Assembly: GCF_900104055.1 (NCBI RefSeq)
Contig: NZ_FNJQ01000030.1
Coordinates: forward strand, 1 to 37,124
DNA length: 37,124 bases
From: Pseudoselenomonas ruminantium
GTDB taxonomy: Bacteria; Bacillota; Negativicutes; Selenomonadales; Selenomonadaceae
Reading direction: 5' to 3'
Of this stretch, positions 1-37,124 are shown piece after piece. Each line of letters begins with the position of its first letter. Position 1 is the stretch's first letter. The notes below the pieces were generated by a model. The model worked only from the letters and a program-made list of their open reading frames with translations, was not told the origin of the DNA and ran no database searches. A program made the position numbers and the translations under genes.

Positions 1-460
1 AGGCCAACGGCGCGTCTTTCAGCGTGTTCCCCAGTGACTTTTGCAACGGGCCGGTCTTCGCTATGCTCAGACTGTCGCTCCACCAGAAAAAGCACTCCCC
101 CGTTCGCCCCCAGACACGGATTTAGCTATCGGCACAAACTCGCTTCTCCCGTAACAAGCACATCGATGTACTTGCGGCTTACAGCCGAGACTTAGCCATT
201 TGACACAGATATACCTTTGGGTGGAGGCGGGGATGCTTATTCGCCGACGGAACGACTGCCTGAACGAAGTGAAGGCTGGCCCGCAAACCGTTGTTACTGG
301 AAACTGAGCTGAACATACGCGCCGCCGGCCTGCCCGGCGCAGGTAACTAAAACAGTACACACTATTGCTGGCGGGTCATTTAGTGAAGTGGCGAAGAAGT
401 ATCCCCACCTCCGCCCCACTACGCTGTAACAGATTTAGATTAAGCTCGCACTGGCAAACT
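1..460. other. Unassigned hairpin-rich non-coding region
   Basis: I find no convincing gene here. The stretch is rich in inverted repeats: a long pair at 220-245 and 390-417 (GGCGGGGATGCTT against a GGTGGGGATACTT-like complement), a hairpin at 155-174 (CAAGCACAT / ATGTACTTG) and one at 319-340 (GCGCCG / CGGCGC). This suggests a structured RNA or the decayed end of a mobile element. I compared it by eye with tmRNA, RNase P RNA, SRP RNA and 6S RNA hallmarks and found no match. A 97-codon minus-strand frame across it is rich in Arg, Ser and Cys, has no recognisable domain, and is probably spurious. The region is cut by the window edge. Confidence 0.4.
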
Positions 461-472
461 GCAATTTATACC

Positions 473-507
473 AAAAGTCCGTTGACACTTTCCGTCAGCG
501 GACTTTT
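473..507 (-). terminator. Rho-independent terminator after uppP
   Basis: A 14-bp stem (AAAAGTCCG core, one G-U pair) with a 7-nt loop is flanked by A-run and T-run on opposite sides, so it can work in both directions. It closes the long minus-strand operon ending in uppP. Confidence 0.85.
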
Positions 508-538
508 GCTGTTAAAGGAATATTTCCATCCCCATTTT

Positions 539-1390
539 TTAATGATTATCCGCCGTCGGATCGCCAATCAGGAACAGATAGGCAATCACCACGATACCCA
601 GCACGATGCGATACCAACCAAAGGCCTTGAAGTCATTGGTCTTGATATAGCTCAGCAGGAACTTGATGGATATAATGGACACGATGAAAGCCGTGACCAT
701 CCCCACCACCATGATGACGATTTCTGCTCCCGTATAGTGCAGGCCGAATTTCACCATCTTCAGCAGGCTCGCGCCGAACATGACCGGAATCGCGAGGAAG
801 AAGGTGAACTCTGCCGCCACGATACGGCTCGTGCCAAACAAGATGCCGCCGATGATAGTTGCCCCGGAACGGCTCGTGCCCGGCACCAGCGACAGCACCT
901 GAAACATGCCGATGATGAAGGCCGTGCGATAGTCCAGACGCGCCAGGTCATTGATGCGCGGGCGGCGGTGCCTGTTATAGTTCTCGATCCAGATAAACAT
1001 GGCACCATAGAAGATCAACGTAGCCGCCACTACCGGCGCCGTCATGAAATGCTCTTCCATATAGTCGTTAAATGCCAGACCGATTACCGCTGCCGGAATG
1101 CAGGCGATGATAACCTTCCACCAAAGACTGAACGTATCCCGCTTTTCCTGCCTGGTCTTCCAATCCGACCATGGGTTGAGTTTTTCAAAATTCAATGCCA
1201 CCACGGCGAGGATGGCGCCCAGCTGGATAACCACCAGGAACATATCCATGAAATCCTTGCTGACATCCAGCTTGATAAACTCATCTACCAGGATCATATG
1301 GCCGGTACTCGATACCGGCAGCCACTCTGTCAGACCTTCCACAATACCGAGAACTACTACCTTCAGCAGTTCTACAATGCTTAAATCCAC
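539..1390 (-). CDS. uppP: Undecaprenyl-diphosphatase UppP/BacA
   Basis: Integral membrane phosphatase that converts undecaprenyl diphosphate to undecaprenyl phosphate, recycling the lipid carrier for peptidoglycan and other envelope polymers; overexpression in other bacteria gives bacitracin resistance. The two family signatures are present: [14 protein letters not shown] (residues 18-31) and PGTSRSG (170-176), which together form the active site. Several hydrophobic segments fit the family's multi-pass fold, and 283 residues is a normal length. I chose the GTG at 1390 because a GAGGGAG ribosome binding site lies 8 nt upstream; a GTG seven codons earlier lacks one. It is the last gene of the operon, 4 bp after the GIY-YIG gene. 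Confidence 0.93.
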
Positions 1391-1394
1391 CGTA

Positions 1395-1658
1395 CTACTC
1401 CCTCTCGTCACTTATTAATTTCTGTTTCTGCGCATGGGTAAGCTGCTTGATATGCCATTCCCGGCTCTGCGCTTCCCGTTTGTCCGCAAAGGTTTCAAAA
1501 TAGACAAGACGCACAGGCAGGCGCGAGCGGGTGTATTTCCCGCCGCGCCCTGCATTGTGCGTCCTGACACGCTTTTCCAGATCGTTCGTCCAACCTGTAT
1601 AAAAGCTGCCGTCACTACATTCCAGTATATAGGTGTAGTTCTCGCTATTACTCAGCAT
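1395..1658 (-). CDS. GIY-YIG nuclease superfamily protein (UPF0213/YhbQ-like)
   Basis: An 87-residue single-domain GIY-YIG protein. The first strand pair reads [17 protein letters not shown], the usual T-Y-I ... Y-T-G-W-T version of the motif, followed by the conserved Arg-rich helix (LEKRVRTHN) and [13 protein letters not shown]. Proteins of this size are common single-domain members whose role is poorly defined; structure-specific DNA cleavage is assumed from the fold. The start codon overlaps the end of the cyclophilin gene by 11 bp, so translation is probably coupled. Confidence 0.85.
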
Positions 1659-2214
1659 CTTTGATGGTAACTTTGTTCATGACCACCGTCTCCAGCGGAC
1701 GATCTGCAAAATCCGTCTCGCTATGGCCGATGGTGCGGACAACGTCCATGCCCTTCACAACCTTGCCGAAAATGGTATGCTTACCGTTGAGCCAGGGAGT
1801 CTTGTCCAGCGTGATGAAGAACTGGCTGCCACCCGTATGCGGCATGCCCGTGTTGGCCATAGCCAGGATGCCTTCACCCGTGAATCTCAGGTCATCGAGG
1901 AATTCATCTTCGATGGTGTAGCCCGGGCCGCCCATGCCCGTACCATCCGGATCGCCGCCCTGGATCATGAAGCCGTCAATCACGCGATGGAAAATCACGC
2001 CATTGTAGAAGCCCTTTTCCGTCAGGTCGATGAAGTTCTTCGTCGTAATCGGCGTCTTATCCTCGAACAGTTCAATTTCAAAAGTACCCTTGTTGGTTTC
2101 AAATACAGCAATGCGATTAGCCACTTTTTTGCCTCCATTATCCTTGCCGCCAGCGATGCAGCCAGCTGTAAGAGCCGTCAATACCACCAGCATCATAATC
2201 AATATCTTTTTCAT
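1648..2214 (-). CDS. Cyclophilin-type peptidyl-prolyl isomerase, lipoprotein
   Basis: Catalyses cis-trans isomerisation of Xaa-Pro bonds. The N-terminus is a lipoprotein signal: two lysines, a hydrophobic core and the lipobox LTAGC, so the protein is probably anchored to an envelope membrane and helps fold exported proteins. The cyclophilin core follows, with FHRVIDGFMIQGGD (catalytic Arg and Phe/Gln positions) and GSQFFIT. The start at 2214 gives the expected MKK signal start and has a GGGGAAAGGAA site upstream; an in-frame start nine codons earlier would spoil the signal peptide. Mature size is the normal single-domain length (about 170 residues). Confidence 0.92.
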   Translation of the reverse strand: MKKILIMMLVVLTALTAGCIAGGKDNGGKKVANRIAVFETNKGTFEIELFEDKTPITTKNFIDLTEKGFYNGVIFHRVIDGFMIQGGDPDGTGMGGPGYTIEDEFLDDLRFTGEGILAMANTGMPHTGGSQFFITLDKTPWLNGKHTIFGKVVKGMDVVRTIGHSETDFADRPLETVVMNKVTIKDAE

Positions 2215-2248
2215 TGTACAAAATTCCTTTCCCCATTGCAACCATTAG

Positions 2249-3160
2249 TTAGTCTTTTTTGAGTACCCATTCCTTATAGACAATGGCACCCTCTGCCGCC
2301 GAATCTGCGCCCAGATACCCCAGGATGATATTGCTGACAAACTGATTGGGCAGCGTCTTGAAAACCACTTTGGCCCGGAAAGGATGGTCCAAAATGCAGG
2401 CCGCACGATGTTCCAACCGGCGCAGGTCCGGCATGATGGGTTCGGTCAGATCCTTCTTGCTGACGACTGCAAAACCTGTTTTGGCAAAGAAATCCTCCCA
2501 CTCCGCCACAGACTCAATCAGTGCAGCCGCACCGCCTTTAGATATCAGCGAAACAGCCAGCTGATTTTCCCGGTCGTAACTTTCATAGGCATTTTTCAGC
2601 GCATAGTCAAAGACCACGAAAATCCCGCCCGGCTTCAGCACACGCTTGATTTCTGCAAAAACCTTCAGCTTATCCGAGCAATGCACCAGCGTTTCAATCG
2701 CGTAAATCACATCAAAGGTGTTATCCGCAAACTGCGGCATTTGCGTATAATCCTGCTTGGTGATGGTCAGATTCGGCAGTTCCTCGGCCATCTTCCCCGG
2801 GAAAAGGTCCAGGCCATCAAAAGTTACGTCCGGGAATTTCTTCGCCAAATGCAGGATATTCGCTCCCTGCCCGGAACCTAATTCCAACACCCGGTCCCCG
2901 GACTTGATGAACTGTGCAGCCACATCCGGCTGATAGCTGGCATCTTCCGGCGAGAAAGTCTTGCCATCCTTTGATACATGGAAATGCATGAACCCCGCTT
3001 TGGAATGTACCCGGCGATAAGCCGCATGATTGGTCTTATAATAGGATTCAATATCCTTGGGATCATTCTTGTCTCCATTGATAAATTTCTCCAGATCCAA
3101 AAACTTTTCCATATGCTGGATTTTTTCCGCAATAGTTGCCGGTGTAGTGTTCTGACTCAT
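2249..3160 (-). CDS. Class I SAM-dependent methyltransferase
   Basis: A 303-residue methyltransferase of unknown substrate. Motif I is VLELGSGQGA (residues 91-100), followed by the acidic ribose-binding position in FDGLDLFPG and the post-motif FAEIKRVLKPGGIFVVFDYA, the layout of UbiE/sterol-methyltransferase-like enzymes. About 85 residues precede the fold and about 70 follow it, perhaps a substrate lid. It lies between yitT (21 bp upstream) and the cyclophilin gene (34 bp downstream) in the same operon, which does not reveal the substrate. Confidence 0.85.
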   Translation of the reverse strand: MSQNTTPATIAEKIQHMEKFLDLEKFINGDKNDPKDIESYYKTNHAAYRRVHSKAGFMHFHVSKDGKTFSPEDASYQPDVAAQFIKSGDRVLELGSGQGANILHLAKKFPDVTFDGLDLFPGKMAEELPNLTITKQDYTQMPQFADNTFDVIYAIETLVHCSDKLKVFAEIKRVLKPGGIFVVFDYALKNAYESYDRENQLAVSLISKGGAAALIESVAEWEDFFAKTGFAVVSKKDLTEPIMPDLRRLEHRAACILDHPFRAKVVFKTLPNQFVSNIILGYLGADSAAEGAIVYKEWVLKKD

Positions 3161-3181
3161 ATTTTCTCCCCTTATTCAAAT

Positions 3182-4081
3182 CTACCGTCCATTTGTGTTA
3201 TAACGATGCACGATTGCCCCAGTTTTTACTCCCGGTGAACTGAACCCATGACCCATGACCTCATTTGCTGACATGATGATCACAAAGGCGTCCGGATCGA
3301 TAGCGTTGATGATCATCTTCATCTTGGCCACCTGCGTAAGCGTCACCACCACGAACACCACATTGCGCTCGCGGCGGGTGAAAGCCCCCTGTCCATGCAG
3401 GAAGGTAACGCCGCGCCCCACTTCCATGATGCCCTCGGCGATGGCCTCGGCCTGATTGGACACGATCAGGAGCGCCTTGCGGCTGTTGAAGCCGGCAATG
3501 ACCTTATCCGTCACCATGGCGTTCATGAACATGCAGATCAGCGTGAACATTGCCGGTGCCACGCCGAACATAAACGCCGCCGCCAGCATCACGAGACAAT
3601 TGAAGCCAAAGATCACACCGCCCATATTGAAGGAATAGAACTTCTTGGCAATGGCACCGACGATATCGAAACCGCCGGTGCTGCCGTTCATGCGGAACAC
3701 GATACCATAGCCAATGCCATTGAACACGCCGCCGAAAATCGCCGCCAGCATATAATCATTGACCGGCGCAAAGGCGTTGAGCGGCTTGGTGAAATCCAGG
3801 CAGAACGAAAAGATTGCCGTACCAATGACCACATCGCAGGTATAGCCCTTGCCCAACAGCCGCCAGGCCGCCCACAACAGCGGAATATTATAGGCAAAAG
3901 TCTGGGCACCGATGGGCAGATGCGTCAGATAGTAGACAATCATGGCAATACCTGTGGCACCACCAGTCAAAAGATGCGATGGCACCAAGAAGAGGTTGAT
4001 GGAACAGCTGGCGATCAGACAGCCCAGCGTAATGCCTGCATAACGCAGCAGGCGATGTTCTAACAGCCTGAGCTGAATCAT
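3182..4081 (-). CDS. YitT family membrane protein (YitT + DUF2179)
   Basis: A 299-residue protein with five or six hydrophobic segments in the first 200 residues (YitT/DUF161 domain, with the typical VPSHLLTGGATGIA and MNGSTGGFDI motifs), then a soluble DUF2179 domain (about residues 210-290, including GRGVTFLHGQGAFT and INAIDPDAFVII). The family is widespread in Firmicutes and annotated as a membrane protein or possible transporter of unknown substrate. The ATG overlaps the stop of the preceding hypothetical gene (ATGA), which supports this start. Confidence 0.88.
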   Translation of the reverse strand: MIQLRLLEHRLLRYAGITLGCLIASCSINLFLVPSHLLTGGATGIAMIVYYLTHLPIGAQTFAYNIPLLWAAWRLLGKGYTCDVVIGTAIFSFCLDFTKPLNAFAPVNDYMLAAIFGGVFNGIGYGIVFRMNGSTGGFDIVGAIAKKFYSFNMGGVIFGFNCLVMLAAAFMFGVAPAMFTLICMFMNAMVTDKVIAGFNSRKALLIVSNQAEAIAEGIMEVGRGVTFLHGQGAFTRRERNVVFVVVTLTQVAKMKMIINAIDPDAFVIIMSANEVMGHGFSSPGVKTGAIVHRYNTNGR

Positions 4082-4713
4082 CTGCCCAATCCCTCCAAGC
4101 GCACCGTATCCTCCTGCGGCAGGGAGGACATATCGATATTCATAAGGCTCGCATCATCACTATCCACTTCCCGCAGCATGGGTTCGCCTTCCTCCTGCAT
4201 CATCGACCGCTCTGCTTCCGTCAAGGGCAGATTGGTGATCCGCAGTTCCAGCAGATGCCCGTCCTCGGGATCGATCTTCAGCAGCAGATGCTGATGCGGA
4301 TGATTTTCCCGCTCATAGATCAGATAGTACGCACCATCCAGAAACTGCCGCTGTTTCTTACCATAGGTTTTCTCCAGCCAAAACTTGGTAGCGCCCTGCC
4401 GCACATTATTGCGGGCTATATACTTCTCACTATCGACCGTGAAATCGACCACTCTGCCCGTAGCCACAGCTACGCTGGCTTCCGACCGGTCCTGGTACAC
4501 ATAGGTCCTGACTTTTACGCCCTGCTTGATGGCAATCTTATCGTACATGGGTTCGCCCCATTTGCTCTGCAGGACACTCTCGCTATCCCCGAGCAGCACA
4601 CCCTTGCAGGAAAAATCCTCGTCCACTATTTTCCCTGCCGCCAGACAAACCGAGCTCAGCAGGACTGCAAACAACAGCGACAATGCCAGCAGGCAGCTTG
4701 CTTTCCTTACCAT
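4078..4713 (-). CDS. Secreted hypothetical protein
   Basis: 211 residues with a clear Sec signal peptide (MVRKASCLLALSLLFAVLL then a likely cut after CLA-A). The mature part begins with a segment of the kind GVLLGDSESVLQSKWGEP, resembling small beta-rich secreted domains that compare a protein to a reference signal (SmpA/BamE-like or DUF4309-like in general shape), but I cannot assign a family. The last 40 residues are acidic and probably disordered. The start overlaps the aminopeptidase stop by 7 bp and the end overlaps yitT by 4 bp, so it is a true member of the operon. Confidence 0.8.
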   Translation of the reverse strand: MVRKASCLLALSLLFAVLLSSVCLAAGKIVDEDFSCKGVLLGDSESVLQSKWGEPMYDKIAIKQGVKVRTYVYQDRSEASVAVATGRVVDFTVDSEKYIARNNVRQGATKFWLEKTYGKKQRQFLDGAYYLIYERENHPHQHLLLKIDPEDGHLLELRITNLPLTEAERSMMQEEGEPMLREVDSDDASLMNIDMSSLPQEDTVRLEGLGR

Positions 4714-5948
4714 AAGTTCCTCCCGAAATTACCCTGCTCAAAGATCTTGATTTCCCGGCCATCTGCCGTAGTCCCGATGATCTCCAGATCCCGGGTACCT
4801 ACCATAAAGTCCTCATGCACCAGAGAATCATTGACACCATGCTGCAGGAGCGTCACGCTGTCCATATGCTCACCGCCCTTGATGCAGGTCGGGTAAGCCT
4901 TACCCAAGGCCAGATGGCAGGAGGCATTTTCATCAAACAGCGTATTATAGAATAGTATCCCGCTCTGGGAAATCGGTGAATCAAAGGGCACCAGGGCAAC
5001 TTCACCCAGATAACTTGCACCTTCATCCGTTTCCAGCAGTCCCTTGAGGATTTCTTCGCCCTTTTCCGCGCTATAGGCTGTAACCTTGCCATCTTTAAAA
5101 GTCAGCTTGAAGCCTTCAATCAGATTGCCGTTGTAGTTCAGCGGCTTGGAGGCCACCACAGTGCCGTTCACACCATCCCGCTTCGGCAGGGAGAATACCT
5201 CTTCCGTCGGCATATTGGCCACAAAGACCGTGCCCAGTTCCGACTTTTCCGCACCACCTGACCAAATATGCCCCGCCGGCAGTTCAATGGTCAGATCCGT
5301 GCCGATGGAATTCTTATAATGGAGCTTGACGAATTCCTGCTCATTCAGAAAGTTGGCTGCCTTCTGCAGGAATTCCGTATGCTGGCGCCACTGCGCCACG
5401 GTATCCACATCTTCCCCAATGCGCACAGTCTGGAAGATGGCCTGCCAAAGCTTTTCGACGGCAGCTTCTTCCGTGTCTTCCGGGAAAACCTTCGTGGCCC
5501 AGCCCTTGGTCGGCACGGACACCACGCACCAGGTGTTCCTGTTGCTCATCAGCCGTTCCCGATATTCCAGGAGCGCTGCGCCGGCCGCCTGATTGGCCAG
5601 CTTGAGTTTTTCCGGATCGATATCGCTGAAGATCTGCGGATCACGGGCCGCGATGGACACAAACGCCGCGCCCTGCTCTGCATAGCCCTGGCAGAACTTC
5701 ACGCGCCATTCCGGAAATTCCGTGAAGAGTTCCTTGCTGCCATGTTCAAACCGGATATGCGCCGATTGTTCATCCCCCCAGCTCATGACCACGTCATGAG
5801 CGCCGGCTGCAAACGCCGCCTTGCTGATTTCCCGGGCAAACTCTGCACATTCAATCGGCGTATTGATGACCAGTATCTGATCCCTCTGGATATTGACACC
5901 GACCTTTACCACTAACTCTGCATATTTTTTCAATAATTCCTGCTGCAT
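4707..5948 (-). CDS. M29-family aminopeptidase (AmpS/PepS type)
   Basis: Cytoplasmic metallo-aminopeptidase of family M29, which removes N-terminal residues from peptides using two metal ions. The 413-residue length is typical. Metal-ligand segments expected of the family are visible: NMPTEEVFSLP, ASYLGEVALV, NASCHLALGKAYP and NDSLVHEDFMVGT. I set the start at the ATG at 5948, which overlaps the dtd stop in the sequence TGATG; an upstream in-frame start would extend eight residues into dtd. The final coding bases overlap the next gene. Confidence 0.93.
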   Translation of the reverse strand: MQQELLKKYAELVVKVGVNIQRDQILVINTPIECAEFAREISKAAFAAGAHDVVMSWGDEQSAHIRFEHGSKELFTEFPEWRVKFCQGYAEQGAAFVSIAARDPQIFSDIDPEKLKLANQAAGAALLEYRERLMSNRNTWCVVSVPTKGWATKVFPEDTEEAAVEKLWQAIFQTVRIGEDVDTVAQWRQHTEFLQKAANFLNEQEFVKLHYKNSIGTDLTIELPAGHIWSGGAEKSELGTVFVANMPTEEVFSLPKRDGVNGTVVASKPLNYNGNLIEGFKLTFKDGKVTAYSAEKGEEILKGLLETDEGASYLGEVALVPFDSPISQSGILFYNTLFDENASCHLALGKAYPTCIKGGEHMDSVTLLQHGVNDSLVHEDFMVGTRDLEIIGTTADGREIKIFEQGNFGRNLW

Positions 5949-6391
5949 CACAATGCCTCCGTATCGAAACAAAGGGTAACCGGCCCATCATTGACCGATT
6001 CCACCTGCATATCTGCGCCAAACTCACCATGCTCCACAGTCACGCCCAAATCCCGCAAATCCTGCATAAAGACTTCATAGAGTTCATTGGCCATCGCCGG
6101 CGGCGCCGCATGGCTGAACCCGGGACGGCGTTTCTTGAGGTCAGCATAAAGCGTGAACTGGGAAATCACCAGCATCCTGCCGCCAACCTGACTGAGGCTC
6201 AGATTCATCTTGCCGGCCTCATCTGAGAAAACCCTGACATTATATATCTTCTCCGCCAACTTCTGCGCTGACTCTGCCGTATCTTCCGGCCCCACACCCA
6301 AGAGCACCAGAAAGCCCTGGTCAATGGCACCATTCACCTTATCATCGATCACTACACTAGCAGACTTAACCCGCGTAACTACCGCTCGCAC
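5948..6391 (-). CDS. dtd: D-aminoacyl-tRNA deacylase
   Basis: Hydrolyses D-aminoacyl-tRNAs (and Gly-tRNAAla), a quality-control step that keeps D-amino acids out of translation. Both active-site motifs are present: SQFTLYAD (77-84, catalytic region) and the NDGPVT version of the Gly-cisPro motif (134-139). The usual family start MRAVVQRVKSASV aligns with a GTG at 6391, giving 147 residues, the normal length, with an AAAGGGGG ribosome binding site 10 nt upstream. A longer reading from 6442 would add 17 residues unlike the family. Confidence 0.95.
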   Translation of the reverse strand: MRAVVTRVKSASVVIDDKVNGAIDQGFLVLLGVGPEDTAESAQKLAEKIYNVRVFSDEAGKMNLSLSQVGGRMLVISQFTLYADLKKRRPGFSHAAPPAMANELYEVFMQDLRDLGVTVEHGEFGADMQVESVNDGPVTLCFDTEAL

Positions 6392-6461
6392 CGGCAGACC
6401 GCCCCCTTTCAACTTTGTAATCATACCATAATTCACCAGCAAAATCCATATGACAACGCCG

Positions 6462-6488
6462 ATTATACAAAGCAGCCATGCTGACCAA
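6462..6488 (-). promoter_or_regulatory. Possible promoter before dtd
   Basis: On the minus strand a perfect TATAAT (6462-6467) follows a TTGGTC-like box (6483-6488) with a short 15-bp spacer, in the 138-bp gap between truA and dtd. It could start a dtd-to-uppP transcript. The -35 match and spacing are poor, so this is tentative. Confidence 0.35.
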
Positions 6489-6529
6489 TCGCAGTGGATT
6501 CATCAACATGGCAGTATTTCCTGTATTTA

Positions 6530-7306
6530 TTAATACTCAACGCGATATAAGTACAAACCACAGGCCGGAGCCGTAGCGCTGGCCTGATGACGGTCAAGGC
6601 TGGCAAAGATTTCAGCAAAGCGCTCCAGGCTTATGCGCCCCAAACCAACATTCGCCACCGTGCCAATGATATTCCTTACCATATGGTAAAGGAATCCGTT
6701 GCCATAGATGGTGAACTCCAGCAGATTGCCCGGCTTTTCCTCAACTTTGGCCTCATAGATGGTACGCACGGGACTCATGGGCGCGCCGCCCGCAGCCCGG
6801 AAGGCGCTGAAATCATGTGTCCCTTCCAGCATAGCCAATGCCTGCTGCATCAGGTTAATGTCCAAGGGGCGGCGTTCATACCAGGCATAACGTGCCGTCA
6901 AGGGATTGGGCGTTGCCCCCTGCTGGATGCGGTAGATATAGGTCTTGGCCTTGGCGCTATGGCGGGCACTGAAGTCAAAATCTGCCTCCCAGGCCTCTTT
7001 GACCACGATATCATCCGGCAGCAGGCTGTTCGCCGCCATGGGCACCTTGTCGATTGGAATGCTCCCATTGGTGAAGAAATTCACCACCTGCCCATAGGCA
7101 TGGACACCGGCATCGGTGCGCCCCGAAGCCGCCAATTCAATGGTATCGCCAAAAATGACAGCCAGCTTCCGCTCCAGCACATTCTGCACGGCTGTCACCG
7201 GCGGGCTTTGCCGCTGGAAGCCATGGTAAGCTGTGCCGTCATAGGCCACCTTCAGGGCAATATTGCGCCTGCGCGCCTTCATTTCCTCTTTATGTTCCGT
7301 TTTCAT
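6530..7306 (-). CDS. truA: tRNA pseudouridine(38-40) synthase TruA
   Basis: Makes pseudouridine at positions 38-40 in the anticodon arm of many tRNAs. The family start NIALKVAYDGTAYHGFQRQ and the catalytic segment ASGRTDAGVHAYGQVVNF (catalytic Asp in GRTDAGVHA) are clear, as is the late FLYHMVRNIIGT motif. The ATG at 7306 overlaps the ecfT stop in an ATGA, giving 258 residues; a second ATG eight codons in is also possible. Order ecfA1-ecfA2-ecfT-truA is the classic Firmicute arrangement. Confidence 0.95.
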   Translation of the reverse strand: MKTEHKEEMKARRRNIALKVAYDGTAYHGFQRQSPPVTAVQNVLERKLAVIFGDTIELAASGRTDAGVHAYGQVVNFFTNGSIPIDKVPMAANSLLPDDIVVKEAWEADFDFSARHSAKAKTYIYRIQQGATPNPLTARYAWYERRPLDINLMQQALAMLEGTHDFSAFRAAGGAPMSPVRTIYEAKVEEKPGNLLEFTIYGNGFLYHMVRNIIGTVANVGLGRISLERFAEIFASLDRHQASATAPACGLYLYRVEY

Positions 7307-8100
7307 CGATAGAAACTTACTCCTAATCCCATGCTGAGCAGGGCAAAGATACACATGGCGATATAGTCCAGCCTTGCCAGCTTCATTTCCTTCATGCGCG
7401 TGCGCCCGGCACCGCCCCGATAACATCTGGCCTCCATCGCCATGGCCAGGTCATCTGCCCGCCGGAAGGCCGACAGGAACAGCGGCACTAAGATGGGCAC
7501 CATATTCTTGAGCCGCGCGAGTACGCTGCCCGTCACGAAATCCGCCCCACGCGACTGCTGGGCCTTCATGATCTTATCCGTCTCGCTGATCAGCGTGGGG
7601 ATAAAGCGCAGAGCAATGGTCATCATCATGGCCAGCTCATGGGCAGGCAGGCCCACCTTCTTGAACGGCGAGAGCAGGCTCTCCAGCGCATCGGTGAGTT
7701 TCAGCGGACTCGTGGTAAAGGTCAGCAGTGTGCTCAGGATGATCAGGAGCATCAGCCGCACGCTGATGAGTGTCCCCTGCTCCACGCCCTCCTGCGTGAT
7801 TGCAAACTGCCAGACACGGCAGAGCTCCCTGCCCGGATGGCTGAACAGATGCAGTACGAAGGTGAAGATGATGATCCACCACAAAGGCTTCAACGAACGC
7901 AATACCATGCGCAGGGGCACGCCCGAACACAGGATCAGCAAAAAGGTCAACACGATCAGAGCGCCATAGACCGGTGCACTGGTAAAGACAAACACCTCAA
8001 TCAGCAGGATGAGCAGCAACAATATCTTCACGCGGGCATCCATCCGGTGCAAAAAGGAATCCCCCGGGAAATACTGGCCAATCATAATATTATTTAACAT
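7303..8100 (-). CDS. ecfT: ECF transporter transmembrane subunit EcfT
   Basis: Membrane scaffold of a group II energy-coupling factor importer, joining the two ATPases to exchangeable substrate-binding S components for vitamins or metals. About 265 residues with four to six hydrophobic helices, and the two coupling-helix signatures as SRG (in QQSRGAD) and ARC (in EARCYRG). The ATG at 8100 opens MLNNIMIGQYFPGDS, a typical EcfT start (xGxYxPGxS). It overlaps ecfA2 by 11 bp and truA by 4 bp. No S component lies in the window, so the substrate cannot be told. Confidence 0.95.
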   Translation of the reverse strand: MLNNIMIGQYFPGDSFLHRMDARVKILLLLILLIEVFVFTSAPVYGALIVLTFLLILCSGVPLRMVLRSLKPLWWIIIFTFVLHLFSHPGRELCRVWQFAITQEGVEQGTLISVRLMLLIILSTLLTFTTSPLKLTDALESLLSPFKKVGLPAHELAMMMTIALRFIPTLISETDKIMKAQQSRGADFVTGSVLARLKNMVPILVPLFLSAFRRADDLAMAMEARCYRGGAGRTRMKEMKLARLDYIAMCIFALLSMGLGVSFYR

Positions 8101-8962
8101 GGATATTGAAAACCTCCCTGAGGGATCTGAGCCCCGCCTCCGGGGTGATGGCACGTGTATCCACCGGCAGGCCTGCCTGTTTCAACCGCGCTAATACCTG
8201 CATGATCTGCGGCTGTTCAAGCCCCGTTTCCTGCAGCAAACCAGCCTGCGCAAAGATTTCGGCAGGACTGGCGGCGGCCCGCAGCTTTCCGCCCTGCATC
8301 ACGAGCATCTGATCGGCCATTTTGGCGATATCTTCCATGCTATGGGACACAAAGACGATGGTCAGCTTCCCTTTTTTATGCAGGCGCTGGATTTCGGCCA
8401 TCAGCTCCTCACGCCCGCGGGGATCTAAGCCGGCCGCGGGTTCATCGAGTACCAGATACTTGGGCCGCATAGCCAGCACCCCAGCCATCGCCACGCGACG
8501 CATCTGCCCGCCGCTCAAGGCAAAAGGAGACATATCCTTGAACTTATGATAGTCCAAGCCGACCATCTCCATGGCCTGCCGCACGCGTTCCTCAATCTCG
8601 GCATCTTCGAGCCCCTGATTGCGCGGGCCGAAGGCAATATCCTGCGCGATGGTTTCCTCAAACAGCTGCGTTTCCGCATACTGAAAGACCATGCCCACCT
8701 GCTGACGGGCATGCCAGGCTTTAATCTTGCCTGCCTTATCCTTGGCATTGATATCGATGCCATCCACAATCACTTCGCCAGCAACTGGTGACAGCAGGCC
8801 ATTCAGATGCTGTACCAGCGTGGACTTGCCCGAACCTGTATGGCCTGCAATGGCCGTGAAGCTGCCCTCTTCAATAGTCAGACTAACATCATCGAGCGCA
8901 ACGCGCTCATAGGGAGTCTTGGGCATATAGATATATTTGACAGTTTTAAGTTCAATGGACAT
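8090..8962 (-). CDS. ecfA2: ECF transporter ATPase EcfA2
   Basis: ABC ATPase of the ECF module. Walker A GHTGSGKST, signature LSGGQMRR and Walker B LVLDEPAAGLDP are intact, and the C-terminal extension after the H-loop (VSHSMEDIA) is of the EcfA type. The start at 8962 (MSIELKTVKYIYMP) fits EcfA2 proteins, which begin with a short strand and a YMPKTPYE-like insert. It overlaps ecfA1 by 11 bp and is 290 residues long. Confidence 0.94.
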   Translation of the reverse strand: MSIELKTVKYIYMPKTPYERVALDDVSLTIEEGSFTAIAGHTGSGKSTLVQHLNGLLSPVAGEVIVDGIDINAKDKAGKIKAWHARQQVGMVFQYAETQLFEETIAQDIAFGPRNQGLEDAEIEERVRQAMEMVGLDYHKFKDMSPFALSGGQMRRVAMAGVLAMRPKYLVLDEPAAGLDPRGREELMAEIQRLHKKGKLTIVFVSHSMEDIAKMADQMLVMQGGKLRAAASPAEIFAQAGLLQETGLEQPQIMQVLARLKQAGLPVDTRAITPEAGLRSLREVFNIHVK

Positions 8963-9794
8963 AGCAGGCCTCCAGCGCGGCAACTAAATCATCATTACTC
9001 AGGATATCCCGGGGCAAATCAACACCACTCTGCCGTAAATTCCAGGCCAGTTCTACCGCCAGTGGCACCGCCAGGCCTAATTTATGGAGCTTTGGCGCAT
9101 CAGCAAAGACTTCTGCCGGCGTCCCCTGCTGTACCAGACGACCGTGTTCCATCACCAATACGCGGTCAGCACGGGCGGCTTCGTCCATAAAATGCGTAAT
9201 ACAAAGAAGCGTCAACCCCCGCTCCCGATGGAGCCGCTCCACGGTATCCATAACTTCCCGGCGTCCCTGCGGATCAAGCATCGCCGTAGCCTCATCGAGA
9301 ATCAGACACTTCGTATCCATCGCCAGCGCCCCGGCAATGGCCACCCGCTGTTTCTGCCCGCCGCTTAAGAGATGCGGCGCAAACTTGCGGAACTCCGCCA
9401 TGCCCACGGCCTGCAGAGCCATCTCCACCTGCTGACGGATTTTCGCCGGTTCCATGCCCAGATTTTCCGGGCCAAAGGCCACATCATCTTCCACGACACC
9501 GGCAATCAGCTGATTGTCAGGATTTTGGAACACCATGCCCACCTGCCGGCGAATCTGCCAGATATCCTGCGGGCTGCGGGTATCGAGCCCAGCAATCCGG
9601 CAGGCACCGCCAGTCGGCAGCAGCAAACCATTCAAATGACGGGCCAGTGTGGACTTGCCCGAACCATTGGCGCCTAAGATTGCCACAAACTCCCCGGCTT
9701 CAATATGGAAACTCACATCCTGCAAAGCCGTGAACTCCTGTTCCGTGCCCTGCCCATAGATATGTGTCAGATTTTCTGCTTCGATAAATGACAT
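8952..9794 (-). CDS. ecfA1: ECF transporter ATPase EcfA1
   Basis: First ATPase of the ECF module, forming the heterodimer with EcfA2. Walker A GANGSGKST, signature LSGGQKQR, Walker B LILDEATAMLDP, and H-loop CITHFMDEA are present. EcfA1 naturally has a changed base after Walker B (EAT instead of EPT), as seen. The start at 9794 has a GAGGAAG site 6 nt upstream; earlier in-frame starts have none. It is the first gene of the operon, and its upstream region has been remodelled by the palindrome and the tnpB element. Confidence 0.94.
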   Translation of the reverse strand: MSFIEAENLTHIYGQGTEQEFTALQDVSFHIEAGEFVAILGANGSGKSTLARHLNGLLLPTGGACRIAGLDTRSPQDIWQIRRQVGMVFQNPDNQLIAGVVEDDVAFGPENLGMEPAKIRQQVEMALQAVGMAEFRKFAPHLLSGGQKQRVAIAGALAMDTKCLILDEATAMLDPQGRREVMDTVERLHRERGLTLLCITHFMDEAARADRVLVMEHGRLVQQGTPAEVFADAPKLHKLGLAVPLAVELAWNLRQSGVDLPRDILSNDDLVAALEACYVH

Positions 9795-9828
9795 TGAAAT
9801 CTTCCTCACAATAGAATCACACAAATTC

Positions 9829-9889
9829 CATTATAACGCCATTGTTCCTGTTTTGCCATAGGCAAAACAGGAACAATGGCGTTATAATG
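9829..9889. repeat. Perfect 61-bp palindrome (29-bp arms, 3-nt centre)
   Basis: The arms at 9829-9857 and 9861-9889 are exact reverse complements around ATA (9858-9860). Each outer end carries TATAAT reading outward (9883-9888 on plus, 9830-9835 on minus), so the minus one may act as the -10 box for ecfA1. No T-run follows either arm, so it is not an ordinary terminator. It sits at the upstream edge of the tnpB element and could be an inverted duplication created there. Confidence 0.9.
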
Positions 9890-9974
9890 CATCCACCGAA
9901 TTTGCGTAAGCAATTGAAGGTGGACAATATAGCCTATTGTTTTGTAAAATAGATTTAGAAGGTGGTGATTATAC

Positions 9975-11078
9975 ATGAGAACCTATCACTTTAAGCTATA
10001 TACTTCAAAAAGAAACAGAAAACTTCATAGGCAAATCAATGCGGCAGGTCTTGTATACAATCATTGTATTGCTCTGCATAAAAGATACTATAGGCTGTTT
10101 GGCAAGTCACTGAATATGTATCAATTACAAAAACATCTAACAAAATTGAAAAAGATTTTCAGATTTGCCTACATGAAAGAAATCGGCTCCCAAGCTGTCC
10201 AAGATATAACCCAACGGATAGATAGAGCGTATAAATTATTTTTCCATAATTTAAAACATAAAATCCGTACGGCGCCACCATCCTTCAAAAAGATAAAGAA
10301 ATACAAGTCCTTCACTTTGAAACAGTCTGGCTGGAAACTCGATGAAGCCGACAATAGTATCGTAATCGGTAAGCAACGCTATCGCTATGCAAAGTCAAGG
10401 GAAATAGACGGTAAGGTAAAAATTCTCACGGTTAAGCGAGATGCATTAGGCGATATATATTTATATTTCGTCTGTGAAGCATCAGAAAATAAAGTCTTAG
10501 CAAGAACAGGTAAAAGTGTCGGCTTCGACTTTGGTCTAAAAATGTTTCTCAATGCCTCAGATGGCAAGGATATTGCTTCTCCGCTATTCTTTAAGCAAAA
10601 TGCTACTGCCATAAAAAGGGCAAGCAGTATCTTATCCCGCAAAGCTAAAGGCTCCAATAATCGTAAAAAGGCCAAACTTGCCTTGGCAAGATTGCATAGG
10701 AAGGTAGCAAACCAAAGAGATAATTTCCATTGGCAGTTAGCCAGTAAGCTTGTTGGAGAATATGCCCTAATATGCCTTGAAGATTTAAACCTAAAGGCAA
10801 TGCAAAAACGTTTCGGAAGAAAAATATCTGATTTAGGATTTGCTGATTTTGTGAATAAGCTGAAGTATATGGCACACAGAACGGGTTCATCCGTCGTAGA
10901 AATAGACCGTTTTTTCCCGTCCAGTCAGCTATGTTCCAAATGTGGATACCAAAACATAGAAATTAAAAATCTAAAATTCAGAGAGTGGACTTGTCCTAAG
11001 TGTGGGAGTACACTTGATAGAGACAAAAACGCTGCGATAAATATAGAGCGTGAGGGAAACAAAATATTCTCCGCGTAA
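9975..11078 (+). CDS. tnpB: RNA-guided endonuclease TnpB
   Basis: A 367-residue TnpB, ancestor-type relative of Cas12. The split RuvC catalytic acids are all there: D185 in VGFDFG, E269 in ICLEDL, D350 in LDRDKNAAINI. A zinc ribbon (C320-C323, C340-C343) sits between the second and third. The N-terminus (MRTYHFKLYTSKRN, LVYNHCIALHKRYY) is of the usual helix-turn-helix type. GAAGGTGGTG lies upstream of the ATG. The gene is AT-richer than its neighbours, as expected for a mobile gene. Known TnpBs use an omega RNA from the 3' end of the gene to cut DNA at the donor site, favouring retention of the element. Confidence 0.93.
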   Translation: MRTYHFKLYTSKRNRKLHRQINAAGLVYNHCIALHKRYYRLFGKSLNMYQLQKHLTKLKKIFRFAYMKEIGSQAVQDITQRIDRAYKLFFHNLKHKIRTAPPSFKKIKKYKSFTLKQSGWKLDEADNSIVIGKQRYRYAKSREIDGKVKILTVKRDALGDIYLYFVCEASENKVLARTGKSVGFDFGLKMFLNASDGKDIASPLFFKQNATAIKRASSILSRKAKGSNNRKKAKLALARLHRKVANQRDNFHWQLASKLVGEYALICLEDLNLKAMQKRFGRKISDLGFADFVNKLKYMAHRTGSSVVEIDRFFPSSQLCSKCGYQNIEIKNLKFREWTCPKCGSTLDRDKNAAINIEREGNKIFSA

Positions 11079-11190
11079 AATATAATGGGCAGGGCATTGT
11101 CCATTGTGGAGAGAACTCGCAAGACCTGCTATTTCAGCAGGCAATGTTCGCTAGTATCCCAGAATCCCCCAGTTTTAGGCATGGGGAGTA
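10950..11190 (+). ncRNA. Predicted TnpB omega RNA (right-end RNA)
   Basis: In studied TnpB systems the guide RNA covers the 3' end of tnpB and the right end, with the guide taken from flanking DNA. Here the segment after the stop codon contains two hairpins (11125-11141 and 11167-11186) ending GGGGAG, and the sequence right after it would be the guide. The location is inferred by family; neither end is visible in the sequence, and the guide would lie just past about 11190. Confidence 0.5.
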
Positions 11191-11243
11191 TGTCAAAAAA
11201 AAGAAGTTGTCGCTTATACTAAAGCCAGACAACTTCTATAGAA

Positions 11244-11618
11244 ATGAGTGAGCTTATGAAATTACAGCTGGAAATCGCCGATACCTTTTTCCGCCGCTTC
11301 CGCGGGCTGATGCTGCGCCGGAAACTTCCTGCAGGCCAGGGCCTTTTGATTGCGCCCTGCAGCAGCATCCATATGTGCTTCATGCGCTTTGCCATCGATG
11401 CCGTCTGGGTGGATAAGGAAATGAACATCCTCAAGATCAGCCGCAACGTGCGTCCCTGGATTGGCCTGGCCTGGTGCCCCAAAGCCTGGGGTGTGGTGGA
11501 AATGACCGCAGGCGAAGCCGACCGTTTAGGGCTTCAATCCTCTACCAAAATCCCTTTCGCGCGCAATTCATCCTTGATGGCCGACAAAGCCTCATCGTCG
11601 GGCACCCGCACCGTATGA
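11244..11618 (+). CDS. DUF192 family protein with unusual C-terminus
   Basis: A 124-residue DUF192 protein: FRGLMLRRKLPAGQGLLI, CSSIHMCFMRFAIDAVWVD, and VVEMTAGEADRLGL are the family core. Function is unknown; the fold is a small beta barrel. Family members normally stop a few residues after the RLGL motif, but here about 25 more residues are read from the antisense strand of niaR, which converges and overlaps by 85 bp. A deletion may have removed the natural 3' end. There is no strong ribosome binding site at either ATG (11244 or 11256). Confidence 0.75.
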   Translation: MSELMKLQLEIADTFFRRFRGLMLRRKLPAGQGLLIAPCSSIHMCFMRFAIDAVWVDKEMNILKISRNVRPWIGLAWCPKAWGVVEMTAGEADRLGLQSSTKIPFARNSSLMADKASSSGTRTV

Positions 11619-12058
11619 AGGTGCACACCGCCAGTCACCACCAATAACGGTGTTGCCTGGCATTTTTTCATCTTGCTGATGAAATTCTTGATATCGCGGC
11701 GGCTCGTAAGCAGCAGGTCGCTTTTCAACGGACCATAAACAGGATGTTCGACGATCACATCCATGACCGCGCCGCCATTGTCCACGATAGCATTGAGTTC
11801 CGTTTCCATATCCTCAGCCGTATGGCGGCAGATCAGCGTGGCCAACTGCTGACGGGCATCCGCATGCTCATCCCGAATCATGAAATACCCGCGCGGCGTC
11901 GCATAGATTTTCTGCCCCTCGGCCCGCAGGATGCTGATATCCCCGACGATGATCTGACGACTGACCCCCATTTCCCGGGAAAGCCGGGTGCCCGTCAAAG
12001 GCTGTATTGCCCCCTGCAGCCGGCGCAATACCTCCGCCCGCCGTTCCTCTGTTGTCAT
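11534..12058 (-). CDS. niaR: Niacin-responsive repressor NiaR
   Basis: Represses NAD synthesis and niacin-uptake genes when bound to nicotinic acid. The 174 residues hold an N-terminal winged helix-turn-helix (about 5-60, with LTGTRLSREMGVSRQIIVGD) and a 3H domain (70-170) with its namesake histidines: H79 (CRHTAED), H105 (VEHPVYG) and H146/H148 (GGVHLHTV), which bind a metal. A GGGAGGG site precedes the ATG. It begins 30 bp after the tRNA terminator, so it needs its own promoter or readthrough. Its 3' end overlaps the converging DUF192 gene. Confidence 0.92.
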   Translation of the reverse strand: MTTEERRAEVLRRLQGAIQPLTGTRLSREMGVSRQIIVGDISILRAEGQKIYATPRGYFMIRDEHADARQQLATLICRHTAEDMETELNAIVDNGGAVMDVIVEHPVYGPLKSDLLLTSRRDIKNFISKMKKCQATPLLVVTGGVHLHTVRVPDDEALSAIKDELRAKGILVED

Positions 12059-12091
12059 TCAAATCCCTCCCAAAGATTTTGTGTAACAAAA

Positions 12092-12111
12092 AAGCTGCCT
12101 TGCGGCAGCTT
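12092..12111 (-). terminator. Terminator of the tRNA operon
   Basis: Eight-base-pair stem AAGCTGCC/GGCAGCTT with a 4-nt loop, followed on the minus strand by a run of Ts. It lies 10 bp after tRNA-Val. Confidence 0.88.
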
Positions 12112-12121
12112 AAATTTCAAA

Positions 12122-12197
12122 TGGTGGGCGATAACAGGATCGAACTGCTGACATCCTGCTTGTAAGGCAGGCGCTCTCCCAGCTGAGCTAATCGCCC
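12122..12197 (-). tRNA. tRNA-Val (UAC)
   Basis: A 76-nt cloverleaf with GGGCGAT acceptor, D arm GCTCAGCTGGGAGAGC, anticodon loop CTTACAA (anticodon TAC, codon GUA), T arm with GTTCGATCC, and encoded CCA. Last of three tRNAs in one operon. Confidence 0.96.
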
Positions 12198-12201
12198 GAA
12201 A

Positions 12202-12276
12202 TGGTGACGCGTATGGGATTCGAACCCATGAAGCCGCCGTGAAAGGGCGGTGTCTTAACCACTTGACCAACGCGCC
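12202..12276 (-). tRNA. tRNA-Glu (UUC)
   Basis: A 75-nt cloverleaf; acceptor GGCGCGT pairs with ACGCGTC, anticodon loop CTTTCAC (anticodon TTC, codon GAA), T loop GGTTCGAATCC, CCA encoded. Confidence 0.96.
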
Positions 12277-12277
12277 A

Positions 12278-12353
12278 TGGCTCCCCGAGCAGGATTCGAA
12301 CCTGCGACATATGGATTAACAGTCCACCGTTCTACCGGCTGAACTATCGGGGA
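12278..12353 (-). tRNA. tRNA-Asn (GUU)
   Basis: A 76-nt cloverleaf starting TCCCCGATAG, anticodon loop CTGTTAA (anticodon GTT, codon AAC), T loop GGTTCGAATCC, CCA encoded. First tRNA after the promoter. Confidence 0.96.
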
Positions 12354-12383
12354 ATTCCTTGGTGTGTCTCACCAACGAAAATT

Positions 12384-12412
12384 ATTATACGACACTTTTC
12401 CGGAGAATGCAA
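12384..12412 (-). promoter_or_regulatory. Sigma-A promoter of the tRNA operon
   Basis: On the minus strand TTGCAT, 17 bp, TATAAT: a near-consensus housekeeping promoter 31 bp upstream of tRNA-Asn. Nothing else in the gap explains it. Confidence 0.85.
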
Positions 12413-12451
12413 CCCCTTTTTTTAAAAAAGTTTATTTTTTTTTAGTTTTTT

Positions 12452-13273
12452 TTAGAACATCTCAAAATGACCGTTCAGATAAGCGCTGATGCCATCTTCA
12501 TCACTACTCAAGGTCACGTCCTTAGCCGCGGTTTTTACCTGTTCCGGGGCATTGGCCATAGCTACACTCTGACCTGTATATTCCAGCATGGGAATATCGT
12601 TGTAGCTGTCGCCAAAGGACAGGGACTCCTCCACTGTATGCCCGTAATGCTTCAGCAATACGGCGATGCCTCCGGCCTTGGACACGCAGCCGGACATGAT
12701 TTCCAGCAGGATCGAAGAAGAACGCACCACCTGAAAGGCAGGATAATGCTCCCGGAAATATTCCTCCGCCAGCACGCAGTCCTCAGGCTCAGCCATCAGC
12801 AAAATCTTGTGCGGATAAGTCCCCTGGTCCAGCAATTGGGTAAAATCTGCATTCTCCGCCACAGCCGAGGTAATATCCATTTCCCGCCGCACCCGCTTAT
12901 CTGTCACGTCTTTCACATACCATTTGTTGTCCGTATAGAAGTTGGCCGTAATCTGGGGGAATTTCGCCGCCAGCTCCTGCAGCAGCTGACGTGTAGGCTT
13001 TGCCTCCATCTTGGTACTGGCCAAAGTCTTGCCTTCCCTGTCCAAAACCAAAGCCCCGCTATAACTGATAATGGGCATCTTCACGCCCAGCTCATCTGTG
13101 ATCGGATAAATAGCCGCAGGCATCCGGGCCGACACAAGTACAAAGGGAATATCCTTTGCCGCCAATTCCTGTACGGCCGCCTTGGTTCGACCGGTCACTT
13201 CATGCTGACTGGTCAGCAAGGTTCCGTCAATATCGGAAAACACGATTTTAATTTTGTCAGCTGTCATCATCAT
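12452..13273 (-). CDS. Cof-type HAD phosphatase
   Basis: A 273-residue haloacid-dehalogenase hydrolase of the Cof (subfamily IIB) type, usually dephosphorylating sugar phosphates or nucleotide-related small molecules. Motif I is D14-I-D16-GTLL, motif II the SAR at 48-50, motif III K199, and motif IV GDSYND (221-226). The large cap between motifs II and III is typical. The gene begins with three ATGs in a row; GAAAGAGG fits the second or third best. It is divergent from a DeoR regulator with a shared operator-like repeat, so its substrate may be a sugar phosphate sensed by that regulator. Confidence 0.9.
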   Translation of the reverse strand: MMMTADKIKIVFSDIDGTLLTSQHEVTGRTKAAVQELAAKDIPFVLVSARMPAAIYPITDELGVKMPIISYSGALVLDREGKTLASTKMEAKPTRQLLQELAAKFPQITANFYTDNKWYVKDVTDKRVRREMDITSAVAENADFTQLLDQGTYPHKILLMAEPEDCVLAEEYFREHYPAFQVVRSSSILLEIMSGCVSKAGGIAVLLKHYGHTVEESLSFGDSYNDIPMLEYTGQSVAMANAPEQVKTAAKDVTLSSDEDGISAYLNGHFEMF

Positions 13274-13311
13274 TACCTCTTTCCCCGTTCATAGTCCCTG
13301 TTGTTGCTTTC

Positions 13312-13340
13312 ATTATAGCCAGCGCTCAGCAGGGGAACAA
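13312..13340 (-). promoter_or_regulatory. Promoter of the HAD gene
   Basis: TTGTTC (13335-13340), 17-bp spacer, TATAAT (13312-13317) on the minus strand, about 40 bp before the HAD start. The left half of the operator repeat (13349-13358) lies just upstream of the -35. Confidence 0.75.
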
Positions 13341-13348
13341 GGTATTTT

Positions 13349-13435
13349 TGTTCGTTTTATGTGCAAAAATCACATTATTTTACATCTTTTGTGAGTTTAT
13401 CATGTTATAATCGTTAATATAACAGAAAACGAACA
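13349..13435. promoter_or_regulatory. Inverted repeat, likely DeoR-family operator
   Basis: TGTTCGTTTT (13349-13358) and its exact reverse complement AAAACGAACA (13426-13435) flank a divergent promoter region, 67 bp apart. One arm sits upstream of the HAD -35, the other just past the -10 of the regulator. DeoR-family regulators often bind such spaced repeats with looping. That this regulator uses them is inferred. Confidence 0.6.
13406..13411 (+). promoter_or_regulatory. -10 box for the DeoR-type gene
   Basis: A perfect TATAAT in GTTATAATCG, 58 bp before the start codon; no good -35 hexamer is found at 16-18 bp, which would suit an activated or weak promoter. The palindrome ATTTGAC-CT-GTCAAAT (13435-13450) lies in the leader. 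Confidence 0.5.
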
Positions 13436-13468
13436 TTTGACCTGTCAAATATCAAATAGGAGGCAACT

Positions 13469-14128
13469 ATGAATTCCCGTGAACGCCGTCACTTTCTCCT
13501 GCAGGAACTGCAGGAAACTAAAGCCGTCTACGTCCGTGAGCTAGCCGACAGACTTGCAGTTTCCGATATGACCATCCGCCGGGACCTGCGCATGACCAAG
13601 GAGAAGAACGCCATCGCCGAATTCTGCGCCGGACTCATCAAGGAAGGCAACGCCATTTACCTCGACACCGGCTCCACCAATATCGAAATCGCCGAGGAAT
13701 TAAAAAATCGGCAAAATATCGCGGTACTCTCCCACTCATTGCCGATTCACAATATTCTCTCTGCCAATGACAAGCTGCAGCTCATCGCCATGCCCGGCTT
13801 CTACCGCAGTTCCCCCCACGGATTCTTCGGTGACCTGACCTGCCGCATGATCAAAAACTTCCGCATCGACATCGCCTTTCTGGGCATCTCCTCCATCGAC
13901 GCCAGCGGCATCATGTCCCCAGACTTCGACGACCAGGCCGTGAAGCTGGCACTGCTGGAACGGGCCAACAAGAAAGTCGTGGTCTTCGACCATACGAAAA
14001 TCAACCACCTGTCCTTCATGCAGGTCTGCGCCCTCAAAGACATCGATATGCTGGTCACCGATAAACAGGCCGACCAAGAATTCCTCACCGCCACAAGGAA
14101 ACAAGGTGTAGAAATCGTGCAGGTATAA
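13469..14128 (+). CDS. DeoR-family regulator with internal deletion
   Basis: The N-terminal helix-turn-helix (MNSRERRHFLLQELQET ... VSDMTIRRDLR) and the C-terminal sugar-phosphate sensor domain (YLDTGSTNIEIAEEL, FGDLTCRMIKNFRIDIAFLG, VVFDHTKIN) are clear. Family members are about 250-260 residues; this is 219, and the missing 30-36 residues fall exactly after the recognition helix, where the wing with the usual HGGA motif and the linker belong. The reading frame is kept. It may bind DNA poorly or be a decayed copy. A GGAGG ribosome binding site precedes the ATG. Confidence 0.88.
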   Translation: MNSRERRHFLLQELQETKAVYVRELADRLAVSDMTIRRDLRMTKEKNAIAEFCAGLIKEGNAIYLDTGSTNIEIAEELKNRQNIAVLSHSLPIHNILSANDKLQLIAMPGFYRSSPHGFFGDLTCRMIKNFRIDIAFLGISSIDASGIMSPDFDDQAVKLALLERANKKVVVFDHTKINHLSFMQVCALKDIDMLVTDKQADQEFLTATRKQGVEIVQV

Positions 14129-14140
14129 CAGCGTACTCAT

Positions 14141-14167
14141 GCCTTCCCCTTGAGGGGAAGGCTTTTT
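14141..14167 (+). terminator. Terminator between converging genes
   Basis: Stem GCCTTCCCC/GGGGAAGGC with TTGA loop followed by TTTTT, 12 bp past the DeoR-type stop codon. Its T-run overlaps the stop of the converging DUF523 gene. Confidence 0.92.
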
Positions 14168-14663
14168 ATATTCTATCCCTTTTTACATCCTCAGCGATAA
14201 GTTCCTCCAGTCTCCCTACCGTCATATCCTTTTCGGAGTAGACGGTGATGCCGTGCTTTTGCAATAGAGCGGTGGTCACGCCCTGGCCTTTGATTTTCTT
14301 GCCGTCAAAATTACCGCCATGAATCTTCTTGACGCCGCAGGACGGGCTGCCTTCTTTGAGGATGGCTACTTTGGCATGATAGGCTTCGGCAATCTTGAGC
14401 ACTTTATCGGCGCCGGTCAAGAGGTACTGGGTGGTATCCATGCCGTTCTCGTCCATGGCTTTTGCTTTGCCCGTGAGGACTTTCTTGCCCGTGCCGCCCT
14501 GGATTTCCATGGCCGGTCTCGGGCATGGCAGCATGGCGAAGCATTCGGGGCAGACGGCGATAAAGCGGCCCCGCTCGTTGTATTTTAGCAGCAGATCATG
14601 GGTATTGGCTCCCCCGCTGAATTTTACCTTATGGCCTAACAGGCAGGCACTTACCAGAATCAT
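14166..14663 (-). CDS. DUF523 family protein (TudS-like)
   Basis: A 165-residue DUF523 protein. The conserved cysteines are in VSACLLG, AVCPECF and SPSCG; in the family member TudS three of them hold a [4Fe-4S] cluster that removes sulfur from thiouracil, so a desulfidase role is possible but unproven here. The ATG at 14663 overlaps the stop of the exonuclease gene by 4 bp and fixes the start; an earlier in-frame start would lie inside that gene. Confidence 0.88.
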   Translation of the reverse strand: MILVSACLLGHKVKFSGGANTHDLLLKYNERGRFIAVCPECFAMLPCPRPAMEIQGGTGKKVLTGKAKAMDENGMDTTQYLLTGADKVLKIAEAYHAKVAILKEGSPSCGVKKIHGGNFDGKKIKGQGVTTALLQKHGITVYSEKDMTVGRLEELIAEDVKRDRI

Positions 14664-15235
14664 CTTCGATACCCCTTTCTCCCAAACACGCACACATTTA
14701 TACCTAGCTTCTTCGCCAACGACTCCAAAGAATCCTCTTTTAATTCCTGCCCCGCTGCCAACGGAATCGCCGCACAGGTTCTTGCATCATCCATGGCATT
14801 ATGATGCTGGAAATCAATCTGCAGATGCGTGCCCACCGTATCGAGCTTGTGGTTCTCCAAGAAAGGCCAGGCCTTGCGGGCAATGGCTACCGTATCGCAG
14901 TAGGAAAACGCCGGTGCCACCAGCCCTTCCATCGCCAGGCAGGCGCTCAGCACGCCCATATCAAAGCGCGCATTATGAGCCACGACAATCCGCCCTTCCA
15001 AATGGCTTCTAAGCTCCGGCCAGATTTCCGCAAAGGTCGGGGCATTTTTCGTATCGTTAGGCGTAATGCCATGAATCTGCACATTGAAGTAATTGTACTT
15101 ATTCATGGGCGGCTGAATCAACGTATAGTAAACGTCCTTCATCTTGCCATCTTCCACGGCGGTGACAGCCACACTGCAGGCTGAATTGCGGCAGCCTGTG
15201 GCCGTCTCGAAGTCAATGGCGGCAAAGTTCATCAT
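14660..15235 (-). CDS. DEDDh 3'-5' exonuclease (DnaQ/epsilon-like)
   Basis: A 191-residue exonuclease-fold protein. Exo I is D8-x-E10 (AAIDFETA), Exo II is AHNARFD (D92), and Exo III is H145-NAMD-D150, all catalytic residues of the DEDDh class. It stands alone, not fused to polymerase or helicase domains, so it is one of the small stand-alone DnaQ-like nucleases of repair or RNA turnover. A weak GGAACG lies before the ATG pair. Confidence 0.9.
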   Translation of the reverse strand: MMNFAAIDFETATGCRNSACSVAVTAVEDGKMKDVYYTLIQPPMNKYNYFNVQIHGITPNDTKNAPTFAEIWPELRSHLEGRIVVAHNARFDMGVLSACLAMEGLVAPAFSYCDTVAIARKAWPFLENHKLDTVGTHLQIDFQHHNAMDDARTCAAIPLAAGQELKEDSLESLAKKLGINVCVFGRKGYRR

Positions 15236-15297
15236 AAATCAATCGTTCCTTCTTCTAAAAAAAATATAACTTTCATAAATAAAAGCCAAAACGGACA

Positions 15298-15328
15298 AAT
15301 CCACCCTGACCCAAAGCCAAGGTGGATT
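15298..15328 (-). terminator. Weak terminator after nfnB
   Basis: Inverted repeat AATCCACC/GGTGGATT with a 15-nt loop 28 bp past the nfnB stop, followed on the minus strand by TGTCCGTTTTGG. The T-run is broken, so termination may be partial. Confidence 0.5.
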
Positions 15329-15355
15329 CCCCTATTTCTATGCTTTTTGTAAAGC

Positions 15356-16759
15356 TTACTTGCGTTTGCTCTGCAGATACTCGTCAATGGCAGCAGCTGC
15401 CTTGCGGCCAGCGCCCATGGCGAGGATTACCGTAGCCGCGCCCGTGACGATATCGCCGCCGGCAAATACGCCTTCCTTGGAGGTGGCGCCGGTTTCTTCA
15501 TCCGCAGCGATATTGCCGCGCTTCGTGATGTCGAGGCCCGGCGTGGTCTGGGAGATAATCGGATTCGGGCCCGTACCGATGGACACGATGACCGTTTCCA
15601 CTTCCAAATCGAATTCAGAACCTGCAATCGCTACCGGACGGCGGCGGCCGGATTCATCGGGTTCGCCGAGTTCCATCTTGATGCAGCGCATGCCGCTAAC
15701 CCAGCCGTTCTCATCCCCTAAAATCTCAACCGGGTTGTTGAGGAGCTTGAATTCGATACCCTCTTCTTTTGCATGCTCGACTTCTTCCTTGCGGGCAGGC
15801 AGTTCTGCCTCGCTGCGGCGATAGACGATGTAGACCTTCTCAGCACCCAGACGCAGAGCCGTGCGGGCCGCATCCATGGCCACGTTGCCGCCGCCAATAA
15901 CGGCTACATGCTTGCCAATCTTGATTGGCGTAGCGTATTCCGGGAACTTATACGCCTTCATGAGGTTGCAGCGCGTCAGGAACTCATTGGCGGAGTAAAC
16001 GCCGCTAAGACTTTCACCCGGAATGCCCTGGAAGCGGGGCAGGCCGGCACCCGTGCCGATAAATACCGCATCGAAGCCTTCTTCTTCCATGAGCTCGTCC
16101 ACCGTAAACAGACGGCCGGCTACGGAATTCAGCTCGAACTTCACGCCGAGTTTGGCGATATTGTCGATTTCCTTCTTGACCACATCGTCTTTGGGCAGAC
16201 GGAACTCAGGAATGCCGTAGGACAGCACGCCGCCCGCTTTATGCAGGGCTTCGAATACCGTGACCTTGTAGCCCTTCTTGGCCAGGTCACCGGCACAGGA
16301 CAGGCCAGAGGGACCGGAGCCGATAACAGCAACTTTCTGAGCATCCGCGGCATATTCGATGGGCTTTACTTCTTCATTCTTGGCCATATAGCGGTCCGCT
16401 ACATAGCGTTCGAGACGGCCGATGCCGACGGATTCGCCTTTCTTGGCCAGCACACAGTATTTCTCGCACTGGTTTTCCTGCGGGCAGACACGGCCGCAGA
16501 CAGCGGGCAGGGCGTTGGCTTCCTTGATCTTCTCAATGGCGCCGTCAAAATCACGCTCTTTGATCTTGCCGATAAATTCCGGGATATCCACGGACACCGG
16601 GCAGCCCTTGCGGCACTGGGGCACCTTGCAGTGCAGGCAGCGCTCTGCTTCAGCTACTGCCGTTTCCTCATCGTAGCCCAAAGCTACTTCGTCAAAATTA
16701 TGGGCACGGACCTTGGGGTCCTGCACCGGCATTTCATGTTTCTTCAAAGACAAAGCCAT
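15356..16759 (-). CDS. nfnB: NADPH-binding large subunit of NfnAB (GltD-like)
   Basis: A 467-residue flavoprotein of the glutamate-synthase small-subunit family. The N-terminus has two [4Fe-4S] cysteine sets (C41, 44, 49, 53 and C88, 92, 98, 102), followed by two Rossmann sites, VIGSGPSGLSCAG for FAD and VIGGGNVAMDAAR for NADPH. The neighbour nfnA starts 3 bp upstream, so the pair is best read as NfnAB, which transfers electrons between NADH, NADPH and reduced ferredoxin by flavin bifurcation. A stand-alone GltD role is less likely because no GltB is present here. The start has a TAAACG leader but a GAGGAAAT site 4-9 nt upstream. Confidence 0.88.
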   Translation of the reverse strand: MALSLKKHEMPVQDPKVRAHNFDEVALGYDEETAVAEAERCLHCKVPQCRKGCPVSVDIPEFIGKIKERDFDGAIEKIKEANALPAVCGRVCPQENQCEKYCVLAKKGESVGIGRLERYVADRYMAKNEEVKPIEYAADAQKVAVIGSGPSGLSCAGDLAKKGYKVTVFEALHKAGGVLSYGIPEFRLPKDDVVKKEIDNIAKLGVKFELNSVAGRLFTVDELMEEEGFDAVFIGTGAGLPRFQGIPGESLSGVYSANEFLTRCNLMKAYKFPEYATPIKIGKHVAVIGGGNVAMDAARTALRLGAEKVYIVYRRSEAELPARKEEVEHAKEEGIEFKLLNNPVEILGDENGWVSGMRCIKMELGEPDESGRRRPVAIAGSEFDLEVETVIVSIGTGPNPIISQTTPGLDITKRGNIAADEETGATSKEGVFAGGDIVTGAATVILAMGAGRKAAAAIDEYLQSKRK

Positions 16760-16762
16760 CGT

Positions 16763-17605
16763 TTATTTCCTCCCCAAACCAATGCGGCAAATATGATCTT
16801 TTTCCTCGGCCTCCAGGTCGCGGTACATGCGCTGGCGGCTCATGAGTTCGGGGAAGTCCACCTTGTGACCGTCAAATTCCGGGCCATCCACGCAGGCAAA
16901 CTTCGTCTCGTCGCCTACGGTCACACGGCAGCCGCCGCACATGCCCGTACCATCTACCATGATGGGGTTCAGGCTGACCACCGTCGGAATGCCCATGTCA
17001 CGGGTAGCATCAGCCACGCTCTTCATCATGATGACCGGGCCGATCGCCGTGATCTGGGCAATCTTTTCGCCGCGGTCCACGAGTTCCTGCACGGCATAGG
17101 TAACAAAGCCCTTGATGCCGCGGGAACCATCGTCGGTGGTAATCAGGATTTCATCGGTGACTTCGGACATTTCCTTTTCCATAATCAGGATGTCTTTCGT
17201 CTTGGCACCCATGATGGCGATGACCTTGTTGCCAGCTTCCTTCATGGCGCGGGCAATCGGGAAGGTCGGCGCTACGCCGATACCGCCGCCCACGACAACA
17301 ACCGTACCGTCAAACTTCTTGATTTCCGAGGGCTGGCCCAGAGGACCGGCAAAGTCCACGATGGTGTCGCCGGCTTCTTTGGCAGCCAGTGCCATGGTAG
17401 AAGCACCGATGACCTGGAACACGATGTTGATGATGCCCTTTTCGCGGTCGAAATTGGCAATGGTCAGAGGAATGCGCTCACCTTCCTCGTCCACGCGCAG
17501 GATGATGAACTGACCGGCCAGACATTTTTTCGCCACACGCGGGGCTTCGATATCCATGGAGAAGACGCTGGGAGACAGCTCTTCCTTTTTCAGAATCTTA
17601 AACAT
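16763..17605 (-). CDS. nfnA: NADH-binding small subunit of NfnAB
   Basis: A 280-residue ferredoxin-reductase-type protein, related to PyrK and SudB subunits. An FAD-binding barrel (residues 1-100, with RIPLTIANFD) precedes an NAD-binding domain (VVVVGGGIGVAPTFPIARA) and a C-terminal [2Fe-2S] site in MCGGCRVTVGDETKFACVDG (Cys pattern C-x2-C-x11-C plus one upstream Asp). This is the layout of NfnA. AGGAGAG lies before the ATG. The gap to the metF-like gene is 31 bp, so all three are probably cotranscribed. Confidence 0.88.
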   Translation of the reverse strand: MFKILKKEELSPSVFSMDIEAPRVAKKCLAGQFIILRVDEEGERIPLTIANFDREKGIINIVFQVIGASTMALAAKEAGDTIVDFAGPLGQPSEIKKFDGTVVVVGGGIGVAPTFPIARAMKEAGNKVIAIMGAKTKDILIMEKEMSEVTDEILITTDDGSRGIKGFVTYAVQELVDRGEKIAQITAIGPVIMMKSVADATRDMGIPTVVSLNPIMVDGTGMCGGCRVTVGDETKFACVDGPEFDGHKVDFPELMSRQRMYRDLEAEEKDHICRIGLGRK

Positions 17606-17636
17606 GATTCACTCTCCTAATACACATAAAACTTTA

Positions 17637-18380
17637 TCAAGCAAATACGCCTGCTAAATACTCTTCCAGATTGGTCTTGATGGGCATCAAGTAGACATTG
17701 GCATCCTTCTTATCCGCCATTTCCATGACCTGACGGGAGAAATCCACGCTCCACTCCAGCGTGGGGTTAAAGCTCTTGGGGAAGATGACATTATTCTTGC
17801 GCTCCCAATAGCTCTGGGAAGCTGCCGTGACCACTGGCGAAACGCCCCAATACACATCGAGCCCATCGAGCATATCCATATAGATCTCCAGCAGCCGCAT
17901 ATCGAAAAACGGCTGCGTGAAGAATCCGGCGGCACCGGCCTGCACCTTGCGGCGGGTGCGGTAGACCTCATGGCGCATGGAACTCCTGTACTGGTCAATG
18001 CCCGCATAAACCTTGACCTCGGGCATTTCCTCCCGGAACTTGCGGATGACATCCGTGGATTCCGTAGGATAAACCTCATGCGTCATGCGCTGAGGTGGAT
18101 CGCCCTGCACCACCAATACTTCCTTGATGCCTTTTTCCCGCAGATAATCCTTCATGGGCAGCTCTTTGTCGAGGTCAATATCCATAGCGCGGATATGGGG
18201 CATGGACATGGCAAAATACTCCTGGGCAATGGCCGAACCTTCCCAGCTGCGGGTGTCAAACCGCAGTAAGTCAGGGATATTGATGACATCAATCTTGCCT
18301 TCATACTGCTTCAGGAGCTGTAATTCGCCGCGCAAAGTTTCCTCGTCACGGGGAATCAGCTCCACGGATACTCGTTTCAT
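17637..18380 (-). CDS. Methylenetetrahydrofolate reductase family protein
   Basis: A 247-residue MetF-like TIM-barrel protein. It has the strand start VSVELIPRDEETL, EVLVVQGDPP (the conserved GD segment near the flavin/folate site) and GAAGFFTQPFFD (family signature AGADFxxTQxFFD). It is about 40 residues shorter than typical MetF and lacks the usual N-terminal part, like the short MetF forms found with other electron carriers. Placement ahead of nfnAB suggests that it draws electrons from NADPH/ferredoxin pools; this is inference. A GGAGGC site precedes the ATG. Confidence 0.85.
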   Translation of the reverse strand: MKRVSVELIPRDEETLRGELQLLKQYEGKIDVINIPDLLRFDTRSWEGSAIAQEYFAMSMPHIRAMDIDLDKELPMKDYLREKGIKEVLVVQGDPPQRMTHEVYPTESTDVIRKFREEMPEVKVYAGIDQYRSSMRHEVYRTRRKVQAGAAGFFTQPFFDMRLLEIYMDMLDGLDVYWGVSPVVTAASQSYWERKNNVIFPKSFNPTLEWSVDFSRQVMEMADKKDANVYLMPIKTNLEEYLAGVFA

Positions 18381-18414
18381 AGGCTGCCTCCAGACTATCT
18401 GTTAATTTGTAAAG

Positions 18415-18443
18415 ATAATAAGCTACATGAATACTATTGTAAA
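18415..18443 (-). promoter_or_regulatory. Promoter of the metF-like/nfnAB operon
   Basis: TTTACA (18438-18443), 17 bp, TATTAT (18415-18420) on the minus strand, 35 bp upstream of the first start codon. Confidence 0.7.
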
Positions 18444-18539
18444 GTTTTTTTTATGAAAATGCAAGCTTGCCGCCTTTATTCTATGGAGGAAATTTCCTGC
18501 CCAAAGCGAATAAATACGTTAGCGATGGATTTAGTAAGG

Positions 18540-18845
18540 ACGAACTCATAAGTAGCCGATAATATCGACAAATCTACGTATAAGTGGACAAATATCTCAT
18601 TCGTAGATGCTTATGAGGCCGTTTCAAGCCCCAGTGACCGTGTTCAACGAAAGTTGTTTGCGAGATGAACTAAGTTATCAGGATAAGTTAAAGACTCACC
18701 TTCGGATGTAAACCATCAGTCCGTCGCTCTGAGAGTGCCAACCAAGAAACACCGCTAATGTCCTGCGGTGATAACAGGGAAACACATGAGCTTCCTGATG
18801 ACATGGGCAAGAAGGAAAATTCTCCAGAAATGGAAGGTGGCAGAG
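18540..18845 (+). ncRNA. HEARO-type omega RNA of IscB
   Basis: HEARO RNAs precede IscB-family genes and serve as guides. The segment contains stretches I recognise from this class: CAAGCCCCAGTGACCGTGTT, GTCGCTCTGAGAGTGCCAAC and AGAAACACCGCTAATGTCC ending in a GCGGT stem, then GGGAAACACATGAG and a CCAGAAATGG hairpin, running up to the iscB start. The hairpin ACCGC/GCGGT and the CTCTGAGAG loop are plain. In studied IscB systems the guide is at the 5' end, so it would lie left of about 18540; the 5' boundary is not clear. Confidence 0.8.
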
Positions 18846-20090
18846 ATGCCTACAATCAAGAAATATGCGTTCGTTCTGGACGCTGAAGGGAAACAACTTG
18901 ACCCCACAATCGAGCAGAACGCTTGGCGGCTTGTCCGCCAGCACAAAGCTCGATTGGTGTCAAAGTTTCCTATGGTAATTCAACTGAATAAAGTCGTAGA
19001 TACCCCTAACAGTGACATGGTTCACTGCGGCATTGACGATGGTGCAAATCATGTTGGGCTGGCTCTGGTTCAGAAATGCCAGACCAAGAACAAGGTTTTG
19101 TTCAAAGGCACTATCGAGCAACGAAAGGACGTTAAGCACCTGTTGGATGTTCGCCGTGGCTACCGCAGGTATCACAGATACCATAAGCAGTATCGCCCCG
19201 CAAAGTTTCTCAATCGTGCCTCTTCAAGACGTATTGGCAGGCTGATGCCTTCGATTATCCAGCGGAGACAAGCAGTTTTGCGGGTAATCGACAGGCTTCG
19301 CCAATGGGTTCACATTGACGGCTATTGGCTGGAGGACGTAAAAATCGACATTCGGGCATTGACTGATAACTACCAGCCTTATCGCTGGCAATACCAGAAG
19401 TCTAACCGTCTGGACAATAATCTTCGGCTGGCAGCTATTCATCGTGACGGATGTAAGTGTATGGAGTGTGGCAAGGAAAAGACACGCTTTGAGGTACATC
19501 ACATCACGCCACAGGAGGCTGGCGGGGCAGACACCATCAGCAACTTGATAACGCTTTGTCCTAAGTGTCATACCAGAACTTTTGGCAGAGAAGCTCAGTT
19601 TGCCGACAGATACTACGCCATGATTGGCTCTGCTGGTCATGTCGAAGGGCTTGATGATGCCCAGCGTGTCATGCAGGGTAAGCACTGGTTCAGAGAGCAG
19701 TTGCAACAGCGGGGTATGTTGAGGTTGACTACTGGCGGTGATACCGCCAACAAACGTGAGGACTGGAGCATTGTCAAGACTCACGCCAACGATGCAGTCT
19801 GCATAACCGATTTAGAGCCAGAGAACGTGGAAGTTGAAGAGTGGTGCATCAAGCCCATGCGTCGCAAGAGCAAGGCTGGCATCGATGAAGTTTGTGGTTT
19901 CCGTCATCGAGATTACGTGACCTACACATATCGCAATGGTGATACCCATACGGGCTATGTTACGGCGATGTATCCTGATAAGAGGCAGTTAAATTTTCAG
20001 TCTCCAACAAAACATTGCAAGCGTGTCCCAGCGTTAAAGGCACGGCTTTTATGGAGATATAATAGAATTTATTGGTTTAAATGTGCTTAG
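18846..20090 (+). CDS. iscB: RNA-guided HNH/RuvC nuclease IscB
   Basis: A 414-residue IscB, the Cas9 ancestor class. RuvC-I is CGIDDG (D64), then an Arg-rich bridge helix ([16 protein letters not shown], from residue 103), Ruv[11 protein letters not shown] (E163), an HNH domain (CMECGKEK, H218-H219, N233, CPKCH with H242) and Ruv[14 protein letters not shown] (H313, D316). All catalytic residues look intact. The N-terminal PLMP-like domain is degenerate (KQLDPT in place of PLMP). I set the start at ATG 18846 with GGAAGG 8 nt upstream; a GTG start 26 codons earlier falls inside the omega RNA. No transposase gene accompanies it. Confidence 0.9.
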
Positions 20091-20143
20091 GTAAACACCT
20101 TTGAGTATGTTTAACCATATTTTTAGGAGGAGGTCGGGAAATC

Positions 20144-22264
20144 ATGGGAAAACTCGATATTGCCAAAGGGCAGTTTCTCCATCGGAAAGGTGACGAGGTT
20201 AAGGATATCGCTATTGTCCTCAAGGGCAGCTTCACGCTGACAGCTAGTGACGACATTACACTGACGGCTGGCAACGGCGCCATTATCGGTGCCTTTTACT
20301 CAAGTGGCAGTGCCTATCACTATGATTACCGCGCTGAAGAGGACTGCACGCTCTTCGTCTACGATTACGCAGACGAAGATGACCTGGCAACCGCCATCAG
20401 TGCCACGCCGGCCATTGCTCCGGTAATGGCTTCGTCCAGCATTGCCCTCCTGAACAACATGGTCAATGTATTGGACAATCTCTACGAAAAAGCCCTCCAC
20501 CTCTGTGACAGCCTCAAGAGTGATTACAACGATTATAAGAAAGTCTGCACCACCTTAATGATTCCCCCCCAGCATTTCGATCATGTAAACCAGCTGCAGG
20601 CCCCCGATAAACCTGCAATGCTGACTGGCTGGCAAGCGGCCCTTTGCCGTACCTGTCATGAAAAGAATGACCTGTTGCGCAAGGAGTGCTACCCAGCAGA
20701 TATAAATTTCTGCATTGGCGCCGTCATGCTCTGCTCTACCCTTGCCCAACAGATACATCCCCAGCTAGATTTCATCACTGCCTTTATCCAGAATACGCTG
20801 GCTGCCGCCAATGATTTCACCAGCGAATACCGCACCCAGAAATCCAAGCTGGATGAAGCCCATCGTCAGGAAGCGCTGAAGGCTGGCAGTGGCAACATTC
20901 CCAAAATCACCAACGCCCTACATACGATTTTGGCCTTCGCCGGTATTGGCCGGGATATTGGCGATGCCTTAGAGAAGGATATCCGCCTCTTTATGAAAGC
21001 CCCGGATAAGACTGAAAAATCGACAGAAATGCGCCGGCTACGGACAGATATCAACAAGAACTTTTTCACCATCTATGAAGCCGCCTTTTTCCAAAGCCTC
21101 AACACCGAAAGCATTCCCCCTGAAGTCCGGATGTTCTTCCTGTTTGGCTTTATCGATGAGGAATTGGCCGGTGAGGAAAACACCGCCGCCCTCTATCACC
21201 ATGCCGTGCTTTGGGAAGATGACCCGCAAGGCATGGTCCTGCCTGTCTATGAATGGCTGAAAAAAATCTATCGTAGCGAAGTGCCGCCCTCTAAGGACGA
21301 ATTTGACAATGACTGGCCTGACCATCTGAAGGAAGAAGTACGTCAGGGCAATCTAAAACAGGCCGAGGCAGATGCCATGCTGAAAGATACCGCCGCCATG
21401 GCCCGCTTTGAACTCCATAATATGGTTGCAAATGCCAACAAGATGACCTATGGCAGCATCTTCTCCTACGTTCCGGCCTTCTATGCCCAGGCTCTGTCCC
21501 GCCCGCTGGATACCTGTCTGTCCACAGCAGCCAAAGTCACACATGCTCTCAATCATATCCGCGCCATCGACTACAGCTGCTTCTACCGGCCTGCTTATGC
21601 CACTTATCCCGAACTGAAGATCAATCGTTTTGACTACAACAAGGAAATCCTGCCCTATATCATCCTGATGCCCAACTATGGCAGCCGCGGTCTTATGTGG
21701 CAGGAAATCGAGGGGCGCGTACGCACAACACCATCCCATATGGTGCTCTCCATCTACCACTCCGAAGATTTGGAAACCACCCTGATCAAGATGTGCGCCC
21801 AGTTCCGCTGGGAAATGTGCAAACGCATCCAAGGCGTGCATTACAGCGATGTCACCGAACCATCCCTGACCGCCGAATACTGCAACTACCTGCAGTTCTA
21901 CAAGAAGAACTCCACGCTGTCTGCCGATATGAAGGAAAAAGTCAAAAGCGCGCTGAAACGTTATGGCAACAGCTACAGCAAGGTCTTCGCCGCCGAATAC
22001 GAGCAGTTCGTCAAGAACGAATCCGAAGGCCTGCCCCGCCTCAACAAAGTTGCCCGCGAAATTCTCTTTAAATACTGCACCTTCGGTCGCGACTATCGTG
22101 ACGCCCTCTCCATCAATCCCCAGTACAAACCCTTGATTGATCGCTGGAACATCACCCACGATGACAAAGTCCGCACCTTTGAACTATTCACCCGCAGGAT
22201 CCTCGGCCAAATAGCAGATTTGCCTGAGGAAATGAAAGTTGAAGAAGAATATTTGAAACTATAA
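20144..22264 (+). CDS. Large protein with cyclic-nucleotide-binding-like N-terminus
   Basis: 706 residues, preceded by a strong AGGAGGAGG site. Residues 1-95 look like a CAP/cNMP-binding beta barrel (KGQFLHRKGDEVKDIAIVLKGSF, then an ITLTAGNGAIIGAFY segment), but the usual phosphate-binding GExALL-RAA cassette is not evident. The rest is helical, with FxxxKxxLDEAHR-type segments, a DTCLSTAAKVTHALNH region and repeated aromatic-rich pieces; I recognise no catalytic motif, DNA-binding domain or membrane segment. It is not a CRP-type regulator, since no C-terminal helix-turn-helix is visible. A DUF-type family seems likely, function unknown. The codon use matches the core genes. Confidence 0.8.
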   Translation: MGKLDIAKGQFLHRKGDEVKDIAIVLKGSFTLTASDDITLTAGNGAIIGAFYSSGSAYHYDYRAEEDCTLFVYDYADEDDLATAISATPAIAPVMASSSIALLNNMVNVLDNLYEKALHLCDSLKSDYNDYKKVCTTLMIPPQHFDHVNQLQAPDKPAMLTGWQAALCRTCHEKNDLLRKECYPADINFCIGAVMLCSTLAQQIHPQLDFITAFIQNTLAAANDFTSEYRTQKSKLDEAHRQEALKAGSGNIPKITNALHTILAFAGIGRDIGDALEKDIRLFMKAPDKTEKSTEMRRLRTDINKNFFTIYEAAFFQSLNTESIPPEVRMFFLFGFIDEELAGEENTAALYHHAVLWEDDPQGMVLPVYEWLKKIYRSEVPPSKDEFDNDWPDHLKEEVRQGNLKQAEADAMLKDTAAMARFELHNMVANANKMTYGSIFSYVPAFYAQALSRPLDTCLSTAAKVTHALNHIRAIDYSCFYRPAYATYPELKINRFDYNKEILPYIILMPNYGSRGLMWQEIEGRVRTTPSHMVLSIYHSEDLETTLIKMCAQFRWEMCKRIQGVHYSDVTEPSLTAEYCNYLQFYKKNSTLSADMKEKVKSALKRYGNSYSKVFAAEYEQFVKNESEGLPRLNKVAREILFKYCTFGRDYRDALSINPQYKPLIDRWNITHDDKVRTFELFTRRILGQIADLPEEMKVEEEYLKL

Positions 22265-22268
22265 GCAA

Positions 22269-22314
22269 AGGCTGTGACAAGGTATGCGCGCATCCACATA
22301 TCTTGTCACAGCCT
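22269..22314 (+). terminator. Terminator-like hairpin after the 706-residue gene
   Basis: A 13-bp perfect stem (AGGCTGTGACAAG and its complement) with a 20-nt loop starting 5 bp past the stop codon. No true T-run follows on the plus strand. Confidence 0.55.
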
Positions 22315-22375
22315 AATTTCATGCCCGCTTTAATCACTGCTTTTCCATTCGTTCCACAAGGCAAAGCCCAATATC

Positions 22376-22978
22376 ATGGCACCGCCTACCCGTTTTGTTC
22401 CCGAACATATCCAAAACCTTTTCGCCTGGTATCGGCAGGCAAAACTCCATCCGCTAATCAAAAGTGCCATATTCCATTACGAATTTGAGTTTATCCATCC
22501 TTTCGCGGACGGCAATGGCCGCATGGGACGGATGTGGCACAGCCTTCTACTGGGACAATGGAAGGAAATGTTCTTATGGCTGCCGATTGAAAAATTGATT
22601 CAATCGCGGCAAAAGGAATATTATGCGACACTCGGCATTGCAGATAAAAAAGCAGATTGCGCAGAATTTGTAGAGCTTATGTTGGAAATTATCCGTGACA
22701 GTCTCAACGATTTAGCCCTTGAACAGTCGAACACCGACCAAGTAAGCGACCAAGATACCGACCAGGTAAGCGACCAAGATAACTCACCTACCGAAAGACT
22801 ACTCTCCGTTCTTGGTGATAAGGAACTTTCAGCTACCGAAATCATGGAACGGCTTGGACTTTCCCATCGTCCCACTTTCCGCAAGAACTATTTGACTCCA
22901 GCTCTAGAGAAAAAATTGATAGAACGCACCATTCTCGATAAGCCGAACAGTAAAAATCAAAAATATCGAAAATGCTAA
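22376..22978 (+). pseudogene. Fic family protein, 5'-truncated
   Basis: The 200-codon frame starts abruptly in the middle of a Fic domain: only about 40 residues precede HPFADGNGRMGR, the AMPylation loop, where intact Fic proteins of this class have about 150-200 including an inhibitory helix. The C-terminal half keeps a linker with two TDQVSDQD-type repeats and a winged helix (ELSATEIMERLGLSHRPTFRKNYL). An in-frame stop lies about 18 codons upstream, so the N-terminus is truly lost. Fic enzymes transfer AMP to target proteins; this copy is probably inactive or a remnant. Confidence 0.75.
22733..22780 (+). repeat. Two 24-bp tandem repeats in the Fic fragment
   Basis: Units at 22733-22756 and 22757-22780 differ at one base and encode the acidic linker TDQVSDQD twice. 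Such linkers are common in Fic proteins. Confidence 0.85.
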
Positions 22979-22993
22979 AACAGCCGGCTGTTA

Positions 22994-25537
22994 CTATGCA
23001 GGCTCCCCACGTTTCAGCATTTGCGCAATGCGTTCTTTTTCTTCACTACCATTAGTTTTCAATCGAATAAATGGCAGTTGATATTTTGCCAATATGCTAT
23101 TTTTCAATTTGTCACGTTCCGCCTGTTTGCTTCCCTCTTGATGATAAGCTACTCCATCTACCTCAATTAACAAAACCGGCAACTTACTCAACTTATTTAC
23201 AATCACGAAATCAATATGTGTCAAGGGATTAGTCGCATATTTTATTTCTTTATCATTAAGTAAGTCAAAGTCACTAATCAGCATATTCATTGGCAAATGA
23301 CAAACAACTTCTAATGATGAAAATTCATCTTTCGATAAAATTTCCAGCAAAGCATCATACATAATACATTCCGAAGGATATTCAGATATATCCTTGTGCT
23401 TTTTTAGAAGTTCTTGACGCTGTTTCGTATATTGACTATACAAGCAGTCAAATATAGAACTAATTTTACTTTCGCTCACTTCAAAGTTATTATATCTAAT
23501 ATATGAAATCAAATCATTAATATTACCATTTTTATTATGTTTATTGCCATTTGTAACCAAGCATAATCTTTTTTTCGCTCTTGATACGGCTACATTAAGC
23601 ATATTAGCATTATCCACAAAATCAGTAATTTGATTATCCACCGTTGATATTATGATAAAATCTTTCTCTCGTCCTTGAAACTTGTGAACTGTATCTATCT
23701 CCACATTATTTATTTGTTTTTGCATTGCGTCCACTTGATTACGATATGGACTTATAATCCCTACACCTTCTATTACAGGTTCATTGTACAATATATCATT
23801 AAGTATCACATCAATTTCACGTTGATTATACCTCCCCCTGCAATGATTCCCCTCTCTTGTCATTATCACCTTTAAGACATTATCTTCACCATCATCCTGC
23901 GTCATAATCGCTAATTCATCATGATAAAATTTTTTATTGCAAAATTCAATAATACGAGGATGACAGCGATAGTGTTCTTTTAACAGCACACATCTTTCTG
24001 GTGATAATTGCATCTTTACAGACTGTAAAAAGCTATGTGTATATCTAAAGCACTCTTTAACTAAAGCCTCTTGAAAAATTTTCTCTGTTTCCTTTTTCAT
24101 GCTACTATCCACAACATTGGGTAATTGTTTTGAATCGCCTACAATAACGGCATTCTTAGCATGAAACAAGGATAATGCTCCTGTTACCACATCAACCTGT
24201 GAAGCTTCATCCATGATAACGTAGTCATACATAGTGTCTGTGCCCAAACAAGACAAGGCAGAAAACGTCGTGCTCAAAACAATCGGATATTCATTCAAGA
24301 AATCTCCCGCTTTACTTTGCAGTTCACCAGCACTAAATACAGTGCGTTCCTTTTTTCCAGCATATTTATGCCATACTGTCTCCTTCAATATATCCAGTGA
24401 CTCATCACACATCTTTTGCAACAAATCGCTTTCTCTAGTATCTAAAAAATGGACTAATTTTTCTTTCCGTTTCTCTAACTCTTTTTTCCGCATTTCATAG
24501 AATTTGTTTTGCAACGACGCAATAACCGACTGAACATTTTGTTTCCAAAAATTTAAGCTCATCACCCCATATTTCAAGGCACAAAAGCTACAAAACAAAA
24601 CATACTTCCATTTCTTATTACCATCAAATGATTGGTATTCATCCAATAATCTCAATATCCTTTTTGAAGATAAAGGCAAAATACTAGAAAATTTCTTTAT
24701 TTCAATACTATTATCATTTAGGTAACTTTCAAAATATTTCCTTTCCGTTTGCAATGATTTCAAATCTAATTCTATCTTTGCCAGTTCTACCTGTGCCGAA
24801 AATATTTCACGTAATTCTACAATCTTATGATTAACAGACTTCTTTAACGCTGATATATCTCCCACATAATGCCAGTCCAATATCTCCGTCGGATATTTAC
24901 CATTCTGTGAATTAACAAAAAATTCCTTATTATCCTTCTTGCCAAGAACAGCCGCCATGAAGTTCATATTATTACATTTCAGCTTATCGTATACATTATC
25001 AATTGCCGAATTATTATATGACACCACTTGTACTGTTTTCCCCTGTTTTATAATATTCGCGATTATATTTAATATAGTTTGTGTCTTACCAGTACCTGGT
25101 GGCCCTTCTATGATACTCACTTGATACTTGAAAGCGTTTTTAACAGCCTCTATTTGACTGTTATTAGCCCCAAAAGGAAATATATAATCATCAGATGTTA
25201 TATTAATAGCAGCATTTATCGAAGTATTTAGATAACTCTTTAACACACTTCCTTCTAATACATATCGTATACTCTTATATTTTTTTAATAATAAGTTCCC
25301 ATCATTTTTATCCTTTAATGGATTTAACTCTGCAATTTTCTTTAGATAAGTAAAAACATTATCATCTTTTACATTATTACTAAATATACGTACCCTATTC
25401 GTTTTAATACTGTATTTGTATATTTTGTCATTGTTAATAAATTTTATATAATAAAAACCACCACGTTTATCACAAGCCGTTATCATTCTTGTTTTATCAA
25501 TACCATCAATAATAATACTAACATTATTCAAATCCAT
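22994..25537 (-). CDS. SF1 helicase with C-terminal PD-(D/E)XK-like nuclease
   Basis: 847 residues. Helicase motifs of the Upf1/DNA2-like branch are: Walker A GPPGTGKT (145-152), motif II DEAS (443-446), motif III GDSKQLP (467-473), motif IV region HYRCHP (522-527), VHKFQGREKD (617-626) and VAVSRAKKR (649-657). The segment 240-410 is a coiled-coil-like insert. Residues 720-847 form a DUF2726/Vsr-like nuclease candidate: D776 (HIDFVIV), E792 (LIEVDG), K811/K813. The gene is markedly AT-rich and lacks a strong ribosome binding site, both signs of transfer. Similar fusions occur among defence-island genes, but this one has no recognised partner nearby, so a defence role is inference. Confidence 0.85.
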   Translation of the reverse strand: MDLNNVSIIIDGIDKTRMITACDKRGGFYYIKFINNDKIYKYSIKTNRVRIFSNNVKDDNVFTYLKKIAELNPLKDKNDGNLLLKKYKSIRYVLEGSVLKSYLNTSINAAINITSDDYIFPFGANNSQIEAVKNAFKYQVSIIEGPPGTGKTQTILNIIANIIKQGKTVQVVSYNNSAIDNVYDKLKCNNMNFMAAVLGKKDNKEFFVNSQNGKYPTEILDWHYVGDISALKKSVNHKIVELREIFSAQVELAKIELDLKSLQTERKYFESYLNDNSIEIKKFSSILPLSSKRILRLLDEYQSFDGNKKWKYVLFCSFCALKYGVMSLNFWKQNVQSVIASLQNKFYEMRKKELEKRKEKLVHFLDTRESDLLQKMCDESLDILKETVWHKYAGKKERTVFSAGELQSKAGDFLNEYPIVLSTTFSALSCLGTDTMYDYVIMDEASQVDVVTGALSLFHAKNAVIVGDSKQLPNVVDSSMKKETEKIFQEALVKECFRYTHSFLQSVKMQLSPERCVLLKEHYRCHPRIIEFCNKKFYHDELAIMTQDDGEDNVLKVIMTREGNHCRGRYNQREIDVILNDILYNEPVIEGVGIISPYRNQVDAMQKQINNVEIDTVHKFQGREKDFIIISTVDNQITDFVDNANMLNVAVSRAKKRLCLVTNGNKHNKNGNINDLISYIRYNNFEVSESKISSIFDCLYSQYTKQRQELLKKHKDISEYPSECIMYDALLEILSKDEFSSLEVVCHLPMNMLISDFDLLNDKEIKYATNPLTHIDFVIVNKLSKLPVLLIEVDGVAYHQEGSKQAERDKLKNSILAKYQLPFIRLKTNGSEEKERIAQMLKRGEPA

Positions 25538-25581
25538 TTTTCATCCCTGCACAAAAAGCTGGCTAACTTTTATCCGTTATA

Positions 25582-25842
25582 TCAAAAATTCACAGCAATA
25601 CGCTTCTGTTTATTCAAATATCTTTCCACGTAATCAGCACAATCACGCTGATTCATGTCGTAAAACCACATTCCTTCAGACGCTTTTACACCCTCTAAGA
25701 GGTTACTTGTCTTCACTATTTGTTTAGCCGTATTAAAAGAATAACCTCTCTTGCACAGTTCCATAACCGTAGCCCGATAGGCAAATGTTACGTCGTTTAA
25801 TGATAGCATATATTTAGCGGTCTTCATCCTCATAGTACACAC
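25582..25842 (-). CDS. Small hypothetical protein
   Basis: 86 residues, no recognised domain; KTANYML-like start and an alpha-helical pattern (ATVMELCKRGYSFNTAKQIV). It overlaps the DUF3990-like fragment upstream by 13 bp and lies 45 bp before the helicase gene on the same strand. Small genes next to DUF3990 are often paired as toxin-antitoxin-like units, but I cannot show that here. The reading starts with a Met-Cys-Thr leader; the internal ATG four residues in is an alternative start. Confidence 0.5.
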   Translation of the reverse strand: MCTMRMKTAKYMLSLNDVTFAYRATVMELCKRGYSFNTAKQIVKTSNLLEGVKASEGMWFYDMNQRDCADYVERYLNKQKRIAVNF

Positions 25843-26072
25843 TCCTCCCGAAAAGTCAGTGCATTTATCGCATTTTCCGTTTTAAGCGCAATTTGCATCC
25901 CCGGCAACTTTGCCTTCAAACCGTCTCTAAAATCCTGTTCTGTTATCCTATCTGCCATTAGAAATTCCAGCATTACGGCTATTTTACCATCTGCTATCGG
26001 CCCCATTATACAATCATGGGCAGGCAAACTCTCTGCGTACTTACTTTCCCATTGCCTGAAATCCTCCTTCAA
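25830..26072 (-). pseudogene. DUF3990 C-terminal fragment
   Basis: The 80 codons match the C-terminal part of DUF3990 proteins: a W...SLPAHDCIMGPIADG segment, ITEQDFRDGL, and IALKTENAINALTF (family: FKTExALxxLxF). The N-terminal half, which carries the ADP-ribosyltransferase-like fold start, is missing, and the reading opens with a TTG directly after an in-frame stop, so it is a broken copy. DUF3990 is thought to be ART-like and toxin-associated. Confidence 0.6.
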
Positions 26073-26111
26073 TAATTATATCACCTAAATCATACTGCGA
26101 ACAACAAAAAC

Positions 26112-26153
26112 AGGCGGCTTGACCTGCCATTTTTGACAAGTCAAGCCGCCTGC
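26112..26153 (-). terminator. Terminator after mtlD (TTGAC-GTCAA family)
   Basis: A 13-bp perfect stem (CAGGCGGCTTGAC) around a 16-nt loop, followed on the minus strand by TTTTTGTTGTT, 16 bp past mtlD. It shares its TTGACAAGTCAA arm with hairpins at 34753 and 36600. Confidence 0.85.
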
Positions 26154-26168
26154 TACTATCTGTATCTT

Positions 26169-27314
26169 TCAAAACCCTGCCGTCTTATTCTCCACCATAC
26201 GGAAGAGTTCGGATTCTTCGGGGATTTGGGTATAGTTCAAGATTGCCTTATGCAGGCCCTTTTCCTGAATCGCCCCCTGTACTTCCTGCGCTTCTTTGTC
26301 TCCATCATAGTCGAAGTGGAAGGCGGCACCAATTACGGTGGCGAGTGCCGAGGGTTTCTGGCCCTGCGCCAAAAGCTGGGTAGCCGGGCTTACGAGGCGG
26401 TCTTTGGCGCCGAGCTTGCGTTTGGGGCCGCGGGCTACTCTTGTCACTTCGTCGCTAAGATGCGGGTTTCTAAAGCGGTTTTCGGTAGTCTTAACGTACT
26501 CTTCATGCTTTTTGGGATCAAAACCAAACTTGCGCACGAGCAAGTCACCGGTTTCCTGCCAAACCTTACGGGCCATATCCACGATGTTTTTATCCTGCAT
26601 GGCGCTGTAAATATCCTTGATGCCTTTGCGGTAAGCCAGGTACGCAATGGAAGCATGGCCAGTGTTTACGGTAAAGAGCTTGCGCTCGATATAGGCTTCG
26701 AGGTTTTCCACCCAGGTCAGGCCCTCAATCTGCGGCGGTTCACCTTTGACCTGGGTCACGTTGGCATCCCATTCGGCATAGGGTTCGACCTGCACGAGCA
26801 GGGGGTCGTCATTTTTCTGCAGGGGTACGATTCTGTCCACAGCGGCATCTGGGAAACCGATATATTCTGCCACCGCTTCTTTGGCTTCTTCCGGCAGGTT
26901 TTCTTCGACAAAACCTTTGAGCACCGTCGAGCCGCCCACCATATTTTCACAGGCGATGACATTCAAGGGCTGCTGATTTACTTTTACGCGTTCTGCAAGG
27001 CCTGCCGCCAGATTCGGCGCAATGAATTTCAAGATATTCGGGCCAATAGCTGTCGTGATGATATCGGCTTCGCAAATCGCCTGAATAAGTTCTTCGGGAT
27101 GGGCGGCACTGTTGATGGCGTGCACATGTTCCACATGGATGATTTCGGGCGTATCCCCCACGATTTTGATATCGTAAGCGCGGCGCTCATTGATTAAATC
27201 GACAAGTTCTGCATTGACGTCCACGAACGTCACTTCATAGCCGGAACGCACCAGGAGTTCTCCGATAAAACCTCTGCCGATATTGCCTGCACCGAAATGG
27301 ATTGCTTTTTTCAT
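26169..27314 (-). CDS. mtlD: Mannitol-1-phosphate 5-dehydrogenase
   Basis: Oxidises mannitol 1-phosphate to fructose 6-phosphate with NAD+. The N-terminal Rossmann motif HFGAGNIGRGFIG, the CENMVGGS segment and the VNTGHASIAYLAY region are typical, and 381 residues is the family length. The ATG at 27314 has GGAGG 9 nt upstream; a TTG five codons earlier lies within that site. It is the last gene of the mannitol operon, downstream of an intercistronic terminator. Confidence 0.95.
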   Translation of the reverse strand: MKKAIHFGAGNIGRGFIGELLVRSGYEVTFVDVNAELVDLINERRAYDIKIVGDTPEIIHVEHVHAINSAAHPEELIQAICEADIITTAIGPNILKFIAPNLAAGLAERVKVNQQPLNVIACENMVGGSTVLKGFVEENLPEEAKEAVAEYIGFPDAAVDRIVPLQKNDDPLLVQVEPYAEWDANVTQVKGEPPQIEGLTWVENLEAYIERKLFTVNTGHASIAYLAYRKGIKDIYSAMQDKNIVDMARKVWQETGDLLVRKFGFDPKKHEEYVKTTENRFRNPHLSDEVTRVARGPKRKLGAKDRLVSPATQLLAQGQKPSALATVIGAAFHFDYDGDKEAQEVQGAIQEKGLHKAILNYTQIPEESELFRMVENKTAGF

Positions 27315-27337
27315 CTTGATTACCTCCAAAATTTGTC

Positions 27338-27387
27338 AAAAAAATAGTCCCTTTTCCACAGGACAGACTCCTGCGTGGAAAAGGGAC
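27338..27387 (-). terminator. Intercistronic terminator between mtlA and mtlD
   Basis: A 13-bp perfect stem (27347-27359 and 27375-27387; GTGGAAAAGGGAC) with a 15-nt loop, followed on the minus strand by TATTTTTTT. It lies 19 bp past mtlA and 24 bp before the mtlD start. It should reduce mtlD relative to mtlA, or be an attenuator. Confidence 0.88.
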
Positions 27388-27406
27388 ATGTAATATTCAG
27401 ATTTTA

Positions 27407-29305
27407 TTAGTTTGCCAGTGCGAAACGCTCATAGAGCACATTGGCATCTTTGGTGTTGTAGAGTTTTTGTAGCTCTTCATCACTGCATTCATCCATCGTA
27501 GCGGCGATGTTGGCGAGGATGGAGAGATGGTCGTTATCCTTGCCGGCAATGCCCACGAGGATATGGGCGGTGTCGTTGCCGAACTTAATGCCTTCGGGAT
27601 ACTGGAGCACCACGATACCGGACTGACGGATGGTATCTTTGACAGCGGCTTCGCCATGGGGAATGGCAATGCCTTTGCCCACATAGGTGCTGATATCGGC
27701 TTCGCGTTTGAGCATGCCTTCAATGTAACCTTCGTCTACAAAACCTGCTTTAACCAGAGCTTTGCCGGCGGCGGTGATGGCTTCTTCCTTGCTCACGCTT
27801 TTTAGGCCGAGCTGGATATTCGTAAGGTCCAAAACGTGTTTTTCACGGGAACCGGACTGGCCGGCAGCCATTACGCCGTCCATCTTATTTTCGGAAAGGC
27901 GGGCGATAATCTGTTCAAACACATCATTCTGCGTGAAGTTGCGCACGAGGATATGTTCAGCCTGCGGCGAATCTTCCATGGCACGCTGTGCCAGTTTTTC
28001 ATGGGTGACGACAATCTGCGCATCCTTGGGGATATTGCCGATGGCGGCGTTGGTTACGGAGATATGCGTGTAACCTGCATTGCGCAGTTTCTTGCGCAGG
28101 CTGGCAGCACCGAGGGCGCTGGAGCCCATGCCGGCATCACAGGCATAAACGATATTCTGCAGTTCGCTGCCGCTGATGCGTACAGCACTTACGGCTACCT
28201 GACCACGCTGTTTGCGTTCCTGCATGGCGGCTTTTGCTTCTTCGAGGGATTCGCCGCTTTCCTCGCTAGCGGAAACTTTAATGAATACCGATGCTACGGC
28301 ACAGGAAACCACCGTGGCCACGAGGAAGTCTGCCATGTTCGCGATAAAAGCACCTTTCGGCGTCATGGCGAGAACCGCGATAATGGAACCCGGAGAGGAC
28401 GGGGCGATAAGACCGCCGCCTAAGAGCTGCAGTGTTGCTACACCAGCCATACCGCCGGCGATAACGGCAATCAGGAGTACCGGCTTCATGAGGACATAGG
28501 GGAAGTAAATTTCATGGATACCGCCCAGGAGGTGAATAATCATCGCACCAGGAGTGGAATCTTTGGCCATGCCTTTGCCGAAGAACCAGTAAGCCAGCAG
28601 TACGCCAAGGCCAGGGCCGGGATTTGCTTCGAGCAGGAAGAACATGGACTTGCCAAATTCTTCGGCCTGCTGAATCCCCAGCGGTGAGAGCACGCCATGA
28701 TTGATGGCGTTGTTGAGGAAGAGTATCTTCGCCGGTTCAATGATAACAGATGCCAGCGGTAAAAGACCTGCTGCCACAATGCCTTCCACGCCAGAGCGCA
28801 GCACGCCATTAGCAGCCAGCACCACGGGGCCGACGCCGACAAAGGCGAGCACAGCCAAGACACCGCCTAAGATACCTGCCGAGAAGTTATTGACGAGCAT
28901 TTCAAAGCCCGTGGGAATCTTGTCCTCGATGGCGGCATCGAATTTCTTCATCAGGTAACCAGCCAGCGGGCCCATAATCATGGCGCCCAGGAACATGGGA
29001 ATGTCGGCACCGGCGATAACGCCCGCCGTGGCAATGGTACCGACCACGCCGCCGCGATGTTTATAGACAGCAGCACCGCCGCTATAACCTAAGAGCAGGG
29101 GAATGAGCCATTTGCTCATGGGGCCGCCCACCTGCGCCAAGTATTCATTGGGCAGCCAGCCCGTGGGAATAAAGAGTGCCGTCAAAAAGCCCCAGGCGAT
29201 AAATGCACCAATGTTCGGCAAAACCATACCGGACAAAAACCGGCCAAATTTCTGCATGGCTTCCTGAAAGTTGAAGCCTTTGACAGAAGCTGTCGCTGTA
29301 CTCAT
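27407..29305 (-). CDS. mtlA: Mannitol PTS permease, EIICBA
   Basis: Takes up mannitol and phosphorylates it to mannitol 1-phosphate using PEP. The 632 residues hold a membrane IIC domain (about 20-345, with GGIHEIYFPYVLM), a IIB domain with phosphorylated C389 (VYACDAGMGSS), and a IIA domain with phosphorylated H550 (GKGIAIPHGEA). The three-domain fusion is complete. It starts 3 bp after mtlR, with GGAGGGG before the ATG, and is therefore translationally close to its regulator. Confidence 0.96.
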   Translation of the reverse strand: MSTATASVKGFNFQEAMQKFGRFLSGMVLPNIGAFIAWGFLTALFIPTGWLPNEYLAQVGGPMSKWLIPLLLGYSGGAAVYKHRGGVVGTIATAGVIAGADIPMFLGAMIMGPLAGYLMKKFDAAIEDKIPTGFEMLVNNFSAGILGGVLAVLAFVGVGPVVLAANGVLRSGVEGIVAAGLLPLASVIIEPAKILFLNNAINHGVLSPLGIQQAEEFGKSMFFLLEANPGPGLGVLLAYWFFGKGMAKDSTPGAMIIHLLGGIHEIYFPYVLMKPVLLIAVIAGGMAGVATLQLLGGGLIAPSSPGSIIAVLAMTPKGAFIANMADFLVATVVSCAVASVFIKVSASEESGESLEEAKAAMQERKQRGQVAVSAVRISGSELQNIVYACDAGMGSSALGAASLRKKLRNAGYTHISVTNAAIGNIPKDAQIVVTHEKLAQRAMEDSPQAEHILVRNFTQNDVFEQIIARLSENKMDGVMAAGQSGSREKHVLDLTNIQLGLKSVSKEEAITAAGKALVKAGFVDEGYIEGMLKREADISTYVGKGIAIPHGEAAVKDTIRQSGIVVLQYPEGIKFGNDTAHILVGIAGKDNDHLSILANIAATMDECSDEELQKLYNTKDANVLYERFALAN

Positions 29306-29308
29306 GGA

Positions 29309-31411
29309 TTACCCCTCCATCAATTCCTTGTATTTCTTGGCATGAAACTCCTGGAATATGCGGATCAATTCCTCATGGATCAGCCGCTTATCCCCTTCAT
29401 GCAACACTTCGATAAAGCCCCACCGTTCGAGTAGAATGGCGGATATATAACCTATTGTTTCCAGTTCATACTGACTGCATTCCTTCGGTGCCACCATCAC
29501 CGCCGCCGTGCGGATTTTCTCCGTGGGTTCGGCGGGATAGAAGAAAAAGTCACCGACATGGACAATGCCAAAATGAATTTCCTGTACATGGCTGCTGCGG
29601 CAGTGCAGCAGAATCATATGATTGCCGCTGACCGCTGTGCTGCCCTTGTCTTCCCGGGCCAAAAGTTCCCGGGCCACGTTCTCCGCTGCCTGCTTATCCG
29701 CACTTATGAGCCTGCCAGCCAGCTGGGAAATTTCCTGCACCGTCATGGACTTTGCATCCTCCGCGAAGAAAAAGCCCTCGATAAGTGTCAGGATTGCCCG
29801 TTCGTAAGCGCCCATGATTTTAAGGGCGCTGACAAAATCCGGCTTGGCGGCTGCCGGAGCCTCTACCCGTTCGACGGGCAGCTGCCTGTCGAGCAGACCG
29901 TCAATTTTTGCCTGGTCGGCCGGTGTGAGCAGGGCACTTACGACCACCACCGGCAGCGGTACATGCGGTATCGGCACCGTCGCGATGATAAAATCGGCCT
30001 CGTGCTCACGGAAATAAGCGGGGGTAAGCTGCATGGTGGAAACCATATCGTGAACGATGAGATTGTCATACTGCTGGCGCAGGCGGCTCGCAAGCAAGCG
30101 GCTCGTGCCCATCCCCGTGGGACACGCCACAATCACACGACGCTGCAATTTCTTGAGCGTCTGATTGTCGTTGAGCGCCGCGCCCAGATGCATGGCAATA
30201 TAGGCGATTTCCTCCTCAGGAAAAACGATTTCCAGTTCCCCTTCGATATCCTTGACACTGGCTGCCGCCAGCTGCATAAGCTCCGGATAATTGCTGTTCA
30301 TCTCCCCAAGCAGCGGATTGCGTATCGGCATCCCCATTTTTAACCTGCTGATGGACGGCCCCAAATGATTGACCAGCCCCGTCAGCAGTGCCGAATTACG
30401 ATATAATTTCTGACCACTGAGCCGTTCCGCCGCTCCCATGATGGCCTTGGCCATGCGCACCAGATGGAAATTATCCAATGAGGCGGGCATGCCCTGCGGC
30501 TGGTAACGGCTGCGGGCTCCCAGGATATGCATGGCGATATAGCCTGTTTCTGCCATATTGATCTCAATGGCAAATTCCTGCGCTATCTGCTCCCCCAGCT
30601 CTTTCGCCAAAGCAAATTCCCGTTTTTGCTGCAATTCCTGCAGCACTTCCTGCGCCAGGTTGATGGGCTCATGACGGCGAATACGCTGTACTGCCAGTGC
30701 CAGATGGACCAGCAGTCCCACAAATGCCTGGTCGGAAAGTTTTTCCGGCAGACCTTTTTCCGTCTGACGGATCAAGCGTTCCAAACGCTGAATGATTTCT
30801 TTATCAACAAGTTCCAACAAGTAGGATGAGGCCTTATCGGCGGCCTGCTCATCTTCGGTGAGATTGGCCTGCACCAGCTGCAAAAGCTGCGCCTCGCCTA
30901 CGTTTTCATAAATATACGTTACGATTGCCTGCCGGATATCCTGTTCCCGGCCCTCGATATAGACCCCCAGCCCCGGCTTGCGGACAAGTTTCAGCCCATG
31001 TCCCTTAAACCAGCCTTCCAGCTTGTCCAGATCGTTGCTGATGGTGCCATCGGTCACGCCTAAGAGTGATGCGAGGGCAAAGAGCTTTACCGGCTCTTGA
31101 TTGGGAAGCAACTGGCTCACAATAATCGAGCGCCGCTCCTCCGGAGAAAAAGTTCTGTCATTCACCTGCCCCAAGAATTCCCTGAGCGAAGCCTGGGCCT
31201 CGGCGCCGCCGTCAATCTTGTAGCCTGCCCCCTTCTTTTTGTTCAGGTTCAGGCCGTATGATTTCAGTGCTTCCGCCACGGCTGGCAGTTCCCGGGAAAC
31301 CGTCTTCGTGCTGACGCCCAGCTTTTCCGCCAGTTCCGCCGCACTCTGACCGCCGGATTTCCCCTCGGTCAGCATCTTCAATATTGCTGTCGTTCGCTCA
31401 CGCAGATTCAT
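29309..31411 (-). CDS. mtlR: Mannitol operon activator MtlR (PRD-type)
   Basis: A PTS-regulated DNA-binding activator, 700 residues: N-terminal HTH domains (TAAELAEKLGVSTKTVSREL-like, then a second HTH with LGVTDGTISNDLDKLEG), two PRD domains with their His residues (GLLVHLALAVQRIRRHEP; TGLVNHLGPSISRLK), an EIIB-like domain with its Cys (VACPTGMGTSRLLASRL) and a C-terminal EIIA-like domain. In other Firmicutes its activity is set by phosphorylation through the PTS. I chose the ATG at 31411 with AGGAGGC 10 nt upstream; a GTG start eight codons earlier is less likely. First gene of the mtlR-mtlA-mtlD operon. Confidence 0.93.
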   Translation of the reverse strand: MNLRERTTAILKMLTEGKSGGQSAAELAEKLGVSTKTVSRELPAVAEALKSYGLNLNKKKGAGYKIDGGAEAQASLREFLGQVNDRTFSPEERRSIIVSQLLPNQEPVKLFALASLLGVTDGTISNDLDKLEGWFKGHGLKLVRKPGLGVYIEGREQDIRQAIVTYIYENVGEAQLLQLVQANLTEDEQAADKASSYLLELVDKEIIQRLERLIRQTEKGLPEKLSDQAFVGLLVHLALAVQRIRRHEPINLAQEVLQELQQKREFALAKELGEQIAQEFAIEINMAETGYIAMHILGARSRYQPQGMPASLDNFHLVRMAKAIMGAAERLSGQKLYRNSALLTGLVNHLGPSISRLKMGMPIRNPLLGEMNSNYPELMQLAAASVKDIEGELEIVFPEEEIAYIAMHLGAALNDNQTLKKLQRRVIVACPTGMGTSRLLASRLRQQYDNLIVHDMVSTMQLTPAYFREHEADFIIATVPIPHVPLPVVVVSALLTPADQAKIDGLLDRQLPVERVEAPAAAKPDFVSALKIMGAYERAILTLIEGFFFAEDAKSMTVQEISQLAGRLISADKQAAENVARELLAREDKGSTAVSGNHMILLHCRSSHVQEIHFGIVHVGDFFFYPAEPTEKIRTAAVMVAPKECSQYELETIGYISAILLERWGFIEVLHEGDKRLIHEELIRIFQEFHAKKYKELMEG

Positions 31412-31445
31412 CTTCACTTTGCCTCCTATGATCACTCAGAAGCGT

Positions 31446-31478
31446 ATCGAAACCGTTTTGTTTTTCTCTTGTTTCGAT
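31446..31478 (-). promoter_or_regulatory. Inverted repeat in the mtlR leader
   Basis: ATCGAAAC (31446-31453) and GTTTCGAT (31471-31478) are exact complements 17 bp apart, between the promoter and the mtlR start. It could be an operator or an RNA hairpin in the leader. Confidence 0.5.
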
Positions 31479-31484
31479 GGTTTT

Positions 31485-31513
31485 ATTATAAGGTTTATTC
31501 TGGTTTTATACAA
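31485..31513 (-). promoter_or_regulatory. Promoter of the mannitol operon
   Basis: TTGTAT (31508-31513), 17 bp, TATAAT (31485-31490) on the minus strand, about 75 bp before mtlR. Confidence 0.75.
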
Positions 31514-31518
31514 GTCAA

Positions 31519-31568
31519 AGACATTCAATCTTGTCCCGGACAAAAATGGACAAAAATAAAGAATGTCT
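31519..31568. promoter_or_regulatory. Operator-like repeat cluster upstream of mtlR
   Basis: Just upstream of the -35 box are three nested repeats: AGACATTC/GAATGTCT (31519-31526 and 31561-31568), the palindrome TTGTCC-C-GGACAA (31531-31543), and two tandem copies of GGACAAAAAT (31538-31557). The position fits an activator site, so binding by MtlR is my guess. Confidence 0.6.
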
Positions 31569-31643
31569 CCCCGCCATTGCCAAACCACGACAGATGCTAT
31601 AGAATAGAACAATCATGATTATACGAAGGAGCCTCTAACCTAT

Positions 31644-32252
31644 ATGACCGATATGGAAAATGAATGGGACAAGCTGCTGCACATCAAGACCACAGGCCGG
31701 GATGATACCATTTCCGACCTGGTACGCTACCCCTATGAACCAACCGATTACACGGTTCTCGAACAATTAGCCAGCAGCGGCTACATCACGAAAAACAACA
31801 CCGTGGTGGACTACGGCTGCGGCAAAGGCAGGGTGAGTTTCTTCCTGACCAGCCAGACAAAATGCCATGCCATCGGCATCGAGTACAATCCCCGCCTCTA
31901 TCAAAGGGCCTGCACCAACCAGCTGACCGCCCCCAGAAGCAGCCGCGTATCCCTGCTTAAAACAGATGCCATAGACTTTGCCGTTCCAGAACAGGTGGAC
32001 CGCTGTTTCTTCTTCAATCCCTTCTCCGTGAAAATCCTGCGCACCGTGCTGGATAACCTGCAAAAATCCTGCCAGGAATCCCCCAGAGAAATTCTGCTGA
32101 TCTTCTACTACCCGTCTCCCTCCTATACCGAATACCTCGCAACGGTCCCACATTTAACGTTGATTGACACCCTCGACTGCCGCCCCGGAGAAAAATACAG
32201 CGATCCAAGGGAAAAACTGCTGGTATTCCGGCTTAAAGAATCCAATCATTAA
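31644..32252 (+). CDS. Class I SAM-dependent methyltransferase
   Basis: A 202-residue methyltransferase with motif I VVDYGCGKGRVSF (residues 54-66), the acidic position after AIGIEYNP, and a RCFFFNPFS segment, which resembles N-methyltransferase NPP/NPF-type motifs, so the target may be an amine or nucleic acid base, but this is weak. It is divergent from mtlR. GAAGGAG lies 12 nt before the ATG, rather far, and the second ATG three codons in is also possible. Confidence 0.75.
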   Translation: MTDMENEWDKLLHIKTTGRDDTISDLVRYPYEPTDYTVLEQLASSGYITKNNTVVDYGCGKGRVSFFLTSQTKCHAIGIEYNPRLYQRACTNQLTAPRSSRVSLLKTDAIDFAVPEQVDRCFFFNPFSVKILRTVLDNLQKSCQESPREILLIFYYPSPSYTEYLATVPHLTLIDTLDCRPGEKYSDPREKLLVFRLKESNH

Positions 32253-32675
32253 ATTCGAAAATAAGCCGTTGGGGCTGGTAATGTTTTTTCGCAGCTTTGG
32301 GCAAGCCTGTCAAATAGGAGGCTATTACATCATTTTACTACTTGCCATAACCCCTTATAAATCAAGGGTGCAGGGATTTGCCTTGCGTAACTTTTTATAG
32401 TTTTCTACCATATAATAGGCTAGTGGCTCTACATTGGTCCTACAGTTTTGGGTATCAGGAAAGGTTTTCATAGCTGACTCGTCAAGTGACGGGTCAGTTT
32501 TTTATTGGAGTGTTTGGGGTGTTACCCGCCCTAGGCGGCGTTCTCTGCTTTGGTGGACGCTGACCCCCATGACGACGTGCCACCGCCCCCGGGCACAAGC
32601 GGTTACAGGTCACGGGTGTCCGATTACTCGGGTGGACAGGCAAGCTGTCCACTTCGCATCCGACACCAGGACAAG
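32253..32675. other. Non-coding region with GC-rich hairpins
   Basis: No gene is evident in this 423-bp gap. The first half is AT-rich. The second half (32510-32670) is GC-rich, with several nested hairpins: CCGCC/GGCGG in CCGCCCTAGGCGG, GTGCC/GGCAC around 32577-32596, CCGA/TCGG, and GTGGACAG/CTGTCCAC (32632-32652). A terminator lies at 32474. The GC rise against AT-rich surroundings fits a structured RNA or an att/mobile-element end. I recognise no known RNA family. Confidence 0.4.
32474..32503 (+). terminator. Rho-independent terminator
   Basis: Stem CTGACTCGTCA/TGACGGGTCAG with a 2-nt loop, followed by TTTTTT. It ends plus-strand transcription 220 bp beyond the methyltransferase, which may mean an unannotated transcript in between. 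Confidence 0.88.
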
Positions 32676-32676
32676 A

Positions 32677-32701
32677 AAAAAGCAGGGGCATTTGCCCTGC
32701 T
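32677..32701 (-). terminator. Terminator of the small-gene operon
   Basis: AGCAGGG/CCCTGCT stem with a 7-nt loop, followed by a run of Ts on the minus strand, 8 bp past the gene at 32710. Confidence 0.85.
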
Positions 32702-32709
32702 CGTGATGA

Positions 32710-32976
32710 TTATTCTTTTTTCTCCTGCTCTTCCAACGTATTCATATAAGACCTTATAAATTCATATTCTCCCTGCAGTTTCATTATATCATCCATGTTC
32801 TTATATTTTTCCCCCAGCATTTCTGCTCTTTCGCAACTCAGCTGATCCATCAGCACATACAGTGGATGCTTCTCATCCATAATATGATGCCTGTCCAGAT
32901 ATTCTTGCATCCTTATCAAAATATCCCAAAACAACTCACGAAATATATCTATTTCCTCTATGACCTGAAAATCCAT
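32710..32976 (-). CDS. Hypothetical small protein
   Basis: 88 residues from the ATG at 32976, preceded by GGGAG; a longer reading would start inside the upstream gene. Acidic and helical (MDFQVIEEIDIFRELFWDIL, EYEFIRSYMNTLEEQEKKE), with no motif I know. It follows the 149-residue gene by 16 bp and is closed by the terminator, so the two form one unit. Confidence 0.7.
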   Translation of the reverse strand: MDFQVIEEIDIFRELFWDILIRMQEYLDRHHIMDEKHPLYVLMDQLSCERAEMLGEKYKNMDDIMKLQGEYEFIRSYMNTLEEQEKKE

Positions 32977-32992
32977 GCTGTCTCCCTTACGT

Positions 32993-33442
32993 TTATTCCC
33001 GATTTTCCTGCTCCGCCGCCCGGTACAGTTTCGCGAGTACAATGTCGGTTATTGTATGTATACATTCACCCAGTTCAGGCTTGTTGTCATAGACCGTGCA
33101 ATGGGTGGACTGGTCAATAACGTATACCCAAAGCAGGTAAATCTCTAATTCCGAGTATTCCTCCAGACACTTGCTGCACTTTACTTCCAGCTGTTCCCGG
33201 TTTATAAATTCGCCGTGTTCAGCATCCGCTTTTAACTGATCCCATATCGTGGGGTTATCTCCATAAAAGTAGCTCTCTTCTTCATGGGCAAATGTATAAA
33301 CCCTGTCGTATATACGATCAAACATCTGCGCAGCCATCTTCATGGCCAGCCTTTCGTACATAAGGCTCTTGTCGTTAACATCGCACAAATCTTCGTCCTG
33401 CGTACCATCTTCCAATTTGAAGTACCAATCTAATTCTGACAT
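32993..33442 (-). CDS. Hypothetical protein
   Basis: 149 residues, acidic, with CSKCLEEYSELEIYLLWVYVID and a HTITDIVLAKLY helix. No family recognised. A GGGAGGA site precedes the ATG. The CSKC pair could hint at metal binding but no second pair is present. First gene of a two-gene unit of phage- or plasmid-like small genes. Confidence 0.7.
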   Translation of the reverse strand: MSELDWYFKLEDGTQDEDLCDVNDKSLMYERLAMKMAAQMFDRIYDRVYTFAHEEESYFYGDNPTIWDQLKADAEHGEFINREQLEVKCSKCLEEYSELEIYLLWVYVIDQSTHCTVYDNKPELGECIHTITDIVLAKLYRAAEQENRE

Positions 33443-33553
33443 TGAAGCATCCTCCCTATAGCAAATTTATAACCATGATCAGTTTACACCCTCTAAATTA
33501 AATTAGGGTTAAATTTACAAGGATGTATATCTTCAAATGAACAACGGCACTCG

Positions 33554-33730
33554 TCAACGTCCCGATAGTATCCGTATTTTTTCGGCCTCTTTCTCCCCAA
33601 TCCCCTTTATCGCCTGGGGAGCCGTCATTATCTCCCGAAGCGTGAGCGTCTCGAAAACATCCTCAGAGATGTCCAGAAGCTCCGCCAGCAATTCCCGATT
33701 ATTTTTTATAGTTATATCCCCATCGCTCAT
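33554..33730 (-). CDS. Small helix-hairpin-helix protein (RadC N-terminal-like)
   Basis: 58 residues from the ATG at 33730 with GGAG 9 nt upstream. The C-terminal AIKGIGEKEAEKIRIL is a helix-hairpin-helix of the type in the N-terminal domain of RadC, and the preceding RELLAELLDISEDVF fits it. No MPN/JAB metalloprotease domain follows; the frame stops after GR, so this is a small HhH protein or a truncated radC. Confidence 0.6.
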   Translation of the reverse strand: MSDGDITIKNNRELLAELLDISEDVFETLTLREIMTAPQAIKGIGEKEAEKIRILSGR

Positions 33731-33851
33731 AGTGAGCACTCCTTTTCCACCACCAGAGACATAAAATTGCGCAGAGCCAGGTACTCCTGCTGTTTTATGT
33801 TAATTAAGCATGCTATAATCAACATATAGATGATGAAAGGAGATAAAAGAT

Positions 33852-34184
33852 ATGCTTATTTCTTCTGGCGGATTGGCTTTTCTGGTGATTGCATTTCTTA
33901 CAATTGGGTTTTATTTAGTAAAATTTATAGTATGGACGAAAAACGACATAAAAAGGCAACAGCAAATAGAAAAGGTACGTCAAGAGAAATTTCACCACGA
34001 AAGCAACTCTATGGTGCGTAGATATGCAGGTGTCATAATAATTCTTTTAGTTTCCTCTCCGTTTGTTTTCTTTTTTTGGACAGACATCGGCGGAAAAATG
34101 CTTATAAGTAATCCTTTAGTATTTATCTTTCTTTATGTAGCAGCAGGCGTAGGTATTTTAAGATTGTACGAAAAACACAAATAA
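33852..34184 (+). CDS. Small membrane protein
   Basis: 110 residues with three hydrophobic helices (LAFLVIAFLTIGFYLVKFIV, AGVIIILLVSSPFVFFFW, PLVFIFLYVAAGVGIL) separated by a basic coil (KNDIKRQQQIEKVRQEK). Unknown function. A GAAAGGAG site precedes the ATG and a TATAAT box lies at 33814-33819. AT-rich, like its neighbours. The gene before it in this area is on the other strand, so it is probably a one-gene transcript, closed by the terminator at 34184. Confidence 0.7.
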   Translation: MLISSGGLAFLVIAFLTIGFYLVKFIVWTKNDIKRQQQIEKVRQEKFHHESNSMVRRYAGVIIILLVSSPFVFFFWTDIGGKMLISNPLVFIFLYVAAGVGILRLYEKHK

Positions 34185-34209
34185 GCAGGGGCCAATCGCT
34201 CCTGCTTTT
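34184..34209 (+). terminator. Terminator after the small membrane protein
   Basis: AGCAGG/CCTGCT with an 11-nt loop, then TTTT, starting at the last base of the stop codon. Confidence 0.75.
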
Positions 34210-34217
34210 ACATTTAA

Positions 34218-34245
34218 GCGGGCGGATCCTCAGCAAACCGCCCGC
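34218..34245 (-). terminator. Hairpin downstream of the 66-residue gene
   Basis: Perfect GCGGGCGG/CCGCCCGC stem with a 12-nt loop, 25 bp past the minus-strand gene at 34271. The following T-run is poor. Confidence 0.55.
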
Positions 34246-34270
34246 CTTTCCTCATTCGGTTTTTTCGATC

Positions 34271-34471
34271 TTACATACAGCCCTCAATCCCATAGCTCAC
34301 CCGCCGGGCGGCCATCTGTGCATCTGTCAGCGCCGCCTGATATCCCTGTTCATACTGCTGGTGAGCATAGGCATCAATCAGGTGGATTATCTCATCCAGC
34401 CTGCCCTCAGTCCAAGGGCTCATGGCATAGGCTTCTCCCAGTTTGCCACGAATTACAGCCTGTAAATCCAT
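34271..34471 (-). CDS. Hypothetical small protein
   Basis: 66 residues, GGAGG about 11 nt upstream. Helical, with a DEIIHLIDAYAHQQYEQGYQAAL stretch and no recognised motif. It follows the next gene by 31 bp on the same strand. Confidence 0.6.
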   Translation of the reverse strand: MDLQAVIRGKLGEAYAMSPWTEGRLDEIIHLIDAYAHQQYEQGYQAALTDAQMAARRVSYGIEGCM

Positions 34472-34502
34472 TTCACATCATCCTCCATCTTATGAAAAAT
34501 AT

Positions 34503-34691
34503 TTAATACTCAATACTTGCCTCATGCTCCCGTTCCACCTGGGCCAGCACTTCCTTAAATCCTGTTAGTGCGGCAAAGGGCGCGAACTGGGCCGCCCGCT
34601 TTATCATGGGCATGCGCCGATGATTTTGGGGTTCAGGACGGGGCATATCTACTATTTCGGCATAATCTTCCTTTTTACTTGTTATCTGCAT
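34503..34691 (-). CDS. Small protein with RAAQFAPFAALTG motif
   Basis: 62 residues. The segment MPRPEPQNHRRM ... RAAQFAPFAALTGF is a signature I associate with small genes found next to Y-family DNA polymerase genes in phage and integrative elements of Firmicutes. Here no polymerase is in view, so it is a remnant or a stand-alone copy. GGAGG lies 10 nt before the ATG. Confidence 0.7.
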   Translation of the reverse strand: MQITSKKEDYAEIVDMPRPEPQNHRRMPMIKRAAQFAPFAALTGFKEVLAQVEREHEASIEY

Positions 34692-34752
34692 ATTTCATAA
34701 CCTCCGTGCCTTCTTTGTGTAACTTATTTACTCATAGTGTAATGCAAAAACA

Positions 34753-34790
34753 AGCGGTTGACAAGTCAAATTTTTGACATGTCAACCGCT
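34753..34790 (-). terminator. Terminator after the SEFIR gene (TTGAC-GTCAA family)
   Basis: An 18-bp stem with one mismatch (34753-34770 and 34773-34790), arms holding GCGGTTGACAAGTCAAA, and a 2-nt loop; the minus strand continues into TGTTTTTGC. It is 120 bp past the SEFIR stop. Confidence 0.7.
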
Positions 34791-34910
34791 CCTATTTCTG
34801 CCATTATGAAACTCTGTCCCCCAATATGCATCAGGAACGCCCGTATTATCCGTGGATTTGTCCCCCTCTAACACATCCACAGCATACCAGTTCTTAAAAT
34901 ATTTCTATTT

Positions 34911-36338
34911 TTAGGGCAATGTTCCAATATCTTTTTCTTTTATATAATCTAGTATATTGGGCGCTGCATTAAATGCACCAGAAAAACGGACGCCACTATT
35001 GTGTTTTGCCTGGCTAATTAAATTTTTTAATTTTATGATATTATCAACACCTAATAGTGGCATTATCTTCTCACACTGTCTCCTTGAAACCAACCGCTTC
35101 CACAATAGATCTCCCTTTACATAGCTATACATGTAAGGAAACCAAAAGTTATACATTCTATAAGAAACTATATCAAAAACCGTAGACAATTGGTATAATA
35201 CTAAATCCGCTCTAGCCATAGCATCTTTTGTTAATATCGGATACTTTTCTCTACCGCATAACAGAAATGCTATTTTCGAAAAATAGTTTTTATCAAAATG
35301 TGATTTATTTTCTTCTATCGAATCTATGTATCTATTATATTCCAGATACCCAGACGGACGCTGTTCAGAGCCTGAATAAAAATTCGCTCTTAAGAAATAA
35401 GTGTTTTTTAATATTTCATATAAAATTGAATACGACTCATAATTCAATAGTATAGCAGTAACACCTATGAATAATTCCCATCTAAAAAAAGCAAAGCAAT
35501 CAACATTAGATTGAGAATATGTTACACCATCCGCCTTAGGCGTCTCATTATACAACCTTTCAAATAAACGAATTAAGAACTCTGCCGATAGTTCCTCATT
35601 TGCAGCCAACTCTTCAATATACTCAAATACGCAGTCCCGAATTTTCTTTAATGCATTTACCTTATCAATCGCATCAGCTTTCTTAAACGTTTCAACATTT
35701 TGCTGCTCATTTAGTGCATTTATAATAATATCCGTAAATTTTCTCGCGTTGTTTTTTGCAAAATCCCCCCTTCCATTTTCGTTAGCTTTTTTTAATTTTC
35801 TTACCTCTCCTTCCATTTTTATATTCTCACTGTTATCTTCCAATAACCATGAGGGCATTTCGCCTAATGGCGGTTTTTTATTTAGTGGTTTTTCGTATAG
35901 CATCCTCAATAATTGTTCATAATCATCTTCATTGCCCGAAGAAAATTCAATATACATCCTCGAACTTATATACGTTGGTATATAAGTTTCACCATTTTCA
36001 TCTCGTTCAAAAATAACAGGAATATATTTACTCTGCTGATTATGTTTGTAAACTTCAGGACTAATAATTACTGTTTCATCACCTACTCCTCCCTCTCTAT
36101 TATCAGCCTTATTTTTATACACTTTATCACATATAATTAAAACTCTATCTATCGTTTCATCATTTACAGACTGCTCCATAAATGCATATTTATCTTGTCC
36201 TTCCTTTAGATCCCATATGTCTAAAACGACATCCACACCATCATGTCTTAATCGTTCCGCTAACTCTTTCACTCTATCTTTAACTTCTTTATTCCCCCAT
36301 GCATAAGAAATAAAGATTTTAGGCCTTTTGTCTATCAT
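34911..36338 (-). CDS. SEFIR-domain protein, candidate abortive-infection effector
   Basis: 475 residues. The first 135 form a SEFIR domain, a TIR relative: KIFISYAWGN, VKELAERLRHDGVDVVLDIW, DLKEGQDKYAFMEQSV, RVLIICDKVYKNKAD and GGVGDETVIISPE. The rest has no motif I recognise; it is helical and Phe/Tyr-rich. In studied bacterial SEFIR defence proteins the domain acts as an NAD-depleting cell-death effector; this role is inferred here. I chose ATG 36338 with GAGGTGG nearby over a GTG three codons earlier. AT-rich, as many defence genes are. Confidence 0.8.
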   Translation of the reverse strand: MIDKRPKIFISYAWGNKEVKDRVKELAERLRHDGVDVVLDIWDLKEGQDKYAFMEQSVNDETIDRVLIICDKVYKNKADNREGGVGDETVIISPEVYKHNQQSKYIPVIFERDENGETYIPTYISSRMYIEFSSGNEDDYEQLLRMLYEKPLNKKPPLGEMPSWLLEDNSENIKMEGEVRKLKKANENGRGDFAKNNARKFTDIIINALNEQQNVETFKKADAIDKVNALKKIRDCVFEYIEELAANEELSAEFLIRLFERLYNETPKADGVTYSQSNVDCFAFFRWELFIGVTAILLNYESYSILYEILKNTYFLRANFYSGSEQRPSGYLEYNRYIDSIEENKSHFDKNYFSKIAFLLCGREKYPILTKDAMARADLVLYQLSTVFDIVSYRMYNFWFPYMYSYVKGDLLWKRLVSRRQCEKIMPLLGVDNIIKLKNLISQAKHNSGVRFSGAFNAAPNILDYIKEKDIGTLP

Positions 36339-36380
36339 GTAATCCACCTCATTATATAAATAAATTTAAACATCAACTAA

Positions 36381-36518
36381 CTAGGATATATAAATACAAA
36401 AAATCCCGCAGACCTCCCGCACATAAGCCTCACAGGCATCCGCAAAGACAGCGGCATCTCTATACGTGGCAAAGAAATCGGCCACGGTTGTACAAATTGC
36501 TGCATTTTTATTCGCCAT
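36381..36518 (-). CDS. Tiny hypothetical ORF, 45 residues
   Basis: A small reading frame with AAAAGGGAA 8 nt before its ATG, coding for a hydrophilic start (MANKNAAICTTVADFFATYR) and ending in Cys/Ile-rich FCIYIS. No family recognised. It sits between the SEFIR gene and the YvrJ gene on the same strand, where small phage-like genes cluster. Coding is plausible but unproved. Confidence 0.5.
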   Translation of the reverse strand: MANKNAAICTTVADFFATYRDAAVFADACEAYVREVCGIFCIYIS

Positions 36519-36599
36519 GATTGTATTCCCTTTTCAGATTAAACTTCATATCGTAGACATTGACTACCTTTATTATAACATATCCCCCAAGGGCAAACA

Positions 36600-36638
36600 G
36601 GCGAAATTGACATGTCAACTTGACAAGTCAATTCCGCC
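36600..36638 (-). terminator. Hairpin after yvrJ (TTGAC-GTCAA family)
   Basis: Nineteen-bp arms (two mismatches) with a 1-nt centre, 10 bp past the YvrJ stop; arms carry TTGACATGTCAA and TTGACAAGTCAA. The minus strand continues TGTTTGCCC, so termination is likely weak. Confidence 0.55.
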
Positions 36639-36647
36639 CTCATTACG

Positions 36648-36797
36648 TCATTTTTCAAACCGCTTAAGTTCCTGTATCAGCTCCCCCAGCTTGTCAGTGA
36701 ACTTATCCATGGACTTTTGGAAACTAGTCAAAAGATAAAATGTCACCACAATGGGGAAGCCCACGGCAGATACGGCGGTGAGTATGGTCTGCTCCAT
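36648..36797 (-). CDS. YvrJ family small membrane protein
   Basis: 49 residues with a perfect AGGAGGATG-type leader. One hydrophobic segment (TAVSAVGFPIVVTFYLLTSF) is followed by an amphipathic MDKFTDKLGELIQELKRF tail, the YvrJ pattern. YvrJ proteins occur with DUF1659 and DUF2922 genes in Firmicutes; neither is seen here. The function is unknown. Confidence 0.75.
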   Translation of the reverse strand: MEQTILTAVSAVGFPIVVTFYLLTSFQKSMDKFTDKLGELIQELKRFEK

Positions 36798-36877
36798 AGC
36801 ACATCCTCCTAAGCGAAAAGCCCCGGCATGGTGTGCTCCCCGTCAAGTGGACAGGTAAAAAAATAAAAATATTCATT

Positions 36878-36908
36878 GCTGCTCGCAACTAATGCGAGCA
36901 GCTTTTTT
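36878..36908 (+). terminator. Terminator-like hairpin at the IS3 right side
   Basis: Perfect GCTGCTCGC/GCGAGCAGC stem with a 7-nt loop and TTTTTT on the plus strand, overlapping the end of the transposase gene. It may guard the IS from outside transcription. Confidence 0.8.
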
Positions 36909-37124
36909 CATGCAGCTCCAACCAGTTTTTCGTGGTACTCTCTTGGGGTTCGTATGCCTAAATGACGCTGTGGTTTGTCATAAGTGTAATATCTTATATA
37001 TTCCTCAATTGACTCAACCAACTCTTGCCGGGAAGTAAATCTGCGCCTGTAGTACATCTCGCGCTTCAAGATACCCCAGAAGCCTTCCATGGGGCCATTG
37101 TCTAGGCAATGTGCTACACGGGAC
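36908..37124 (-). CDS. IS3-family transposase OrfB, C-terminal part
   Basis: The frame runs off the window edge at 37124, leaving about 71 residues. The catalytic glutamate motif is visible: LDNGPMEGFWGILKREM (E of the DDE triad), then EEYIRYYTYDKPQRHLG and the end TPREYHEKL, the usual C-terminus of IS150-group OrfB. The right end of the element should lie near 36840-36860, just past the hairpin; I cannot fix the terminal repeat. Confidence 0.9.
   Translation of the reverse strand, partial: SRVAHCLDNGPMEGFWGILKREMYYRRRFTSRQELVESIEEYIRYYTYDKPQRHLGIRTPREYHEKLVGAA

What the first reader, a model, noticed from the sequence alone, without database searches (positions are those of the whole stretch)
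18540..20090. IscB with intact catalytic residues and a HEARO omega RNA
All RuvC and HNH residues appear present and the RNA carries HEARO-like segments, so the system could be an active RNA-guided nuclease. The PLMP-like N-terminus is degenerate (KQLDPT), unlike most IscBs, which may alter RNA binding. The position between the metF-nfnAB promoter and a large orphan gene makes its guide of interest.
Basis: partly seen in the sequence, partly recalled or inferred. Interest (0 to 1): 0.6.

Follow-up and report, generated by a model that had tools for sequence, protein, structure and literature searches.

The report
RNA-guided nuclease element inside ribosome-binding sites
A small mobile DNA element that carries an RNA-guided DNA-cutting enzyme (IscB, a relative of the ancestor of Cas9) and its guide RNA sits inside the ribosome-binding site of a neighbouring gene and rebuilds that site with its own end, so it seems built to land where it does little harm and where its guide is likely to be transcribed.

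Summary
The finding is real and larger than described. Window 18540-20130 is a 1591-bp mobile element: an omega RNA (18540-18836) and an intact 414-aa IscB (18846-20090). Rfam HEARO sees the RNA weakly (28.2 bits, gathering 83), but in 20 relatives 45 of 71 pairs show compensatory changes. All catalytic residues are kept; dN/dS against four relatives is 0.04-0.05. The "degenerate" PLMP motif is a clade variant; the "orphan" gene has orthologues in 20 of 22 genus genomes (own included).

The surprise is the address. Relatives in bacteria and phages sit at unrelated genes, yet 29 of 40 with a readable right side have a Shine-Dalgarno (SD) and start codon 38-62 nt after iscB, against 6 of 188 control frame ends. 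Five occupied/empty pairs place the break after GG inside the SD, four without duplication; the element's own end rebuilds the SD. So the guide is host 5' leader and the predicted TAM is the rest of the SD. ORF-less copies sit before ribosomal L28 and SecG genes. The element holds no transposase. Cleavage, TAM and expression are untested. New variant of a known kind.

The parts
18519..18539 (+). putative guide: host 5' leader directly left of the element, ending in AAGG (left half of the split SD)
   Evidence: direct sequence; empty site in relatives L082 and L078; unique in own genome up to 3 mismatches; that it is the guide is inference from IscB/IsrB biology
18540..20130 (+). whole mobile element, 1591 bp, ACGAAC...TTTTTAGGAGG, no target duplication (right end certain to about 3 nt)
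   Evidence: left end by alignment of relatives, right end by alignment and empty sites
18540..18836 (+). omega RNA scaffold (divergent HEARO-like RNA); first base of the element pairs within helix 1
   Evidence: R1 match 18540-18836; covariation; Rfam RF02033 28.2 bits at 18587-18822, below gathering
18846..20090 (+). iscB, 414 aa, RuvC-bridge helix-HNH nuclease
20120..20130 (+). right terminus TTTTTAGGAGG: element-borne half that rebuilds the SD
   Evidence: fixed-length TTTTTARRRGG in L001-L005; the target had GGGG, not AAGG, in the L005 empty site, so the AAGG there is the element's own
20131..20133 (+). AGG, right part of the original SD; predicted TAM of the guide in the empty site
   Evidence: empty site L082 TAAGGAGGTC; TAM role is inference
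20125..20133 (+). rebuilt SD AGGAGGAGG of the downstream gene
   Evidence: direct sequence
20144..22264 (+). host gene behind the rebuilt SD: 706-aa protein with an N-terminal cyclic-nucleotide-binding domain, not part of the element
   Evidence: Pfam PF00027; orthologues in 20 of 22 genus genomes, own included
17637..18380 (-). divergent MetF-like gene (host), not part of the element
   Evidence: Pfam MTHFR

Best explanation
It is a mobile IscB/omega-RNA element that inserts inside SD sequences. Shown by comparison: (1) the element runs from ACGAAC to ..TTTTTARRRGG (..TTTTAARAAGG in two phage copies) and enters the SD after GG (GG^AGG, GG^AGA or GG^GGA in five empty sites), without target duplication in four; (2) its own right end restores a full SD before the host start codon; (3) the RNA scaffold starts at the first base of the element, so whatever lies to the left, the host 5' leader, is fused to it as guide; (4) nuclease and RNA are under purifying selection. 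Inferred: (5) the host promoter transcribes guide + RNA + iscB + host gene, which would explain why the element needs a co-oriented leader: the guide lies outside the element and cannot be transcribed from inside; (6) in the empty allele the guide is followed by RGR, which serves as TAM, while in the occupied allele it is followed by ACG/ACT, so the resident copy is spared; (7) IscB cuts empty alleles and repair copies the element back or across (retention/homing), as described by others for TnpB. Who makes the first insertion at a new SD is not known.
For: IscB identity and intact residues. Covariation: 97.5% of 1410 cells paired against 81.9 +/- 0.7 in shuffles and 33.5-45% when slid; 45 of 71 pairs with both sides changed. 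SD + start codon 38-62 nt after iscB in 29 of 40 loci, control 6 of 188 frame ends without the duplicate loci (6 of 202 with them). Five occupied/empty pairs: window/L082 and L078, L005/L172-L174 and L128/L152-L153, L039/L043-L044, L038/L045-L046. ORF-less copies before SecG (L127) and L28 (L128) genes. -10-like hexamer 12-75 nt upstream in 9 of 13 chromosomal copies, 3.5 expected. No terminator-like site in 18380-20200 (1.4 expected by chance). TAM of OgeuIscB is NNRR (PMC9640706 passages).
Against: No transposase in the element. Y1 transposases occur in 11 of 20 genomes searched; of the 8 element-bearing ones among these, 6 have them and G155 and G172 do not, and the resident IS605 ends and target are unlike these. 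11 of 40 loci do not meet the spacing test: L035 (internal deletion), L040 and L041 (inside the start of a RusA gene), L042 (truncated), L063 (SD present but start only 23 nt after the stop), L064, L065, L072, L074-L076. L039 has three extra bases (AGG) at the right junction. In L038 the match to the empty phages ends a few bases into the gene. The window copy is not among the 9 with a -10-like hexamer, and phage copies show no excess (8 of 16, 7.0 expected); the window shows no strict sigma-70 match on the + strand. Under the OgeuIscB rule NNRR, the internal ACGA would also pass as a TAM, so self-sparing needs a different TAM here. No cleavage, TAM or RNA data exist.
Confidence: 0.75

Rival explanations
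1. The element inserts at many purine-rich sites and only insertions at SDs survive, because others break genes; SD location is survivorship, not targeting.
For: SD insertion is almost silent, so it would be favoured; L005 entered GGGG^AGG rather than AAGG^AGG, so left-side recognition is not strict.
Against: Intergenic regions should offer other silent sites, yet 29 of 40 lie at one spacing before an SD, against 6 of 188 control frame ends. Five empty sites all break after GG inside the SD.
Confidence: 0.2
2. The window copy has been domesticated as a regulator of the downstream cNMP-domain gene or of metF (its guide RNA or nuclease acts on that locus).
For: Single copy in the genome; sits in the leader of a conserved gene; guide matches only its own locus.
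Against: Related copies lie at unrelated genes; none of the 19 genus relatives whose upstream 75 nt were printed shows the element before the orthologue (L097, the second half of a split gene, not counted). The left flank is the host leader, as expected of any insertion.
Confidence: 0.07
3. Mobility is by IS200/IS605-type TnpA acting in trans on these ends (insertion after RRGG without duplication), IscB only guarding against loss.
For: No target duplication in 4 of 5 pairs and a right terminus (RRRGG) that resembles the left cleavage site (RRGG), as in IS200/IS605 (mechanism recalled); Y1 transposases are present in 11 of 20 genomes examined, 6 of the 8 element-bearing ones among them.
Against: None found in element-bearing G155 and G172 (draft genomes, so absence is weak); the resident IS605 copies have other ends and target. 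No such transposase was sought in the phage genomes.
Confidence: 0.4
4. Degenerate, inactive relic.
For: Rfam HEARO below gathering; PLMP motif changed; some relatives are broken (L034 frameshift, L035 deletion; L033 in-frame stop).
Against: dN/dS 0.044-0.051 for the window copy against L002-L005, all catalytic residues intact, covarying RNA.
Confidence: 0.05

Closest known systems
HfmIscB (PDB 9k2z)
   Same: Same clade: full-length match of residues 6-412, E 3.3e-168; PLAPT in place of PLMP.
   Different: No held paper names it, so its TAM and any remark on insertion site are unknown to me; the chain has Ala where the window has the first HNH His (read from the alignment).
OgeuIscB and other IscB/omega-RNA systems
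   Same: RuvC, bridge helix, HNH, upstream structured RNA with 5' guide; purine-rich TAM (NNRR, PMC9640706 passages).
   Different: Much weaker match (7xht, E 2.8e-17, in two stretches); PLMP motif changed; no report of SD as insertion site or TAM seen in the search listings (some of these lists were cut).
HEARO RNA, Rfam RF02033
   Same: Full-length weak alignment in the right place and strand.
   Different: 28.2 bits against gathering 83; 0 of 11 relatives at gathering; the covarying 5' arm at the element end begins 47 nt before the Rfam match.
IsrB of Desulfovirgula (DtIsrB)
   Same: Guide-omega RNA-nuclease order; TAM 3' of the target (PMC9581776 passages).
   Different: IsrB lacks HNH; TAM NTGA.
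TnpB gene-drive/retention model (PMC11870625, passages)
   Same: RNA-guided cutting of the empty site keeps or spreads the element; TAM equals the insertion motif.
   Different: TnpB guide lies at the other end (recalled); TnpA in the elements; the passages seen do not mention SD targeting.
IStrons (PMC4227781, start of abstract only)
   Same: Mobile element with a device that makes insertion harmless.
   Different: IStrons splice out of the RNA; here the element end rebuilds the SD.

Membership tests
IscB | NCBIfam equivalog guided_IscB over cut-off | tested here: met
   267.7 bits, cut-off 175
IscB | RuvC catalytic D, E, H, D | tested here: met
   D64, E163, H313, D316; kept in 40/40, 38/38, 38/38, 38/38 readable of 41 loci, window included; reference residues D61, E193, H340, D343 of OgeuIscB from PMC9640706
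IscB | HNH domain with intact residues | tested here: met
   Pfam HNH 54.1 bits; H218, H219, N233, H242
IscB | Arg-rich bridge helix (RRXRR) | tested here: met
   PF14239 144.4 bits, gathering 25
IscB | PLMP motif | tested here: inconclusive
   reads QLDPT; the literal motif is not met, but L and P-T are conserved in the clade and HfmIscB has PLAPT
IscB | structured omega RNA upstream with guide at its 5' end | tested here: met
   covarying structure starting at the element end; transcription not testable here
IscB | RNA-guided DNA cleavage next to a TAM | not testable with these tools
   needs an experiment
Rfam RF02033 HEARO | score at or above gathering (83 bits) | tested here: not met
   28.2 bits, E 0.0021 in a 2-kb search
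IS200/IS605 transposon | Y1 TnpA in the element | tested here: not met
   the only long + strand ORF of the element is iscB; Y1_Tnp copies lie elsewhere in the genome, and those compared have other ends
IS200/IS605 transposon | insertion without target duplication | tested here: met
   in 4 of 5 occupied/empty pairs; L039 has 3 extra bases; the window pair is with diverged relatives

The most novel reading that the evidence does not exclude
The SD is a three-way address for this IscB clade: insertion target, TAM and guarantee of transcription. Every guide then ends in the left half of an SD (RRGG) and every SD supplies the TAM (AGG), so any copy's ribonucleoprotein carries a built-in short seed plus TAM match at SDs genome-wide. 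New insertions could start from IscB's own cutting at SDs and repair on shared RRGG ends, with no transposase, and conserved leaders (such as that of rpmB) let one guide home across species; ORF-less copies ride along in trans.
Probability: 0.15. Interest if true: 0.88.

Novelty: new variant of a known kind. Interest (0 to 1): 0.66.

Why it matters
IscB is the ancestor-like relative of Cas9. Its guide lies outside the element, so how the guide gets transcribed and how sites are chosen is an open question. A clade that mostly enters SDs and rebuilds them answers both at once and makes clear predictions (TAM = RGR, guide = host leader, promoter = host promoter). It also shows such an element, or its RNA alone, tolerated in the leaders of genes for ribosomal proteins L28 and L34 and for SecG. 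If the predicted TAM holds, these compact nucleases (414 aa) would cut naturally next to ribosome-binding sites.

Tried and rejected
Rfam at gathering threshold: no HEARO; solved by a clade model. Search for a second copy in the own genome by protein and DNA: none. Guide as anti-phage spacer: the 21-nt guide occurs only at its own locus in the genome, up to 3 mismatches; the 16-mer has 21 exact matches in viral contigs, none followed by AGG, AGA, GAG or GGA; two are followed by other purine triplets (L142 AAG, L144 AAA). I read this as chance, but did not compute an expectation. Resident IS605/TnpA as mobiliser: ends and target differ. More distant IscBs (28-35% identity, L009-L015) as control for SD location: the right ends were not well defined; by eye only L015 shows an SD and start codon soon after iscB, so I draw no rate. 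The GG at positions -2 and -1 and the purines at +1 to +3 counted are partly circular, because the search patterns asked for them; the SD claim rests and the empty sites. The control uses ends of open frames of 60 codons or more on the same strand of the same loci, not verified genes; the loci themselves are related, so 29 of 40 are not fully independent events. Papers by id for Altae-Tran 2021, Meers 2023, Kapitonov 2015 and Weinberg 2009 are not held; what I say of them is recalled. In particular I recall that classical HEARO elements were reported next to ATGA/GTGA, which I could not check. No structure prediction was run.

Rows dropped: L070 and L071 as duplicates of L034; L008 has no right end; the RNA alignment A3 used 20 of the 28 stretches found (left out: L038, L039, L042, L050, L059, L062 as shorter or divergent, L070, L071 as duplicates).

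Full report
1. The protein. The ORF open from 18768 (GTG) has its likely start at ATG 18846, behind GGAAGGTGG, and ends at 20090: 414 aa. It passes NCBI's IscB equivalog (267.7 bits, cut-off 175) and Pfam RRXRR and HNH. The best solved relative is HfmIscB, PDB 9k2z, over residues 6-412 (E 3.3e-168); OgeuIscB is much further away (7xht, E 2.8e-17). RuvC residues D64, E163, H313, D316 and HNH residues H218, H219, N233, H242 are present; in 41 loci compared (window included), those that could be read keep them, except one leucine for H242 in L061. For the window copy, dN/dS against the four 86-88% relatives L002-L005 is 0.044-0.051. Of eight pairs computed, the closest (L003/L004, dS 0.05) gave 0.25 and the rest 0.038-0.082. 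The protein is maintained.

2. The PLMP motif. The window reads QLDPT. Of 41 loci, 40 could be read there: all have P-T, 39 have L (F in L005), 39 have D, S or A before P (T in L035), and the first position varies. HfmIscB reads PLAPT. This is a clade variant, not decay.

3. The RNA. Rfam HEARO is missed at gathering in the window and in 11 of 11 relatives searched. The laxer search aligns the full HEARO model to 18587-18822 with 28.2 bits (E 0.0021). An alignment of 20 relatives, window included, from the element's first base to the iscB start (A3) gives a consensus with 71 pairs. 97.5% of 1410 cells are paired, against 81.9 +/- 0.7 in shuffles and 33.5-45% when slid. 45 pairs have changes on both sides against 27.0 +/- 2.4 in shuffles, and 0 of 500 shuffles reach any of the five observed measures. 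The structure was derived from this alignment, which favours it against the slid versions. The first base of the element pairs with column 98, so the scaffold starts at the element end, and any guide must be host sequence to its left. The model R1 finds 12 copies in 9 of 189 family genomes. The window RNA alone folds with z = -2.41.

4. It is mobile. Copies 86-90% identical lie in other genomes in unrelated flanks. In the own genome there is one copy. In Staphylococcus phages of the Herelleviridae, 46-51% identical copies are present in some genomes and absent at the same site in close relatives. A scan of viral contigs gave 18 more loci, 47-64% identical.

5. The address. In most loci collected, an SD and start codon of a co-oriented gene follow the right end. 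Of 40 loci with a readable right side (41 compared, L008 has none; L070 and L071 dropped as duplicates), 29 have an SD-supported start codon 38-62 nt after the iscB stop. One more (L063) has it at 23 nt. The others are L035, L040, L041, L042, L064, L065, L072, L074, L075 and L076. As control, 6 of 188 other ends of open frames (60 codons or more) in the same loci have such a start at that distance (6 of 202 with the two duplicate loci). The downstream genes are diverse: ketopantoate reductase, outer membrane efflux protein, nitroreductase, a UVR-motif protein, menaquinone biosynthesis, and two without a Pfam match; in one phage a PhoH-related gene.

6. Empty sites. (a) Window: relatives L082 and L078 have the start of metF and the cNMP-domain gene side by side without the element; L082 reads AATAAGGAGGTCAGG where the window reads TAAGG|ACGAAC on the left and TTTTTAGGAGG|AGGTCGGG on the right. 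(b) L005: L172-L174 read ATATACTGGGGAGGAAATC; L005 reads ATATACTGGGG|ACGAAC and TTTTTAGAAGG|AGGAAATC. (c) L128: L152 and L153 read ACAGGTTAAGGAGGTGTAAC; L128 reads GGTTAAGG|ACGAAC and TTTTTAGAAGG|AGGTGTAAC. (d) Phage L038: empty relatives L045 and L046 read CAGTAAGGGGATACTTG; L038 reads CAGTAAGG|ACTTAC and TTTTAAAAAGG|GGATACTTG; the match goes on only to ATGGCA, after which the gene differs. (e) Phage L039: L043 and L044 read CCTATAAAGGAGAAAAG; L039 reads TATAAAGG|ACTTAC and TTTTAAGAAGG|AGGAGAAAAG, with AGG extra. So the break is after GG inside the SD in all five, with no target duplication in four. Case (b) shows that the AAGG on the right is the element's own, because the target had GGGG: the element rebuilds, and there even strengthens, the SD.

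7. ORF-less copies. R1 finds RNAs without iscB in G152 (L127, before a SecG gene) and G146 (L128, before a ribosomal L28 gene). Both share the same short filler and a similar right end, and both end in an SD. A truncated copy in G186 (L126) runs into the SD of a ribosomal L34 gene. G146 also holds a full iscB copy (L004), which could act in trans. The last 16 nt of the L128 guide followed by AGG occur exactly in 4 of the 18 other genus loci of that gene (L152, L153, L154, L161). The last 16 nt of the L005 guide followed by AGG occur in 3 of the 11 other loci printed (L172-L174), out of 24 fetched including L005's own (read).

8. How it most likely works. The guide lies outside the element and to its left, so it can only be transcribed from a host promoter. 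An SD marks a co-oriented leader behind a promoter or inside an operon. In 9 of 13 chromosomal copies a -10-like hexamer lies 12-75 nt upstream of the element, 3.5 expected in mononucleotide shuffles (2000 shuffles, fraction at least as high 0.0015); the window copy is not among the 9, and in phage copies there is no excess (8 of 16, 7.0 expected). No terminator-like site is found in 18380-20200, so read-through into the host gene is possible. In the empty alleles the guide is followed by AGG, AGA or GGA; in the occupied ones by ACG or ACT. OgeuIscB needs purines at TAM positions 3 and 4 (NNRR; PMC9640706 passages), so a purine-rich TAM is in character for the family; but NNRR would also allow ACGA, so the TAM of this clade should differ if self-sparing is to hold. 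Retention or homing by cutting empty alleles is inferred from TnpB work (PMC11870625 passages). Steps shown: element, ends, SD insertion, SD rebuilding, RNA structure, selection. Steps inferred: host-driven transcription, TAM, cutting, homing.

9. What moves it. No transposase is in the element. Y1 transposases occur in 11 of 20 genomes searched, including the own genome; of the 8 element-bearing genomes among these, 6 have them and G155 and G172 do not. The resident IS605 copies compared have other ends and targets. Insertion without duplication with an RRRGG right terminus looks like IS200/IS605 chemistry (recalled), but is not proof of it.

10. Literature. In the held library 7 papers hold both IscB and Shine-Dalgarno (listing). 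One is the IsrB structure paper (PMC9581776), where the SD is that of IsrB itself (passages); one is a meeting report whose ISCB is a society; the other five, by title, concern other subjects (T3SS, nitrogenase, a herpesvirus transcriptome, toxin-antitoxin, Cas13) and were not opened. Further listings (in full; 20, 25 and 98 cut to the best rows) showed none on IscB insertion at SDs. PMC9755519 (passages and section 9) reports that few HEARO nucleases lie near TnpA. PMC13180657 (passages) reports other purine-rich IscB TAMs (NTAAA for OrufIscB). The main IscB and HEARO papers are not held, and HfmIscB is not named in any held paper, so novelty in print is not established.

11. Verdict. The system is an IscB by the features tested; it is not a member of Rfam HEARO by that family's own threshold, though alike in form. 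The new part is the SD address and the rebuilding of the SD.

Noticed in passing
L127 (G152:C63) and L128 (G146:C23): ORF-less omega-RNA elements with the same filler instead of iscB, inserted at the SDs of SecG and ribosomal L28 genes.
   Followed up: partly
L126 (G186:C131): Truncated omega RNA running directly into the SD of a ribosomal L34 gene; two contig ends of G186 carry the last 25 codons of an iscB (L018).
   Followed up: no
L040 and L041 (Silviavirus phages): Copy inserted in the first codons of a RusA resolvase gene; the right end brings an SD, an ATG and a near repeat of the target with a synonymous change (AGT to TCG), which might spare it from its own guide.
   Followed up: partly
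L038 (phage Golestan101-M): The gene behind the element (PhoH-related) differs from that of the empty phages from the third codon on, although the leader matches.
   Followed up: no
L072, L075, L076 (G552) and L074 (G690): Sister clade: iscB is followed by an SD-like stretch, then a long hairpin, then AGG and the host start codon, as if the hairpin brought SD and start together. Left of L073, L074 and L035 one reads AAGGAGCTAYGAA.
   Followed up: no
L035 (Ectobacillus panaciterrae): Internally deleted copy: iscB residues 7-95 followed by 364-411.
   Followed up: no
L033 (Eubacterium sp. MSJ-13), L034 (Selenomonas MAG): iscB copies with an in-frame stop and a frameshift respectively, both still at an SD.
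   Followed up: no
window 22376-25537: A Fic-domain protein (200 aa, matches only positions 36-93 of the Fic model) and, on the other strand, an 847-aa SF1 helicase with DUF2726, with partial matches below cut-off to anti-phage helicase models.
   Followed up: no
window 12125-12353: Three tRNA genes in a row on the minus strand.
   Followed up: no
L098 (G000:C35) and relatives: IS605-type element with TnpA in the same genome; its left end has an AAACCCTAGCTT..GGGG hairpin, unlike the IscB element.
   Followed up: partly
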